DNA of 64,000 bases, from the NCBI GenBank assembly GCA_017640665.1, contig JAEPQE010000001.1, positions 947,262-1,011,261 on the forward strand. Reading direction: 5' to 3'. Within the stretch, counting starts at the first letter, position 1. Every line of letters begins with the position of its first letter. The position numbers were made by a program, and so were the translations under genes. Shown piece after piece: positions 1 to 64,000 of this stretch. Source of the DNA: Balneolaceae bacterium (GTDB lineage Bacteria > Bacteroidota > Rhodothermia > Balneolales > Balneolaceae). The notes beneath the pieces are model-generated. The model worked only from the letters and a program-made list of their open reading frames with translations. It had not been told where the DNA came from and ran no database searches.

Positions 1-387
1 ACCGATAGCATGCAAAAAGTACTGGACGAAACCGAGCGTCGGCGTAAAGTTCAGGATGATTATAACAAAGAGCATGGCATTACTCCAACCACCATCGCCA
101 AAGAACTTAAACCGCTCGTGGACCCATCTCTGATTTCTAACCAGAAATTCGATTACGAAGGTGAGGCTGCAAAAGCTGCCGAACAGGATTATTTGGAAAC
201 TATTAAAGTAGCCGAAGATGGTATTCAGTATAAAGCAAGCCCTGCAATGAATGAAGTTACTTTTGAAAGCAAAGACAAGCTTATTGCTCACCTTCGTGAA
301 ACGATGTTACAATCCGCAAGAAATATGGAGTTTGAGGAAGCCGCGCGAATCAGAGATCAGATCGGGAAACTGGAGAAGGAGTTGTAG
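1..387 (+). CDS. uvrB: Excinuclease ABC subunit B, C-terminal part
   Basis: C-terminal 128 codons of the UvrB helicase-like subunit of nucleotide excision repair; the gene starts upstream of the window, and the reading frame is open from base 1. The visible part begins in the conserved segment TDSMQKVLDETERRR, which follows helicase motif VI. It continues through a linker to the C-terminal UVR domain (roughly the last 37 residues, with EFEEAARIRDQI), which binds UvrC. UvrB loads at lesions with UvrA and then recruits UvrC for the dual incision. The end looks intact and finishes with TAG. The identity is firm from these two conserved stretches. Confidence 0.95.
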   Translation, partial: TDSMQKVLDETERRRKVQDDYNKEHGITPTTIAKELKPLVDPSLISNQKFDYEGEAAKAAEQDYLETIKVAEDGIQYKASPAMNEVTFESKDKLIAHLRETMLQSARNMEFEEAARIRDQIGKLEKEL

Positions 388-634
388 TAGGTGTGAGTTT
401 TAAGAAATGAGTTGCTACACGTCCTGAGTTAAGCAATCGGTTAGGTTTGTCATAAAAACTTTGCCTTAACAAAGCTCTGGATTCTCCCGAAGGAATGCCC
501 TTGGCACTGCCTTCGTGGGAAAGGCTATAAATCAATGCACAAAAAAAGGGAGCAAGCGTTCAAGCTCACCCCCTGAGGGATTTATGGAGTTTTTTCCAAA
601 TAATTAACTAATAGACTATAAACCTCCAGCCCGG
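388..634. other. Intergenic region with a palindromic element
   Basis: No convincing gene is visible between uvrB and the MarR gene. Bases 484-520 hold an imperfect palindrome whose core arms are CGAAGG (488-493) and CCTTCG (510-515), the sort of structure seen in dispersed extragenic elements. A 61-codon minus-strand frame (350-535) runs through it and into the end of uvrB; I do not regard it as a gene. A terminator-like hairpin for the MarR transcript lies at 541-572. Confidence 0.4.
541..572 (-). terminator. Probable rho-independent terminator of the MarR gene
   Basis: Read on the minus strand, a GC-rich arm pairs with GCTCCC (complement of 548-553), with one bulged base. It is followed directly by seven T residues (complement of 541-547). 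It lies about 60 bases beyond the MarR stop codon. The stem is short, so the call is moderate. Confidence 0.5.
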
Positions 635-1093
635 TTAATTATTTTCCTTCATTCCGACTTTTTTACAAAGTCGGCCTAACTCCTTCAGCTCCTCAGAGGT
701 AAGCGACGAAAATTCTTCGACAATTTTTTCAACATGGGCGGGAAAATATCCTGAAATAAAGTCCTTTCCTTCTGTAGTTAAGCTCACTATGGATGCTCTT
801 CGGTCGTTTGGATCGGTTTCACGCTTCACGTAATTCCGCTTCTCGAGATTGTCTATCACCAATGTGATATTCCCCCCGGTTTTCAGAATCTTTCTCCCAA
901 GTTCTTTTTGGTTCGATGGTCCCAAATGTAGTAACGCCTCAAGTATCCCAAACTGACTAACCGTCAATCTTTCACAAGATTCAGCCAGATAAGTACTCAG
1001 TCTGTGATTAATACTCTCTGTTGCTCTCGTCATTTTGATGAACGTGTTCAGAGACTCGATTTCCTTTTTTGATCCTTTGAAATGTGTAGGCAT
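635..1093 (-). CDS. MarR family transcriptional regulator
   Basis: A 152-residue winged-helix repressor of the MarR family, which acts as a dimer and usually responds to small ligands or oxidants. The middle contains the family pattern: a recognition region around LTVSQFGILEALLHLGP, then the wing segment with NYVKRETDPNDRRAS and the following SLTTEGKDF. The DPNDRR motif is characteristic. ATG at 1093 is chosen over an in-frame TTG at 1099. A 9-2-9 palindrome lies 15 bases upstream of this start, which suggests autorepression. No obvious target gene lies next to it; xth on the same strand is upstream and separated by 55 bases. The ligand is unknown. Confidence 0.9.
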   Translation of the reverse strand: MPTHFKGSKKEIESLNTFIKMTRATESINHRLSTYLAESCERLTVSQFGILEALLHLGPSNQKELGRKILKTGGNITLVIDNLEKRNYVKRETDPNDRRASIVSLTTEGKDFISGYFPAHVEKIVEEFSSLTSEELKELGRLCKKVGMKENN

Positions 1094-1096
1094 GCT

Positions 1097-1127
1097 CAAT
1101 TATACTATTTGTTTAACATTAAACAAA
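1097..1127 (-). promoter_or_regulatory. Autoregulatory operator and promoter of the MarR gene
   Basis: Bases 1108-1116 (TTTGTTTAA) and 1119-1127 (TTAAACAAA) form a perfect 9-base inverted repeat around two central bases, the size expected for a MarR dimer. On the minus strand a candidate Bacteroidota-type promoter overlaps it: TTTG (complement of 1124-1127), 19 bases, then TATAATTG (complement of 1097-1104). The operator would cover the -33 element and the spacer, so binding should block transcription. The -7 element lies almost at the ATG, which would imply a very short leader. Confidence 0.6.
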
Positions 1128-1148
1128 CATGGGCATAATAGTACCTGT

Positions 1149-1919
1149 TCAATCTAAATCGTAAAGAATAGTAACCGGTGCATGATCAGACATATCCCAG
1201 TCTTTTTCGATGTGGGCTTCGACCGCTTTGTTTGCTAATTCCGGACTTGCCATGTGGTAATCAATTCTCCAACCCTTATTTCTTTCCTTAGATGCAGCGC
1301 GGTAACTCCACCATGAATAGAGATCTGCCTCCCCGGGATGAAGGTTTCTGAACACATCTTCGTAACCCAGCTTCAGGAAATCGGTTACCCATTTTCGTTC
1401 TTCCGGTAAGAATCCAGAGTTATTGTGCTGTTTAGATGGATTGTGAATGTCGATTTCTTCGTGGCAAATATTGAAGTCCCCACAGATCAGCGTAGGTTTT
1501 ACATCATCAGATAACTTCTTTCCAAAAGCTGTAAAATCATCAAGAAATTTCATCTTTAAATCCTGGCGATGATCTCCACTGGAACCACTTGGGATATACA
1601 CCGAAACCAATCTGAAGTTTTCGTACTCAAGGGACAACACCCGGCCTTCACGGTCAATCCAGTCAACTCCAATACCTTCCTGAACCGAAAGAGGTTCCTT
1701 TTTGCTGTAAATCGCCACTCCGGAATATCCTTTTTTTTCTGCCACATAATAGACCTGATGATATTCCTGCTCTTTTAGTTCCTCCGGTACTTGCTCAATA
1801 TCAGCTCGGAATTCCTGAAAACAGATTATATCTGGGGATGTTTTTTCGATCCACGTCATTAGCCCTTTCCGATAAGCTGCTCTGACCCCGTTAATATTAT
1901 ACGAACTGATTTTGAGCAT
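1149..1919 (-). CDS. xth: Exodeoxyribonuclease III (AP endonuclease)
   Basis: A 256-residue ExoIII/APE1-type enzyme that cuts 5' to abasic sites and removes 3'-blocking groups in base excision repair. The fold's landmarks are in order: NINGVRAA at residues 8-15, the metal-binding Glu in CFQE (Glu36), VYIPSG in the middle, GDFNICHEEID carrying the catalytic Asp and Asn (about 147-157), and the terminal SDHAPV catalytic His motif. Length matches the family. Its ATG overlaps the tyrS TAA by one base (TAATG), so it is the last gene of the yqeY-cvpA-tyrS-xth run and probably translationally coupled. Confidence 0.95.
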   Translation of the reverse strand: MLKISSYNINGVRAAYRKGLMTWIEKTSPDIICFQEFRADIEQVPEELKEQEYHQVYYVAEKKGYSGVAIYSKKEPLSVQEGIGVDWIDREGRVLSLEYENFRLVSVYIPSGSSGDHRQDLKMKFLDDFTAFGKKLSDDVKPTLICGDFNICHEEIDIHNPSKQHNNSGFLPEERKWVTDFLKLGYEDVFRNLHPGEADLYSWWSYRAASKERNKGWRIDYHMASPELANKAVEAHIEKDWDMSDHAPVTILYDLD

Positions 1920-3133
1920 TATGCTCCTTTCAGGATTGCGTACTTCCGCTTTCCAACTTTCAATACTTTTTCTTCTCCTGATGAAAGCGAGAGTTCAAGC
2001 CCAATGTCACCCACCTTCTCATCGTCTATACTCACTCCGCCTTGTTTGATAAGGCGTTTTGTTTCACCGTTACTTTGAGAGAAGTTAAGTTCTGAAATGA
2101 TATCTAATAATCGGGTCGCTTCGTCTGCTTTCAGTTCAAGCTCCGGGGCGTCATCAGGCACTTGTTTATTGATGATGGTTTGCTCGAAATGTTCTTTTGC
2201 TGATTTTGCTCCTTCTTCTCCGTGATAAAGCTTGGTTATAGCAAATGCCAGATCATGCTTCGCATTTCTTGGATCTTTTTCTGCCTTTTCTTTGATGGCG
2301 GGAAGTTCTTCGGTCTGGACATCCGTCACCAGCTCGAAATAAGTATAGATCAGGTCATCCGGAATTGATAACGACTTACCATACATATCATTAGCCGCTT
2401 CGTCAATTCCTATGTAGTTATCATAAGATTTCGACATTTTTGCAGAACCATCAGTACCTACCAATAGCGGCATCATCAAACAAACTTGTGGCTCAATATT
2501 GCTGTCTTTTTGAAGTTGACGGCCAACCAGCAAATTAAATTTCTGATCCGTTCCCCCGAGCTCTACATCATTTTCAAGATGAACAGAATCCTGTCCCTGC
2601 GCCAACGGATACAAGAATTCGTGTAAAGAAATGGGTTCGTTATTATTGAAGCGTTTTGAAAAATCGTCGCGTTCGATCATTCGGGCTACGGTGGTTTTTG
2701 ATGCTAAGCGAATTACATCAATAAAACCCATTGAACCAAGCCAATCATTGTTATTGACAATTTGAAGTCTGGAAGTATCCAGAATTTTTTGCGCCTGATC
2801 GATATATGATTGAGCATTTTCCTGCACTTCTTCTGCTGTAAGTGGTGGGCGGGTAGAGTTTTGACCCGTTGGATCTCCAATCATTGCTGTAAATCCACCA
2901 ATTATCAATACTGCATCATGTCCCAGGTCCTGGAACTGACGCATTTTTCTGAGAACCACTGAATGTCCAAGGTGGAGATCAGGGCGAGTTGGATCAACGC
3001 CAAGCTTAATTTTAAGAGGTTTATTTTCTTTTGCTGATTTCCTGAGCTTTTCTTTTAGCTCGTCAATAGGAACAATTTCAGTAGTTCCTCTTTGAATGAT
3101 TTCCAGTTGTTCTTCTACAGGAAGAAATTCCAT
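1919..3133 (-). CDS. tyrS: Tyrosyl-tRNA synthetase, type 2
   Basis: A 404-residue class I synthetase that charges tRNA-Tyr. The ATP-binding HIGH motif appears as HLGH (54-57) and the second signature as KMSKS (232-236), the form typical of the TyrS type 2 (TyrZ-like) group. The tyrosine-pocket region with GGTDQKFNLLVGR (193-205) lies between them. The C-terminal 70 residues form an S4-like RNA-binding domain with the segment ETKRLIKQGGVSI. It lies directly after cvpA (adjacent stop and start) and overlaps xth by one base. No T-box leader or other regulator is visible, and it seems to be carried by the operon promoter. Confidence 0.96.
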   Translation of the reverse strand: MEFLPVEEQLEIIQRGTTEIVPIDELKEKLRKSAKENKPLKIKLGVDPTRPDLHLGHSVVLRKMRQFQDLGHDAVLIIGGFTAMIGDPTGQNSTRPPLTAEEVQENAQSYIDQAQKILDTSRLQIVNNNDWLGSMGFIDVIRLASKTTVARMIERDDFSKRFNNNEPISLHEFLYPLAQGQDSVHLENDVELGGTDQKFNLLVGRQLQKDSNIEPQVCLMMPLLVGTDGSAKMSKSYDNYIGIDEAANDMYGKSLSIPDDLIYTYFELVTDVQTEELPAIKEKAEKDPRNAKHDLAFAITKLYHGEEGAKSAKEHFEQTIINKQVPDDAPELELKADEATRLLDIISELNFSQSNGETKRLIKQGGVSIDDEKVGDIGLELSLSSGEEKVLKVGKRKYAILKGA

Positions 3134-3715
3134 TTAATTTTCGTTTTGATCTATCGTTTCGTTCAAAAATGGTAGGTTGTTTACCGGATTATATTTGCTA
3201 AGATTTTCCTGAATGGTTTCAGTATAGCCTTCTGCTCCCGGGTAAATAAAAGCGACTGCCTCATACGTCCATGGCCCTAAATATATGATGTATGGGTAGA
3301 GCAAAGAATTGTCTCTGACCTCTTCTTTAGGAATATTGAAACCTGCCAGAAGAAGAAGAATGGTACTTATAATCATTCCGCTTTTCAGTATTCCAAAGAG
3401 CGCTCCGAGAACTCTGTTAACTGCACTTAGCTTAACTGCTTTCAATAATTCTTTGGTTAAATATGCAATCAGGGCTACCACACAAAGTGTCCCTAAGAAA
3501 AGAAGTGCAGCCGAAAGAAAAGGGATATAGGCTGCGGCTTCATCTTCAAAAAATGGTTGAATCAACACACTCAGCGCATCCATATATTTGAATGTCAGAA
3601 ATACGGCTAGAGTAATTCCTACAATATTGAGGACCTCTTTTACTATTCCATTTACTGCTCCTTTATAAGCAAAGTATAGTAACGGAACGGCTATAATGAG
3701 GTCGAGGATTTCCAT
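3134..3715 (-). CDS. cvpA: CvpA family membrane protein
   Basis: A 193-residue inner-membrane protein of the CvpA/colicin V production family. It begins with LDLIIAVPLLYFAYKGAVNG, the family's usual opening with a first membrane helix and a glycine-rich turn. Three more hydrophobic segments follow, at about 28-45, 63-88 and 107-128. The last 50 residues are hydrophilic. Proteins of this family have been linked to colicin V export and envelope stress resistance, but a biochemical role is not settled. Its ATG overlaps the yqeY TGA by one base (TGATG), and the stop abuts the tyrS start, so it is translated as part of that operon. Confidence 0.85.
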   Translation of the reverse strand: MEILDLIIAVPLLYFAYKGAVNGIVKEVLNIVGITLAVFLTFKYMDALSVLIQPFFEDEAAAYIPFLSAALLFLGTLCVVALIAYLTKELLKAVKLSAVNRVLGALFGILKSGMIISTILLLLAGFNIPKEEVRDNSLLYPYIIYLGPWTYEAVAFIYPGAEGYTETIQENLSKYNPVNNLPFLNETIDQNEN

Positions 3716-4173
3716 CAGCCGACGAGCTCCTCTTTAACAATCTTGCTCACCAAAGAACCGTCTGCTTTTCCTTTGAGCTGCCCCATGATTGGGCCCATCA
3801 CCTTACCCATGTCTTGTGGACCAGAGGTCCCCATTGCAGATATTTTTTCCCTCACAATTTTTCGAACATCATCTTCGCTCATCATTTCCGGCAGGTAAGC
3901 CTCTATAATTTCCAGCTCCATTTCTTCATTAGCAACAAGGTCTTCCCTGCCCCCATCAGTAAACTGAGTAATAGATTCTTTTCTTTGCTTTGCTGCTTTT
4001 GTAAGAACCTGAAGTGCTTGTTCATCAGAGAGGTCAGCTTCGCCACCTTGTCTTTCGGCAATCTCTTTTTCCATCAATTTAGCCTTCAAAGATCTAAGCA
4101 CACGTAGTCTATCCTGATCTTTAGCTTTCATTGCAACTTTCAGGTCTGAAAAAATCTGTTCTTTGATACTCAT
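3715..4173 (-). CDS. yqeY: GatB/YqeY domain protein
   Basis: A protein of about 152 residues, nearly all of it the YqeY domain, which resembles the tail of the GatB amidotransferase subunit. It has the typical opening SIKEQIFSDLKVAMKAKD and the middle ESITQFTDGGREDL. The end, GPQDMGKVMGPIMGQLKGKADG, is the conserved helical tRNA-binding-like element. The longer frame opens at 4206, but ATG at 4173 fits the family start and is preceded by a purine-rich GAGAAAG. It heads a coupled run with cvpA, tyrS and xth. Its function is unproven; a link to tRNA amidation or aminoacylation is inferred from the domain. Confidence 0.85.
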   Translation of the reverse strand: MSIKEQIFSDLKVAMKAKDQDRLRVLRSLKAKLMEKEIAERQGGEADLSDEQALQVLTKAAKQRKESITQFTDGGREDLVANEEMELEIIEAYLPEMMSEDDVRKIVREKISAMGTSGPQDMGKVMGPIMGQLKGKADGSLVSKIVKEELVG

Positions 4174-4204
4174 TTTCTTTCTCGTTTGGTGGTGAAAAGT
4201 AAGC

Positions 4205-4241
4205 AAAAAAAAAGGTTACACAATTCGCTTGTATAACCTTT
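4205..4241 (-). terminator. Rho-independent terminator after the rpmB-rpmG-DUF4295 genes
   Basis: AAAAGGTTA (4209-4217) and TAACCTTTT (4233-4241) form nine-base arms. On the minus strand the hairpin is followed by an unbroken T run (complement of 4205-4212). It lies 22 bases beyond the DUF4295 stop and just before the yqeY start, separating the two transcription units. Confidence 0.8.
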
Positions 4242-4262
4242 TAAATTTGTTTTGTTACGTTA

Positions 4263-4433
4263 TCAAGCTTTATTCTTCTGAATAAATTCTTTTACGTTGT
4301 CCTGCTCAACCATTGCCTCGCGATAAGAGTACTTACCACTCTCATTTTTGGTTGAGATAATAACTTTAGCCATTCTTTTGGCCGCCATTTTCGCCTGAAG
4401 TGCATCTGCACCAAATACTTGTTTCTTAGCCAT
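4263..4433 (-). CDS. Small DUF4295-type protein
   Basis: A basic 56-residue protein reading MAKKQVFGADALQAKMAAKR at its start and ending KEFIQKNKA. Small proteins of this type (DUF4295) sit directly behind rpmB and rpmG in many Bacteroidota, which is why I call it real despite its size. It starts nine bases after the rpmG stop. The charge and position suggest a ribosome-associated role, but no function is established. It is useful as a lineage marker. Confidence 0.8.
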   Translation of the reverse strand: MAKKQVFGADALQAKMAAKRMAKVIISTKNESGKYSYREAMVEQDNVKEFIQKNKA

Positions 4434-4442
4434 GGTTCAACC

Positions 4443-4607
4443 TTATTTAATTTCTTTATGAACAGTATGCTTGCGAAGAACAGGATTGTATTTCTTCATC
4501 TCCATACGGTCAGTTTGTGTACGTCGGTTTTTAGTAGTCACATACCGGGAAGAACCTGGCTTCTCGGTACATTCCAAAATTACCTGAACTCTGTTACCTT
4601 TTGCCAT
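4443..4607 (-). CDS. rpmG: 50S ribosomal protein L33
   Basis: A 54-residue bL33 protein of the large subunit. The core [21 protein letters not shown] and the ending [14 protein letters not shown] match the family. Only one cysteine is present and the paired CxxC zinc motifs are absent, so this is the zinc-independent form, which has no expected role in zinc storage. It lies four bases after rpmB and nine before the DUF4295 gene. Confidence 0.93.
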
Positions 4608-4611
4608 TGTT

Positions 4612-4857
4612 CTATACTTGTTTTAAAAGTGTACCTTTGCGACGCGCATCTTTCAATACTTCAGTGATCCCTTTCTTATTGATCGTTCTGAGTGTTTTTG
4701 CAGATACTTTGAGTGTAATCCACTTATCTTCTTCAGGGATGTAGAATCGTCTTTTTTGCAAGTTCAAATGAAAGCGGTGCTTTGTCTTGTTGTTAGACTT
4801 TGAGGAACGGTAACCGTTCATCGCCTTCTTTCCAGAAATATCGTCTCTTCGCGACAT
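4612..4857 (-). CDS. rpmB: 50S ribosomal protein L28
   Basis: An 81-residue bL28 protein. The segment [20 protein letters not shown] is the hallmark of the family, with [13 protein letters not shown] following. It leads the rpmB-rpmG-DUF4295 operon and has a well-formed Bacteroidota-type promoter about 35 bases upstream. The N-terminal cysteines of zinc-binding L28 forms are missing, in line with the zinc-free L33 beside it. Confidence 0.93.
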
Positions 4858-4891
4858 TGTTTTTAGGTTATTTCGTTTTTTAGATAGACAC

Positions 4892-4922
4892 CAAAGATAG
4901 GGGTATAATTCTCAAAACTCAA
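4892..4922 (-). promoter_or_regulatory. Bacteroidota-type promoter of rpmB
   Basis: On the minus strand TTG (complement of 4920-4922) is followed after 20 bases by TATCTTTG (complement of 4892-4899). This fits the TAnnTTTG -7 element and the -33 TTG/TTTG element of the Bacteroidota primary sigma factor exactly. The leader would be about 30 bases. This is one of the better lineage clues in the window. Confidence 0.7.
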
Positions 4923-4955
4923 CGATTTTGATTCCAAAAAAACAGAAATTTTTAG

Positions 4956-4983
4956 TTATCCACTGATTTTTAAGTTTTCCACA
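4956..4983. promoter_or_regulatory. Pair of DnaA-box-like sites upstream of gyrB
   Basis: TTATCCACT (4956-4964) and TTTTCCACA (4975-4983) are spaced 19 bases start to start in the 277-base divergent gap between rpmB and gyrB. The second fits the TTWTNCACA consensus fully and the first has one mismatch. They could couple gyrase expression to DnaA. Nothing else recognisable lies in this gap apart from the rpmB promoter. Confidence 0.45.
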
Positions 4984-5131
4984 ATTAGAAAGCGGGGCTC
5001 GCTCTCCAAATTTAACCCCAAAACCCTTAGCTCTATTTTTTTTAATATTGGCCCTGCCTTTTTTTGTTTTTGCCCTTAATAGCCCTATTTTCTGGCGTTA
5101 AAAAACTCATCTAAACAAGCTATCACCCTAA

Positions 5132-7072
<1,941 letters not shown>

Positions 7073-7103
7073 CAGACATCTACAAGGATTAAGAATTTAA
7101 TTT

Positions 7104-9566
7104 ATGGCTAGAGAAAAGATTATACCAATAACCATTGAAGACGAAATGCAGTCATCCTACATCGATTATTCGATGTCGGTTATCGTGTCCCGCGCCTTAC
7201 CTGATGTCCGAGACGGCCTCAAACCGGTACACAGACGAGCACTCTATGGAATGAGCGAGCTGGGCATGCTCCACAACAGGGGGTATAAGAAAAGTGCCCG
7301 TATTGTTGGTGAGGTTCTAGGTAAATATCACCCTCATGGTGACTCTGCAGTATATGATACTATCGTTCGAATGGTTCAGACTTTTTCGCTTAGATATCCA
7401 CTGGTAGACGGTCAGGGAAATTTTGGCTCTGTTGACGGAGACTCTGCGGCAGCTATGCGTTATACAGAGGTTCGAATGGACCGAATTGCTGAAGAACTAC
7501 TTACTGATATCAATAAAGAAACGGTAGACTACCAGCCGAATTTTGATGATACTCTTCAGGAGCCAACAGTGCTACCTGGGTCTCTCCCTAATCTTTTAGT
7601 AAACGGGTCTTCCGGAATTGCGGTGGGGATGGCAACAAATATGGCTCCTCATAACCTTACAGAGGTTATTGATGGGATCAATGCCTATATCGATAACAAC
7701 GATATAGAAGTTAAGGAGTTAATGAAAATCATCACCGCTCCTGATTTCCCTACAGGAGGTATAATTTATGGTTATGAAGGTGTAAAGGATGCCTATGAAA
7801 CTGGTCGCGGGAAGGTTGTTATCCGTGCCCGTGCTAATACTGAAGAGCTGCGTGGCGGAAGAGAACAAATTGTGATCACTGAGATTCCCTATCAGGTTAA
7901 CAAAAGTACCCTGATTCAGAAAATTGCTGAACTCGTTAATCAAGAAAAGATTACTGAAATTTCTGAAGTTCGCGACGAGTCTGACAGAGAGGGAATGCGT
8001 GTCGTTATTATATTAAAGCGGTCTGCCAATGCTGGAGTGGTATTAAACCAATTATATAAGTATACCCAAATGCAGACCACTTTTGGTATTATCAACCTGG
8101 CTCTTGTTCAGGGCAGGCCAAAAGTTATGAATCTCAAAGAACTGATCTACCATTATGTAGAACACCGAATTGAGATTATAATTCGCAGAACCATTTACGA
8201 CCTTGAGGCTGCCGAAGCCAGGGCCCATATTTTAGAAGGGTTAAAGATTGCTCTCGATAACCTTGATGAGGTTATCAAAACAATCCGCGCTTCTAAGAAT
8301 CCACAAGTTGCGAATGTTGAATTAAGGAAGAAATTCGCTCTTACCGATATACAGGCGAAAGCAATTCTTGAAATGCGACTCCAGAAGCTTACCGGCCTTG
8401 AAAGAGACAAGATTGACACAGAGTATGCAGACATTGTAGACAAAATTGCTGCATTCCGGGTTATACTTTCTGACCGATCTCGTCAAACTCAAATCATTAA
8501 GGAAGAGCTTGAAGACCTGAAAGCACGGTACGGAGATGAGCGACGAACACAAATTGTCTACTCAGCAGAAGATTTCAATGTGGAAGACATGATTGCTGAT
8601 GAAGATGTCGTTGTTACCATTTCAAACAAAGGCTTCATCAAACGGATGCCTGTTAGCGGTTATCGCAGACAGCGTCGTGGCGGTAAAGGAATGAAAGGAA
8701 CAACAACCCGTGACGAAGAATATGTAGAACATTTATTCGTAGCGACTAACCATAACTATATCCTTTTCTTTACAGAGAAAGGTCAATGTTATTGGTTGAA
8801 GGTGTACGAAATACCTGAAGGCGGTCGACTTTCTAGAGGTCGTGCGATTGTTAATCTGATTGAAATTGATAAGGACGACGCGATTAAAGCTTTTGTTCCT
8901 GTTAAAACATTGGATGATGAAGAGTATGTTAAAAATCATTCTATCATAATGTGTACGCGGGAAGGTCAGATTAAGAAGACCTCGCTAGAAGCTTACAGCA
9001 GGCCCCGGCGTGATGGAATCATCGCTATCAATATTAAAGATGATGATAGCTTACTTGGTGCTGAACTAACTGATGGTGATTGCAATATCATTCTCGCTAA
9101 TAAAAATGGTCGGGCTATCCGCTTCCATGAATCCGACGCACGTGAAATGGGCAGAAATACTTCCGGAGTTCGCGGAATGACTATTGGTAAAAATGACGAA
9201 ATCGTTGACATGGTGGTGATCAAAAACACTCATGAAGCCACCGTTCTTGCCATCTCTGAAAATGGGTATGGTAAACGTTCACTAGTTGACGATTACAGAG
9301 AACAGTCTCGTGGCGGCAAAGGAGTAATCACTTTAAAGGTTACCCCAAAAACCGGGAACCTGATTGCTCTCAAAGAGGTAACAGACGCCGACGACTTGAT
9401 GATTATTACCGAACGAGGTAAGGTAATCAGAATGAGTTGTGGCGGTATCCGAACCATGGGTAGAAATACTCAGGGCGTCAGAATTATGAGGCTTGATTCT
9501 GATGGCGCGATTGCTGCAGTTACCAGAGTTGTTAATGAAGATGAGGACGCAGAAGAAGAGTCTTAA
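7104..9566 (+). CDS. gyrA: DNA gyrase subunit A
   Basis: An 820-residue breakage-reunion subunit of gyrase. The active tyrosine is Tyr120 in [12 protein letters not shown]. The quinolone-determining region reads [11 protein letters not shown], with Ser81 and Asp85 at the positions of E. coli Ser83 and Asp87, so it carries the wild-type, drug-sensitive residues. The canonical GyrA box QRRGGKG occupies residues 523-529 at the start of the beta-pinwheel domain. It identifies the enzyme as a supercoiling gyrase, not topoisomerase IV. The protein ends in an acidic tail (EDEDAEEES). A strong bidirectional terminator follows. Confidence 0.97.
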
Positions 9567-9591
9567 ACTTCTGCTTGTTTTTAATTATTAC

Positions 9592-9621
9592 AAATCCCGC
9601 TCATTCGTTTGAGCGGGATTT
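9592..9621. terminator. Bidirectional terminator between gyrA and the WYL regulator
   Basis: AAATCCCGCTCA (9592-9603) and TGAGCGGGATTT (9610-9621) form a perfect 12-base stem with a six-base loop, flanked by a T run to the right and A residues to the left. It can end transcription of gyrBA from the left and of the converging minus-strand operon from the right. Confidence 0.9.
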
Positions 9622-9622
9622 T

Positions 9623-10561
9623 TTATTGGTTCAACATTTCCTCAAGAAGGGCTTTTCTTTTCTTTCTCAAACTTTCCGGCCCTTCAATTTCGATTGCATT
9701 ACCAAATTGCAATAACCACTCATTCAGAAAGTCCAAATTATCGAAATAGAAGCTCACCTGAATTTTTTTGGTTTTTTTCTCCGATATCTTAAAAATTTTA
9801 GCCGGTATATTTCCCCTGAATCGCTCTAAAAAACTTTTTTCGATTAATACCTTTACCAAAACCGATCGCTCGTTATTTCTAAAAATTAACCCCTCTATAT
9901 CGATCTCTTTTTCTTCTTTTATTTTCTCATCCAAAATTTCGATTTCTTGCATCTGATCAAGTATAAAATTCCGCACTTCTCCTCTAATGTGAGATTTACC
10001 AATCATATTCCAATGATCTTCATAAAACACCAGGATGTACGGATCCACTTTTCGAACCGAGGTCTCTCCTGACTTAGTAGTGTACAAAAACTGGACCCTA
10101 TTTTTTTGAGCAATTGCGCTACTCAATAAATACCAGTCGCCACCATCCTTCTTTTCTCCCCCAAATTTCAAATACGGGTCAACTATAGTTTTAGATTCAA
10201 GCGAGATCATTAATTCTTTTAGTTCGTCCGGGAGAACATTCTTTATTTTGAGCTCTACTCCTTGAGCGTCTTCTACTAACTGCTTGTCTACCTGAGACTT
10301 AACAAAGTTTAAGCCAACCATGATTGTGGCTAACTCTTTTGAAGTGAACATCAATGGCGGGACCTTATATCCAGGCATTACCCCATAACCACTGTATTTG
10401 TCCCAGGTTACAGGAACATTTATTTCCTGTAACACATTGAAATCCCTGAATATAGTCCGTCTACTTACGCCGAATTTTTCGGCGATTTCTTCCACGGTAA
10501 GTTTCTTTCCGGGCTGTTGAAGCAAAAGCATTAGTTTTAATCTTCTTTCAGAGCTATTCAC
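9623..10561 (-). CDS. HTH/WYL-domain transcriptional regulator
   Basis: A 312-residue regulator. Residues 1-60 form a DeoR-like helix-turn-helix with the recognition segment EKFGVSRRTIFRDFNVL. After a linker, the WYL-type ligand-sensing domain occupies about 135-215, with VRKVDPYILVFYEDHWNMIG. The rest is the WCX extension. Such proteins sense nucleic acids or small ligands. The start is GTG at 10561 and overlaps the rsmG stop by eight bases, so it is coupled to mnmG-rsmG. That is an unusual partner for a WYL regulator, and the target is unknown. The reading frame ends against the gyrA terminator. Confidence 0.85.
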   Translation of the reverse strand: MNSSERRLKLMLLLQQPGKKLTVEEIAEKFGVSRRTIFRDFNVLQEINVPVTWDKYSGYGVMPGYKVPPLMFTSKELATIMVGLNFVKSQVDKQLVEDAQGVELKIKNVLPDELKELMISLESKTIVDPYLKFGGEKKDGGDWYLLSSAIAQKNRVQFLYTTKSGETSVRKVDPYILVFYEDHWNMIGKSHIRGEVRNFILDQMQEIEILDEKIKEEKEIDIEGLIFRNNERSVLVKVLIEKSFLERFRGNIPAKIFKISEKKTKKIQVSFYFDNLDFLNEWLLQFGNAIEIEGPESLRKKRKALLEEMLNQ

Positions 10562-11210
10562 TTTGGGTTCTTTTTAATTCAACAATTGATTTCCCTCTAT
10601 AGAACTCAGATTCTAATACTTTATCAAGGCAGGTTATTTTTACCTCAAAGGGTTCATCTATTTTTTTTAGCTCGCCCTCAACTTCGCTTTCTCCTTTTAG
10701 AAATATAATTTCATTCCACTGTTTACCGGCTAAAAAATCTATCAGCTCAAACACCTTAAATGCATGCTTACTGATAATTGTATACCCTTTAACTTCAACT
10801 TCGGCTATCGGGCCGCTATTTACAACTATATTTTTTAGGTTTAATTTTGAAGATATGTGTTTGGCTACCATCATCTTCTTTTTTACGATATCATTGAGAA
10901 TAAAGCTTTTCTCAGGGAAACAAATTGCTAGTGGCACACCAGGAAGCCCCCCTCCTGTTCCTGTATCAATAATTTTTTGAGCCATTTGAAATCCTTGTGT
11001 AGTTGATATCAAAAGGGAATGCTTTATGTGCTCGAAAAGTGTTTCATGTGAAACATCTCTACTTACGAGGTTAACTTTATTGTTCCACCACATCAACTGA
11101 TCTGAATATTCTTTTAGCTGTATAAAATGCCCGTCTAGAAGACTATTAAGGGTTACGAGGTCTTCTTTGGTGATGTCGGTATATTCAACTTGATGTTTCA
11201 CATGAAACAT
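10554..11210 (-). CDS. rsmG: 16S rRNA (guanine527-N7)-methyltransferase
   Basis: A 218-residue SAM-dependent methyltransferase that modifies G527 in 16S rRNA; loss gives low-level streptomycin resistance in other bacteria. The SAM loop reads IIDTGTGGGLPGVPLAI, followed by the second conserved acid in FILNDIVKKKMM. The first residues MFHVKH are encoded by a parS-like 16-mer, a known oddity of this gene in several lineages. A second identical site lies near codon 52. The ATG overlaps the mnmG TAA by one base. The order mnmG-rsmG near the replication origin is common in bacteria. Confidence 0.94.
   Translation of the reverse strand: MFHVKHQVEYTDITKEDLVTLNSLLDGHFIQLKEYSDQLMWWNNKVNLVSRDVSHETLFEHIKHSLLISTTQGFQMAQKIIDTGTGGGLPGVPLAICFPEKSFILNDIVKKKMMVAKHISSKLNLKNIVVNSGPIAEVEVKGYTIISKHAFKVFELIDFLAGKQWNEIIFLKGESEVEGELKKIDEPFEVKITCLDKVLESEFYRGKSIVELKRTQSE
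11040..11055. other. parS-like site 1 (within rsmG)
   Basis: TGTTTCATGTGAAACA. It differs from the widely conserved ParB-binding site TGTTTCACGTGAAACA by one central base. It lies inside the rsmG coding region. Together with the copy 138 bases further on, it suggests a centromere-like ParB loading site. No parA or parB gene is in the window. Confidence 0.6.
11194..11209. other. parS-like site 2 (rsmG start codon)
   Basis: TGTTTCACATGAAACA, the exact reverse complement of the copy at 11040-11055. It overlaps the rsmG start and encodes its MFHVKH opening. Two identical 16-base near-palindromes in 170 bases are unlikely by chance. One base at the centre differs from the consensus parS. Confidence 0.65.
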
Positions 11211-13102
11211 TATCGTTTTAGATAAACCATAAGCACAGCGAGGTCGCTTGCAGAAACACCACTTATTCTTCCTGCTTGTCCAATGGTTTCGGGCCGGACC
11301 TTAGAAAGCTTTTGATAACCCTCCGTAGAAAGGCTTTTGATTTTGGAGTAATCAAGCTTTTCTGGTATCGTGGTGTTTTCCTTTTTGCTAAGCTCCTCTA
11401 CCATTTCAAACTCTTTTTGAATATATCCTGAGTACTTAATCTGAATTTCAACTTCTTCGGTTACAAAATTATCCTTTGTGATTGCGCCAGCCTTTGCTAA
11501 TAGTTCTTCGTCGCTTTCAAGCATATCAGAAATAGAAATCTGAGGCCTTGAAAGAACAGTAAAAGCTTTAACTGGCTGGAACAGTTTTGAAGTTCCTTTT
11601 TTCTCTAACATGGGGTCCATCTGTTCCGGGCGAACTGTTTGATTCAGAAACAAGTCGTGTAACTCGTCAATCTCCTTCTTTTTCTTCAGAAGTTTATGGT
11701 AACGATCTTCTGAAGCCAAACCAATCTTGTAGCCTAATTCCGTAAGCCTTAAATCTGCGTTATCCTGACGAAGTAGTATTCTGTGTTCTGCCCTGGAAGT
11801 AAACATTCGGTAAGGCTCTTCTGTCCCTTTATTAATCAGGTCGTCAATAAGAACCCCGATGTATGCTTCTGATCTTTTTAAAATGAAGGGTTCTTTCCCT
11901 TTTACTTTAAGGCCTGCATTTATCCCAGCCATTAATCCCTGGCAAGCAGCCTCTTCATACCCTGTAGTTCCATTAATCTGACCAGCAAAAAACAGTCCGT
12001 CAACTTGCTTCGCCTCAAGGGTTCTCTTGATTTGATGAGGAGGAAAATAATCATATTCGATGGCATAACCAGGGCGAATCATAACTACATCTTCGAAACC
12101 CGGAATTGTTTTTAACGCTTCATACTGAGTTTCCTCCGGAAGAGAAGTTGAGAATCCATTCAAGTACATCTCATAGGTATTCCAGCCCTCGGGCTCAAGG
12201 AATAACTGGTGCCTGTCCTTATCGGCAAATCGATTTATTTTATCTTCAATACTTGGACAATATCTTGGGCCAATAGATTTAATCCTGCCATTGAACATGG
12301 GGCTGCGGTCAAAGCCTGTTTTTAACACCTTATGAACTTCATCATTGGTATAACCAATCCAGCAGGTTAACTGCTTGTCAACTTTCGGAAGGTCTTCCGG
12401 TCTTGTAAGAAATGAAAAAGGAGTCGGGCTTTCATCACCATATTGAATTTCCAGCTTAGAGTAATCAATCGAGCGCCCATCTACTCTTGGAGGGGTGCCT
12501 GTTTTAAGCCTACCTATTTCAAAACCCAACTTCTCAAGGGCTGCAGAAATTCCTATTGATGCCCGCTCTCCTGAACGGCCGCCACCATACTGACTTTCTC
12601 CAATATGAATCAAACCATTTAAAAAAGTACCGCTGGTTAGTACTACAGCGTTTGCATAAAATCTTTGGCCTGTTTGAGTTACAACCCCAGTAACTTTACT
12701 GCCCTCTTCTGAAATAAGATCTACAACATTATCCTGACGAAATGTGAGGTTTTCTTTCTCTTCAAGAAGCTCTCTCATCCTTTGAGCATATAACATTCGG
12801 TCGCTTTGGCACCGAGGACTCCACATTGCCGGCCCCTTACTTCTATTAAGCATTCTGAACTGAACACCAGACTCATCGCTTACTATCCCTGAAAGGCCGC
12901 CCAGAGCATCAATCTCTCTTACGAGCTGGCCTTTTGCTACCCCACCCATCGCCGGGTTGCAAGACATTTTTGCAATTGCTTCGAGGTTCATTGTGATCAA
13001 GAGCGTCTTAGCACCAAGTTGAGCAGACGCTCCCGCGGCTTCACTGCCTGCGTGGCCAGCGCCAACAACTATTACATCATATGTCGGATAGATAGACGGC
13101 AT
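11210..13102 (-). CDS. mnmG: tRNA uridine-5-carboxymethylaminomethyl modification enzyme MnmG
   Basis: A 630-residue FAD enzyme that with MnmE modifies the wobble uridine of several tRNAs. The N-terminal dinucleotide fold is [14 protein letters not shown] (10-23). The family motif [19 protein letters not shown] follows, and then [20 protein letters not shown] near residue 380. The C-terminal helical domain contacts MnmE and tRNA. Full length and uninterrupted. The gene is first in the mnmG-rsmG-WYL operon, and its start is preceded by an AT-rich 60-base leader next to the tRNA-Asp terminator. Confidence 0.96.
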
Positions 13103-13161
13103 TAGTGTTTGTTTATTATATTCTTAGGCAATTTTTTACCTAAAACCTTTTCTAGAAGATA

Positions 13162-13204
13162 TAAAAAGAAAAAGCCTTGAACTACTATCGTAACCCAAGG
13201 CTTT
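13162..13204 (-). terminator. Terminator of tRNA-Asp
   Basis: AAAGCCTTG (13171-13179) and CAAGGCTTT (13196-13204) pair perfectly over nine bases. On the minus strand the hairpin is followed by a T-rich run (complement of 13162-13170). It begins five bases after the tRNA 3' end. Confidence 0.85.
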
Positions 13205-13209
13205 AATTG

Positions 13210-13283
13210 CGATCCGGAAGGGACTCGAACCCTCGACCTCCTGCGTGACAGGCAGGCGTTCTAACCAACTGAACTACCGGACC
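13210..13283 (-). tRNA. tRNA-Asp (anticodon GTC)
   Basis: A 74-base cloverleaf on the minus strand. The acceptor arm GGTCCGG pairs with CCGGATC (one G-T pair), with discriminator G. The D arm is GTTCAGTTGGTTAGAAC, the anticodon loop CTGTCAC contains GTC, and the T arm carries GGTTCGAGTCC. CCA is not encoded, so it must be added by the CCA enzyme. It has its own promoter and terminator and stands alone. Confidence 0.96.
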
Positions 13284-13296
13284 TTTTTGAGAGCCC

Positions 13297-13328
13297 TAAA
13301 TATACATAGGTATTCCAAAGGAAGTCAA
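13297..13328 (-). promoter_or_regulatory. Promoter of tRNA-Asp
   Basis: On the minus strand TTG of TTGAC (TTG is the complement of 13326-13328) is followed after 21 bases by TATATTTA (complement of 13297-13304). This is one base from the TAnnTTTG -7 consensus. Transcription would start close to the tRNA 5' end, 13 bases beyond the element. Confidence 0.55.
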
Positions 13329-13360
13329 CACCTGTCTCTATAAAGAATTAAATATTTTTC

Positions 13361-13903
13361 TTAAAGCAGAGACTTAATAGCAGACTGTATTTCTTTGCTC
13401 TCAGGCTTAACCTTGCTTCTAAAGCGCCGGATTAAGTTTCCTTCTTTATTGATCAGAAATTTTTCAAAGTTCCAGTTTATTTCTCCTTCAAAATCCTGAT
13501 TCGGTTGAGAAGTTAAATAACCAAATAACGGGTCCTGATCTTCCCCTTTTACTGAAACCTTAGAGCTCATAGGAAAAGTTACACCGTAATTAAGTGTACA
13601 GAATTGTTTAATGTCTTCTTCTGTGCCCGGCTCCTGCCCTTTAAAGTTATTTGCAGGAAATCCTAAAATTACAAGGCCATCATCACTATATTCCTCATAA
13701 ATGGCTTGAAGCCCTTCGTATTGAGGGGTGTACCCACATTTGGAAGCAACATTTACTATCAGGATCACTTTTCCCTTGTATTTTTCGAGGCTCATCTCAT
13801 TCCCATCGATATCTGTAACAGGGAACTCGTATAGAGTTTCATTGATCGGATTAGTAAAAGCAGACATCATTGCGAATAAGACTACTGTAAGTATTATCTT
13901 CAT
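13361..13903 (-). CDS. Glutathione peroxidase-type thiol peroxidase
   Basis: A 180-residue peroxidase of the glutathione peroxidase family, cysteine type. The catalytic tetrad is visible as Cys56 (NVASKCGYT), Gln90 (FKGQEPG), Trp144 and Asn145 (INWNFEKF). Most bacterial members use thioredoxin, not glutathione. The first 18 or so residues (MKIILTVVLFAMMSAFTNP) look like a signal peptide, so it probably acts in the periplasm. ATG at 13903 is chosen; the longer frame to 14014 overlaps the divergent gene and precedes the signal peptide. It is divergent from the envelope protein gene with a 61-base gap. Confidence 0.88.
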   Translation of the reverse strand: MKIILTVVLFAMMSAFTNPINETLYEFPVTDIDGNEMSLEKYKGKVILIVNVASKCGYTPQYEGLQAIYEEYSDDGLVILGFPANNFKGQEPGTEEDIKQFCTLNYGVTFPMSSKVSVKGEDQDPLFGYLTSQPNQDFEGEINWNFEKFLINKEGNLIRRFRSKVKPESKEIQSAIKSLL

Positions 13904-13964
13904 AACATAAAGTTTAAAATTTGCGTTATCCTTAGAACTTATATTACGTACTAATTCATTCCTT

Positions 13965-14690
13965 ATGAAAAAATATTCCTCTGTACTTCTATTTTTTGTA
14001 GGCCTACTTCTCATTTCTGACTATTCGTTTGCTCAAATGTTTTCTGTTGGCGAATCGAATAGACAAGTACAAGCCTCCAATTCCTACCTTAGACTAGGTT
14101 TGGCACCATTTACATTTGATTTTCAGGGAAACCGTTTGGAAAACCCTAACTCCACAACTTTAGAGCTTGATAATACTGCCTTTTATGTAGCATTTGAGAC
14201 GCCAGGTGTTATACTAAACCTTATGCTTGCAAATAAGCTAACAGGATTAGAAGATCAAAGTCTTTTTGACCTTGCCTTTACTCTAACTAATCGTTTTGCT
14301 TTTATAAGGGGACGGTCTGTTCAGGCAGGTGTTCCAATTCAGTTATATAGTTCTATTACCGGTGTAAATAGTGATCGAAGTAACGAAAACTTCAATCAGG
14401 CAAATTTTGCAGTTGGGGCAGGGGCTTTCATTGGTTTCCGGTTTTCGAATAAAATAATCTTCTCGAATGAATTCATACCCGGCTATGGGTTTAGTAATTC
14501 GAATGGTGGGTTTATTGGTGGTAGTATGTACTATCTGAGAGGAAAAAGCCGGCTAAACTTTATTAATATTTTTGCTGGGCGATCTTTAAGTATTGGATAT
14601 GATTTTAACTATCGCTCTTTTGATATTGAGGATGAGATATACGACTTTGATTTTACTTCTCATTTAATAACACTAGGGATTTCTTTGTGA
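13965..14690 (+). CDS. Secreted envelope protein, probable outer-membrane barrel
   Basis: A 241-residue protein with a clear signal peptide (first 24 residues, ending SYSFAQ at the likely cleavage site). The rest is rich in alternating hydrophobic and aromatic residues with Gly/Asn turns, such as GAGAFIGFRFSNKIIFSNEF, and it ends in GISL. This fits a small outer-membrane beta-barrel. I do not recognise a named family. It overlaps the next gene by four bases (GTGA), and that one abuts an MBL-fold hydrolase, so the three are co-translated. Its function is unknown. Confidence 0.65.
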   Translation: MKKYSSVLLFFVGLLLISDYSFAQMFSVGESNRQVQASNSYLRLGLAPFTFDFQGNRLENPNSTTLELDNTAFYVAFETPGVILNLMLANKLTGLEDQSLFDLAFTLTNRFAFIRGRSVQAGVPIQLYSSITGVNSDRSNENFNQANFAVGAGAFIGFRFSNKIIFSNEFIPGYGFSNSNGGFIGGSMYYLRGKSRLNFINIFAGRSLSIGYDFNYRSFDIEDEIYDFDFTSHLITLGISL

Positions 14691-14983
14691 AACCGGACAA
14701 ATTATTACTCGAACTTGAACAGCTCCTGGAGCAAAGTGGGTACCGTTTGAGAAAAGAGCGCGGAACCTTTCGAGGGGCAGATTGTATTATTGAGGGGGAT
14801 AAACTTGTACTAGTAAATAAAAACAAACCTGTCGAATCCCAGCTAGGAACTATCGCACGGGTTCTCGGGCAAATTGACTTGGATGGCGTTTATGTAAAGC
14901 CCATCGTACGTAAAGAGCTGGATAAACTTTGGGATCGTCTTGAGGTAATCCCCGAATCAGCTAGTGATTTGGAGTTAGAATAA
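14687..14983 (+). CDS. Conserved hypothetical 98-residue protein
   Basis: A 98-residue charged, soluble protein that starts with GTG inside the stop codon region of the envelope gene (GTGA overlap), with AGGG six bases upstream. It opens with a helix rich in Leu and Glu (LLLELEQLLEQSGYRLRKER). It then has FRGADCIIEGDKLVLVNKNKP, which looks like two beta strands, and a second helical half. No cysteine pairs or catalytic signature are visible. It abuts the next start without a gap. I do not recognise the family; a small helper or regulatory subunit is only a guess. Confidence 0.65.
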   Translation: MKPDKLLLELEQLLEQSGYRLRKERGTFRGADCIIEGDKLVLVNKNKPVESQLGTIARVLGQIDLDGVYVKPIVRKELDKLWDRLEVIPESASDLELE

Positions 14984-15745
14984 ATGAAGGTCACGTTTCT
15001 TGGAACCGGTACATCAATGGGTGTTCCAGTGGCAGGCGGGTTTAAGCGTAAGGAATTAGCTCATGACCCTAGAAATGAACGAACCCGCTGCTCTGCCTGG
15101 ATTCAAACAGAAAACACCTCTCTAGTTATTGATACCGGGCCTGAATTCAGAATTCAAAGCATTCGATCTGATGTCAAAAATATTGACTATGTCCTGATTA
15201 CTCACGAACACATGGATCATATCGCGGGTCTCGATGACCTTAGGATGTACAATTACGTTTCCAAAGACCCAATACCGGTTTTTACAACTGAGACCGCTGT
15301 TCGCTCAATCAAAAAAAGGTTCGACTACATGTTTGGAGAGAACAAGTATCCGGGGTCAACATCGCTGAGCTTAACCGTGATTGAATCAGCTATAACATTA
15401 AATGAATTAAAAATAACTCCACTCCCGGTTTATCATGGGGACTTAAATATACTTGGCTTTCGTATTAATGGTTTTTCTTACTTAACAGATGTAAAAACCA
15501 TTCCGGATTCTACTAAAAAACTCATCAAGGGAAGCGAATGTTTAGTTTTGAGCGCCCTTCGCTGGGAGCCCGAACACCCAACTCATCTAACTATTCCTGA
15601 AGCAATTAAATTGATTGAAGAACTTGAAATTGCTCAGGCTTATCTGATCCACATGAATAGCTATGTAGATCATCAGGAAACCAACGATCGGCTCCCATCA
15701 AATATTCGGCTTGCTTACGATATGCAAACCATTGAAATAGATTAA
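14984..15745 (+). CDS. MBL-fold metallohydrolase (PhnP/RNase Z-like)
   Basis: A 253-residue metallo-beta-lactamase-fold hydrolase. The N-terminal FLGTGTSMGVPVAGG and ERTRCSAWIQ are typical of the PhnP-like branch. The metal site reads THEHMDHIAGLDDLR (about residues 73-87), the HxHxDH motif. Further ligands are likely in PVYHGD and LIHMNSYVDH. Members hydrolyse phosphodiesters such as cyclic phosphates; the substrate here is not known. It shares 4 bases with the converging manC gene. Translation is coupled to the two genes before it. Confidence 0.85.
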   Translation: MKVTFLGTGTSMGVPVAGGFKRKELAHDPRNERTRCSAWIQTENTSLVIDTGPEFRIQSIRSDVKNIDYVLITHEHMDHIAGLDDLRMYNYVSKDPIPVFTTETAVRSIKKRFDYMFGENKYPGSTSLSLTVIESAITLNELKITPLPVYHGDLNILGFRINGFSYLTDVKTIPDSTKKLIKGSECLVLSALRWEPEHPTHLTIPEAIKLIEELEIAQAYLIHMNSYVDHQETNDRLPSNIRLAYDMQTIEID

Positions 15746-16827
15746 AGGAACTTCTTGTAATCCGCAGCTGCCTTTAGCTGCTCTACGATTTGCTTTACTC
15801 CCTGGGCTTTATCAAGATTACAAACAAGAATAGCGTCATCCGTTTCAACTACTGCAAGATTTTCTACACCAACCAGAGAAATCATTTTATCGCTTGATGA
15901 TAGTACCAGGTTCCCCCCTGATTCAGCAAATGTGGCGTTCACTGTTTGAACAGAATTTCCCTGCGCATTCTTTTCAGCCAAGTCGTACACTGCAGTCCAG
16001 CTGCCCACATCATTCCACCCAAACTCTCCGGGCACTACAAATACCGATTCTGCGCTTTCCATAATTCCATAATCAATAGAAATTGATTCACACGAATAAT
16101 AAAAATCGTTTATCGCGGCATCGTGAGTAGGACTGTATAACTCCGGAGAAGCTGTTTTCACCTCTTCATACATTTCAGGAAGGTGCTTTTCCATTTCCCT
16201 TAGCACTGTTGATGCCTTCCAGATAAACATTCCGCTGTTCCAAAAATAATTCCCGGACTCAACAAATCTATTTGCTGTAATTTCATCCGGTTTCTCCGTA
16301 AAAGCTTTTACCGAATGAACTGTATTTCCCTGAACCAATTCTGTGACTGAGTTATCCGCATGAATATAGCCGAAACCTGTTTCCGGTCTGCTTGGGTTAA
16401 TCCCAATAGTAACCAAGTGATCGCCGGACTCTGCTTTAGCAATCGCGCTTTTTAAAACATTATTGAAGCCTTCGGGGTCTGTAATATGATGATCTGCAGG
16501 AAGCACAACCATGACCGCATTCGGGTCCTTCTTGTGGAGTAATTCCGCGGCTATTGCTACACATGGCGCTGTATTCTTAGCTACTGGTTCTCCTACAATA
16601 TTTTGTGCCGGCACCTTAGGAAGTTGTTCCTTCACTATGGAAACGTAACTATCGTTAGTCACCACCATTATTCTTTCCTGGGGGATAATTTCCTCGATCC
16701 TTTTAGCAGTGTTTTGAATCATTGTCCCTTCTCCAAAAAGATTCAAAAATTGCTTTGGTAACGACTTGGTGCTTTTCGGCCAAAATCGTGTGCCGGAACC
16801 CCCGGCCATAATTACTGCGTAAACCAT
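15742..16827 (-). CDS. manC: Mannose-1-phosphate guanylyltransferase
   Basis: A 361-residue nucleotidyltransferase that makes GDP-mannose from mannose-1-phosphate and GTP, feeding polysaccharide or glycoprotein synthesis. The signature is VYAVIMAGGSGTRFWPKS, then SLPKQFL and ADHHITD, with KPD and NSGMFIWKAS further on. The length is that of the monofunctional enzyme; there is no C-terminal isomerase domain. It follows the phoR-like kinase after 50 bases and may be read from the same transcript. No other sugar-nucleotide gene is nearby. Confidence 0.93.
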   Translation of the reverse strand: MVYAVIMAGGSGTRFWPKSTKSLPKQFLNLFGEGTMIQNTAKRIEEIIPQERIMVVTNDSYVSIVKEQLPKVPAQNIVGEPVAKNTAPCVAIAAELLHKKDPNAVMVVLPADHHITDPEGFNNVLKSAIAKAESGDHLVTIGINPSRPETGFGYIHADNSVTELVQGNTVHSVKAFTEKPDEITANRFVESGNYFWNSGMFIWKASTVLREMEKHLPEMYEEVKTASPELYSPTHDAAINDFYYSCESISIDYGIMESAESVFVVPGEFGWNDVGSWTAVYDLAEKNAQGNSVQTVNATFAESGGNLVLSSSDKMISLVGVENLAVVETDDAILVCNLDKAQGVKQIVEQLKAAADYKKFL

Positions 16828-16877
16828 TTAACTAATTTAATTGTTCTTCTTGATCGCAAAAGATACCCAATAACTAT

Positions 16878-17966
16878 TTAACTCTCCTGTGATTCCGGGA
16901 TATTTACTCGTGTTAAAGATATACTAAACACAGACCCTTTATTTGGCTCGCTTTTAATTTTAAGCTGCTCACCGTGCGCCTCGATGATGTGTTTTACAAT
17001 TGCCAAACCAAGCCCGGTTCCGCCTCTTTCTCTTGATCTGGATTTGTCTACTCTGAAAAAGCGCTCCGTTACCCTTGGGAGGTCCGCCTCATCAATTCCC
17101 ATTCCTGTGTCAGAGATGGACAGATTTAATTTCCCCTGTTGCTTTTCTGAACGCTCAACTAATATCTCAACTTTTCCGCCCTGAACATTGTATTTAATGC
17201 CATTCTCTATAAGATTAATCAGAACCTGTTTCAACTGGTTTTTATCCGCCCTAACCTGAATGTTTCTATCAAAAGGATGAATTATGAGCTGTATGCTTTC
17301 TTTTTCTGCTTTATAATTAAGGCTCTCCGCTGTTTCATGGACAATATCGTGCAGATATATATTTTCAATTTCCGATTTTAACTCTCCGGTTTCGAGCTTA
17401 GAAATTTCCATCAAATCCTTAGTCAGATAAGTGAGCCGGTTTACATTCCGCATAGCCTTTTGTAGAAATGATCGGTTTACTTCTTCGTCCTCAAGAGCTC
17501 CGTTTAGCAGCGTTTCTATAAATCCCTGAATGGCAAAAATGGGTGTTTTTAACTCATGGGAAATATCCCCAATAAATTCTTTTCGGTAATTCTCAATCCG
17601 ATTCAGGCGCTGAATCTCTCTCTCTACGGTTCTGCTGGATTTGATCAGATGCTTAATGATATAATCCAACTCATCATCATACAGGGTTCTCAGGTCTTCT
17701 ATTTCTTCGAATCTCTTTTTCGAGATATTCTTTGAGACCTGCTCCAAGACCTGAATTCGACGAAACTGAAGGGCAAAGCTCACCAAATACGTTGTCAGAA
17801 AAACTCCGATCAGAATGGAGATGGAAATTGTAACCGACTGGTCTACTAACGTTTCGAAGTAAAACCGAGTCAACAGATAAGAAAATACTGCCGATATAAC
17901 CGAAGTATAAATTGCTAACCGTATCCCAAGTTTATACACCCGGGATCTTCTTCGAGATTTACTCAT
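16878..17966 (-). CDS. phoR: PhoR-like sensor histidine kinase
   Basis: A 362-residue membrane kinase. Two membrane helices (about 16-36 and 46-68) sit at the start with almost no periplasmic loop, so it probably senses membrane or partner signals, not a ligand outside. The phosphorylated His137 is in DISHELKTPIFAI. The ATPase domain shows SISDTGMGI (G1) and GGTGLGLAIVKHII (G2). It overlaps the response regulator by four bases (ATGA). The pair resembles PhoR-PhoB, but without a pst operon nearby the phosphate role is inferred. Confidence 0.9.
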   Translation of the reverse strand: MSKSRRRSRVYKLGIRLAIYTSVISAVFSYLLTRFYFETLVDQSVTISISILIGVFLTTYLVSFALQFRRIQVLEQVSKNISKKRFEEIEDLRTLYDDELDYIIKHLIKSSRTVEREIQRLNRIENYRKEFIGDISHELKTPIFAIQGFIETLLNGALEDEEVNRSFLQKAMRNVNRLTYLTKDLMEISKLETGELKSEIENIYLHDIVHETAESLNYKAEKESIQLIIHPFDRNIQVRADKNQLKQVLINLIENGIKYNVQGGKVEILVERSEKQQGKLNLSISDTGMGIDEADLPRVTERFFRVDKSRSRERGGTGLGLAIVKHIIEAHGEQLKIKSEPNKGSVFSISLTRVNIPESQES

Positions 17967-18640
17967 TCCTTGAATCTATAACCTACACCTTTTACCGTCT
18001 CAATATAGTGATCTCCAAGCTTTTCTCTGATTTTACGAACATGAACATCCACAGTGCGGTCCACAACGTAAATATTATCACCCCAAACTTTATTTAATAA
18101 AGTTTGGCGATCCAGTACTTTTCCTTTTCGGCTGGCTAAAAAGAATAGTAATTCAAACTCTTTTCTTGGAAGCTGGAACTCCTTTTCCCCTTTTAAAACG
18201 ATATATCGGTCTTTATTGATTTCAAGATCATGTACTTCAAGTTTATTCACCGATTCCTGTGTATCATCAAACCGACGCATTACAGCTTTAATACGTGAGA
18301 TCAGTTTAGTCGTGCTAATAGGCTTAGTAATATAATCATCGCCACCCTTATTGAGCCCTTCTACTTCTGTTTTTTCATCACTTCGGGCTGTCAGAAAAAT
18401 GATTGGAATGCGTTTTAGATCATCGTCCTTCCGCATGATTTCAACCGCCTCAAGGCCGTCCATCTTCGGCATCATGATATCAAGAAGTACCAAGTCCGGC
18501 TGGTTTTCTTTCGCTATAGCAATTCCTTCTTCTCCGTTTTCTGCTTTAAGAACCTGAAACCCCTCTTTCTTCAGATTATATTCAATCAGGTCCAGCAGGT
18601 CTGTTTCGTCATCAACTACAAGAATGGTTTTTTTAGCCAC
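17963..18640 (-). CDS. phoB: PhoB-like response regulator
   Basis: A 225-residue OmpR/PhoB-type regulator. The receiver has the acidic pair in VVDDETD, the phospho-acceptor Asp54 in VLLDIMMP, the Thr in FLTARSDE and the Lys in YITKPIS. The C-terminal winged helix reads LPRKEFELLFFLASRKGKVL, followed by VDRTVDVHVRKIREKLG. It starts with GTG at 18640; no closer ATG fits. It lies upstream of its kinase on the same transcript, with ruvA ending 80 bases earlier. Confidence 0.92.
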   Translation of the reverse strand: MAKKTILVVDDETDLLDLIEYNLKKEGFQVLKAENGEEGIAIAKENQPDLVLLDIMMPKMDGLEAVEIMRKDDDLKRIPIIFLTARSDEKTEVEGLNKGGDDYITKPISTTKLISRIKAVMRRFDDTQESVNKLEVHDLEINKDRYIVLKGEKEFQLPRKEFELLFFLASRKGKVLDRQTLLNKVWGDNIYVVDRTVDVHVRKIREKLGDHYIETVKGVGYRFKE

Positions 18641-18720
18641 GAGTGCACGATTTTATGTTAAGCTTACAATTCATAATGGTACTAATGTCAGCCGCCAATA
18701 TAAAATGAAGAAATTGTTAC

Positions 18721-19317
18721 CTAACGATTCAGTAGAGCAAGGGATTTTCGAATCAAAGCAGATGTTTCCAATTCTCCGGATTCATTCAACACTTTCATTA
18801 CGGCCTGCTCTGCTTCACGCGACTTAAAGCCTAATGCTTCCAGCGCCTGAATCGCCTCATTCATCTCTCCCTGCTGAGCTCCATTTGACTGAGCCGCCGA
18901 ACTTACACCCGCAAGCTCTGATAGCTTTTCCTTAAGCTCAAGAATAATTCGCTCTGCAGTTTTCTTACCAATCCCCGGAACTCTTGAAAGAGCCACGGCA
19001 TCACTTTGGGTAATTGCCGAAATAAGATTTGCTGCAGGTAATCCGCTCAGAATAGTTAGCCCGAGCTTTGGCCCAACTCCTTTCACAGTAATTAGTTTCT
19101 CGAATAAGCCTTTTTCATCCGCGGTAAAAAAACCAAACAGCCGTTGATCGCTATCAGTGATATGATGATATATTAGAAGTTTGATTTCTGAGCCCGCTGA
19201 TGCTAATTGATCTGCCGTCTGACTGGAGACCTCTACTTTGTATCCAACCCCTTGTACATCCAATAATACCGAGTCTGACCTTTTTTCTTCAATATGTCCT
19301 TTCAGAAATGCTATCAT
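18721..19317 (-). CDS. ruvA: Holliday junction helicase subunit RuvA
   Basis: A 198-residue junction-binding subunit that clamps Holliday junctions for RuvB. The N-terminal OB domain begins MIAFLKGHIEEK. The two helix-hairpin-helix elements are visible as VKGVGPKLGLTIL and VPGIGKKTAERIILEL. The C-terminal domain (about 150-198), which contacts RuvB, has EALGFKSREAEQAVMKV. It overlaps ruvC by four bases. ruvB is not in the window. Confidence 0.95.
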   Translation of the reverse strand: MIAFLKGHIEEKRSDSVLLDVQGVGYKVEVSSQTADQLASAGSEIKLLIYHHITDSDQRLFGFFTADEKGLFEKLITVKGVGPKLGLTILSGLPAANLISAITQSDAVALSRVPGIGKKTAERIILELKEKLSELAGVSSAAQSNGAQQGEMNEAIQALEALGFKSREAEQAVMKVLNESGELETSALIRKSLALLNR

Positions 19318-19886
19318 AATCCCTTCACCCTCTCCGGATTATCTGCTACAAAACTTGCCCAATCTGATTTCTTATTGTTTTGATGTGTTTTCTTTGCTGA
19401 AGCCGGGATTCGTTTTCCGTTCATCATGTGGCACCAGGCTACTGCCAAAGCATCTGTGGCATCATTAGATAATTTTTCGTCCGGCAACTGAACCATTTTT
19501 TTTAACATAAAAGCGACTTGCTCTTTGCTGGCATTTCCATTTCCGGTGATGGATTTCTTAACCACTTTAGGGTAATACTCGGCGGCTTCCAAACCAGAAT
19601 TTTTAATCGCTAGTATTGCTGCTGCCTGAGCGCGTCCAAGCTTCAGCATTGCCTGAGGATCAACTCCATAAATCGGAGTTTCAACAGCACATTTTGTCGG
19701 TTGAACAGATTTGATGATCGCTGAAACTTTCTCGAAAATAAATTGCAGTCGATCGGAGTGTTCCTCAATATGAGCCATTTTCAATACATCACAACGAAGA
19801 GCAATCAATTTACCATTTTCCTCGGTAAGCACAGCATACCCGGTGTTTCGGGAACCTGGGTCAATACCGAGGATGATGTCTGGCAT
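19314..19886 (-). CDS. ruvC: Holliday junction resolvase RuvC
   Basis: A 190-residue RNase H-fold endonuclease that cuts Holliday junctions symmetrically. The catalytic acids are in place: Asp9 (GIDPGSRNTGYA), Glu69 (CAVETPIYG), Asp142 and Asp145 (NDATDALAVA). The C-terminus has about 25 extra basic residues after the usual end. It starts four bases after fabI and overlaps ruvA, giving a fabI-ruvC-ruvA operon. Confidence 0.95.
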   Translation of the reverse strand: MPDIILGIDPGSRNTGYAVLTEENGKLIALRCDVLKMAHIEEHSDRLQFIFEKVSAIIKSVQPTKCAVETPIYGVDPQAMLKLGRAQAAAILAIKNSGLEAAEYYPKVVKKSITGNGNASKEQVAFMLKKMVQLPDEKLSNDATDALAVAWCHMMNGKRIPASAKKTHQNNKKSDWASFVADNPERVKGL

Positions 19887-19890
19887 TCAA

Positions 19891-20727
19891 TTACTTTTTG
19901 TCTTTCAGATACAATTCAGTTATATCGTCGATGAGCTCTTGCGAAACTCCCGACGTTACAAAACCGCCATCATGGTAAAGGTTTTGCATGGTTACTTTTT
20001 TGGTAAGGTCGGAGAATAAAGTCACGCAGTAATCCGCACATTCATCTGCAGACGGATTCCCTAGTGGTGCAATTTTCTCTGCGAATACATACATACCGTC
20101 AAAATCATCAATTCCTGAACCGGCCGATGTCCTGGTCGGAGCCTGAGAAACGGTATTAACCCGAACTCCTTTTTTAAGTGCTAGATTATAGCCGAAATTT
20201 CTGGCAATACTTTCGAGAAGCGCTTTAGCGTCATTCATATCAGAATACTTTCTGAAAATTCGTTGCGCTCCGATGTAAGAAAGAGCAACAACGCTTGCTT
20301 CATCATTTAGCACGTCTTTCTCATCCGCAAACTTTAACACGCGATGCAGAGAAATTGCAGAGATATCCAGCGTTTTCTGGTACCAACTGTAATTCAATTC
20401 TTTATAGTCTACTTCTTTACGAATGTTGGGGGACATCCCGATCGCATGTAAGATGAAATCAACACCTCCGAATTTCTCCTTTACCTTATCCATCAATTCG
20501 GCCATTTCTTCATCGCTGGAAGCATCACAAGGAATAATTTCTGCGCCCGTTTCTTCTGATAATGCATTCAACGCCCCAAGTCTGAGTGCGATCGGGGCAT
20601 TGGAAAGCACAAATTCTGCACCTTCTCTTTTACAGGCGAGTGCTATTCTCCAGGCGATACTTCGCTCATCCAGAGCTCCAAAAATAATTCCCTTTTTTCC
20701 TTTTAGTAATCCGTAACCGTCTGACAT
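19891..20727 (-). CDS. fabI: Enoyl-[acyl-carrier-protein] reductase (NADH)
   Basis: A 278-residue short-chain dehydrogenase-like reductase that performs the last step of each fatty acid elongation cycle, and the likely triclosan target. The N-terminal cofactor site reads GIIFGALDERSIAW. The catalytic pattern YIGAQRIFRKYSDMNDAK gives Tyr151, Tyr161 and Lys168, equivalent to E. coli Tyr146, Tyr156 and Lys163. SAGSGIDDF matches the substrate loop. It leads the ruvCA operon, a lipid gene joined to recombination genes. Confidence 0.93.
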   Translation of the reverse strand: MSDGYGLLKGKKGIIFGALDERSIAWRIALACKREGAEFVLSNAPIALRLGALNALSEETGAEIIPCDASSDEEMAELMDKVKEKFGGVDFILHAIGMSPNIRKEVDYKELNYSWYQKTLDISAISLHRVLKFADEKDVLNDEASVVALSYIGAQRIFRKYSDMNDAKALLESIARNFGYNLALKKGVRVNTVSQAPTRTSAGSGIDDFDGMYVFAEKIAPLGNPSADECADYCVTLFSDLTKKVTMQNLYHDGGFVTSGVSQELIDDITELYLKDKK

Positions 20728-20824
20728 GTCTTATAATTTTTTAGGTTTGATTTGCGCGGTAAAATACTACCATTTCGGATAAAAACGGAATTGGAATAGA
20801 GCGGTAAATTTTTAGTCTTCAGTA

Positions 20825-21382
20825 TTACCCCTCATATGGATTTGAATCCATCAAATAAGCAAGAAGCTGGTTTTTATTTGGGTTTGAATGAATCCATTGA
20901 TGAATTTCCTTGGCTTTTTTATAATCATCAGTGCCAAACCTTTCCTGATACATTTTTTCCCGCCGTATTTTTAACTCTTCCTTTTTAAGTTTCTTCTGCC
21001 ACTCATCTGTGAAAAAGAAATTGAGATTTTTTATCAGGTCGCCTTTTGATGCAATAACCTCCCATTCCCCTTTATCCAACCAAATCCCATTACAATTTCC
21101 ACAGCGATCCAAAAAGAATTCAATGTTAGGCCATATTTTGTACCGCTTGAGAATAGTTCCGCAATCAGCACAAAGTAATGCTTTTCGTTCTGGTATTGCT
21201 GGAAGAAGCCCTTCCGATTCACTAATAGTGCTTGCTTCACTGTCAATTTTATTTTTCTCAATCCAGTCAGAGTAGTCACTTGACGAAATCCAAATGCCGA
21301 AACAGCTTGAGCATTCATAACCTGATACTCTTTCATCCATTAGTTTTCGGTTCATTTTAGAATAGCAGTTTGGGCACTTCAT
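20825..21382 (-). CDS. Double zinc-ribbon protein
   Basis: A 185-residue soluble protein with two zinc-ribbon units. The first is MKCPNCYSKMNRKL with its partner CSSCFGIWI, and the second is CADCGTILKRY with CGNCNGIWLDKGEWE. The pairing CxxC plus CxxC-GIW(L/I)D is that of the TFIIB-type zinc finger family (zf-TFIIB). The C-terminal 70 residues are highly charged and helical. ATG at 21382 starts directly at the first ribbon; an upstream frame to 21457 adds an unlikely extension. The function of this family is not known. It stands alone. Confidence 0.75.
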   Translation of the reverse strand: MKCPNCYSKMNRKLMDERVSGYECSSCFGIWISSSDYSDWIEKNKIDSEASTISESEGLLPAIPERKALLCADCGTILKRYKIWPNIEFFLDRCGNCNGIWLDKGEWEVIASKGDLIKNLNFFFTDEWQKKLKKEELKIRREKMYQERFGTDDYKKAKEIHQWIHSNPNKNQLLAYLMDSNPYEG

Positions 21383-21497
21383 AAATAATATTTTACCGTT
21401 ATGTTTACGCCCAATGTACAAAGCACTCCTTGTTTTTTGAAAATCAATTTTTCTCATCTATCTCGAGCTTGCCTCACCCATAACTAAGTACAAATAA

Positions 21498-21506
21498 TTA
21501 TCCACA
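21498..21506 (+). other. Perfect DnaA box upstream of ffh
   Basis: TTATCCACA, identical to the strongest E. coli DnaA box, lies about 90 bases before ffh in the divergent gap with the zinc-ribbon gene. Only one copy is seen, so it may be a regulatory or titration site and not an origin. Confidence 0.4.
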
Positions 21507-21595
21507 TTCCTGTTGATAAACCTCTCTTAATGCCGTATTTTTATCGGCTCTGTAATTGGCGGAGAAAAATCTTGTTGTAACACTGTTACTACTCC

Positions 21596-22936
21596 ATGTT
21601 TGATAATTTATCCTCAAATTTAGAAAAAGCCTTTCAGAACCTGAAAGGCGAAGCGCGGATCACCGATGTAAACATCGCTGAAACGGTGCGAGAGATACGT
21701 CGTGCTCTTCTGGATGCCGATGTAAATTTTGAGGTTGCCCGCCAGTTCACAGCCGATATTAAGGACAAAGTGCTTGGCTCTGATGTACTCACCGCGGTTA
21801 ATCCCGGTCAACAGTTCACAAAAATTGTGTACGACGAACTGGTTGCAACTTTTGGTGGCGAGATGTCAGACATTGCCACAGCGCACACTCCTCCCACTGT
21901 TATTCTCATAGCTGGATTGCAAGGTTCCGGTAAAACCACTTTCTCTGGAAAGCTGGCCCGATACCTTAAGCAGGAGCATAAACGGAACCCGCTTCTTGCT
22001 GCCGCCGATGTTTATCGCCCTGCTGCCGTAAACCAGCTAAAAACACTCGCAGAACAAATAGACGTGCCTGTCTATTCAATCGAGCAGCAAGATGCTGTTC
22101 GTGTTGCCAAAGAAGCCGTTTCGATGGCTAAAAGCCTGGCTATGGATACCGTGATCATTGACACGGCAGGTCGTTTGCATGTGGATGAAGAGATGATGAA
22201 AGAGGTTGCGGAAATTAAAAAAGCCGTTAACCCAAATGAGATTTTGTTTGTTGTTGATTCGATGACCGGACAGGACGCGGTTAACACAGCAAAAGAATTC
22301 AACGAGCAACTTAATTTTGATGGCGTAGTTTTAACCAAACTCGATGGTGACACCCGTGGTGGTGCAGCCCTTTCTATCAAAACTGTAGTTGATAAACCGA
22401 TTAAGTTTGTGAGTACCGGCGAAAAACTGGATGCTCTTTCCCCATTCTACCCTGACCGTATGGCTCAGCGTATTCTTGGAATGGGTGACGTGGTTTCCCT
22501 TGTTGAAAAAGCTCAAAAAGAATTTGACGAGAAAGAAGCTGAACGCCTTCAATCGCGCATCAGTTCTGACAAGTTTGATCTTGAAGACTTCCTCGCTCAA
22601 ATACAGAAAATTAAAAAGATGGGAGATCTTGGAGATCTCGTATCTATGATCCCCGGCGCCAGCAAAGCTATAGAAAATGCAGATATTGATGATGATGCTT
22701 TTAAGCCCATCGAGGCAATTATCTATTCTATGACGCCGGAGGAGCGTCAGGACCCAAGTGTATTAAATGGCAGTCGAAGACGGCGCATTGCGAAAGGTTC
22801 TGGCACCACTGTTAAAGAGATCAACGATCTCATTAAACAGTTTGATCAGATGAAGAAAATGATGAAGACCATGTCCAAAATGGGAAAAATGGGCCGGGCT
22901 CTTCATGGATTGAAAAATCTGCCAATGGGCCGATAA
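21596..22936 (+). CDS. ffh: Signal recognition particle protein Ffh
   Basis: A 446-residue GTPase that binds SRP RNA and signal sequences and delivers ribosomes to FtsY. An N domain (about 1-90) precedes the G domain with the P loop [27 protein letters not shown] and [14 protein letters not shown]. The methionine-rich M domain ends the protein ([20 protein letters not shown]). It leads ffh-rpsP-rimM-trmD-rplS, the classic cluster. Only one start is plausible, ATG at 21596. Confidence 0.97.
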
Positions 22937-22975
22937 AGAACTTAGATAACACAAAAACTCAACTGAGGAACATCA

Positions 22976-23851
22976 TTGATTAAGATTAGACTACAACGTA
23001 AAGGGCGTATTCGTCGTCCTATTTATCATATCGTAGTTGCAGATAGCCGTTCTCCACGTGATGGACGAATCATCGAGCAAGTAGGCCGATATGATGGCGT
23101 TACCGAAAAGAAAGAGACCATACTGAACGAAGATCGTATCATGTACTGGTTAGAAACTGGTGCACAACCAACCGATTCTGTGCGTAAAATTCTTCGCCGT
23201 GAAGGACTACTTTATAAGCGCCACCTTATCATGTGGGGTAAAAGTGAAGAAGAAATTGAAGCTGCGCTGGCGGAATGGAAAGCCTACCGCGAATCTAAAG
23301 CGGATACAGAAGTAACCCGAAAAGAGCAGGTTCAGGCTTCTCTTGCTGCTGAAGAAAAAGCAATGAAAGAGCAGGTTGTTAAGAAAGCAGAAAAAGCTGC
23401 TGCTGAACTTGCCGCTGAAGAAGCCGTAGCCGAAACTGAAGAAGAAAGCGCAGAAGCTGAAGCAACTACTGAAGAAACAACCGATGAAGTTGCTGAGGAA
23501 GAAGCTACTCCAGAAGAAGCGGCGGAGGCTGTTGAAGAACATGTAGCAGAAGCGACTGAAGAGCCAGCTACCGAAGAAGTAGTTGAAGAAGAAAGTGCAG
23601 AAGCTGAGGAAGCTCCCGCTGAAGAAGAGGCTCCTGAAGAGGAGGAAGTGGCGGAAGCAACAGAGGAACCTGCGGAAGAAGCTAAAGCTGAAACAGAAGA
23701 AACTTCTGCTCAGACTTCAGGTGACATGACAGCAAAAGAAGCTATCGAACACATCAACAATACAGACCTTGCAGACCTTGCTGGTTTTGTTACTGATGCT
23801 GAAGATCGTAAGACGGTTCTTGCTGCATGGGAAAGCAAACAAGCTGACTAA
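22976..23851 (+). CDS. rpsP: 30S ribosomal protein S16 with long acidic tail
   Basis: A 291-residue protein whose first 85 or so residues are a normal bS16 (IKIRLQRKGRIRRPIYHIVV at the start), which binds 16S rRNA in the 30S body. Residues about 85-120 are a charged helical segment. From about 130 to 250 a stretch of Glu, Ala, Thr and Val repeats follows, and then a 40-residue folded-looking end with DLADLAGFVTDAEDRKTVLAAWE. Standard S16 is 80-100 residues. The only in-frame start is TTG, seven bases after GAGG. The tail should extend from the ribosome surface; its role is unknown. Confidence 0.9.
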   Translation: MIKIRLQRKGRIRRPIYHIVVADSRSPRDGRIIEQVGRYDGVTEKKETILNEDRIMYWLETGAQPTDSVRKILRREGLLYKRHLIMWGKSEEEIEAALAEWKAYRESKADTEVTRKEQVQASLAAEEKAMKEQVVKKAEKAAAELAAEEAVAETEEESAEAEATTEETTDEVAEEEATPEEAAEAVEEHVAEATEEPATEEVVEEESAEAEEAPAEEEAPEEEEVAEATEEPAEEAKAETEETSAQTSGDMTAKEAIEHINNTDLADLAGFVTDAEDRKTVLAAWESKQAD

Positions 23852-23866
23852 TTTAATCAGGCTCCT

Positions 23867-24409
23867 ATGACTCAGGACGCCAATACATCATCATTTATTC
23901 AGGTCGGACACATCGTTCGGTCGCAGGGGCTCAAAGGAGAACTCAAAGTTATTTTTGAAACAGAGTCGCCTGAAAATGTTGAGCAATTAAGTCTGGTGTA
24001 TTTGCGGAATGACCGAGGAGACTTTTATCCCTGCCGTATTGTAAATCTTCGGGTTGAGGGTAAGGGAAACAAAATTTCGTTCTTTGTACAATTTGACCAT
24101 ATCGCTGATCGCACTTCCGCTGAAGCGTTAAGAAACCGGGCTCTTTTTGTTGATCAGGAAGTAGCTGGCCAGTTTTTTAGCGATAAACCAGAAGATGATA
24201 CACTCCTCGATTACGAAGTTCTGAATGATCGGAACCAACATGTCGGGTTGATTATCGACTTAATGGATAGCGGTGCACAAACAGTGCTGACGGTTGCCAC
24301 AACTTCCGGCTCCTTATTGATTCCTTTAGTAGATGAGTTTGTAGTTGAGGTAAACCATGAGGCGCAAACCATTCAGTGTCAAAATCTGGAAATACTGGAG
24401 GACCTGTAA
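23867..24409 (+). CDS. rimM: 16S rRNA processing protein RimM
   Basis: A 180-residue maturation factor for the 30S head, which binds S19. The N-terminal RimM barrel contains VGHIVRSQGLKGELKV. The C-terminal PRC barrel contains LLDYEVLNDRNQHVGLIIDL and later SGSLLIPLVDEFVVEV. It starts 15 bases after rpsP and overlaps trmD by one base (TAATG). Confidence 0.94.
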   Translation: MTQDANTSSFIQVGHIVRSQGLKGELKVIFETESPENVEQLSLVYLRNDRGDFYPCRIVNLRVEGKGNKISFFVQFDHIADRTSAEALRNRALFVDQEVAGQFFSDKPEDDTLLDYEVLNDRNQHVGLIIDLMDSGAQTVLTVATTSGSLLIPLVDEFVVEVNHEAQTIQCQNLEILEDL

Positions 24410-25101
24410 TGAGAATAGACATCATCTCGGGAGTTCCGGCTTTACTGGACGGCCCACTGAATCATAGCATTGTGAAGCGTGCGATCGATAAAAACCTTGT
24501 AGAAATCTATGTGCATGATCTTCGGGATTACACCGAAGACAAACACAAAAAGATAGATGACTACCCGTATGGCGGTGACCCCGGAATGGTGTTAACACCA
24601 CAGCCGATTTTCAGCTGTATTGAACATCTAACCAGTCAGCGTGAATACGATGAATTGATTTTTACCGCGGCCGATGGAGAAGTTTTTGATCAACCTGCAG
24701 CTAATGCGCTCTCGTTGAAAAAAAACATTCTGATTCTCTGCGGTCATTATAAAGGAGTAGATCAGCGAGTAAGAGATGAGCTCATCACCAAAGAATATAC
24801 CATTGGTGATTATGTGCTTTCAGGTGGCGAACTTCCCGCCATGGTAATTACAGATGCCATTGTGAGACTGTTACCCGGCGCAATTGGTGATGCCGGAAGC
24901 GCATTAAACGATTCATTTCAAGATGGGTTGCTTGAAGCACCGGTTTACACACGGCCTTCTGAATTCAAGGGGTTAAAAGTTCCCGCGGTTTTACGATCCG
25001 GTGACCCCAAAAAAATTAACGCCTGGCAGCAGGAGCAATCCATCAAAAGGACAAAAGAACGAAGAAAAGATTTGTACGAAAATTATAAGAAAGAATATTA
25101 A
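24409..25101 (+). CDS. trmD: tRNA (guanine37-N1)-methyltransferase
   Basis: A 230-residue SPOUT methyltransferase that makes m1G37 and prevents frameshifting. The knot region reads YTIGDYVLSGGELPAMVITD, with CGHYKGVDQRV just before it. The N-terminal GGDPGMVLTPQPIF is also diagnostic. ATG at 24409 overlaps the rimM stop and begins MRIDIISG; a longer in-frame start at 24376 lies inside rimM and is unlikely. Confidence 0.95.
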   Translation: MRIDIISGVPALLDGPLNHSIVKRAIDKNLVEIYVHDLRDYTEDKHKKIDDYPYGGDPGMVLTPQPIFSCIEHLTSQREYDELIFTAADGEVFDQPAANALSLKKNILILCGHYKGVDQRVRDELITKEYTIGDYVLSGGELPAMVITDAIVRLLPGAIGDAGSALNDSFQDGLLEAPVYTRPSEFKGLKVPAVLRSGDPKKINAWQQEQSIKRTKERRKDLYENYKKEY

Positions 25102-25137
25102 CATCCTTCAGAAACGAGGGATTTAACACACAGAAAA

Positions 25138-25497
25138 ATGGACAAACTAAAATTAGTTGAACAAACTTTAGTAACGGACGATATCCCTGATTTTACAGCA
25201 GGCGATACCGTGAATGTACATTACCGTGTACGTGAAGGTGAAAAAGAAAGAATTCAGCAGTACGAAGGCGTTGTGATCTCAGAACGAGGAAGCGGCCCGA
25301 ACAAAACTTTCACCGTTCGCAAAATGAGCGGCAGTGTGGGCGTTGAGCGTATTTTCCCATTGAATTCCCCATTCATTGCTCAAATTGATGTGAAGAGACG
25401 CGGTAAAGTAAGACGTTCTAAGTTGTTCTACCTTCGGGAGCTTCGTGGTAAAGCTGCTCGTATTCAAGAGCGCGAAACTCAGAACCCAAAGAAATAA
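25138..25497 (+). CDS. rplS: 50S ribosomal protein L19
   Basis: A 119-residue bL19 at the 30S-50S interface. Diagnostic stretches are [33 protein letters not shown] and the basic end [17 protein letters not shown]. It starts 36 bases after trmD, behind a GAGGG, and closes the ffh operon, followed by a terminator. Confidence 0.95.
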
Positions 25498-25537
25498 GCT
25501 CTTTGCTTTCTCCTGAGTTAAGGAATTATTAAAACGC

Positions 25538-25575
25538 CCCGGATCTGGAATTCAACCTTCAGATTCCGGGTTTTC
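25538..25575 (+). terminator. Terminator of the ffh-rplS operon
   Basis: CCCGGATCTGGAA and TTCAGATTCCGGG can pair over about 11 bases with two small bulges, and TTTTCTATTT follows. It lies about 40 bases after rplS and separates it from adk. Confidence 0.7.
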
Positions 25576-25626
25576 TATTTCTTTAAGTCAGGAAAACCTC
25601 ACTTACAGAACCCGAAAACTCTTTGT

Positions 25627-26184
25627 ATGAACATCATTTTATTTGGTCCCCCCGGCGCAGGAAAAGGAACTCAGGCTGAACTCTTAACTGAGGAATACTC
25701 AATTCCTCACCTTTCAACAGGAAATATTTTCCGTGCCGCTATTAAAAATGAAACGCCACTTGGCGTTAAAGTAAAATCTATCCTGGATGCCGGTGAACTA
25801 GTTTCTGATCAAACTGTGGTAGATTTGGTTGCTGAGGAACTGAATGATGATAAATACACTAACGGTGCCGTCTTCGATGGCTTCCCAAGAACGGTAGTTC
25901 AAGCCGAAGCTTTTGATGCTCTCCTTGCTGAGAAAGGCGATCAGGTTGACGCTTTTATTTCGCTTGAGGTTCCTGAAGAAGCCCTGATAAAAAGAATCCT
26001 TTCCAGAGGGCAGGGCAGAACTGACGATACCGAAGAGGGGATCAAACACCGTTTAAGCGTTTATCACAACGAAACCGCCCCAGTCCTGGCTTACTACAAA
26101 GCCAAAGGACAGGTCAAAGAAATTGATGGCGTTGGTACTATTGAAGAGATTTTTGGAAGGATTAAATCCGCGTTAGAAGGGTAA
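25627..26184 (+). CDS. adk: Adenylate kinase
   Basis: A 185-residue enzyme that interconverts AMP + ATP and 2 ADP. The P loop is FGPPGAGKGTQAE (residues 5-17), with the AMP-binding HLSTGNIFR and DGFPRTVVQAE. The lid reads RGQGRTDDTEEGIKHRL and is the short form without zinc cysteines, which explains the length. It overlaps the converging glpF gene by 12 bases at the 3' end. Confidence 0.96.
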   Translation: MNIILFGPPGAGKGTQAELLTEEYSIPHLSTGNIFRAAIKNETPLGVKVKSILDAGELVSDQTVVDLVAEELNDDKYTNGAVFDGFPRTVVQAEAFDALLAEKGDQVDAFISLEVPEEALIKRILSRGQGRTDDTEEGIKHRLSVYHNETAPVLAYYKAKGQVKEIDGVGTIEEIFGRIKSALEG

Positions 26185-26883
26185 TAACCCATAAACAATC
26201 GCCGCCAAAACACCGCCAGCCAGAGGGCCAAATACTGGTATCCAGGAATATTCCCAGTTACTGCCTCCTTTTCCTTTAATGGGCAGAAGCGCATGAGCAA
26301 TTCTTGGTCCTAAATCCCGCGCCGGATTAATAGCATACCCGGTAGTTCCTCCAAGTGAAATCCCAATCCCCAAAACCAGCAACCCAACAGGTAACGCCTC
26401 AATGGAGCCAAGCCCAACATCCGGAGCTGCCAGATACAGTACGGCTAATACCAAAACAAAGGTCCCAAGCATCTCAGAATAGAAATTATTCCACGTATCT
26501 TTAATTGCCGGCGCTGTACTAAACACTCCCAGTTTTGTGCCCTGATCTTCCGTTGCTTCAAAATGATTTTTGAAATGAATCCATATCAATACAGCAGCAA
26601 TAATAGCCCCAACAAACTGTGCAATTATGTAACCGGGAACCAGTGCCCATGAAAACTTTCCGGCGATTGCAAGCGCAATGGTAACCGCAGGATTAATATG
26701 CGCCCCACTAATTCCTGCCGAAACAAAAACCCCAACAAATACGGCAATAGCCCAACCCCAGTTTATTAATAACCAACCTCCACCTGAGCCATAAGTTTTT
26801 TTAAGGGAGACATTGGCGCTTACTCCCAATCCCAAAATAATTAATAGAAATGTTCCTAACACCTCGCCTAAGTATGCTTCCAT
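26173..26883 (-). CDS. glpF: Glycerol facilitator (aquaglyceroporin)
   Basis: A 236-residue MIP-family channel with six membrane helices. The two pore motifs are NPA at 64-66 (AHINPAVTIA) and NPARD at 186-190 (YAINPARDLGPR). The Asp after the second NPA is the mark of glycerol-conducting members as opposed to water-only channels. It is the last gene of glpK-glpD-glpF, separated from glpD by a 12-base inverted repeat. Its end overlaps adk by 12 bases, so a readthrough transcript would be antisense to adk. Confidence 0.93.
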   Translation of the reverse strand: MEAYLGEVLGTFLLIILGLGVSANVSLKKTYGSGGGWLLINWGWAIAVFVGVFVSAGISGAHINPAVTIALAIAGKFSWALVPGYIIAQFVGAIIAAVLIWIHFKNHFEATEDQGTKLGVFSTAPAIKDTWNNFYSEMLGTFVLVLAVLYLAAPDVGLGSIEALPVGLLVLGIGISLGGTTGYAINPARDLGPRIAHALLPIKGKGGSNWEYSWIPVFGPLAGGVLAAIVYGLLPF

Positions 26884-26899
26884 GATTTGTCCTATTTGT

Positions 26900-26928
26900 T
26901 GTCATGCTGAACTTGATTCAGCATGACA
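26900..26928. repeat. Perfect inverted repeat between glpD and glpF
   Basis: TGTCATGCTGAA (26900-26911) and TTCAGCATGACA (26917-26928) form a 12-base perfect stem with a five-base loop. Sequences of the form GTCATnCTGA are common as dispersed extragenic repeats in this group; two related elements occur at 33 and 34.6 kb. In the glp transcript it would form a hairpin between the two genes and could protect or attenuate. Confidence 0.7.
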
Positions 26929-26952
26929 CCTTTTATTTTTCATATTAATATT

Positions 26953-28515
26953 CTATTCCAAAATATAATTTCTGGCTAATGCCTCATATTCTTTTACTTC
27001 TTGCTGAACCCAATCATCATCGAATCCAAATTCTGATGCGATAAGTCGTCCTGTTTCCGGGGCCATTTCAAGTGATGCTTTGGCATCTAACAAAAGTGCC
27101 CGGGTCCTTCGTGAAAGCACATCTTCAATAGTAACCGCTAGTTCGTTCCGAACCGCCCAAATAACCTCCCCTTTTAGATACGGAAGATTTGGATGTAGCA
27201 ACTCGTCCCATTCCGGATTTTCATCCAATAACTTTTTCAAACCCACCTCATCAGAACCATAAACATGCAGATGACTTTCCATATCCACATTTTTGAGCCA
27301 GCCATGAATTCTCAGGTTTTCTGTTTTACATGGGGTATTGTCTAATCCGGCGATCAATTCTGCCTGGTTGATCGTATCCTCCGCCATTTTTCGATACGTC
27401 GTCCATTTTCCTCCGGCAATAGTAACCAATCCGGATTCCGAAACCTGAAGGTGATGACTCCGCGATATCTCTGAAGTTGACTTAGCGTCCTCAGGGCGAA
27501 CAAGAGGTCTCAATCCGGCAAACACGCTTTTTACGTCGTTCCTTTTCGGGTCTTTGGAGAGGTATTGTTTGGCGTGTCGGAGAATGAACTCAATTTCCTC
27601 TTCCAGGGCTTTTGGCTCAAGGTCTGGTTTTTCAATCGGAGTATCCGTGGTGCCAACCAGTGCTTTTCCGTGCCAGGGTACGGCGAATAACACGCGTCCA
27701 TCATCCGTATGCGGAACCATGATTGCGGCATTCCCGGGAAGAAATTCTTTATCTAACACCAGGTGCACTCCCTGGGCGCACTGGATGATATTTGAATGGT
27801 CAGGATTATCCATCCCAAGAATAGAATCAGAGAAAATACCTGTAGCATTTACTACCACCCGGGCGTTGATTTCCATGGAGCTCCCATCCAGCATATCCTG
27901 ACCGTTGGCTCCCGTTATTAATCCTGAGCTATTCTTTATCAGATTCGTAACCTTCATATAGTTTACGGTTACTGCTCCATGATCAGCCGCTGTTTGGGCG
28001 AGATTGATTGCAAGACGGGAATCATCAAACTGTCCATCATAATAAATGGTGCCGCCGTTCAATCCTTCCGGTTCCAAAGTTGGTATTTTCTCCAACACTT
28101 CTTCCTTCGTAAGACTCTTGGACTTTTTGATTCCCAGCTTACCGGCAAGTGCATCATACACTTTCATGCCAACCCCGTAAAACGGTCCGTTCCACCATTT
28201 ATAGCTCGGTACGATAAACGACTGATGACTCACTAAATGAGGTGCGTTTTGAATGAGTAAACCCCTTTCTTTCAATGCTTCTATAACCAAAGACACATCT
28301 CCTTGCTGCAGATAACGAACACCACCATGAACGAGTTTTGTGCTTCGGCTGGAAGTCCCTTTTGCAAAATCGTGCATGTCTAAGAGAAGTGTTTTATATC
28401 CCCGGGATGCTGCGTCCACCGCACAACCTAAACCCGTAGCTCCTCCGCCTATAATGAGAACATCCCAGTAATCGTTGTATTCTTTGATGGTTGATATGAA
28501 GTCTGATCGGTTCAT
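26953..28515 (-). CDS. glpD: Aerobic glycerol-3-phosphate dehydrogenase
   Basis: A 520-residue FAD enzyme that oxidises glycerol-3-phosphate to DHAP and passes electrons to quinone at the membrane. The FAD fold is DVLIIGGGATGLGCAVDAAS near residue 20. Further marks are SSRSTKLVHGGVRYLQQ and VNATGIFSDSIL, with the C-terminal domain of the DAO_C type after residue 390. It lies between glpK and glpF in the glycerol operon. Confidence 0.95.
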   Translation of the reverse strand: MNRSDFISTIKEYNDYWDVLIIGGGATGLGCAVDAASRGYKTLLLDMHDFAKGTSSRSTKLVHGGVRYLQQGDVSLVIEALKERGLLIQNAPHLVSHQSFIVPSYKWWNGPFYGVGMKVYDALAGKLGIKKSKSLTKEEVLEKIPTLEPEGLNGGTIYYDGQFDDSRLAINLAQTAADHGAVTVNYMKVTNLIKNSSGLITGANGQDMLDGSSMEINARVVVNATGIFSDSILGMDNPDHSNIIQCAQGVHLVLDKEFLPGNAAIMVPHTDDGRVLFAVPWHGKALVGTTDTPIEKPDLEPKALEEEIEFILRHAKQYLSKDPKRNDVKSVFAGLRPLVRPEDAKSTSEISRSHHLQVSESGLVTIAGGKWTTYRKMAEDTINQAELIAGLDNTPCKTENLRIHGWLKNVDMESHLHVYGSDEVGLKKLLDENPEWDELLHPNLPYLKGEVIWAVRNELAVTIEDVLSRRTRALLLDAKASLEMAPETGRLIASEFGFDDDWVQQEVKEYEALARNYILE

Positions 28516-28546
28516 TTTTAGAAACTTATTTTGTTGTCACTCCTGT

Positions 28547-30040
28547 TCACTCAATCCACCCTTTACTTTTATCGACAGCTTTATTCCATTTGTGAAGGAG
28601 TTCTTCTGCCTCTTCTTCCTTCATTTTGGGCTCAAAGCGTTTGTCTTCCTGCCACTGCTCCTTGGTTTCATTGGTGTCTTTCCAAAAACCTACCGCAAGC
28701 CCTGCTAAATATGCCGCGCCAAGGGCCGTGGTCTCCAAAATCTTTGGGCGAACTAATGGAATCTGCAAAATATCAGACTGAAATTGCATCAAGGTATCAT
28801 TAACAGTAGCGCCGCCATCAACCCGAAGTTCCTGAATGTCTATGCCGGAGTCCGCTTCCATAGCTGAAAGTACATCCTTCACCTGAAAGGCTATTCCCTC
28901 TAAAGCAGCCCGGGCAATATGTCCGGCCGTGGAGCCTCGTGTTAATCCAAATATAGACCCTCTGGCTCGTTGATCCCAGTGCGGAGCCCCCAATCCAGCA
29001 AAAGCAGGCACAAGATAGACTCCGCCGTTATTCTTTTCGGTAAGTGCTAGCTGCTCTATTTCAGATGAGGATTTAATAATCCCCAACCCATCCCGCAGCC
29101 ATTGAACGACGGCCCCGGCAATAAAGATGCTTCCTTCAAGAGCATATATGGTTTTCTCCTTATACCCATAGCCAATTGTAGTAAGGAGGTTGTTCTTTGA
29201 TTCAATGGCTTTTTCGCCTGTATTAAACATGATAAAGGACCCTGTACCGTAAGTATTTTTCAGCATTCCGGGTTGCAGACACATCTGACCAAACATAGCC
29301 GCTTGCTGATCTCCTGCTATCCCTGCAATCGGTACTTCATGAGCAAAAATTGTTGTTTTAGTATGCCCATATATTTCGCTGGAAGACTTCACTTCGGGGA
29401 GCATGCTTTCAGGAATTCCCATTAATTCCAGCAATTCTTCGTCCCACTTTCCATCGCGGATGTTGTAAAGCATGGTTCGGGATGCGTTAGTTACATCAGT
29501 AACATGAGTTTCTCCTTTGGTGAAATTCCAAACCAGCCAGGAATCGATAGTACCAAATGCGAGTTTTCCTTGTTCGGCTTTTTCTCTTGCACCATCTACA
29601 TTTTCTAACACCCACCGAATCTTAGTTCCTGAAAAATAACTGTCGATAATAAGACCGGTTTTCTCTTTGATTTTTGATGCCCACCCTTCTTCTCTTAATT
29701 GGTCACAGTAATCTGATGTTCTTCTATCCTGCCAAACGATAGCGTTATAAACAGGTTCTCCGGTCTCCCGGTCCCACACAACCGTGGTTTCTCTTTGATT
29801 GGTTATTCCAATAGCGGCAATATTTTTGCCGTCTGCCCCGCATGCTGAAATTGCTTCTGCAGCAACTCCTGCCTGCGTTTTCCAGATTTCATTAGCATCA
29901 TGTTCTACCCAGCCATCATTAGGAAAGTGTTGCTTAAACTCTTTTTGGGCAATCCCCTGGATCTCTCCGGTACGATCAAATACTATGGCTCTTGAGCTGG
30001 TGGTTCCCTGATCAATCGCTAAAATAAATCTTTTTTCCAT
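28547..30040 (-). CDS. glpK: Glycerol kinase
   Basis: A 497-residue FGGY kinase that phosphorylates glycerol. The N-terminal phosphate loop is [15 protein letters not shown], followed by [15 protein letters not shown]. The ATP site is in [13 protein letters not shown], and [18 protein letters not shown] is near the end. ATG at 30040 has AGGAGT six bases upstream; the longer frame to 30070 lacks support. It is the first gene of the operon. A short inverted repeat (AGTTTGGA 30073-30080, TCCAAACT 30141-30148) lies in the upstream gap. Confidence 0.95.
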
Positions 30041-30164
30041 ATTGACTCCTTTTTGAAGAATATGTCTCAAAAAGTTTGGAATCGGAAATCAACATTTTGT
30101 AAACGTAGATTTTTAAATGCTCATGGTTTACTTTGGCAACTCCAAACTAATAGGTCTTCAATAA

Positions 30165-32063
30165 ATGAATAAACTTCCCCTGGTTCTTTTCTTTATCGCT
30201 TTCTCATTCACGTCAACAGCACAAGAGCTTTCCATGCCTAAAATTTTCAGCAATCACATGGTGCTTCAACATGATGAGAGTGTCCGGTTTTGGGGCGAAA
30301 CCAGGCCTAATGCAGTAGTCACCCTTTTGTTGGGTGAAGTTTCTGTGACAACTGGGGCAGACGACCTGGGATTTTGGGAACTCTATTTGCCCAAACAAGA
30401 GGCTGGAGGTCCACACACCATCACGATTGATTCCCGTGAAACCCTCACTTTTGAAGATGTCTACTTTGGGGACGTCTGGATTGCGGGTGGCCAATCAAAT
30501 ATGGAATGGCAGATTGGTGCGAATATAGACAATATGGAAGCAGAACTTAATGATACTGATTACCCTCAAATCCGCTTTATCAAAGTCGCACATGACATTT
30601 CTGTTAGCCCGCTTACTGACTTTACCCATGATACAGAATGGAAAATTGCGAATAAAGAAAATGCCCGCAACTTTTCGGCTGTAGCCTGGTTTTATGCAAA
30701 ACACAATCACAAGGAAAAAAATGTCCCCGTTGGCATTATCGATAACAACTGGGGGGGTACCCCTGTAGAATCATGGATCCCTGCTGAGCGTTTGCTTGAG
30801 TTGGAAACTACACGAGAGACCGCCGAAGAAATGTTGAATAGTGACAAAAACTGGGACCAAATATTTGAAGAGAATGACCGTGCGAACGACGAAAAATATA
30901 CCCGGGTAACTGATACAACTAACTTCCTGTCTTACGGTGTTCACTTACCTTCTTATGATGATGCAGGATGGGAAATTGTGACTTTACCAAATTCAGAACC
31001 TCTTTATGACTTCGTGTGGCTGCGAAAAAGTTTTAATATTTCTAACCCTGATAACGCTACTCTTTCATTTGGTAACCCGGGTAAGTTCACTATCGCTTTT
31101 ATAAATGGTCAAAAGGTGTATCAAAAGGCATGGTCAGAGGACTCAAGATTAATAGAAATTGATGCTTCGGTTTTAAGAGAGGGTGAAAATCAGATCGCAA
31201 TTCGAACCGTAGAAGATTGGGACAATCGAAGTTTTATTGGAAAAGAAAACGAGTTCTGGATCAGGGTTGGAGACGAGCAAATTTCCCTTGAAGGAGACTG
31301 GAGATTTTCGAATAGAATTGAGCCTCCAATGCCGGAGGTAATTCGTTACGAACATTGGCCCGGAACGCTATTTAATTCTATGATTAATCCCGTTGCAGGT
31401 TATACCATTAAAGGGGCTATTTGGTATCAGGGGGAAAGTAATGTTGGAAGATATATGCATTATCATGAGCTGTTTACAGTTATGATAGAAGAATGGAGGA
31501 GTGCCTGGAATCAAGGGCCGTTTCCTTTCTTATTTGTTCAGCTAGCTAATTTTCTTCAACACCAGGAGAGCCCACAAGATTCTTACTGGGCCGGTCTCAG
31601 AGAAGCTCAAGCCAATACTTTAAAGCTCCGAAATACCGGAATGGCTACCATTATAGATATTGGAGATGCTGAAGACATTCACCCAAGAAATAAACAAGAC
31701 GTTGGTTATCGATTATGGCAGTCGGCGCGTCATGTAGCCTACCATGAGGATAACGTTCATTCGGGACCAACGTATCGTGGTCATATTGTTGATGGAAACC
31801 GGATGATTGTTACTTTTAATCATGTTGGCTCAGGATTAGTAAATAAGAAAAGTGAAGGCGGGTTGCCCGGTTTTGCAATTGCCGGGTCTGATAGTGTCTT
31901 TCATTGGGCAGAAGCCACCGTTGATGGTGATATGATTTTCCTTGAATCAGATAGCGTTGCTAACCCTGTCGTAATACGCTACGCCTGGGCCGATAATCCG
32001 GAAACGGCACTCTATAATTTGGACGGGTTGCCAGCTGTTCCGTTTAGAACGGACGATTGGTAG
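30165..32063 (+). CDS. Secreted sialate O-acetylesterase
   Basis: A 632-residue SGNH-type esterase that removes O-acetyl groups from sialic acids or related sugars. The signal peptide is the first 19 residues (ending TSTAQ). The opening MPKIFSNHMVLQHD is typical of the family. The nucleophile is Ser111 in AGGQSNMEW. IWYQGESNVGRY and DIGDAEDIHPRNKQDVG supply the remaining catalytic region. A beta-sandwich insert lies at about 255-390. There are no other sialic-acid genes nearby, so the natural substrate may be another acetylated polymer. It overlaps the converging patatin gene by 20 bases. Confidence 0.88.
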   Translation: MNKLPLVLFFIAFSFTSTAQELSMPKIFSNHMVLQHDESVRFWGETRPNAVVTLLLGEVSVTTGADDLGFWELYLPKQEAGGPHTITIDSRETLTFEDVYFGDVWIAGGQSNMEWQIGANIDNMEAELNDTDYPQIRFIKVAHDISVSPLTDFTHDTEWKIANKENARNFSAVAWFYAKHNHKEKNVPVGIIDNNWGGTPVESWIPAERLLELETTRETAEEMLNSDKNWDQIFEENDRANDEKYTRVTDTTNFLSYGVHLPSYDDAGWEIVTLPNSEPLYDFVWLRKSFNISNPDNATLSFGNPGKFTIAFINGQKVYQKAWSEDSRLIEIDASVLREGENQIAIRTVEDWDNRSFIGKENEFWIRVGDEQISLEGDWRFSNRIEPPMPEVIRYEHWPGTLFNSMINPVAGYTIKGAIWYQGESNVGRYMHYHELFTVMIEEWRSAWNQGPFPFLFVQLANFLQHQESPQDSYWAGLREAQANTLKLRNTGMATIIDIGDAEDIHPRNKQDVGYRLWQSARHVAYHEDNVHSGPTYRGHIVDGNRMIVTFNHVGSGLVNKKSEGGLPGFAIAGSDSVFHWAEATVDGDMIFLESDSVANPVVIRYAWADNPETALYNLDGLPAVPFRTDDW

Positions 32064-32964
32064 GAGACACATCCAAATGTTGCATTGCCTTCCTACATCG
32101 TTCCAGTCCTAGCATATAAATTTTTCTAGATTCATAAAATTCAAAGGTTCCTGCTGCATTTCGGGGAATTGAAATTAATACATCTGGTTTAGAGGTCTCT
32201 AGGATTAATTCGGTAAGCCGATCCTGAGTAAAGCTAAATGTTGCCTCCATCAACCCTAAAAGCGAAAAATCTTCTTTCTCTATTTCTGACTCTTTTTCGT
32301 ATTTCTTTGCATACTCTTTAAGCCCATCCGGTAGCATCTTCTCAATCCATTTCTGAATTTCATGTTTCCGAGCTAACTCTTTCGTATTTCTTTTGATAGT
32401 TTTGAATGACTCTTCAGCAGGAGCGTTTAGGTTTACTGCTACAACTATTGCGCCTGCCTCTTTTTTTACAAGATTAACCGGCATCGGATTCAGAACGCCT
32501 CCATCAACCAGTAACTTATTTCCTTCAATTACAGGAAGAAATACTCCGGGAATTGAAACTGATGCTCTAAGCGCTTTGAATAAATCACCCTTTCTGAAGT
32601 GCACTTCTTTATTGTTTTTCATATCTGTAGCTACTGCAGTAAAGGGGATTTCAAAGTCCTCGATTTTTAAGTCTCCGGTTATTTCTTTTAATCGGTTAAA
32701 AATTTTTTCTCCTTTTATAAATCCCTGTTTGGTAAAGGTAAAATCCATTAAATCAAATACATCTGATTTTGATAAGCCGAATAGCCATTCTTTGTATTCT
32801 TTCAAATGCCCTGAGGCATAGAAGCCTCCGATTACAGCCCCCATCGAGCAGCCGATTATTTCGATTATCTCAAAGCCTTCTTTCTCCAGTTCTTCAATAA
32901 CAGCGATATGAGCCAGACCTCTTGCTCCGCCACTTCCTAATACTAAATGAACTTTCTTTTTCAT
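32044..32964 (-). CDS. Patatin-like phospholipase (RssA-like)
   Basis: A 306-residue lipid acyl hydrolase. The oxyanion loop is GSGGARGLAHIAVIEEL, the nucleophile Ser40 is in GCSMGAVIGG, and the catalytic Asp154 is in LLVDGGVLNPMPVN. These form the Ser-Asp dyad of the patatin family. No signal peptide or membrane anchor is visible, so it is cytoplasmic. The C-terminal half is charged and helical. The substrate is not known. Confidence 0.88.
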   Translation of the reverse strand: MKKKVHLVLGSGGARGLAHIAVIEELEKEGFEIIEIIGCSMGAVIGGFYASGHLKEYKEWLFGLSKSDVFDLMDFTFTKQGFIKGEKIFNRLKEITGDLKIEDFEIPFTAVATDMKNNKEVHFRKGDLFKALRASVSIPGVFLPVIEGNKLLVDGGVLNPMPVNLVKKEAGAIVVAVNLNAPAEESFKTIKRNTKELARKHEIQKWIEKMLPDGLKEYAKKYEKESEIEKEDFSLLGLMEATFSFTQDRLTELILETSKPDVLISIPRNAAGTFEFYESRKIYMLGLERCRKAMQHLDVSPTNRPF

Positions 32965-33004
32965 GAAATTAATACAATCCTCATTTACGATAATTCTTTT
33001 CCAA

Positions 33005-33115
33005 TGTCATCCTGAGGATACTTCCGAAGGATCTTAGAGGGTAAAAGTCTAACCTCATAAATGGAACATCTAAATTTAAACCCGCCTAAATCCTTCGCTT
33101 TCGCTCAGGATAACT
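33005..33115. repeat. Dispersed intergenic repeat, copy 1
   Basis: Bases 33006-33034 are identical over 29 bases to 34642-34670. The right end (about 33089-33114) holds a roughly inverted copy with CTCAGGATAAC, so the element can fold back on itself. It fills the gap between the patatin and YiiX-like genes. Confidence 0.75.
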
Positions 33116-33124
33116 GTTCGATAT

Positions 33125-34594
33125 TTATTCACAACTCGCTCGCTCTCTGGCTAGTTTTACCAGTTCCCAGTAAGGAGGTGTGTATCCATACTGAGTTTCA
33201 AATTCCTCTGCACTTTTTCGGGTTTCTCTTTTCAGATTTTCATGACGACTTATAAAAGCATCACTCTTTAACGCCTGAGTTGCACTCATTCCTTCCGGAA
33301 CAGGTCCTATTCCTCCAAACCAATTCTTGATTACACTATATCCTTTTATCACTCTCACTACTGGTAGTAAAAAATGATTGTATTCTATTTCTTCTCCTTT
33401 TTCTGCGGATTCGAGCATAACATCAATTACTGCATTGTATAAGTGATCGTCAAACAAGGCTTCTGAGTTTCGCCACTCGGCGACTACCGAAAGTTGTGGG
33501 TCATATTCCAGATCAGATGGCATCTGAGTTACAAAATTCTCCACTCCGAAGGTGTTTAATAAAGTAACCACCCCATAAGAAGAAATTGTGGACTCTGACT
33601 GCCAAAGCTGAATTCCATTATTCTTATAGGTTGAGGATCCGACTTCCGAACAAAACATGGCTTCATGATCAAAGAAGTTCATTTTGAAATCATAGGGAAT
33701 ATGTCGGCTTTGAGCTTCTTCAAACATTTCCTTTGCGGCGATATGTGGCAACATTGGATTCTCCTGAATTTGAGGGAGATCAAAACGCGGGCGTAATACC
33801 ATAAACCGGAGCTTACGATCAAGGATATACTCTTCAAGATTGGCAATATCTACTCCCCGCTCGATGTGTGCTTCAATGATGTAGGGAATATTGGTTCCTT
33901 CTTCAACATAAATCAAAGCCACATGAGAGAAGTTTCCTGGAAAGTCATTTCCTCTGGATATTAAAGCTGAAACTTCTGCACCTCCTCGTGAAACGAGTAA
34001 GTCGCCGCTATGGACTTTTATTCCCAGAATATTTGTGGCTGGTGTCACTGATTCTTCCTCTTTCACATACAATACAGGATCTATTTCATATTCTGATTGA
34101 AGTAAAACTTCCTCTACAGCGGCTCGCATTCCGTACAAGGTTTTGTACAATACAATCCTTGTTTCTGGTTGATTGATATCCCAGTTAATCGACTCTTCTT
34201 TGATAATCCTTCTTGCCCTATTATAGATATCAAGCAAATATCTTTTTTCTTCTTGATCCGGCAATGCAGCTATCAATGGAGCAAGTTCAAAAAAACCATT
34301 TAACAAATGCTCTAGCCTTGGATCATTCGGTGAAAATTCGATGCTTTCCAATTCACTAAGAACTTTCTCTAGTTTTACCTTTTGTTCTCCGGCATTTAAA
34401 TCAATGGAAAATTGATCTTCATTTATTGCTTCGTAAAACTGGTTTTCCAGCTCATCCCAACGATCGTCCTGATTCCAGATGAAAGGAGAAGCATTTCCTT
34501 CACTTTCTATATTAATGGAAGAAGTATCCGGGATGAGAAGTAATCCATAGAGAAGTACAATTCCAAGAGAAGTATAAAGCAGGATTTTTTTCAT
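33125..34594 (-). CDS. YiiX-like permuted papain amidase
   Basis: A 489-residue envelope protein with an N-terminal hydrophobic segment (residues 4-22) that is either a signal or an anchor. After a helical domain the permuted NlpC/P60-like domain of the YaeF/YiiX (C92) group begins near residue 193 with VHSGDLLVSRGG. His224 (GNFSHVALI) and Cys315 (AMFCSEVG) are the expected catalytic pair. Such enzymes are thought to cleave amide bonds in lipids or peptides. A further 150 residues follow. Both flanks carry the same dispersed repeat. The substrate is unknown. Confidence 0.8.
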   Translation of the reverse strand: MKKILLYTSLGIVLLYGLLLIPDTSSINIESEGNASPFIWNQDDRWDELENQFYEAINEDQFSIDLNAGEQKVKLEKVLSELESIEFSPNDPRLEHLLNGFFELAPLIAALPDQEEKRYLLDIYNRARRIIKEESINWDINQPETRIVLYKTLYGMRAAVEEVLLQSEYEIDPVLYVKEEESVTPATNILGIKVHSGDLLVSRGGAEVSALISRGNDFPGNFSHVALIYVEEGTNIPYIIEAHIERGVDIANLEEYILDRKLRFMVLRPRFDLPQIQENPMLPHIAAKEMFEEAQSRHIPYDFKMNFFDHEAMFCSEVGSSTYKNNGIQLWQSESTISSYGVVTLLNTFGVENFVTQMPSDLEYDPQLSVVAEWRNSEALFDDHLYNAVIDVMLESAEKGEEIEYNHFLLPVVRVIKGYSVIKNWFGGIGPVPEGMSATQALKSDAFISRHENLKRETRKSAEEFETQYGYTPPYWELVKLARERASCE

Positions 34595-34640
34595 AGAATG
34601 AAGGTAAAGAACTATTGCATCGTTTTAAATATCTAAGAAT

Positions 34641-34720
34641 AGTCATCCTGAGGATACTTCCGAAGGATCTGTACAATTAAAGTTTTAGTAAAAAATTTTG
34701 TAAGGATTCTCAGGATGACT
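34641..34720. repeat. Dispersed intergenic repeat, copy 2
   Basis: Contains the 29-base match to copy 1 (34642-34670). Terminal arms AGTCATCCTGAG (34641-34652) and CTCAGGATGACT (34709-34720) are perfect 12-base inverted repeats, so the whole 80 bases form one hairpin-bounded unit. Its right arm overlaps the stop codon of the next gene (TGA, complement of 34710-34712). Confidence 0.8.
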
Positions 34721-35609
34721 GATCAAGTACTTTCATAATCCCATCCTTCACCCCAACCAAACTTTCTACTTCTTTGAAACCTTCTATTCCTTCTCCTATA
34801 ACAAATAGTGGTACTTCATTTCTGGTATGAGTTTTAGTTGAAAGATCTTCCAGATTGCCGTGGTCACTGGTTATTACCAAGGTATCTTCACTTCGTTTTT
34901 CTTTAATGATATGAAGCAGAAATTCATCCAGGGTATTTAGTACTAACTGTGCTCCTTCTATAGTTTGGTTATGACCTGCTTTATCGGTGAGGTAATATTC
35001 GTACATCACCAAATCGTAGTCAGGTACTACATTCAATAACCTCCTGGCAGCTTCTGTGGCATCAATTTTAGGAATATCTATTCCTAAACGTTCCCGCCAG
35101 GCATTTTGTACAATCTCAGCTGTGAGTGCCTTTTCTTCCAGAACTTCTTCAGTGGAATTCAATTTCATATCCGCACTTTTTGTCATTAGCGTAGTACAGC
35201 TCCATCGGTTTCTTCGATTGGCATGTTCAAAGAAAATGGGGGGGTAAGCATTCACAAAGTAAGAATTCTTCCCGGCTTCAGTAGCTGCGTGAAAAATACT
35301 TTGTTCTTTGAGTAAATATTTAATTCCGGAATGTGGGTATGGACCAAAATGTTTACCAATCACTTTGGAAGCATTTTCTCCGGAGAATAGCGTTGTCTGA
35401 CCAGTACCACTTTGGGGTAATCCTTCTACATCAAGATTCGCATCAATAGCTTTAAACAGATGCTGCCCAGAGATAATAGGCTTTGCATTCTTGCTGAAAT
35501 TACCATCAGAAAGAATCTGAAAGCTCTTGTAGCTATCCACAAAAAATGGGTTTTGATCCGTTGTTTCCCCTAATCCAACCCCATCAATAAAAATGAAAAT
35601 AACCGCCAA
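34710..35609 (-). CDS. Alkaline phosphatase-superfamily metalloenzyme
   Basis: A 299-residue protein of the phosphoglycerate mutase/alkaline phosphatase superfamily. The first metal site is IFIFIDGVGLGE near the start, with a nucleophilic Ser/Thr likely in LPQSGTGQTTLFSGENA. Asp and His ligands lie in TLVITSDHGNLEDL and THTRNEVPLFV. The start is TTG at 35609, almost adjacent to the dtd stop; no ATG fits. The end lies inside a dispersed repeat. It could be a phosphopentomutase- or cofactor-independent mutase-like enzyme; I cannot say which substrate. Confidence 0.8.
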   Translation of the reverse strand: MAVIFIFIDGVGLGETTDQNPFFVDSYKSFQILSDGNFSKNAKPIISGQHLFKAIDANLDVEGLPQSGTGQTTLFSGENASKVIGKHFGPYPHSGIKYLLKEQSIFHAATEAGKNSYFVNAYPPIFFEHANRRNRWSCTTLMTKSADMKLNSTEEVLEEKALTAEIVQNAWRERLGIDIPKIDATEAARRLLNVVPDYDLVMYEYYLTDKAGHNQTIEGAQLVLNTLDEFLLHIIKEKRSEDTLVITSDHGNLEDLSTKTHTRNEVPLFVIGEGIEGFKEVESLVGVKDGIMKVLDQSS

Positions 35610-35610
35610 A

Positions 35611-36051
35611 CTACTTCTCCAATATCAGTGTTACAGGGCCATCATTGATTAATTTCACATCCATCATTGCACCAAACTTCCCGGTTTGAATATTTAAGTC
35701 TGAGTGGTCTTTAAAATATTGAATCATCTCTTCATACATCGGTTCTGCTTTCTCCGGACGGGCTGCTTCTATATAACTGGGACGTGTTCCTTTTTTTGTA
35801 TCTCCATATAAAGTGAATTGTGAAACCACCAGTAGTTCACCTTTTACATCTGTCACAGACAGATTCATTTTTTTATCCTCATCTTCAAAAACACGAAGCT
35901 TTAAAATCTTCTCGCACATCCATTTCATTTGCTGTTCAGTATCATCCTGATGAATTCCTACCAATAATAGAAGTCCCTTTTCTATAACTCCGGTTATTTC
36001 ATTTCCAACCATTACTGAGGCTGAACTCACGCGCTGAACAACAACTTTCAT
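35611..36051 (-). CDS. dtd: D-aminoacyl-tRNA deacylase
   Basis: A 146-residue editing enzyme that removes D-amino acids (and Gly) from mischarged tRNAs. The two active-site motifs are present: LLVVSQFTLYGD (the SQFTL element) and the C-terminal NDGPVTLIL, which holds the Gly-cisPro dipeptide that rejects L-amino acids. The length is standard. It flanks the proposed origin on the minus side and is followed closely by the phosphatase-superfamily gene. Confidence 0.94.
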   Translation of the reverse strand: MKVVVQRVSSASVMVGNEITGVIEKGLLLLVGIHQDDTEQQMKWMCEKILKLRVFEDEDKKMNLSVTDVKGELLVVSQFTLYGDTKKGTRPSYIEAARPEKAEPMYEEMIQYFKDHSDLNIQTGKFGAMMDVKLINDGPVTLILEK

Positions 36052-36475
36052 AAACTGTTTATATGTGGATTACTATGTGGATATCAACTCCATAACTTTT
36101 TGATAACTGAAATCCTTCCGATTTATACACAAGTTTCCACATTCTTTGAAGCTAATCAACATACAAAAAGAATAACTTTCTATGTTAACTTGAGGTACCA
36201 TCATTTTATGTGTAATCAAGGTGTGGTTGTGGAGAAGTTTTTAAAACTTTCTTTAAGTTATTATTAATAAGTATTCACTTGTTCACATTTCTTTCCACAA
36301 AGGATTGTCAAGCTTTGTTGAGAAAAAAGAAAAGTTTGTTTTCAACATTTCCACACTACCTATAACTATATACTAAATTTATAAATCTAATTTTATTTGT
36401 CTTTTAAGCTGTGGAAAAGATTTGGAAAATGAATCCATAAAACTTTTTTAAAGATGGTATATTTATTTTAGCTAA
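36052..36475. other. Candidate chromosomal replication origin (oriC)
   Basis: A 424-base AT-rich gap between divergent dtd and the bstA-like gene. It carries nine sites within one mismatch of the DnaA box TTWTNCACA, at 36064, 36076, 36123, 36133, 36228, 36279, 36291, 36347 and 36410, on both strands. Two are exact: TTATACACA (36123-36131) and TTTTCCACA (complement of 36410-36418). Very AT-rich stretches (about 36241-36275 and 36356-36400) could be the unwinding element. No coding frame of note lies within. dnaA itself is not in the window, which is not unusual in this group. Confidence 0.6.
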
Positions 36476-37006
36476 ATGGAGATTGAAATGAATGAAAGAT
36501 ACCCGATCGGAGAATTTGATTTTAAAGCAAAACGAAGCATCAAGGATGTAGAAGAATGGATTGAAGATATTCGCACTCTTCCAACAAAAGTTAAAGGAGA
36601 GCTGTACGGACAGTCGGATGAAATTCTGGATACCCCTTATCGCGAAGGAGGCTGGACGGTAAGACAAGTGGTTCATCATTTATGTGACAGTCACATGAAT
36701 GCTTTAACCAGAGTAAAATTGACATTAACCGAAGATAATCCCACTATTAAACCTTATGATGAAAAGGCATGGACTACGCTTGGGGATTATGAAGAAGTTT
36801 CTATCAAAAATGCGTTGAGAATGCTTACCGCTATCCATGCAAAATGGGCTGCTGTACTAGATAACATGAAGAAAAAGCAGTTTAAACGAACGTTTCATCA
36901 TCCTGAGTCAGGCATCGATTACGATCTTATTTTAGCGACGGCACATTATGCCTGGCACTGCAATCATCATTTAGCGCACATCCAACTGGTAACCTCAAAA
37001 AAGTAA
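36476..37006 (+). CDS. bstA: YfiT/DinB-type bacillithiol S-transferase-like protein
   Basis: A 176-residue protein of the DinB/YfiT four-helix metal-binding family. Likely metal-binding histidines are in VRQVVHHLCDSHMN (about 62-75) and in HCNHHLAHIQ near the end. B. subtilis BstA joins bacillithiol to electrophiles, and this protein has the same layout, but the thiol is not proven here. The ATG is at 36476, and it is followed six bases later by purM. It lies at the plus side of the proposed origin. Confidence 0.75.
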   Translation: MEIEMNERYPIGEFDFKAKRSIKDVEEWIEDIRTLPTKVKGELYGQSDEILDTPYREGGWTVRQVVHHLCDSHMNALTRVKLTLTEDNPTIKPYDEKAWTTLGDYEEVSIKNALRMLTAIHAKWAAVLDNMKKKQFKRTFHHPESGIDYDLILATAHYAWHCNHHLAHIQLVTSKK

Positions 37007-37011
37007 GCCTG

Positions 37012-38022
37012 ATGTCGAAGAAGCAATTTACATACAAAGATTCCGGAGTTGATATTAAGGCCGGAGAAGACCTTGTTAACTCAATAAAAGGCATTGTAAA
37101 AGAAACTCATTCTGATGCAGTTCTTTCCAATATTGGTGGTTTTGGTGGATTCTTCAGCCCTAATTTGGAAGGGTTTAAAAAGCCAACATTTGTGAGTTCG
37201 GTAGATGGAGTAGGAACCAAGTTGATAGTAGCATTCAAAGCAGGAAAATATGATACCGTTGGTCAGGATTTAGTAAACCATTGTGTGAACGATATCGCGG
37301 TATGTGGGGCCACTCCCCTCTTCTTTCTGGATTATTTTTCCACTGGAAAACTGGAGCAACATGTAGGATTTGAAGTGATAAAAGGATTTGCGACCGCCTG
37401 TAAAGAAAACGGCGTTGCTTTAATTGGAGGCGAAACTGCAGAAATGCCCGACATCTACGGACCGGGAGAATTTGACTTGGCCGGAACTATTGTCGGGATT
37501 GTAGATGAGGACAAAGTGATTAACGGAGCAGGAATTAAAGAAGGGGATGTTTTGCTTGGATTTAAAAGCTCCGGTTTACACACTAACGGCTATTCTTTAG
37601 CGAGGAAAGTACTGTTCAGTGAATACGATGTGAATGATTATGTGGAAGAACTTGGATGTACGGTAGCAGAAGAATTACTGCAAGTACACAAATCCTACTT
37701 ACCACTAATTACTACCTTGAAAGATATAGAAGGAGTACATGGACTTTCCCACATCACCGGCGGCGGAATGGTGGGAAATACCAAACGAATTCTACCAGAA
37801 GGCTTAGCTTTAGATATAAATTGGAATGGATGGGAACGTCCGGCGGTGTACAAACTCATCAAAGAAATAGGAAATGTACCGGAAGAAGATATGCAGGCAA
37901 CCTTTAATCTTGGAATTGGATTGGTAGCAGTGGTTTCTCCTTTAGTGATTGAACAAGTAAAAGCAAAGGGTGAAGAATTAGGAGAAGAAGTTTTTGAGGT
38001 GGGTACTGTAATTCAAAATTAA
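37012..38022 (+). CDS. purM: Phosphoribosylformylglycinamidine cyclo-ligase
   Basis: A 336-residue AIR synthetase that closes the imidazole ring in purine synthesis. Diagnostic stretches are NDIAVCGATPLFFLDYFSTG, GGETAEMPDIYGPGEFDLAG and SHITGGGMVGNTKRILP. It lacks any fused partner domain, and no other pur genes are next to it. It is probably co-transcribed with the bstA-like gene six bases upstream. Confidence 0.95.
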   Translation: MSKKQFTYKDSGVDIKAGEDLVNSIKGIVKETHSDAVLSNIGGFGGFFSPNLEGFKKPTFVSSVDGVGTKLIVAFKAGKYDTVGQDLVNHCVNDIAVCGATPLFFLDYFSTGKLEQHVGFEVIKGFATACKENGVALIGGETAEMPDIYGPGEFDLAGTIVGIVDEDKVINGAGIKEGDVLLGFKSSGLHTNGYSLARKVLFSEYDVNDYVEELGCTVAEELLQVHKSYLPLITTLKDIEGVHGLSHITGGGMVGNTKRILPEGLALDINWNGWERPAVYKLIKEIGNVPEEDMQATFNLGIGLVAVVSPLVIEQVKAKGEELGEEVFEVGTVIQN

Positions 38023-38027
38023 AGATT

Positions 38028-38618
38028 ATGAATTTTGAATTAGAGCTTAATGCTGGACAAAGAATTCAATTCCAGAAAAAAGAACAATTATTAGATATAA
38101 TAGATACCCTGGATGGTAAAGAAAGATCAGAGGTCTCCATTTATAAAGGAAAAATTTTCTTTTTAAGAGTTGAATCAGATCCTTTCAAAAGAATACATAT
38201 TTACAGAAGAAGCCTAAACAAAATAAAACAAACAGTTCAACCGATATCGAAAGCTGTTTGTAAGAAATTAGTATCAGATTTTTTAGATGGTAATAGAAGC
38301 TGGTATAAGGGAGTAAAATTTATTGATGCAGAACCTTCAGTACCAGAAAAGAATTACGAAATTGAAGATACTCTTGAAGAATTAGAGGGTAGAGAAAGAA
38401 AAACAATAGTGTTAGCTCTATCCGGAATTTTAGTTAGTGTTCTTTTTGGTCTTTATATGTACTCAAGATTGGACACCATGAGTAATATGAATCTTAAGGT
38501 TTATGCAATACTTATGGGCGGAATAATCGGAGGTCCAGTACTATTTATTTATTTGATTTTTGAAGTTTTCGAAATGAGGAAGAAGATCGAAAAAATGAGA
38601 AATAAGAAAATAAACTAA
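38028..38618 (+). CDS. Hypothetical membrane protein
   Basis: A 196-residue protein that I do not recognise. The first 125 residues are soluble, rich in Lys and Glu, with a mixed alpha/beta look. Two membrane helices follow (about 125-148 and 160-182), and then a basic tail. It lies six bases after purM on the same strand. Its codon use is more AT-rich than its neighbours, which may hint at recent arrival. Its function is unknown. Confidence 0.6.
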   Translation: MNFELELNAGQRIQFQKKEQLLDIIDTLDGKERSEVSIYKGKIFFLRVESDPFKRIHIYRRSLNKIKQTVQPISKAVCKKLVSDFLDGNRSWYKGVKFIDAEPSVPEKNYEIEDTLEELEGRERKTIVLALSGILVSVLFGLYMYSRLDTMSNMNLKVYAILMGGIIGGPVLFIYLIFEVFEMRKKIEKMRNKKIN

Positions 38619-38647
38619 TTCTATAGCTCCGCTACGGAATGCTAACC

Positions 38648-38663
38648 GGAAGCTCCAGCTTCC
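38648..38663. repeat. Short palindrome
   Basis: GGAAGCTCCAGCTTCC has seven-base perfect arms around two central bases. It lies in the gap between two plus-strand genes and may be a remnant of a dispersed element, since the flanking sequence reads like a low-complexity extragenic unit. Confidence 0.4.
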
Positions 38664-38695
38664 ATTCTAATCCTAAACGTATTCCATATTATTTT

Positions 38696-39121
38696 ATGAA
38701 AATATATTTCCTTCAATTCCTTTTAATCGTGTTCTTTCTAACAAACTGTGTAACCACTCAGGAAGCATTTGATATTGAAGGACATGTTTTCAATTTAGAT
38801 AATGGAACAACAGTTATTGTAGGATTTTTGAATACTGATGAGGCTATGTACCCCGGAAATTTTGAGGGTGAACCAAATTCGGAATTTGCGAGATATCCCG
38901 AAATGGCACAACGGGCAGGAATTGAAGGAACGGTAGTTGCTTATCTGAATATCAACGAAGAGGGTGAATTATTGGAAAGCAGAATAACAAGAGGGATTGG
39001 CGGAGGATGTGATGAAGCCGCCCTGCAAATAGTCAGAAATTCAATCTACACTCCGGCTAAAAACCAAAACGCTGATCCCGTGAGTGCCCGGCATTATGTT
39101 TCTGTTACTTTCATGTTATAG
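38696..39121 (+). CDS. TonB C-terminal-like lipoprotein
   Basis: A 141-residue lipoprotein. The signal peptide (residues 1-17) ends in the lipobox LTNC. The rest is a TonB-type C-terminal domain with RYPEMAQRAGIEGTVVAYLN and the CDEAALQIVRNSIYTPAKNQ segment that precedes the last strand. It has no proline-rich linker and no N-terminal membrane helix, so it is not a classic TonB but an anchored domain of the same fold. ATG at 38696 starts at the signal peptide. Its role is unknown. Confidence 0.75.
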   Translation: MKIYFLQFLLIVFFLTNCVTTQEAFDIEGHVFNLDNGTTVIVGFLNTDEAMYPGNFEGEPNSEFARYPEMAQRAGIEGTVVAYLNINEEGELLESRITRGIGGGCDEAALQIVRNSIYTPAKNQNADPVSARHYVSVTFML

Positions 39122-39152
39122 GTGTTTCATACACCTTTTCTGTCAGTAGTTT

Positions 39153-39620
39153 TTACTCTTTTTTTATCGTGAATGAAGCGGTTAATCCTACGCTGAAGTT
39201 TCGAGGTAATTTGTGAACACCAAAAATCGAACGAGAATGTATTCCTTTTTCTTGGAGTACTTTTACAAATAAATCGGATGCTCCATTAACGACTTTTGGA
39301 GATTCGTCCCAATTATCAGCTGATTGGAAATAAGCATCTATGTGGTTTAGTCCGATTATTTTGTCAAACCCTACTTTTTTATCCATCTGAGCAAGTACGT
39401 TTAATGCACATAATTCCATTGCCTTGTAGCCTTTTTCAGTTGAAATTTCATTTCCCAATCTTCCTTGGTACATGTATTCTCCGTTAAGGATTGGAAACTG
39501 GATTGCTATATAAGCTATTTTATCTCTAATATTTACTGATACATAATTTCCACCAGGTGCTGAAACATTCGGTAGTTCCAATCCTAATTCAGCAAGATTT
39601 TTCTTTGGATCTATGTTCAT
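39153..39620 (-). CDS. RidA family protein
   Basis: A 155-residue protein of the YjgF/RidA family, close to the branch with a chorismate-mutase-like trimer fold. It begins NIDPKKNLAELGLELPNVSA and has GGNYVSVNIRDKIAYIAIQF. The residue at the usual catalytic Arg position is uncertain in this branch. Canonical RidA hydrolyses 2-aminoacrylate to pyruvate and ammonia; whether this member does so cannot be told from the sequence. It is a single-gene unit. Confidence 0.8.
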   Translation of the reverse strand: MNIDPKKNLAELGLELPNVSAPGGNYVSVNIRDKIAYIAIQFPILNGEYMYQGRLGNEISTEKGYKAMELCALNVLAQMDKKVGFDKIIGLNHIDAYFQSADNWDESPKVVNGASDLFVKVLQEKGIHSRSIFGVHKLPRNFSVGLTASFTIKKE

Positions 39621-39888
39621 TTTTCTAATTCGATTTTGTTCATTATTTAGTATCCCTTTTCCCCTTATCCTATTGAAAAGATATGCATGTAAAAAACAAT
39701 AAGACTACCTAAAACTGCTCTTCAAAGAAAAACAATACAATTCCATTCGGATTGAAAATAGGAAAATGCTTGTGTCCCAGCTTTGATAGGTTATCTCCTG
39801 TTTAAAGAAAACCCGGATGATTTTATCCGATCGAAAAAGAGGCCGATATCCCAAACCTGAATGCACTAAAAATTGTCTGAGGAGAGCA
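39621..39888. other. Intergenic region with a possible gene remnant
   Basis: No intact gene is visible. On the minus strand a short frame reads HFPIFNPNGIVLFFFEEQF before a stop at about 39710, which resembles the end of a glyoxalase/VOC-fold protein. This is too short to be sure. The remainder is AT-rich and featureless. Just to the right lies the DUF2200 pseudogene, so the whole gap may be a decaying region. Confidence 0.3.
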
Positions 39889-40144
39889 TTAGCTTAATCC
39901 TTCTACCCAATGTTTAGTACCTCTAGGTATTAACAAAATCTCAATCAAACCATCTCTGGCAAGGTTACTTTTTTCTTCAATAAGCTCGTTAACTTTTTGT
40001 TTGTGGAATCGGGTCAGCCATTCTATGACCTGAAACAACTCCTCTTTTGTTCTCCCTTTTTTCAACTTTAGTTAAGTAGTGAGGGGAGAAGAAAGCAAAA
40101 GTGATATTAGCTATTCGTGCATCATGTTCGGGAGTTGTAGTAAT
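39889..40144 (-). pseudogene. Decayed DUF2200-family gene
   Basis: On the minus strand a frame beginning at about 40144 reads TTTPEHDARIANITFAFF and then PHYLTKVEK, matching the start of DUF2200 proteins. At a run of six A residues (complement of 40057-40062) the match jumps one frame to KKGRTKEELFQVIEWLTRF, again a DUF2200 hallmark. This is the mark of a lost A in the run. There is no ATG start (ATT at that position), and the C-terminal half is missing or diverged, with a stop at 39889. It lies 17 bases downstream of the SRPBCC gene. It is a dead gene, or alternatively a phase-variable one. Confidence 0.75.
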
Positions 40145-40160
40145 TTATACAGCCTTAATA

Positions 40161-41084
40161 TTATTTCACCGCAAAACATACATCCGTAATGTGATCGGAT
40201 TCCGCTGTTTCCTGGGGATTGGTTACATAATATTCCCACGGATGAATCCCTCTTTTTTGTTTGAATTCTTTGTTCCTTCCCATGCTCATCATGGTACTCC
40301 ATGCATTTCCAAGATGGTCATATTTTCCGATGTGCCTCAGAGTATAAATTTTCGTAGCGGGGATTTCTCCACTAACAAAATCGGCAGGTAAATCATCCGG
40401 AACTTGATTCACACCCACACATCCGGTGTAGATAGTTTGCTGTTTCTTCATGTCCCATTTGTGATAAATGGAATAAGCATTTCCTGTAGCTATATCTTCA
40501 TGCTCTTTCATAAAAGCTTCAATCTTTCCAAAATCACCCATCATAACTTCACCAATCTCATCCATTCCACAGGTGGTTTTTATGCCAATGTACTTAGTGC
40601 CCGGGAATTGAGATTCTCCTTTCCATTCCAGTTTAGACTTAATTTCACCTTCTTCAACATATTCTTTGAGCATTCCCAGTCCGCGTTCGTAATCCATTCC
40701 AATCCATGAATCCATCATCCCAACCATCCAGAACATATACCAGGGAAGGGAACTGTCCATCGACCAGGTGACCTTGGTTTGATCTCCCTTCCCGTCAATC
40801 ATAAAACGAACTTTAGCTTCTGATTTCCAGGGTTTGAGGAAATTGAGATCGTAGTCTACACTCGAGTTTTCCTCCTCACCAGTAATTTTCATACTCCCCG
40901 CCCCAACCCGACTCCCTTCCCATTCATAATATTTATTATCATCAGCAATAGTTACGTTAGCTTCGGGTTCCATTATCAGCCACGGCGACCAGTTGACCCA
41001 AGTGCTTAGGTTATTCAAAGTAGAGAATACTTTTTCAGGTGAAGCTTCTATGATTATATTTCGGGAAACATGAAAGGCAGGCAT
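40161..41084 (-). CDS. SRPBCC domain fused to GyrI-like effector-binding domain
   Basis: A 307-residue two-domain protein. Residues 1-145 are an SRPBCC/polyketide-cyclase-type domain that opens with AFHVSRNIIIEASPEKVFST and has NLSTWVNWSPWL. Residues about 155-307 resemble the GyrI-like/AraC effector-binding domain, with KQQTIYTGCVGVN and IPATKIYTLRHIGKYDHLGN. Both folds bind hydrophobic small molecules. No DNA-binding domain is present, so it is a ligand-binding protein and not a regulator. The ligand is unknown. No signal peptide is seen. Confidence 0.8.
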   Translation of the reverse strand: MPAFHVSRNIIIEASPEKVFSTLNNLSTWVNWSPWLIMEPEANVTIADDNKYYEWEGSRVGAGSMKITGEEENSSVDYDLNFLKPWKSEAKVRFMIDGKGDQTKVTWSMDSSLPWYMFWMVGMMDSWIGMDYERGLGMLKEYVEEGEIKSKLEWKGESQFPGTKYIGIKTTCGMDEIGEVMMGDFGKIEAFMKEHEDIATGNAYSIYHKWDMKKQQTIYTGCVGVNQVPDDLPADFVSGEIPATKIYTLRHIGKYDHLGNAWSTMMSMGRNKEFKQKRGIHPWEYYVTNPQETAESDHITDVCFAVK

Positions 41085-41218
41085 GGCAGTTATGTTAGTT
41101 TACGAGTCACAGAATGAAAAAAAACCGACGAAGAAAAGCAAAAAAGAGACAAAAATATTGTGATTTGTTAACAACATAAAAATTTATGGGCGAGTATTTT
41201 ATAGGTGCATAAAAAAAT

Positions 41219-42319
41219 ATGATCAGAAAAATCAGCAGATTTCGGGCGTTTATAAGAAAGCATAAAAAGTATGCTCCGGTGGCTTTCTTTATCTGTGGAT
41301 TTATATGGGATTCACTCACGCTTGGAAGAATAGATCGCCTTTACGATAGAATCATTTTGTGTACCTATCTTTCTTCACTAAGCGCCTGTCTTTACTTGTT
41401 CAACCTTTCTGATGACGGCAAATGGAAAGACACATTTATAGAGCGATTTGAAGAGTATTTACCGCTGGCTATTCAATTCTTTCTGGGTGGATTATGCAGC
41501 GCGTATGTAATCTATTTTTCGCGGAGCGTTTCCTTTTCTAAAACCATAATATTCTTTGTTATTCTGGTCGTTCTGTTATTTGCTAATGAACTTCTTAAAA
41601 AGCGGATTTCTAATAAATATCTTCAGTTCAGCGCCTACTTCTTTGTGAATTTTACCTTCTTCACTTTTTTCATACCAGTGCTAGTGAAGCAGATGAATAC
41701 GGCTATTTTTATCATATCAGGATTTATTAGTCTTTCCACTACTATTGCTTTGGTGGTTCACATTTACAATTCCAGCCCGACTACACAAAAAGAGATTGAT
41801 AAAGTAAAAATGCTCGCGATGATTGTTGGTATTTATGTGCTCATCAACACGTTCTATTTTTTCAACCTGATACCCCCCGTGCCGCTTGCTTTAGATACAG
41901 GGATTGTGGCGCATAGCATCGAGAAAAATAATGATGAGTATCTTGTGACTTATGAACGAACAGATTGGTACAAGATCTGGCGAGACAACAGGGAACAGTT
42001 TGTTCATAAAAAAGGAGAGAATATTTTCGTATTTACATCAATCTTTGCGCCTTCGAATCTCAATAAAAAAGTAGCTCATAGGTGGAAGTGGTTTAGCCCT
42101 CATACCAACGAATGGGAAGTGATTGATGATATCAATTTCGAAATTACAGGAGGAAGAGACGAAGGATTTCGTGGCTATACTTTCAAAAGCAACGTAATGG
42201 AAGGCCTTTGGAAGGTAGACGTAATTACTGAAGAAGGCTTAGTGTTGGGAATTATCGATTTTGAAATCATCCAGGATTCTACTCTTGAACCAAAAAGGAT
42301 GATCACAAAATCATTTTAA
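41219..42319 (+). CDS. DUF2914 membrane protein
   Basis: A 366-residue protein. The first 220 residues have about seven membrane helices. The C-terminal 140 residues form the soluble DUF2914 domain, with HRWKWFSPHTNEWEVIDDIN and RGYTFKSNVMEGLWKVDV. This domain is found in envelope proteins with cell-surface or stress roles, with no defined function. The 3' end overlaps the converging HTH gene by nine bases. Confidence 0.75.
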   Translation: MIRKISRFRAFIRKHKKYAPVAFFICGFIWDSLTLGRIDRLYDRIILCTYLSSLSACLYLFNLSDDGKWKDTFIERFEEYLPLAIQFFLGGLCSAYVIYFSRSVSFSKTIIFFVILVVLLFANELLKKRISNKYLQFSAYFFVNFTFFTFFIPVLVKQMNTAIFIISGFISLSTTIALVVHIYNSSPTTQKEIDKVKMLAMIVGIYVLINTFYFFNLIPPVPLALDTGIVAHSIEKNNDEYLVTYERTDWYKIWRDNREQFVHKKGENIFVFTSIFAPSNLNKKVAHRWKWFSPHTNEWEVIDDINFEITGGRDEGFRGYTFKSNVMEGLWKVDVITEEGLVLGIIDFEIIQDSTLEPKRMITKSF

Positions 42320-42529
42320 AGATTTATATCTAAAAACCTCTTCCAAAGGCAGCTCAAACACCGCAGCGATTTTGAAGGCTAGTTCCAGTGAGGGAGAGTA
42401 CTTCGCGGCTTCTATCGCGTTGACGGTCTGCCGGGTTACACCTACCTCATCAGCAAGTTCCTGCTGGGTCATCTCATGGTTGTTGAACCGGAGTTTCCTG
42501 ATGTTATTTGTGATCACTCCATCTTCCAT
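42311..42529 (-). CDS. Small XRE-type helix-turn-helix regulator
   Basis: A 72-residue single-domain DNA-binding protein. The helix-turn-helix reads MTQQELADEVGVTRQTVNAI, with EAAKYSPSLELAFKIAAVF following, the Cro/C1 (YozG-like) pattern. It follows a membrane protein gene by one base and so is translated with it. Such pairs are common in Firmicutes and Bacteroidota; the regulator probably represses its own operon. The target is inferred from context. Confidence 0.85.
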   Translation of the reverse strand: MEDGVITNNIRKLRFNNHEMTQQELADEVGVTRQTVNAIEAAKYSPSLELAFKIAAVFELPLEEVFRYKSLK

Positions 42530-42530
42530 C

Positions 42531-42977
42531 TCAATAATCCTTACGATAATTATAAATCATAACAGCTCGTTTTGCGGCGCTTGCAGAAAACAAGGCTAAA
42601 AACAGAAAGTGGAAAATAGTTGATAATTCGAGAGTAAAAGGAAGATCTGGCACATAGTTTTGTGTAAGATTGGTGATAAAAACCTGAACCAACGCAATCA
42701 TCAATGCAATAACCAGAATGCTGTATCCAACTTTTAAACCCTTTGCTTCTATAATAAAATCCCGCTCATCTTTCTGGACTTTTTTATTCCCCTCACTGAT
42801 TTCAACGATGATTTCGATAATCACTGCAATCCAAAATACATTGAAGAAGATTTTAACAGCACGAGCAGAATAATCAGGGATGATATCCGGCCAGCCAAAG
42901 TTAATGAGAATATAAAAAACCAATACCGATGTTGAGGTAGCCAATGAGGTCCACGAAAGAACTTCTTGTTTTGACAT
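42531..42977 (-). CDS. Membrane protein partner of the HTH regulator
   Basis: A 148-residue protein with four membrane helices (about 12-28, 41-56, 85-105 and 117-140). Charged KKVQKDERDFIIEAKGLKVG lies between the second and third. The RDE-type motif DERDFIIE resembles other small membrane proteins paired with YozG-like regulators. AGGAGT/GGAGTT lies six bases before ATG 42977. Its function is unknown. Confidence 0.7.
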   Translation of the reverse strand: MSKQEVLSWTSLATSTSVLVFYILINFGWPDIIPDYSARAVKIFFNVFWIAVIIEIIVEISEGNKKVQKDERDFIIEAKGLKVGYSILVIALMIALVQVFITNLTQNYVPDLPFTLELSTIFHFLFLALFSASAAKRAVMIYNYRKDY

Positions 42978-43017
42978 AATAAACTCCTTTTTGTTGAATG
43001 TCAGGAATTCTTTACGT

Positions 43018-43044
43018 GATGTAAAAAATATGTTACACTACATC
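43018..43044. promoter_or_regulatory. Possible operator of the membrane protein/HTH pair
   Basis: Nested inverted repeats lie upstream of 42977: GATGTA (43018-43023) with TACATC (43039-43044), and inner TGTAA (43020-43024) with TTACA (43033-43037). The spacing suits a small dimeric repressor such as the HTH protein in the operon. Confidence 0.4.
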
Positions 43045-43053
43045 CAAAATTTT

Positions 43054-44742
43054 TTACTTGTCGCTGAAAAGCTCTATAAACTTCACTTCCGCCTCAGTCT
43101 CGCCAATCAAAATGATGTCACTGTTTTCGGGGATTGGTTGAGTAGGGTCCGGGTTTATAATCTGTTCGCCTTCTTTGGTATAAGCAATAATGCTGCATCC
43201 TGTTTTGTGACGAATATCAGATTCCAGAATAGTTTTACCTATCAGGCTCTGAGGTGTTTTAAGGCTGAACACATTCAGCCCCTCGGCGATCATAATAATA
43301 TCATTCTGCTCATAGATATTGAAAATAGCATTTGCGCCCATCGAAGCGTAAGACATCACAAAATCAGCTCCGGCGCGGTGCAATGTACTTACATTCCTTC
43401 CCAGTGTTGAGCGCGCGACAATATGAATATTAGGACGCAGGTGCCTACAATAAATGGTTAGATAAATATTAATGTCATCCTGATTAGTACTTATCAAAAC
43501 AGTATGGGCATTGTCGATACCGGCTTTTTTAAGGGTCTCCAGATCTGCGGCGTCTCCATGAACGAAATTTTTGGAAATAATACGATCCGGATTTTTATCA
43601 ACAATTTTAAACTTGATACCCCGCTTCTTCAAATGATAAGCTGCGGCGCGACCAACTCTTCCACCACCAATAATCACTACCGGATCATCGCTCATACCAT
43701 AAATACCGAACAGCTCATCATAGTTTCTAAGCTGATCGATTGAACCGGCTAACATTAACACGCTATGACTTTCAATTACCGTATCTGGGTGAGAGCCTTT
43801 GAAACTTCCCCGATTCCAGACACCCACTACATGTACCCCAATATCTTCCCGTAAACGAGATTCTCTGATTGTTTTTCCAACCAAAGGAGTAGCGTAGGCG
43901 GTGGCTTCTGCAATAATTAAATTATTCAACCTTCCGATGGTGTGAACCCGGGCATCCTGACCCAGTGTGCGAATAGAAAGAGCCCGTCCCAAAAGGTTAC
44001 CCATATGAAGCACATGATCACATCCTGCAAGTTTGAGGATATCGATGGAGTCGTGTGAGTTTGCCGTGGATACGATTTTGATTTTTTTGTTAAACTCCCG
44101 GACGGTATGTGCCACATTGGTATTGAGCATATCGGTGCCGGTAGTTACCACCATCGACGCATTTTCAATGCATAGCTTCTTATAAGTCTCCGGATTATCT
44201 ACATCACCGACCATCACACGATAGCCGCTATCATATAAATCAAGGGCAGTTTGGAGATCCTGGATAAGAAGCACGTATTCATGATGGTATTGAGTAAGCT
44301 TTTCTATCAATGCCTTTGTAATAGGATCAAAAGCAGTGATTACAATATGTCCGGAAGTATTGGGAGGCAGTTCTTTTGGGGCCCGGGCTCTTGATTGGGC
44401 CTCCATCCAGGGCGCATAGAAGAACTCAATAAAAGTGAAAGGAAGCATAATCAATAATACAACCACTCCCGACCCTAAAACGACAATGGAGAATAAGCGG
44501 CCTAAATCGGAAGAAAAAGTGATATCCCCAAAGCCCAGTGTACTCATCGTAACAAGTGTCCAGTAAAAACCTGTTATCCAGCTGTGTTTTTGCCCTTCGT
44601 ACTCCATAATCATATGGAACAAAACTCCATAGACCGTGATCATTCCGATCAAAATCAGAATGAAAGTGAATAGCTGCTTAATATTCTTTTTAGCCGTTCT
44701 GTTGGTAATAAAGTAGCTGATCTGAGAGGTAAAAAACTTCAT
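43054..44742 (-). CDS. Potassium channel with two RCK/TrkA domains
   Basis: A 562-residue ion channel. Two membrane helices flank the pore loop with the selectivity filter TLGFGD (68-73); the usual TVGYGD is replaced, but K+ selectivity is still expected. Two NAD/nucleotide-binding TrkA-N units follow, starting at SGHIVITAFDP and VVIIGGGRVGRAAAYHLKKR, with a TrkA-C domain at the end. ATG at 44742 has AGAGGTG just upstream and overlaps the DUF3820 stop by four bases, so it is preferred to the GTG at 44748. Confidence 0.88.
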   Translation of the reverse strand: MKFFTSQISYFITNRTAKKNIKQLFTFILILIGMITVYGVLFHMIMEYEGQKHSWITGFYWTLVTMSTLGFGDITFSSDLGRLFSIVVLGSGVVVLLIMLPFTFIEFFYAPWMEAQSRARAPKELPPNTSGHIVITAFDPITKALIEKLTQYHHEYVLLIQDLQTALDLYDSGYRVMVGDVDNPETYKKLCIENASMVVTTGTDMLNTNVAHTVREFNKKIKIVSTANSHDSIDILKLAGCDHVLHMGNLLGRALSIRTLGQDARVHTIGRLNNLIIAEATAYATPLVGKTIRESRLREDIGVHVVGVWNRGSFKGSHPDTVIESHSVLMLAGSIDQLRNYDELFGIYGMSDDPVVIIGGGRVGRAAAYHLKKRGIKFKIVDKNPDRIISKNFVHGDAADLETLKKAGIDNAHTVLISTNQDDINIYLTIYCRHLRPNIHIVARSTLGRNVSTLHRAGADFVMSYASMGANAIFNIYEQNDIIMIAEGLNVFSLKTPQSLIGKTILESDIRHKTGCSIIAYTKEGEQIINPDPTQPIPENSDIILIGETEAEVKFIELFSDK

Positions 44743-44975
44743 GGGCACCTCTTTCTTCTGAATTCCATTTTAATTGGGTCCAATACTTTTTCAATGCCGT
44801 TCATTTTTACTTCATACATGGTGGAAAGATATTGACCCAAATCCCCATTCGGAAATCCTTCTCTGTTGAACCACTCCAGATAATGGACAGGGAGATCGGT
44901 AATAAAACGGCCTTCATACTTTCCGAAGGGCATGCGAGCCTGTACTAGTTTTATTAAGAATGTGGAATCATACAT
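44739..44975 (-). CDS. DUF3820 family protein
   Basis: A 78-residue protein with MPFGKYEGRFITDLPVHYLE and WFNREGFPNGDLGQYL, the pattern of the DUF3820 family (small putative quorum- or exonuclease-associated proteins). ATG at 44975 is used; the open frame to 45125 overlaps the divergent AtuA-like gene. It overlaps the channel gene by four bases and would be translated before it. Its function is unknown. Confidence 0.75.
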   Translation of the reverse strand: MYDSTFLIKLVQARMPFGKYEGRFITDLPVHYLEWFNREGFPNGDLGQYLSTMYEVKMNGIEKVLDPIKMEFRRKRCP

Positions 44976-45048
44976 GATGGATAAATTAGTATCTAATTGT
45001 AATCCATCCCAATAAAAAAGTATCTTTCTGAAAACAGTTGGAGAAAAA

Positions 45049-45396
45049 ATGCCTGTAGTAAAATTATTAAAGATAGCCCATGGTCGTAGCGGGGATAAAG
45101 GAAACGGAAGTAATGTGGGTATCATCGCCCGTCACCCGGAAATTTATCCTTTTTTGAAAGAGAAGCTCACTACCGGTGCAGTTAAAGAGCACATGAAAAA
45201 CGTATGCAAAGGAAAAGTAGAGCGTTTTGAGCTCCCAAATATCGGAGCATTGAACTTCATTTTACATGAAAGTCTGGGCGGTGGTGGCACGGTTTCCCTG
45301 AAGCTGGATGCTCAGGGAAAAACTCATGCCTCGCAAGTGCTGAGAATGGACATTGATGTCCCGGAAGAACTATTAAAGTTGGTAGAAGAGAATTAA
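45049..45396 (+). CDS. AtuA-like ferredoxin-fold protein
   Basis: A 115-residue protein matching the C-terminal domain of acyclic terpene utilisation protein AtuA. The diagnostic segment is AHGRSGDKGNGSNVGIIARH near the start, with NFILHESLGGGGTVSLKLD later. Here it stands alone, without the larger AtuA domain normally fused in front of it. Single-domain versions usually pair with an acyl-CoA carboxylase or an AtuA-like partner, and none is next to it. It shares four bases with the converging DUF4287 gene. Confidence 0.8.
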   Translation: MPVVKLLKIAHGRSGDKGNGSNVGIIARHPEIYPFLKEKLTTGAVKEHMKNVCKGKVERFELPNIGALNFILHESLGGGGTVSLKLDAQGKTHASQVLRMDIDVPEELLKLVEEN

Positions 45397-45926
45397 CCAG
45401 CTTGTTCGTACGCAAGTTTCAACCAGCCGATGAGCTCATCATCAACCTGGGAGAGTTCTGTAACCTGAACACGGTTGGTGCACATGCTTCCAAAAGGGCC
45501 GGAGTTTTCGAGCCGATCCGTTAGTTTTGCATTATCGAATTTAAGCCCAAGATCAATCCGTGTTTTTGTTGAAGGTTGAACCAGTGCAAATTGACGTTTT
45601 CGACGAAGACTTACGGCGGATTTCTTGGGTGCCACCTCTACATCTGAGCCGAAATCCGCCACGACTTCAAGAATCTTCTCATAGATTGGTTTCAGGTGTT
45701 CTTTTCCTTTGGAATATTGATTAGCGATCAGGTCTTCTTCATCGAATGAAGCAGCATCCGATTCTCTCGATTTTAAAGCGACAAAGTTTGCAAAGCCATG
45801 TGTAAAACCATGAGTCTCTTTTAGAAACTTCATGATTTGCCCGTGTTTCTCAAAGTTTTCTTTCCTTACTATTTTAACCCATTCTTCCAGAGTTGCCCCT
45901 GTTTTTTCAAGTAGTCCTTTTTCCAT
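45393..45926 (-). CDS. DUF4287/DUF5655 domain protein
   Basis: A 177-residue protein of the DUF4287 (N-terminal) and DUF5655 (C-terminal) type. The first part has EEWVKIVRKENFEKHGQIMK and GFTHGFANFVAL, and the second has VEVAPKKSAVSLRRKRQFAL followed by DLGLKFD. The domain is widespread in Bacteroidota and actinobacteria, with no known function; DUF5655 may bind DNA or nucleotides. ATG at 45926 starts the family domain; a GTG at 45971 would add 15 residues. Confidence 0.8.
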   Translation of the reverse strand: MEKGLLEKTGATLEEWVKIVRKENFEKHGQIMKFLKETHGFTHGFANFVALKSRESDAASFDEEDLIANQYSKGKEHLKPIYEKILEVVADFGSDVEVAPKKSAVSLRRKRQFALVQPSTKTRIDLGLKFDNAKLTDRLENSGPFGSMCTNRVQVTELSQVDDELIGWLKLAYEQAG

Positions 45927-45999
45927 AAATCTTTTTTGTATTAGAATTTCTGATAAACTAAGTGATGCCACAAAGGAAGTATTGTAAAAAAGTTACCCG

Positions 46000-46830
46000 T
46001 TAAGCAACGGGAAAGAAATTTACTTCTCCGTGTCCTTTTTGTTCAGTTAGGAAAGACTCGGGGTTGTATCCCGAAAATTGCCGAAACTCGCGGATAAAAT
46101 GTGCCTGGTCGTAAAAGCCACACTCGGCGCTAATTTGTGGCCATGAAATATCGGCCTGTTTTTGAACTTTGGGCAGGATGCAATTGAACCTGAGTATGCG
46201 CTGGAAGTACTTAGGAGTGACTCCAACCGATTTCTTAAATAAATCAATGAAGTGCTTTTTTGAAAACCCCGATTCCTCAATAAGTTTCATCATAGAGGTT
46301 TCCATAAACTCCGGATCGCATTGGATGCTGTCAATGGCTTTGTAAACACTATCATTGGGTAGAAAATCGGAGTCAAACCGATCAGACAGAAACTGTTCTG
46401 CGAGCTCAAGCTTTTCCTTAGACGTTTTAGCCGAGTAGAGTTCTTCTCTTAGGCCTAACACGTCCTCACCAAAAAGCTGCTCCGCGGAAAGAACGGAATC
46501 ACTTATTTCATCCAGTGCTTTATGAAGGTAAGGAATAGCTCCGCCCGGTTTGAACTTAATCACAAACATTTCAGAATAAGGCAGGGCAGAGATGCTGATA
46601 TAATTCTTTTGTAAACCCGAAACCCAGCATTTAGCGAAGTATTGGTTTGGTTCGAGCGTTTCATTATCGTAAGTAGATCGCGGAAGGTCGTCTAGCTCAA
46701 AGATCAGATAAACGTGGCCATCAGGAACCACTCTCTCAATGGAATGTTCGGGCATATAGCCCTTGAAATAGATAAAGCAATCAACAAATTTGTTGTGCGA
46801 GGCAGAGGGCCGGGGCATTTCAAAAATCAT
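46000..46830 (-). CDS. AraC family transcriptional regulator
   Basis: A 276-residue regulator. The N-terminal half (about 1-155) is a cupin-like ligand domain of the DUF6597 type, with HVYLIFELDD and EMFVIKFKPGGAIPYL. The C-terminal AraC module has two helix-turn-helices, the second reading ISAECGFYDQAHFIREFRQF and ending SGYNPESFL. It lies directly after the DUF2911 gene on the same strand, nine bases away, and may regulate it. Confidence 0.88.
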   Translation of the reverse strand: MIFEMPRPSASHNKFVDCFIYFKGYMPEHSIERVVPDGHVYLIFELDDLPRSTYDNETLEPNQYFAKCWVSGLQKNYISISALPYSEMFVIKFKPGGAIPYLHKALDEISDSVLSAEQLFGEDVLGLREELYSAKTSKEKLELAEQFLSDRFDSDFLPNDSVYKAIDSIQCDPEFMETSMMKLIEESGFSKKHFIDLFKKSVGVTPKYFQRILRFNCILPKVQKQADISWPQISAECGFYDQAHFIREFRQFSGYNPESFLTEQKGHGEVNFFPVA

Positions 46831-46839
46831 AGAATAAGC

Positions 46840-47415
46840 CTAACCACTTTCATAAAACCGAATAGGGATTTCAACCTTAACCATATCCCAAGACATGCTC
46901 ATTGTAGTCAGAGAAAGATTCACATCAGAAAACTCTATAGAGAATGCTTCAACAGGTGTTTCCAGGTTAATAACCGGAACATTGAATCGTATATAATCCC
47001 GATCTTCGGAGTAGGTAAATGCACCCCACTGGCCAAGCTCGTTATTCAGGATGATTGTCCATTCATCTTCATTAGGAATAGAGAAGAGAGCATAGGTTCC
47101 TGCTTCAACTACTTCTCCGCCCATTAAAACAGGCTCAGTTATTGTGATTTCGGTGGCTTCATTTGCGCCGGTTCTCCAGACTTCGCCATAAGGCTCAAAA
47201 TCACCAAAAATATCTCTGCCGTTTCTATAAGGCTGACCATACACGACTTTTATATAAGCGCCTTCATGTTTGATGGAAGAGATGGCGATGGGGCTCTTAC
47301 GATTACCAACGGGAACATTTTGAGGTCCGGTTCGTTGCTGTTGGCAGCTAATTCCGGATAAAAATACAGTTATGAGAATAATCGGGATGCCTAATGTTTT
47401 GCGAAGAAAAATCAT
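46840..47415 (-). CDS. DUF2911 lipoprotein
   Basis: A 191-residue lipoprotein with signal peptide MIFLRKTLGIPIILITVFLS and lipobox SGISC. The mature part is the DUF2911 domain, with GRDIFGDFEPYGEVWRTGAN, then VVEAGTYALFSIPNEDEWTI. This family is common in Bacteroidota and Rhodothermota as a secreted beta-sandwich protein with no assigned role. ATG at 47415 starts at the signal peptide. The gene precedes an AraC regulator. Confidence 0.85.
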   Translation of the reverse strand: MIFLRKTLGIPIILITVFLSGISCQQQRTGPQNVPVGNRKSPIAISSIKHEGAYIKVVYGQPYRNGRDIFGDFEPYGEVWRTGANEATEITITEPVLMGGEVVEAGTYALFSIPNEDEWTIILNNELGQWGAFTYSEDRDYIRFNVPVINLETPVEAFSIEFSDVNLSLTTMSMSWDMVKVEIPIRFYESG

Positions 47416-47483
47416 AGGTGAATATAAATAGGGAATTAAACCGGGCACAATATAATTGCCTTCAACCAATATCGGTAATGGAA

Positions 47484-48143
47484 TTAAGAATAAGCAGGCA
47501 AATATTTATAGATAGCCCAGAAATGTGAAAACGCCCCGCCCAGAACGAATAAATGCCATAGCTCATGAAACTCAAAATGAGGAGGTAATGGATTCGGTTT
47601 TTCAATGGCGTAAATCACCGCGCCAAAGGAATAGAATAGCCCCCCAATTACAATCCAGTACGAAAACATCTTAGGAAGCAACTCCCACATTTGGGGGAAG
47701 ATGATGACGGCTACCCAGCCCATAAGCAGGTAAAGAGCAGTAGAGAACCAGCGGGGAGCATTCAACCAGAATATTTTCTTAAAAACTCCTGCAAGAGCAA
47801 ATAACCAGATACCCAACAGCATTCCTAACCGCCAGCCACCATCTAAAACAATTACACACATTGGCGTGTAACTTCCGGCAATTACCAAATAAATCATGAT
47901 GTGGTCAAAGAGCCGGAATAGCTCCTCAGTTTTAAATGTAACATTGATGCTATGGTACACGGCGCTGGAAAAAAACATCAGGAATACGGTAACCCCATAA
48001 ATAATGAAAGAAATTTTATAGCTAATGGGGCTTTCAACCGCGTTGATCAGGAGAAGGACAGTCCAGATTACCGAAATGATAGCTCCTGCTAAATGAGAAT
48101 AGGCATTAAAAGGCTCGCGGACAGGGAAAAAGTACTTACTCAA
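47484..48143 (-). CDS. Hemolysin III/PAQR family membrane protein
   Basis: A 219-residue protein with seven membrane helices. Family marks are REPFNAYSHLAGA near the start, SSAVYHSINV, LFDHIMIYLVIAGSYTP and HELWHLFVLGGAFSHF near the end. The conserved His and Asp residues suit the zinc-dependent hydrolase site known in PAQR relatives. The start is TTG at 48143; no ATG is in frame nearby. Despite the name there is no sound evidence for toxin activity in most members. Confidence 0.85.
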   Translation of the reverse strand: MSKYFFPVREPFNAYSHLAGAIISVIWTVLLLINAVESPISYKISFIIYGVTVFLMFFSSAVYHSINVTFKTEELFRLFDHIMIYLVIAGSYTPMCVIVLDGGWRLGMLLGIWLFALAGVFKKIFWLNAPRWFSTALYLLMGWVAVIIFPQMWELLPKMFSYWIVIGGLFYSFGAVIYAIEKPNPLPPHFEFHELWHLFVLGGAFSHFWAIYKYLPAYS

Positions 48144-48169
48144 GACATGTTGATTTCTGAGCAGCTAAA

Positions 48170-49435
48170 TTAACTAAAACTGATCTTCCAATACAGGAAA
48201 AGAAGTGCAAATCCTGTAATAAAAATCATCCCGAACCAGCATAAATATTTAAGCCAGACAGGAGGTTTTTGATCTTCAGGAAAGTGCTTTGAATAAATAA
48301 GCTTATAGTTAATAAAAGCAAAAACCGGCGCGGTGAGAAAAGAAATAGTAGTAGCCAGATCGACCATAAAAATAAACCGGCTTCCGGCGAGATAAAGCAC
48401 CCCTAATGAAAGCAAAGAAATCATAAACAGTAACCCTTTATAGCTTTTGTAGACAGGCGCTTTAGCTTCATCGTCTAAATCCAGATTAAATAAGTGAGCA
48501 CAGGCGCGCGGATAACCATCCGTAACCGTTAATGTGGTACTGAACATCGCAGTGAACGCACAAATAATGATAATCCAGTAGGTCCAGTCACCAAGGGTTG
48601 AGGTGTACATACTCACTAATTGATTAGCGAAAGCAGAACCGCTGGAAGCAAAATCAATATTTGCGCCAAACATAACCAGAGCACCTAACGAAAGAAAAGC
48701 CAGTGCCATTATGCCCGCTCCGATATATCCGATGTTGAAATCGGTGAGGCTCTCCTTTAAAGAAGGTGTATATTTAGTTTGTTTAATGCGCTCTAAAATC
48801 CAAAGAGAATGCCATGCTGAGGCGTCAATTAAAATGGGCATCCATCCCATTAGCGCAATGAGAAAAAAGATGCCGGTTTCATTCCATACGCTTGGGGCTT
48901 CCGGCCTGATGATTCCCGAAGGACTGGTAGCTGCAACAATCAAAGCAATGAATGTTGAGATTGAGAGAACTACAATAATGATTTTAATAGCCCCATCTAA
49001 CGCGGAGTATTGGCCCCGACTAAGAATCAAAAAGCAAATAGCGAGTATAATAGCACTCCAAAGTAAGGGAGAGAGCTCTATTCCGGTAAGTTCTGCGGCC
49101 AGGCTCGCAGTAACAATGGTTACTGCCGCCTGAACAATACACATGGTAATCACCGTAAACCCACCAAAGGTCCATATTGCCCATTTTCCCAGTTTCTGGT
49201 AGCCACGAATCAGGCTTTCTTTAGTGGCTATGGTGTATCGAGGGCCGAATTCGAGAAACGGGTATTTGGATAGGTTGGCTAAAACCACCGCCCAGATTAG
49301 GGTGAAACCAAATTCAGCGCCGGCCCTGGTGGATTGAACTAAATGGGAAACTCCGATAGCGGCAGCGGCTAAAATAAGTCCGGGTCCAAGGGCGTATCTC
49401 AAGGTTGATTTAGTAGAACTCTTTTGATCACTCAT
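48170..49435 (-). CDS. NRAMP-family transporter lacking the usual metal motifs
   Basis: A 421-residue protein of about 11 membrane helices that aligns with the NRAMP/MntH fold. The first helix opens with ALGPGLILAAAAIGVSHLVQ, and GAEFGFTLIWAVVLANL follows, as in NRAMP. At the site of the metal-binding DPGN the protein has GVSH (residues 28-31). At helix 6, where MPH is expected, it has GWMPILIDASAWHS. The Mn/Fe-binding residues are therefore not there, so the substrate is likely different. A 9-base inverted repeat lies upstream at 49445-49490. Confidence 0.8.
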   Translation of the reverse strand: MSDQKSSTKSTLRYALGPGLILAAAAIGVSHLVQSTRAGAEFGFTLIWAVVLANLSKYPFLEFGPRYTIATKESLIRGYQKLGKWAIWTFGGFTVITMCIVQAAVTIVTASLAAELTGIELSPLLWSAIILAICFLILSRGQYSALDGAIKIIIVVLSISTFIALIVAATSPSGIIRPEAPSVWNETGIFFLIALMGWMPILIDASAWHSLWILERIKQTKYTPSLKESLTDFNIGYIGAGIMALAFLSLGALVMFGANIDFASSGSAFANQLVSMYTSTLGDWTYWIIIICAFTAMFSTTLTVTDGYPRACAHLFNLDLDDEAKAPVYKSYKGLLFMISLLSLGVLYLAGSRFIFMVDLATTISFLTAPVFAFINYKLIYSKHFPEDQKPPVWLKYLCWFGMIFITGFALLFLYWKISFS

Positions 49436-49444
49436 CAGGCATAC

Positions 49445-49490
49445 TCACAGTTAGGTTGGCGAAGAGTACAAATTTTTTTGTTAACTGTGA
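49445..49490. promoter_or_regulatory. Inverted repeat upstream of the NRAMP-like gene
   Basis: TCACAGTTA (49445-49453) and TAACTGTGA (49482-49490) are perfect nine-base arms, 28 bases apart, located 10 bases before the ATG of the transporter. It may be an operator, or a stem in the leader of its mRNA. Confidence 0.4.
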
Positions 49491-49589
49491 AAATGAACAC
49501 GGTACAGACTCATGAAACATTTTTTCAGCATTTTTCAATTTTGAAGAGTACTATACAATCTTAACTCAGGGATCAATAAAACTAACACT

Positions 49590-52166
49590 ATGAAAAAGAC
49601 AATCTTTACGCTCGCTCTTCTGTTAATTTCGGGAAATATTTTTGGTCAGCAAACGCTGGACTATTTCTTACAAGACGGAGTTACTTATAATGAGGGCATT
49701 CCTACCCCAAAGGATATTTTAGGGGCTGAATTAGGTGAATGGCATGTTCGCCATGATCAATTAGTACAATACATGCACGCCGTTGCTGAAGCTTCTGATC
49801 GTGTGACAATTATGGAATATGCGCGGACCTACGAAAATCGTAAGCTGCTTTCTTTAGTGATTACCTCCACCGAAAATCAGAATCGCATTGATGAAATCAG
49901 GGAGCAACATGTTCAACTTACTGATCCATCAGTTTCGGGAGATCTTGATATTTCAAAGATGCCCGCCGTGGTTCAGCTCAGCTATAGTGTACACGGAAAT
50001 GAGCCCAGCGGATCAAATGCATCACTTGCGGTGGTTTATCATCTGGCGGCAGCTGAAGGCAGAGAAATTGAAGAGTTGTTAAGTAACGTAGTGGTACTGG
50101 TTGATCCAAGTATAAACCCTGATGGTTTAAACCGTTTTGCACACTGGGCAAATACACATAAAAGCAAAAATGTGTTGGTAACAGATCCCGATAGCCGCGA
50201 GTATAGTGAAGTGTGGCCCGGTGGAAGAACGAATCACTACTGGTTTGACTTGAATCGTGATTGGTTGTTAGTTCAGCATCCAGAAAGTAAAGGAAGAATT
50301 GCCCGGTTCCACGAATGGAAACCAAACGTGCTTACCGATCACCACGAGATGGGAAGCAATGCGACGTTCTTCTTTCAGCCGGGAATACCAAGCCGGACAA
50401 ATCCATTAACTCCACAGCGGAACCAGGATTTAACAGCGAATATAGCAGAATATCATGCGGATGAACTAGATAAAATTCAATCATTATACTATACAAAAGA
50501 AAGTTTCGATGACTTCTATTATGGAAAAGGCTCAACCTATCCGGATGTTCAGGGAGCAATTGGTATTCTTTTTGAGCAAGCAAGCTCAAGAGGCCATGCT
50601 CAAGAAACTATTCATGGTGTAATTGAATTTCCTTTTACAATTAGAAATCAAGTAACCGCATCTTACTCGACCTTAAAAGCGGTACATGATTTAAGAGAAG
50701 AATTGTTGGAGCACCAGCGACTGTTTTATCAGGAGGCGGTTAACGAAGCGGAACGATCATCAATAAAAGCGTATGTGTTTGGAGAAAGTGCAGATCAGGC
50801 GCGAACCTTTCACTTAGCTGAAATGTTGAACCGCCACCAGATTGAAGTGTACGAATTGGCAGAAGGACTTTCCGCGGATGGCGAAAGCTTTGAGGCAGGT
50901 AAAGCGTATGTAGTGCCTACCAATCAGCCGCAATACAAATTAATCACTGCGATGTTCGAGCGCAGAACAGAGTTCAAAGACAGCCTTTTTTACGACGTAT
51001 CTGCCTGGACAATGCCTTATGCGTTTAACCTCCCATTTGCGGAATTAGGCTCAAGAGGATACAACAATGATCTGTTAGGCGACCGCTTTGATGGCGAAAT
51101 GAATTCAAACGGCATGGTGGTCGGAAGCCAATCGAACTACGCGTATGCTTTTGAGTGGGATGAATATTACAGCCCGAAAGCTTTATACCGATTATTGGAT
51201 TCAGGTGTTCGTGCGAAGGTTGCATCATTACCTTTTTCAGGGGTAACACAAGAAGGGCAAAAGAACTTTGATTATGGAACCATCTTAATTCCAATGGGAG
51301 TACAAGATGACCAGGACAAAGTGCACGAGCTTGTTAAGGCAATAGCTGAAGAAGATGGAATTAAAGTGTATGCGCTTAATACAGGATTGTCTACTGCAGG
51401 GATTGACCTGGGAAGTAATAACTTCGAAAATCTTGACAAGCCAAGCGTAGCTATTTTGGGTGGAGGCGGAACCAGCTCTTACGAGGTTGGGGAAGCTTGG
51501 CACTTATTTGATCAGAGATATCACATGCCGCTCACAATTCTGGATGTTAGCAATCTGGGAGGCGCTGATCTTGACAGATATAATGTTTTGGTTATGGCGA
51601 ATGGATGGTATAATGGTCTTTCTGAAGGGGAAGTAAACTCAATCAAAGGGTGGGTAAGAAATGGAGGAGTACTAATTGCCTATAAATCTGCAGTTAATTG
51701 GGCTCGCCAACAGGAAATCGCTGATATCGAATCCAAAGAACGAGTTGAAAGAGAAGAAGCGGAAACCCGACCTTATGTGAAGCGAAGCATGGATTCCGGG
51801 GCGCGTGTAATTGGGGGCTCTATCTTCAATGCCAAAATTGATTTAACGCATCCGCTGGGTTATGGCTTTAATGATGAAAACATCACTTTATTCAGAAACA
51901 GCACAATCTTCCTTGAAAAAGGTGAAAATCCATACTCAACACCGGTTTATTATACCGATTCTCCGCTGGCAGCGGGCTATGTTTCAGATGAAAACCTGGA
52001 AACGCTGAAAGGTTCAGCTGCAGTGGTTGTGAGTCGTTATGGGGGAGGAAAAGTTATTACCATGACCGACAACCCAAACTTCCGGGCGTTTTGGTATGGA
52101 ACAAACAAGCTGTTTGCAAACGCCGTGTTCTTTGGACAGACGATCAGTAATGCGTCTGCGAATTAA
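49590..52166 (+). CDS. Secreted M14 zinc carboxypeptidase
   Basis: An 858-residue exported peptidase. The signal peptide covers about residues 1-19 (ending GNIFG). Zinc ligands are His135 and Glu138 in VHGNEPSG, with a third His in LTDHHEMGS (about 251-252). The catalytic Glu329 is in IGILFEQASS, and DLNRDW lies between. The region after residue 400 continues through a long beta-rich part, with a possible glutamine amidotransferase-like fold around 620-700. The substrate is unknown. The upstream gap is shared with the NRAMP-like gene. Confidence 0.88.
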   Translation: MKKTIFTLALLLISGNIFGQQTLDYFLQDGVTYNEGIPTPKDILGAELGEWHVRHDQLVQYMHAVAEASDRVTIMEYARTYENRKLLSLVITSTENQNRIDEIREQHVQLTDPSVSGDLDISKMPAVVQLSYSVHGNEPSGSNASLAVVYHLAAAEGREIEELLSNVVVLVDPSINPDGLNRFAHWANTHKSKNVLVTDPDSREYSEVWPGGRTNHYWFDLNRDWLLVQHPESKGRIARFHEWKPNVLTDHHEMGSNATFFFQPGIPSRTNPLTPQRNQDLTANIAEYHADELDKIQSLYYTKESFDDFYYGKGSTYPDVQGAIGILFEQASSRGHAQETIHGVIEFPFTIRNQVTASYSTLKAVHDLREELLEHQRLFYQEAVNEAERSSIKAYVFGESADQARTFHLAEMLNRHQIEVYELAEGLSADGESFEAGKAYVVPTNQPQYKLITAMFERRTEFKDSLFYDVSAWTMPYAFNLPFAELGSRGYNNDLLGDRFDGEMNSNGMVVGSQSNYAYAFEWDEYYSPKALYRLLDSGVRAKVASLPFSGVTQEGQKNFDYGTILIPMGVQDDQDKVHELVKAIAEEDGIKVYALNTGLSTAGIDLGSNNFENLDKPSVAILGGGGTSSYEVGEAWHLFDQRYHMPLTILDVSNLGGADLDRYNVLVMANGWYNGLSEGEVNSIKGWVRNGGVLIAYKSAVNWARQQEIADIESKERVEREEAETRPYVKRSMDSGARVIGGSIFNAKIDLTHPLGYGFNDENITLFRNSTIFLEKGENPYSTPVYYTDSPLAAGYVSDENLETLKGSAAVVVSRYGGGKVITMTDNPNFRAFWYGTNKLFANAVFFGQTISNASAN

Positions 52167-52516
52167 AAGACTGGAATAAAAAGAAAGAAAAAGACTAAAA
52201 GAGTTATTGATGCAGTAAAAATCAGTAACTCTTTATCTATTTTTTTCTTGCTCAATAGAATTCCTAATACTATCACATGGGCGGTTAATCCGATTAGTAA
52301 TGAAATTAGGAAAAACATAATTACTAACCCGCCCGAAGGATCAGCGTTGAAAATATTTCCAACGGATAGGGTCGTTAACTTTAGAAAAACAGCAGAAAGA
52401 GAATAGAATACAAAAGCACGCACGAAGACTTTTTTTGGCGAAAATCGTTGGAGTAGAAATGTTACCAGTGTAAAGTACAAGAACGTGGTTGATGAATAAA
52501 TGATAATAAATTTCAT
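52163..52516 (-). CDS. Small hypothetical membrane protein
   Basis: A 117-residue protein with four membrane helices (about 2-20, 30-48, 60-84 and 95-115) and short loops. Its ATG overlaps the YdeI-type gene stop by four bases. The end converges on the M14 gene and shares four bases with it. I do not recognise a family. Confidence 0.55.
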   Translation of the reverse strand: MKFIIIYSSTTFLYFTLVTFLLQRFSPKKVFVRAFVFYSLSAVFLKLTTLSVGNIFNADPSGGLVIMFFLISLLIGLTAHVIVLGILLSKKKIDKELLIFTASITLLVFFFLFIPVF

Positions 52517-53022
52517 CAATCCTCTCTCGGAGGCATTCCCAATAAATACCGGAAATCAAACTTATCGGGCATCGTTTTCAGGTTGTTGATGAGTAAAATA
52601 GCCCGGTCGATTTTCTTCTGACTACTTTTCACTCCGTTTACATAATTGATGATATATCGTTGTTCACTAGGAGCAAGTTGTTCAAATAATTTGGCGCCCT
52701 CGCGCTCCTGCTCGAGTAAAGCCTCGAATTCTTCAGGCACAGGCACTCCATATTTAGAGTGATCAAGTTCTATCGTAATTGTCAGCTCTTCATTTTCATT
52801 TAGATCCCATTTCTTCTGCCGGGCTTTATTTACAGTGATGTAAGCGGTTCCTTCTCCTTTGGCAACCATTCCCCCATGAAAGGATTCATTTCCATTGATC
52901 GAAACCATAAGCCGCGTTCCTATTCCCCCAACTTTATCTACAATTTCAGCAGGAACGGTTATATGTGTTAGCTTTAGTTTTGGAAGATAGTCCAGATAAG
53001 ACGTAAAGGTAATCGGCTTCAT
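52516..53022 (-). CDS. YdeI/OmpD-associated family protein
   Basis: A 168-residue cytoplasmic protein. The N-terminal part is a DUF1905-type beta barrel with KLTHITVPAEIVDKVGGIG and GRLMVSINGNESFHGG-like strands. The C-terminal part is the YdeI helical domain, with YGVPVPEEFEALLEQ and FEQLAPSEQRYIINYVNGVK. Members have been linked to bacteriocin protection in some reports; the role here is unknown. It is followed by the small membrane gene and preceded by the gluconate dehydrogenase-like small subunit. Confidence 0.8.
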   Translation of the reverse strand: MKPITFTSYLDYLPKLKLTHITVPAEIVDKVGGIGTRLMVSINGNESFHGGMVAKGEGTAYITVNKARQKKWDLNENEELTITIELDHSKYGVPVPEEFEALLEQEREGAKLFEQLAPSEQRYIINYVNGVKSSQKKIDRAILLINNLKTMPDKFDFRYLLGMPPRED

Positions 53023-53035
53023 CGAACGTCAATAA

Positions 53036-53746
53036 TCAGTTATTCAGTAAGTTTCCCTCGTCATCCCATTCGGCGGTATCCATGCGCTTGCTTTGGTCGA
53101 TACATTTGGCAACCCATTCATCATCGTAATCAATGCCCAAGTCATCCAGCACTTCCTGGGGGACTCCATCCCAAATATCAGGTCGGTTTCCTACATAGCC
53201 CAAATCGTTAAAACCCATTTCGGTAGTATAATACCCAGTAAGTGTGAAGTTTCTGATTTCCCGGAAGAAGTCTACGCCGGGCTGAGTTTTTTCGGTAGCT
53301 TTATCAGGATAAGAGAGCACATCAAGAATAGCAGTTTGATCTTCTATGCCGGCGAAAATGAAATCTTTACCATTTTGATCTCTGGAGTAATTGTCTAACC
53401 ATTTAATTCCGTCCCGGAAATTATCCTGGATATGTGACCATTCTTTTACCGCGAAGTCGATGAACTCAGGGACAAAGGCCTCCGATGCAGCACCCGCAGC
53501 AGTCGTGGCAGGAAGAATCAAATCACATAAAACTGCTACGGTCTCAAATTCATGGTTAGTGAAGAAATTATCTTCAAAGATACGCTTGTCCCGAGCCTTT
53601 TCTGCCGGAGTGCGACCGTACGAGCTGAAGTCATAGACATCCTGAAGCCTTCTTCTTTCTGGGGATCCCGGGGCACAGCCATTTATTAAAAAGCCAGTTC
53701 CAAGAGCTCCAATCAGCATGGTTTTAATTGAGTCTCGTCTATCCAT
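53036..53746 (-). CDS. Gluconate 2-dehydrogenase subunit 3-type protein
   Basis: A 236-residue exported protein. It starts with a twin-arginine signal (MDRRDSIKTMLIGALGTGF), and INGC could be a lipobox. The body is a subunit 3 (gamma) domain with FFTNHEFETVAVLCDLILPA and EFIDFAVKEW. In known dehydrogenases this subunit brings the folded catalytic subunit through the Tat system. It lies three bases after the GMC enzyme, which has no signal of its own, and this arrangement fits the hitch-hiker model. Confidence 0.85.
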   Translation of the reverse strand: MDRRDSIKTMLIGALGTGFLINGCAPGSPERRRLQDVYDFSSYGRTPAEKARDKRIFEDNFFTNHEFETVAVLCDLILPATTAAGAASEAFVPEFIDFAVKEWSHIQDNFRDGIKWLDNYSRDQNGKDFIFAGIEDQTAILDVLSYPDKATEKTQPGVDFFREIRNFTLTGYYTTEMGFNDLGYVGNRPDIWDGVPQEVLDDLGIDYDDEWVAKCIDQSKRMDTAEWDDEGNLLNN

Positions 53747-53749
53747 AGC

Positions 53750-55471
53750 TTACAGGTTTTGTTTTTTAAGTTCATCAACAATGTATTCAGAAGCTCTCAT
53801 CGAAAGCGCAAGAATAGTCCAGGTAGGGTTTTTATCGGCTTGTGAAACAAAAGTCCCTGCATCCACAACAAACACGTTCTCTGCATCGTGGAGCTGAGAG
53901 TATTTATTGGTTACCGATGTTTTTGGATCGTTACCCATGCGTGTTGTCCCAACCTCGTGAATAATCTGCCCCGGCTTCAAAAGTCCATAATCGCGATCTG
54001 CCCCTGGCTTATCGCCCAAAGTAATGGCGCCCATTTCATCAAAGATTTTCTCCATGGTATCATGGGCGTGTTTTGATTGGAGGCGCTCGTAATCAGTCCA
54101 TTTATAATTGAATCGAAGGACCGGAATCCCCCATTGATCAACCTTATCAGGATCAATATCACAATAATTGTTGTATTGAGGAACACTCTCTCCTCTCATG
54201 GCAATATGAATCGTTGACCCAAAAAACCGTTTTACATCTTCCCTAAGCTTATCTCCATAGCCGCCAACGGTAAGGTTGAAATGTTTATTCAGGTCCGTAG
54301 TATTAAAGCCGACTCCATAAGAGGGTTGACCCATCCCCCCGTAAATTTCGAAGTGATATCCACGCGGGAAGTCGAGCTTAGCATCATTCAGCCACCAGGG
54401 TGTGTACACATGCAAACTACCTACCCCATCCTCGTTATACATCTTTCGGTTTAGCAGTTCGGGAATAATGGCAGAACGTCCCGCGCCGGTTGAATCGTGA
54501 AGATATCTACCAACAACTCCGCTACTGTTTCCAAGGCCATTTGGGTGCTGAGAGCTTTTTGAATTCAGCAGAATCCGTGCCGTTGAACAGGCCGAGGCCC
54601 CCATCACAACAACCTTCCCCTTAATTACTTTTTCGGCGCCATCTTCTTTGTCGATGTAGCTAACACCGGTTGCTTTTCCTTCATCATTTGTAAGCACCTC
54701 CCTGGCCATTGCATTTACATATAGGTCGACACGACCAGTACTTCTCTGAGCGGGAAAGATGAGGCAGGTTCCGGAAGAGAAATCCGCATAAACCTGACAT
54801 CCGCGATTACATTGGTTGCAATAGAAACATACCCCACGTTCATTATTCAGTTTTTTTGTAAGGATGGAAAGCCGGGAAGGAATGACAGGAATACCCGCTT
54901 TTCTAGCCCCTTTGATATAGAATAATTCATGGAGCCGGGGCTTAGGCGGAGGAAGAAAAAAGCCATCAGGCTCATTATAAATCCCCTCCTTGCTTCCAAA
55001 AACCCCAATCAGTTTATCAACACGGTCGTAATAAGGCTTGATTTCGTCATAGCTGATAGGCCAGTTATCCCCTAATCCATCCACATCTTTTCGCTTAAAA
55101 TCGAGAGGTCCGAAACGAAGCGAAATACGCCCCCAGTGATTGGTTCGTCCGCCCAGCATTCGTGATCGAAACCACATAAAATCAGAATCATCCTTTTGGG
55201 TATAGGGCTCGCCATGTACTTCCCAACCACCATACGCGGCATCCCAATCGCCAAAATTTCGGAGCGGTGTACTGGCTCCTCTTCTGGGAGATTCCCATGC
55301 GGGGCGAAGCTGACTTCGATACTGATCCTGAGCGGGGTCGAAATAAGGACCGGCTTCCAGAACAGCTACTTTCAATCCCGATTCGGATAAAATTTTGGCT
55401 GCCATTCCTCCGCCTGCTCCCGAACCAACAATTACTGCATCGTATTCTTTGTTGTTGGAGATGATTTCCAT
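53750..55471 (-). CDS. GMC oxidoreductase with a cysteine cluster
   Basis: A 573-residue FAD-dependent dehydrogenase of the GMC family. The FAD fold starts at DAVIVGSGAGGGMAAKIL (residues 11-28), and the C-terminal part has TRMG and VDAGTFVSQADKNPTWT with the catalytic Asn. Residues 215-225 hold Cys215, Cys218, Cys221 and Cys225. The spacing of Cys215-Cys221-Cys225 (CX5CX3C) matches the 3Fe-4S cluster of Burkholderia-type glucose dehydrogenase. The sugar or alcohol substrate is not known. It is followed by its small subunit; no cytochrome gene is present. Confidence 0.88.
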   Translation of the reverse strand: MEIISNNKEYDAVIVGSGAGGGMAAKILSESGLKVAVLEAGPYFDPAQDQYRSQLRPAWESPRRGASTPLRNFGDWDAAYGGWEVHGEPYTQKDDSDFMWFRSRMLGGRTNHWGRISLRFGPLDFKRKDVDGLGDNWPISYDEIKPYYDRVDKLIGVFGSKEGIYNEPDGFFLPPPKPRLHELFYIKGARKAGIPVIPSRLSILTKKLNNERGVCFYCNQCNRGCQVYADFSSGTCLIFPAQRSTGRVDLYVNAMAREVLTNDEGKATGVSYIDKEDGAEKVIKGKVVVMGASACSTARILLNSKSSQHPNGLGNSSGVVGRYLHDSTGAGRSAIIPELLNRKMYNEDGVGSLHVYTPWWLNDAKLDFPRGYHFEIYGGMGQPSYGVGFNTTDLNKHFNLTVGGYGDKLREDVKRFFGSTIHIAMRGESVPQYNNYCDIDPDKVDQWGIPVLRFNYKWTDYERLQSKHAHDTMEKIFDEMGAITLGDKPGADRDYGLLKPGQIIHEVGTTRMGNDPKTSVTNKYSQLHDAENVFVVDAGTFVSQADKNPTWTILALSMRASEYIVDELKKQNL

Positions 55472-55483
55472 TAGGTTTCCCGG

Positions 55484-56674
55484 TTATTGAACTTCACCAT
55501 TAATAATCACATTGGTAACCTGCGTCAGGTACTCAAAAGGATCGCCATTATAAAGTACCAGATCAGCATCTTTCCCTCTTTCAAGAGACCCGACTTGATC
55601 TGAAATACCCAGTAACCCTGCTGCATCGATGGTAAGCTTTTGGATTGCAATCTCAGGATCAAGTCCGTGAGCAACAGCAATGGCGGCCTCAAAAAGAATA
55701 ACCCTTGTTTTTGGAACATAACCTTCAAAGCCACTCTGGAAGGCAAAAGATATATCTGCTTCGTATAAGGTTGCCGCCATATTCATAGTTGCATTCTTAG
55801 CCTGACCGGAAGCTCTCATCATTGGCGGATGAACAAAAACAGGATGGCCTGATTCCTTTATTTCATCCAAAACCAGATAGGCTTCTGCAGCGCCGTCGAT
55901 CACCATAGGAAAACCGAATTCTTTTTGAAGCCTGATCGCGGTCATGATATCATGAGCCCTATGAACAGTAACCATAGCGGTAAGCTTTCCATCCAGCAAG
56001 TCGGCAAGTGCTTCCATAGCAAGATCTTTTGTAGCCGGATTATTGCTGTTTCTTTTATCAAGATACTGTTGAGCTTTAATTAGGTTTTCGCGAAGCATCG
56101 CAATGCCTTTAGAGCGCGTACCCGGCTTTTTGATATCGCTATCCATCATATTTCCAAGAGTAAAAGCGAGCATTTTTGATGGGTTTAGGACAGCTTCATT
56201 TACCGTTTCTCCGGAAGTTTTAACAATCATAGTCTGACCACTTATAAGTGCGCCAGGGCCATGACCCGTATGTATGGTAGTAACGCCCATGCTTCGTAAA
56301 TAACCAACCAACTCTTCTCTGGCATTGTAAGCGTCAATCGCACGGAGTTCAGGTTGAATAGCAGAGGAGGTTTCAAGCTGATCCTGATCATGGGGCTGAT
56401 TCAAATGTCCGGCTAGGCCAACAACAGTATGTGCGTCGATTAATCCCGGAGTTACAACAGCAGCTTCAAGTACCCGGTAATCAGAAGGAATTCGAACCGA
56501 ACCCTCAGCTCCGACCCGGTCAATTTTCCCATCTTTAATTAAGACAACTCCATTTTCAATGGGATCGCCGTTGCTTGTGTATAGCAAACCAGCTTTTACT
56601 GCGATTTGGGAAAAGCCCGATGAAACAAGAAAAAGCGAAATGCTTAGGGTAAGTATAGTTATGATAGTCTTCAT
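55484..56674 (-). CDS. Degenerate amidohydrolase-family protein
   Basis: A 396-residue secreted protein (signal peptide ending FSQ at about 23) with the amidohydrolase fold. The end (GSLERGKDADLVLYNGDPFEY) is fully typical. The HxH metal motif is lost: it reads AHTV at 81-84, so the second His is Val. The later His (LQHVSEAY in the neighbour) is Gly, and the catalytic FHTDD is replaced by FQSGF (312-316). It is therefore probably inactive in metal hydrolysis. It follows its intact paralogue by two bases. Confidence 0.85.
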   Translation of the reverse strand: MKTIITILTLSISLFLVSSGFSQIAVKAGLLYTSNGDPIENGVVLIKDGKIDRVGAEGSVRIPSDYRVLEAAVVTPGLIDAHTVVGLAGHLNQPHDQDQLETSSAIQPELRAIDAYNAREELVGYLRSMGVTTIHTGHGPGALISGQTMIVKTSGETVNEAVLNPSKMLAFTLGNMMDSDIKKPGTRSKGIAMLRENLIKAQQYLDKRNSNNPATKDLAMEALADLLDGKLTAMVTVHRAHDIMTAIRLQKEFGFPMVIDGAAEAYLVLDEIKESGHPVFVHPPMMRASGQAKNATMNMAATLYEADISFAFQSGFEGYVPKTRVILFEAAIAVAHGLDPEIAIQKLTIDAAGLLGISDQVGSLERGKDADLVLYNGDPFEYLTQVTNVIINGEVQ

Positions 56675-56676
56675 TC

Positions 56677-57987
56677 TTACTCTCCTTCAATATGATGGTT
56701 ATGGACTTCGCCCCGGAAAATTTCATACCCCCCGGTTGCATACTCCCTGTCTTCCGGATTTTGCCTGTCCCAAACCTTTTGGCCTTCAATCCAGGTTTGC
56801 TCCACCATCGTGTACACACTAAAAGGGTCGCCACTGAGAATAATGAAGTCGGCATCTTTCCCTTTCTCTAAGGAGCCAACCCGGTCATCAATATCCATCA
56901 TTATGGCATTGGCGATGGTGACAGCTTCGAGTGCTTTTTCCCGACTCATTCCTTCACGAACACCCATAGCGGCAGAGCGCAGAAACAGCCTCGAATCTGT
57001 GATGTAATCATCGGTATGAAAGCCAACCAGCACGCCTGCTTCTTCGAGAGCAGCGGCGTTAACATTACTAAAGTCTTTAGCTTCGAGCTTACCCCCAAAG
57101 GAGTCTAACGTAATAACAGAAGCAGGAACACCGGCTTCGGCAATTTCATCAGCTACTTTATATGCCTCAGAAACGTGTTGAAGAACTAATTTATAGCCAA
57201 ATTCTTTCGATAAGCGAATGGCAGTTAAAATATCATCATGGCGATGAGTATGATTATGAACGGTTCGTTTCCCCTCCAGAACCTCCACTAAGGTTTCCAT
57301 TTGAAGATCTCGCGGGGGCATTTTGCTTTCATCGCCATTTGCCTCCTTTATTTTTTGCTGATAATTCTGAGCCTTGATAAATAATTCCCGAACCATAGCG
57401 GCAGATTTTGCACGGGTTCCGGGTCGCGGAGAAGCGCCGTTACCAATAGGGTTCGTGCCGTTTGCCATTTTTAACCCGCCATAAATGTTATTCTCCTCAT
57501 CAATAATCAAAAGCATGTCTTCGATAGTATTCGCTTTTCGAAGCTTGAGGTAAACGGTTTGTCCGCTCATTAAATGACCTGAGCCCGGCATCACGTTTGC
57601 TGCGGTAATTCCGCCTGCGAGTGCTTTTTTGAAGGTATCGCTTCGGGGATCAATTGCATCCATAATCCGAACATCCGGGTGAAGTGACGACGACCGATCT
57701 CCGCCATCTCCTCCGCCAATATGAGAGTGTGTATCTACAAGACCGGGCATAATTACTTTACCGGAGACGTCAACTACTTCTGCATCAGAAGGGATGCGAA
57801 AGCGATGGTCTCCCACGTCCTGAATTATACCATCCCGGATTACCAGAACTCCATTTTCAATGGGTTCGCCGGAAATTGGGATGATATGAGCTCCGGTAAA
57901 GTAGACAGCGTTTGTTTGGGCAATGTTTGGAGTTGAGTATAACACCCCAATAAGCGCCCCGAAAAGAATAGTTTTAGATATGTTCAT
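56677..57987 (-). CDS. Secreted amidohydrolase (metal-dependent)
   Basis: A 436-residue exported enzyme with signal peptide ending at about residue 23. Metal ligands are His87 and His89 (DTHSHIGG), followed by His270 (LQHVSEAY) and the catalytic Asp325 or Asp326 (GFHTDD). The composite C-terminal beta domain ends in DRVGSLEKGKDADFIIL. Many relatives hydrolyse cyclic amides such as imidazolonepropionate or peptides; the substrate is unknown. It leads a two-gene unit with the degenerate paralogue two bases downstream. Confidence 0.88.
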   Translation of the reverse strand: MNISKTILFGALIGVLYSTPNIAQTNAVYFTGAHIIPISGEPIENGVLVIRDGIIQDVGDHRFRIPSDAEVVDVSGKVIMPGLVDTHSHIGGGDGGDRSSSLHPDVRIMDAIDPRSDTFKKALAGGITAANVMPGSGHLMSGQTVYLKLRKANTIEDMLLIIDEENNIYGGLKMANGTNPIGNGASPRPGTRAKSAAMVRELFIKAQNYQQKIKEANGDESKMPPRDLQMETLVEVLEGKRTVHNHTHRHDDILTAIRLSKEFGYKLVLQHVSEAYKVADEIAEAGVPASVITLDSFGGKLEAKDFSNVNAAALEEAGVLVGFHTDDYITDSRLFLRSAAMGVREGMSREKALEAVTIANAIMMDIDDRVGSLEKGKDADFIILSGDPFSVYTMVEQTWIEGQKVWDRQNPEDREYATGGYEIFRGEVHNHHIEGE

Positions 57988-58132
57988 AAAATGAGATTGG
58001 TTAAAGCAGCCCCAATTTATAAAAAAGAATTGGCTATCAAAGAGAATATTTGAAGTAATAGAAAACGGAACATTTCTGGCCCGAACCCTATTAGAAGGAG
58101 AAACGACTTACAAAAAAATTAATAGAGTGTTT

Positions 58133-58798
58133 ATGAAAGCAGCGAAAATAACCGGAATAATTGCAGTAGCCATTTTGGCGGGTATGTTTACAATTTCATT
58201 AACTATTGACGGTATTGTAAAAAGCGGGATTGAAGAAAACATGTCACAACTTGTTCAGACAGAGGTAAGTGTAGATGATGTAGATATTTCAATATTTAAC
58301 GGATCGGGTACAATCAAGGGTTTTTCAATAAGTAATCCGGATGGGTTTAGTGAGAATGAAGCAATCAGTATTAAGAGCATGACTATTGAAACAGATTTAG
58401 CGTCAATACTTTCAGATCAGATAGTCGTAAATGAAATACGAATAAAGAGTCCGGAACTACTTTTCGAGCAAAAAGGGGTGTCTGCCAATCTTAAGACGAT
58501 CAATGACAATATGAATATGGAGTCAGAGTCATCATCAGAAAAAGGGCTTGTAGTCAATTATCTGCTAATCGAAAATGGGAAAGTAGAAGTTAACACAGCC
58601 ATTGACAGAGAACGAACCGTAACAGCTGAAATCGATGAATTCGAATTAAGCGGCATCGGAAAAGCCGGATTGAATACTCTTCAGCAGGGCATGAAAGAGA
58701 TACTAGAGCCACTCATTAAGCAAGCAATGGCACAAGCGGCCAAAGAGGGCGTTCTTGAACAGGTACAAAATAAAGTCGAAGACCTTATTAATGGTTAA
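58133..58798 (+). CDS. AsmA-like envelope protein
   Basis: A 221-residue protein with an N-terminal signal or membrane anchor (residues 6-26, ITGIIAVAILAGMFTISL). The rest has the AsmA/DUF748-like pattern of beta strands: VDDVDISIFNGSGTIKGFSI, then SIKSMTIETDLASIL and IRIKSPELLFE. Such domains lie between the inner and outer membrane and are linked to lipid transport or secretion. ATG at 58133 is chosen; GTG at 58127 is possible. Shares four bases with the converging amidohydrolase. Confidence 0.7.
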   Translation: MKAAKITGIIAVAILAGMFTISLTIDGIVKSGIEENMSQLVQTEVSVDDVDISIFNGSGTIKGFSISNPDGFSENEAISIKSMTIETDLASILSDQIVVNEIRIKSPELLFEQKGVSANLKTINDNMNMESESSSEKGLVVNYLLIENGKVEVNTAIDRERTVTAEIDEFELSGIGKAGLNTLQQGMKEILEPLIKQAMAQAAKEGVLEQVQNKVEDLING

Positions 58799-60171
58799 TT
58801 ATAAGACGCTTCAATCTCGGCCAGTTTTTGATCGATCATCTCTTTTGAGTACCAACGACCCTGTACCATCACTCCGGAGTGGTTTTGTATATTGGCAACA
58901 TTCTCCAGAGGGTTTGAATCAACTAGGATCAGGTCGGCTCTTTGACCTGCTTTGATAGTACCGAAGTCATCTTTATCACTAAAATAAAGCCCGACATTTC
59001 GGGTGCCGGATTCAATAATCTCGTAAGGACTCATTCTGGCCTCCACCATCTTAGGTAATTCTCTGTGAATGGAAAACCCGGGAACACTGAAAAGCTGAGG
59101 GGCATCAGTTCCCATCAAAATAAGAGCCCCGGCCTCGTTCATCTTTTGAAGTAATTCGCGGCGGAGTTCAGCGTGATCCAGCGCTTCCCCAACACTTAAA
59201 CTCGCGTTATTCTCTACATTATTCGTAACCCAGTTGTTATATCCATTTCTTACCGCTTGAGGGATATACTTAAGTTCATCATAGTTTCTCATTGCTTCGT
59301 AATCGCCCGCTCCGATTATGGTTTCCCAAAGAGCCTGTGTTGGAACCAGCCATACATCATGTTCTACTGTTTTTTGGATGATTTCACTCATTTTTGATTC
59401 ACGCTCTGCACCTTCAAAAGCGCTTAAGTAAGCCACATACCCGTCCAGGTGATCCATAGTTAACTGGCCTGCTTCAATAGCTTGTTCGATCCCTACATCT
59501 GAGGGAACATGGCCGCCAAAAGTAATCCCGACCTCGTTTGCTGTTTCAGCCATAGCGTTATATTCGGCAAGCGTAAGACCCGGGTGAATTTTTAGTAAAT
59601 CCCAACCCTCTTCCTTTTGTTGAATCACTTTCTCCCGCGCTTGTTCAGGTGAGCTTACTGAGCCACCATTAAAACTAGGGCCCGCGAGATACAGATTTGG
59701 TCCGATGAGCTCGCCCGAATTAACCTTGTCTTTCAATTCCAGTTGATGGTTGTACCCGAGCATTCCACGAACGGTAGTTATTCCTGCTGCTACATAAAGA
59801 AACAGAGTATTTTCAACGTACTCGTCATTAAAGTAAGAAGGCGCATTTGCAGGCGGATGTGTTGGCGGAACATGGCCATGCATCTCAGCCAATCCCGGGA
59901 TTAAAAACTTTCCGGAGCCGTTTATCTTCCTGATGTCTTCATCTAAATCAACATTGGCAGACGGAGAAATCAAGCTTATTTCATCGTTGACGACTACCAC
60001 GGTTTGGTTTTTTAATACCTTATCTTCTTCAGTCATTGGAATTACCGTAACGTTAGTGAAAGCAGTAGTTTCTTCGGTATTTTTTACATAGATACAATCT
60101 TCATCAGTACTAAAATTGAAAGGAAGTACATAGAGAAGGAATGGAATTACAAATAGTGAGATCTTCAGCAT
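58795..60171 (-). CDS. Secreted amidohydrolase (third in region)
   Basis: A 458-residue exported amidohydrolase with an N-terminal signal peptide (about residues 1-20). Metal ligands are His98 and His100 in EMHGHVPP, with His in FGGHVPSDVG and MDHLDGY. The catalytic Asp is in LMGTDAPQLFSVPG. The C-terminus ends in GTIKAGQRADLILVDSNPLE. It is intact, unlike one of the pair at 55-58 kb. Its substrate is unknown. It is only distantly similar to the other two. Confidence 0.87.
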   Translation of the reverse strand: MLKISLFVIPFLLYVLPFNFSTDEDCIYVKNTEETTAFTNVTVIPMTEEDKVLKNQTVVVVNDEISLISPSANVDLDEDIRKINGSGKFLIPGLAEMHGHVPPTHPPANAPSYFNDEYVENTLFLYVAAGITTVRGMLGYNHQLELKDKVNSGELIGPNLYLAGPSFNGGSVSSPEQAREKVIQQKEEGWDLLKIHPGLTLAEYNAMAETANEVGITFGGHVPSDVGIEQAIEAGQLTMDHLDGYVAYLSAFEGAERESKMSEIIQKTVEHDVWLVPTQALWETIIGAGDYEAMRNYDELKYIPQAVRNGYNNWVTNNVENNASLSVGEALDHAELRRELLQKMNEAGALILMGTDAPQLFSVPGFSIHRELPKMVEARMSPYEIIESGTRNVGLYFSDKDDFGTIKAGQRADLILVDSNPLENVANIQNHSGVMVQGRWYSKEMIDQKLAEIEASYN

Positions 60172-60268
60172 AACGAAAAGTGTTTATTAAGTGCTAAATC
60201 AATAAAACACTTTTTAAGGTGGGTAAACAAAACGCGCAATCACTTTTTATGATTTTTTACCGAACCGG

Positions 60269-60703
60269 TTATTTAGGCTCTTTTTCGATTCCCAACCTTT
60301 TTGGATGATTGTCAGCTTCCTGAAGTTCATTAAAAGCATTCTGAAAATTACTGATTAGCTCCATGTATTCTTTCGTTTCGTTGATTCGGGCCGATGCATT
60401 TCTGCTTTTCAAGCTTTCATTCTTTGATTTTCGAATGAATCGATAGAACTCAAATTCCATAAGATTCCCATCCTTGTCTTCAACAAAAATCCTCCCGTCT
60501 TCACTTACCCCTTTATAAATGAATGTGCCAACAGGATAACCCGTAGAGCTTTTTTCGAACCGATGAAATTCAGACCAATCAGTTGTGCCGCGGGCGCTGT
60601 AGATATTCCAGCAAAAAACCTCATCGCCTTCCTGCCAGTGCAATATTTCCGGATACCAGGTGTGCGGCGGTACCCCTTTCTTTTTATTTCTGAATAGCCC
60701 CAT
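60269..60703 (-). CDS. Hypothetical cytoplasmic protein
   Basis: A 144-residue protein that I do not recognise. The first half reads as beta strands with several Trp (HTWYPEILHWQEGDEVFCW and RGTTDWSEFHRFEK). The second is charged and probably helical. It overlaps the upstream membrane protein gene by 20 bases and so is co-translated with it. No signal peptide or metal-binding motif is seen. Its function is unknown. Confidence 0.55.
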   Translation of the reverse strand: MGLFRNKKKGVPPHTWYPEILHWQEGDEVFCWNIYSARGTTDWSEFHRFEKSSTGYPVGTFIYKGVSEDGRIFVEDKDGNLMEFEFYRFIRKSKNESLKSRNASARINETKEYMELISNFQNAFNELQEADNHPKRLGIEKEPK

Positions 60704-61448
60704 TCGTTTTTTGGTTTTTGAATAAATCTTTAACGGCAGATATAAAAGTGCCCTTTTCTTCCAGAATATCTTCAGGTTTCATGACTTCTAAAATGACCGT
60801 TCCTCTGTAAAAAGTATACATACTGATCGCCATTACGGTGTGTGCAATATCAAGGTGATTAAACCAGATTCCCAGCCCAATTTCGCTGGTATAAAAGAAG
60901 GCGGCCAGGGTTGCAAATAATACGGTTAACACAAATGCCCGGCTTGCTTTATTTCGCGTTCTCCAGAAGACGAGGAAATGGAGCGGTAAAACAACCAGCC
61001 CCAAGCCATAAGCAGAATGTACCTGGATAAAGAAGAAATTGAGAGTAGTAAACGTGATCACTGCAAAAGTGAGAAGCTCAACTACATTTGCTACTTCAAG
61101 AACTCTCCCGAATGTTTTATTGATTACGGGCTGTGCATGCATGATGGAGGCTCGTTCAACCGCCATAACAGCCAGCATGCTAATCAGCCATCCGGGGAGC
61201 TTCCATTCCAGTCCAACCGCATATTGAAAAGCGTGTCCAAGAATTCCACCCAGAAAAGTAGCCAGACCCATCACAAAAAAATACCATCGCATGTATTGAT
61301 GAACCTTACCCGGCTTATTCAGCTTCACTAATTTGATAAACGCATAGATACAGACTGCCGTTATCCAAAGGTCGGTAAAGGTGACCATTGGCTCCATAAT
61401 GGTAATACCAAATAATTCAATGGATGGTTGTCCGCTGGGAGAGTTCAT
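60684..61448 (-). CDS. Seven-helix membrane protein of unknown function
   Basis: A protein of about 254 residues with seven membrane helices (segments near VTFTDLWITAVCIYAF, RWYFFVMGLATFLGG, PGWLISMLAVMAV, VVELLTFAVITFTT, FLVFWRTRN, AFVLTVLFATLAA and HTVMAISMYTFYRG). ATG at 61448 is used; the TTG at 61508 would add 20 residues. The layout resembles membrane families sometimes named DUF6962, but I am not sure. It overlaps the next gene by 20 bases. Confidence 0.6.
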   Translation of the reverse strand: MNSPSGQPSIELFGITIMEPMVTFTDLWITAVCIYAFIKLVKLNKPGKVHQYMRWYFFVMGLATFLGGILGHAFQYAVGLEWKLPGWLISMLAVMAVERASIMHAQPVINKTFGRVLEVANVVELLTFAVITFTTLNFFFIQVHSAYGLGLVVLPLHFLVFWRTRNKASRAFVLTVLFATLAAFFYTSEIGLGIWFNHLDIAHTVMAISMYTFYRGTVILEVMKPEDILEEKGTFISAVKDLFKNQKTNGAIQK

Positions 61449-61755
61449 GAAAAAATCATAAAGGTTAGCATGACAAATATAACGAGGAACTAAATAGCTT
61501 GGTTCCAAGGCATAAAAAAAGCCTGCTTTTAACGGCTGGCTGCTTTGATTTTTTAGTAACTAGAACCAATATACGGCGGAGAGCTGCCCTTGACCAAATC
61601 TAATTAATTACATATAACTAATGATAACTAATAATTGATTTAAATTAAATTAAACGAATTCAATGATGAATTTACTAAGGATAATACTAGTGGAATAACC
61701 AGCATAAAAGCATTTAAAAAATGACTGTAAATCACCAGAAAGAGCAGGGAAATTA
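61449..61755. other. AT-rich intergenic region
   Basis: No gene is visible. Bases 61600-61750 are strongly AT-rich. A weak hairpin-like segment lies near 61515-61555. The right border is the SnoaL-like pseudogene. Confidence 0.4.
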
Positions 61756-62051
61756 CTATGTATGGTAATTCACAGATTTCATTGAACCATCTTCACCCAA
61801 AATATTGGTTTCAGATCCCAGTACAATGTCGGTGTTATGGGTAGACAAACAAAGCCAATGCCCATCCTTTTTTGAACAACGGCTGAGCTCTCAGTAAGAA
61901 GTTTTACGGTCACGGGTTGAAGTTTTAGGGAAGAGTCTGTGAAAATAACTCTAAGCCCGTAGTCGTGGGTTGTTCGTAGTCACGATTGTTCCACCAGGAA
62001 ACAAAAACGTTCAGGGATTTCTTCGGGAGATTTAATTGGTAGATAGCTCAT
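61756..62051 (-). pseudogene. Decayed SnoaL-like (SgcJ/EcaC) gene
   Basis: On the minus strand ATG at 62051 overlaps the stop of the preceding gene and reads MSYLPIKSPEEIPERF, the start of SgcJ/EcaC-type SnoaL-like proteins. The frame then shifts at a T run to VSWWNNRDY. It resumes in a third place with HDYGLRVIFTDSSLKLQ, and after a further shift with DGHWLCLSTHNTDIV, ending VNYHT and a stop at 61756. Intact members are about 140-150 residues; here two internal blocks are missing. The multiple frameshifts and deletions make a functional product impossible. Confidence 0.8.
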
Positions 62052-62917
62052 TACAAGAGCCTCTTTTTTTGAGGAATCCAACAACGTGTTCTGGCTTTAT
62101 ATTCCAAATACGCAGAACCAAATTTTTGTACAAGATCGGTTTCCTCAATGGGCCGAACTACAAAGTGCCAGGCTAATCCTCCGATCAAAGAATAAATAGC
62201 AACGTGAACGGAGGAAAAAACGATAGAAATAGCAATAATCTGTCCAACCCCTGCAACAGCCATCGGGTTCCTTATGTAGTTGTAAGGACCGGCTGTGACT
62301 AAATAATTGGTGGCGTCCATCGGCAATGGGGTACCCTTTCCATTTCTAACCATAAAAAAGGCACTCGAAAGTCCTAGCAAGGTAAAAGCGAGAAAAAGAA
62401 TTAACCCTGTATATAGGGTTAGAGGCTGATCTATAACGTCTATTTGTGATTTCGATACAAACAAGATCAAATAAGGAATGACACCCAGAAATAAAGTCCA
62501 GAAACTAAGCACCTGAATTAATGTCTTAAAAGAGTTTTTTAAAAGTGATTCAGTAACTGAGTTTCTGTTAAAAAACTTTGGATAGCATAGATAAACATTA
62601 AATACTAAACCAAAGACCATTGTTGCTGTTGGGAGAAAGCCATCGGAACCAAGAAAAGAAGCGTTTATACAAAATAGAGTGGCGTAAGAAAAAGCTCCTA
62701 ATATGATCAAGCTCAAGCCCCGACTTTCTTTATAAGCTCGTACTAAAGAAAGGACCCCAAGTAAAAGTAAATCAGGAACTAAAAGAGCAAAGTAAGACTC
62801 TCTGGAAATTTCAGAAAAAGAAAATAGCAAGTAGAACTCATCACAAACACTTATCAAAACCCACCAGACAGAAATGAGTGAGGCTTGAAAAAGATAGGCT
62901 GTTCCTGAGTTTTTCAA
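62051..62917 (-). CDS. Isoprenylcysteine methyltransferase-like membrane protein
   Basis: A membrane protein with about eight helices. The C-terminal domain is of the phospholipid/isoprenylcysteine methyltransferase kind, with TAGPYNYIRNPMAVAGVGQI and later WHFVVRPIEETDLVQKFGS. The N-terminal part is a helical extension. The start is uncertain: TTG at 62917, with GGAG about 11 bases upstream, is preferred (288 residues), but the frame is open to 62968, overlapping the GH5 gene. The substrate of the methyltransferase is not known. Confidence 0.7.
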   Translation of the reverse strand: MKNSGTAYLFQASLISVWWVLISVCDEFYLLFSFSEISRESYFALLVPDLLLLGVLSLVRAYKESRGLSLIILGAFSYATLFCINASFLGSDGFLPTATMVFGLVFNVYLCYPKFFNRNSVTESLLKNSFKTLIQVLSFWTLFLGVIPYLILFVSKSQIDVIDQPLTLYTGLILFLAFTLLGLSSAFFMVRNGKGTPLPMDATNYLVTAGPYNYIRNPMAVAGVGQIIAISIVFSSVHVAIYSLIGGLAWHFVVRPIEETDLVQKFGSAYLEYKARTRCWIPQKKRLL

Positions 62918-62925
62918 AACAAAGG

Positions 62926-63954
62926 CTACTCCGTTTCGGTAAGGGCGCGTAGTAATTCCAAATCCCAATCGCCGTTGTTGGGGTTATAGATTCCAAAGCC
63001 GGAAGCAAATTCCCAGTAGTGATAGCTCATATTATTCTCTAAAGCAAAGCTTACGATCGTTTCCGTCCATCGACCTCTGGACTCAGAGTCAGCACGACTA
63101 TAAGCCCCAAACTCACCGATGTTGATCGGGACGCCTCTTTCCTGGCCCCAGTCAACAATGGTTTGGAAATGATTTTCCACAGCAGCCACCTGGGTACTTG
63201 TACCAACCCATTCGGTTCCCAGCCAGGCATCCGCACCATCTACCCACTCAGCTCCCTGGTGTGTAAATTGAAATGGCTCATAGTAATGTACTGTAACGAT
63301 CAGATTTCCGTCGTCCGGAATATCCAGCTTCAATAGTCCGGGAACACCCCCCCATTCTGCGGCGCCGATTACTACCGTGCGATTCGGATTTGTTTCCCGG
63401 ATCTTATCCAGTGCTGTGGGTAAAAGTTGGTTCCATAGATCTGCTGTCAAATTACCGTGAGGTTCGTTCAGTATCTCAAAGAGAACCTCTTCCGGCTGAT
63501 CTTTGTATCGTTCAGAGATCTGTTCCCATATTGATAAGAACTTAGCCGATTCCTGGGCAGGATTGTCAAAAATTTCCTCATAGTGATGAATATTGATCAT
63601 AACCATTAAGTCATTATCTAAAGATTGACTGATAGCCCAATCCACCCGCTCAAAAAACTCTTCATCGATTGTGTAAGGATCCTCGTCAGTTGTATGGGCA
63701 GACCACCGGATTGGAATTCGTACGCTGTTAAACCCAGCATCTTTTATGAGTTTGAACCACTCAGCTTGTAGTACAATTCCCCACTCTCCTTCACTAGGTG
63801 CCTCCAGGGCATTTCCAAGATTTATTCCCCGACCGAGTTTTATGTTCTGTTCAAAAGGATCAAGAGGCTCAGGAATCCCTCCGCCATCTACATTTTTACT
63901 GGCATCACATGCCAGAAACGGAATCAGAAGAAGAAAGAAAAGCGACTTTTTCAT
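62926..63954 (-). CDS. GH5-family glycoside hydrolase lipoprotein
   Basis: A 342-residue lipoprotein. The signal peptide ends in the lipobox LAC with Cys16. The GH5-type (clan A) barrel has the acid/base Glu164 in ILNEPHG and the nucleophile Glu281 in INIGEFGAYS. GRGINLGNALEAP and the HHYEE segment match endoglucanase-like members. It likely cleaves beta-1,4-glucan or a related polymer at the cell surface. ATG at 63954 starts at the signal peptide; the upstream frame to 63984 begins with TTG and is less likely. Confidence 0.88.
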   Translation of the reverse strand: MKKSLFFLLLIPFLACDASKNVDGGGIPEPLDPFEQNIKLGRGINLGNALEAPSEGEWGIVLQAEWFKLIKDAGFNSVRIPIRWSAHTTDEDPYTIDEEFFERVDWAISQSLDNDLMVMINIHHYEEIFDNPAQESAKFLSIWEQISERYKDQPEEVLFEILNEPHGNLTADLWNQLLPTALDKIRETNPNRTVVIGAAEWGGVPGLLKLDIPDDGNLIVTVHYYEPFQFTHQGAEWVDGADAWLGTEWVGTSTQVAAVENHFQTIVDWGQERGVPINIGEFGAYSRADSESRGRWTETIVSFALENNMSYHYWEFASGFGIYNPNNGDWDLELLRALTETE

Positions 63955-64000
63955 TCGATAAGTGAGTTTTGAAAGTGAATTCAAGTATAATAAAATAGGT

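Follow-up and report, generated by a model that had tools for sequence, protein, structure and literature searches.

The closest described counterpart of the locus analysed here is the oriC of Bacillus subtilis with its basal unwinding system (BUS), in which tandem DnaA boxes and a short spacer lead through CTA (3'-GAT-5') repeats into AT-rich DNA (PMC6669920; PMC8287927). A BUS has been defined as at least three consecutive DnaA-trios with a middle A, together with one or two DnaA boxes within 16 bp, the boxes being allowed at most 2 and 4 mismatches (PMC8287927). At the level of whole genomes, Ori-Finder and DoriC predictions use the same signals as those used here, namely the skew minimum, the box cluster and the intergenic position, with dnaA as the default indicator gene of Ori-Finder (PMC10225481, PMC6323995).

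The window, i.e. the whole 64-kb stretch analysed (C1:947262–1011261), comes from the 3.80 Mb genome, in nine contigs, of a marine, Balneola-like bacterium of the Balneolaceae. On computational grounds, the gap at 36052–36475 of the window is, with very little doubt, the chromosomal oriC. As an origin it is an element of the standard kind, notable for its distance from dnaA and for a broken trio tract. The original prediction, that this gap is the origin although dnaA is not adjacent, is borne out by computation: by the density of the box cluster, by a switch in strand-composition skew, by a conserved and mostly single-copy core, by synteny and by nearby parS sites. The features of the locus are as follows.

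35611–36051, minus strand: dtd, D-aminoacyl-tRNA deacylase, the constant neighbour of the origin (TIGR00256, E 7.7e-59)
36052–36475, no strand: predicted oriC, AT-rich intergenic gap with a DnaA-box cluster (from boxes, skew and conservation)
36064–36084, minus strand: dtd-proximal pair of DnaA boxes 12 bp apart, TAATCCACA (36064–36072) and ATATCCACA (36076–36084)
36123–36141, plus strand: conserved DnaA boxes TTATACACA (exact TTWTNCACA) and GTTTCCACA
36153–36161, plus strand: weak DnaA box TAATCAACA, 2 mismatches to TTATCCACA, in a conserved column block
36163–36180, no strand: conserved block other than a box, AAAAAGAATAACTTTC / AAAAAGAATAACTTT (conservation 0.81–0.85, 30 loci)
36228–36236, minus strand: DnaA box TTCTCCACA
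36279–36299, plus strand: conserved DnaA boxes TTGTTCACA and CTTTCCACA
36339–36355, plus strand: tandem DnaA boxes TTTTCAACA / ATTTCCACA with a 1-bp overlap, strongly conserved in 23 aligned genomes
36347–36406, no strand: predicted DNA unwinding element, the least stable duplex in the gap (nearest-neighbour stability)
36360–36368, plus strand: degenerate DnaA-trios CTA-TAA-CTA, preceded by a 4-bp spacer (CTAC)
36410–36418, minus strand: exact DnaA box TTTTCCACA, beyond the AT-rich stretch
36476–37006, plus strand: YfiT/BstA-family bacillithiol transferase of the DinB superfamily (NF009807, E 6.2e-66; DinB_2)

The gap spans 424 bp with 27% GC, compared with 41% across the window, and is flanked by divergent genes, dtd (minus) on one side and the YfiT/BstA gene (plus) on the other, as had been described. 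Sequences matching TTWTNCACA with at most one mismatch occur at 12 sites, spanning 36064–36429; the cluster that had been claimed is therefore present, with 12 sites in place of the nine reported, and its two exact boxes, 36123–36131 (plus) and 36410–36418 (minus), lie where they had been placed. Throughout the window the same motif is found 178 times, barely above the 161 ± 12 expected by chance, so that the signal lies in the local density. When 697 kb of the own genome was sampled in segments of 424 bp, the gap ranked top with 12 boxes, the next segments holding 7, 7 and 7, and likewise for TTWTCCACA (10 versus 4 in the next) and TCCACA (7 versus 4); no other segment came near, which answers the concern that comparable box densities might be common in this genome. 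Dinucleotide shuffling of the gap (n=1000) gave a mean of 2.35 and a maximum of 9 TTWTNCACA-like sites as against the 12 observed, and at most 2 copies of TCCACA as against 7, confirming a DnaA-box cluster above background. Exact TTWTNCACA was rejected as an origin criterion, because its genome-wide count (340) shows no excess over a reversed-pattern control (355) and because the dnaA upstream region scores top with it. Several lone exact matches are scattered elsewhere in the window (21008, 33125, 45799, 50135 and 63173).

Conservation within the gap was assessed from alignments of 30 family loci, the tandem-box core being aligned in 23 genomes. Boxes at 36064–36084, 36123–36141, 36279–36299, 36339–36355 and 36410–36418 are conserved, and the block TGTGGATTACTATGTGGA at the dtd-proximal pair is approximately 91% conserved across the 30 loci. 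The block at 36163–36180, which is not a DnaA box, is possibly a candidate site for another origin-binding protein. The tandem boxes at 36339–36355 are presumed to be the DnaA platform of the unwinding core, and beside them lies an AT-rich element, the 60 bp at 36347–36406, with the stability minimum of the gap (61.1, a value undercut at only 0.04% of window positions). The core block consists of two boxes overlapping by one base, a spacer of 4–5 bp and CTA repeats; it reads GTTTTCAACATTTCCACACTACCTATAACTA in the window and GTTATCCACTTATCCACAGTCTCTACTACTA in relatives. Described as TCMACA-N0-8-CTA(NNN)CTA, this arrangement is found in 29 of the 30 family gaps, against 0.2% of gaps after shuffling, and the 64-kb window has a single copy of it.

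An AT-rich gap upstream of dtd is kept in all 30 family loci (369–518 bp, 26–32% GC, 8–16 boxes), and dtd itself was detected in 53 of 58 Balneolaceae genomes. In several of these loci the right-hand gene is different and longer with the gap still in place, indicating that the gap does not depend on yfiT. A profile built from the sequence of the core alone (82 bp, 36338–36419) has matches in 194 of the 245 class genomes, mostly one per genome, and in the genome of the window the dtd gap is its only site. In G092 and G103, which belong to other families of the order, the core is flanked by dtd and purM, and elsewhere in the class it also occurs with neither neighbour detected; the core of one distant class member (G187) reads TATCCACATATCCACAGTCCCTACTACTAC. 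Matches outside the class are mostly weak, and no origin is claimed for these in the phylum. Change-point tests on 20-kb flanks of ten distant core matches were imprecise: GC skew rises across most of them, with the best point often many kb off, and these matches are therefore not claimed as origins from skew.

Strand composition was followed at fourfold-degenerate sites in stretches of the contig that contains the window (C1). Along this contig, nearly every 20-kb sample left of the window had a negative GC skew, and those right of it were positive without exception. A change-point test over a contiguous 240 kb, with gene strand allowed for, gained 146 log-likelihood units and had a two-unit support interval of 35740–36990 in the window. 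The AT-skew minimum was located at window position 34427, and cumulative GC skew taken alone has a flat, valley-like minimum whose lowest point, 28435, lies 8 kb left of the gap; AT skew and the combined test are centred on the gap or adjoin it. In a complete congener genome (G024, with the near-identical record CP051242.1, Balneolaceae bacterium ih13), the change falls at 319251–321001, with the core at 320155–320236 and dtd at 320522, and the sign of the skew reverts at 2.1–2.3 Mb, the expected antipode being 2.19 Mb. For G042, also complete, the best change points are 954751–956001 and the gap is at 955348–955782. The skew flips back roughly opposite the gap in both complete relatives. The GC-skew check proposed with the original prediction thus came out in its favour, a strand-composition switch falling on the gap in three genomes (own contig stretches, G024 and G042).

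Predicted sites for chromosome partitioning are also present in the origin region, as listed below.

11040–11209, no strand: two parS-like palindromes, TGTTTCATGTGAAACA (11040–11055) and TGTTTCACATGAAACA (11194–11209), in rsmG and next to mnmG

With up to one mismatch allowed, the genome has no other parS-like sites; the pair lies 25 kb from the gap, and six relatives have parS-like sites 15–36 kb from the same gap. The two palindromes are 154 bp apart and are mutual reverse complements, with the central CG changed to TG in one and to CA in the other. The same TG/CA pair is seen in congeners (G024 and G005), and the canonical TGTTTCACGTGAAACA in other genera. The sole ParB match (C3:63339–63866, L189) is on a different contig from the parS sites.

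Adjacency to dnaA is common for oriC, but it is not required. Here dnaA lies approximately 368 kb from the gap on the same contig, and it is distant in G024 and G042 as well; the encoded DnaA carries the domain IV signature GGRDHSTV. Just upstream of dnaA (C1:1351300–1351646; about 11300–11646 of L060) there are four exact boxes, two of TTTTCCACA and two of TTATCCACA, all in one direction, at about −347, −336, −184 and −85. This is more exact boxes than the gap contains, and the positions are conserved in three genomes (four exact in two of them, three exact and one mismatched in the third). A TTGACA-TATAAT-like promoter is located between the boxes. Such a cluster could be taken for the true origin, leaving the dtd gap as a DnaA-titration or secondary site, a reading that we regard as very improbable: the skew does not change at dnaA but is positive on both flanks, a CTA-repeat core is not visible there in the sequences of the three genomes, and the core profile matches the own genome only at the dtd gap. 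Given the missing CTA repeats and skew change, we read the dnaA-upstream boxes as autoregulatory, which their arrangement fits; alternatively, they could be what remains of an ancestral origin linked to dnaA.

The divergent orientation of the flanking genes and a conserved TATATTT near 36457–36463, which we take to resemble the −7 element of Bacteroidota, would suit a region without origin function in which DnaA controls a promoter of dtd or yfiT. However, the gap and core persist with another right-hand gene or, in other members of the class, where neither neighbour is detected, and a promoter would not be expected to produce a skew switch on the scale of the chromosome, so that this explanation too has a very low probability. 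Lower still is that of an integrated plasmid, prophage or other mobile-element origin; DnaA boxes do occur in some plasmid origins too, but the neighbours here are housekeeping genes, the synteny is vertical in 30 of 30 family loci, the core is mostly single-copy and the skew centred on the gap is chromosome-wide.

With the gap taken as oriC, initiation would begin with DnaA binding to the boxes scattered over it. From the overlapping boxes (36339–36355), a pair of DnaA molecules would then guide a filament of DnaA-ATP onto the CTA tract (36360–36368), and this filament would open the AT-rich DNA as far as about 36406. Loading of the helicase would follow, with two forks departing, one towards dtd and the other towards yfiT/purM. 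DnaA binding, the order of these steps and the site of opening are all modelled on what is known from other bacteria.

The open literature searched yielded no description of a Balneola origin or of an origin adjacent to dtd, although a DoriC entry for a relative is possible. The gap thus provides a precise and testable origin for a family with none described in those papers. Since dnaA is distant and dtd is the constant neighbour, the dnaA-based default of Ori-Finder would mislead here, and automatic origin calls leaning on dnaA could go wrong in the Balneolaceae genome studied.

Measured against the BUS, the boxes at 36339 and 36347, with 2 mismatches each and a spacer of 4 bp, fall within the published tolerance. 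A scan of the window by the strict published rule returned zero matches, because the middle trio is broken in the genus (CTA-TAA-CTA), leaving fewer than three trios in a row. At the aligned place the strict trio rule holds in 17 of the 30 family loci and is broken in 13, the genus of the window among them, and the window element is therefore a degenerate version. The family hence offers natural trio-tract variants, 17 intact and 13 broken, with which the number of trios required by DnaA could be tested. We suggest, tentatively and with considerable doubt, that DnaA of the Balneola lineage may open its origin with broken trios (CTA-TAA-CTA, or two) and overlapping boxes, three consecutive trios being unneeded, and that the origin may be tied to dtd, not to dnaA, in much of the order. 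Unlike Bacillus subtilis, the gap has two boxes sharing 1 bp, TAA in place of the middle CTA, and dnaA 368 kb away; like Bacillus subtilis, it leads from tandem boxes through a short spacer and CTA repeats into AT-rich DNA.
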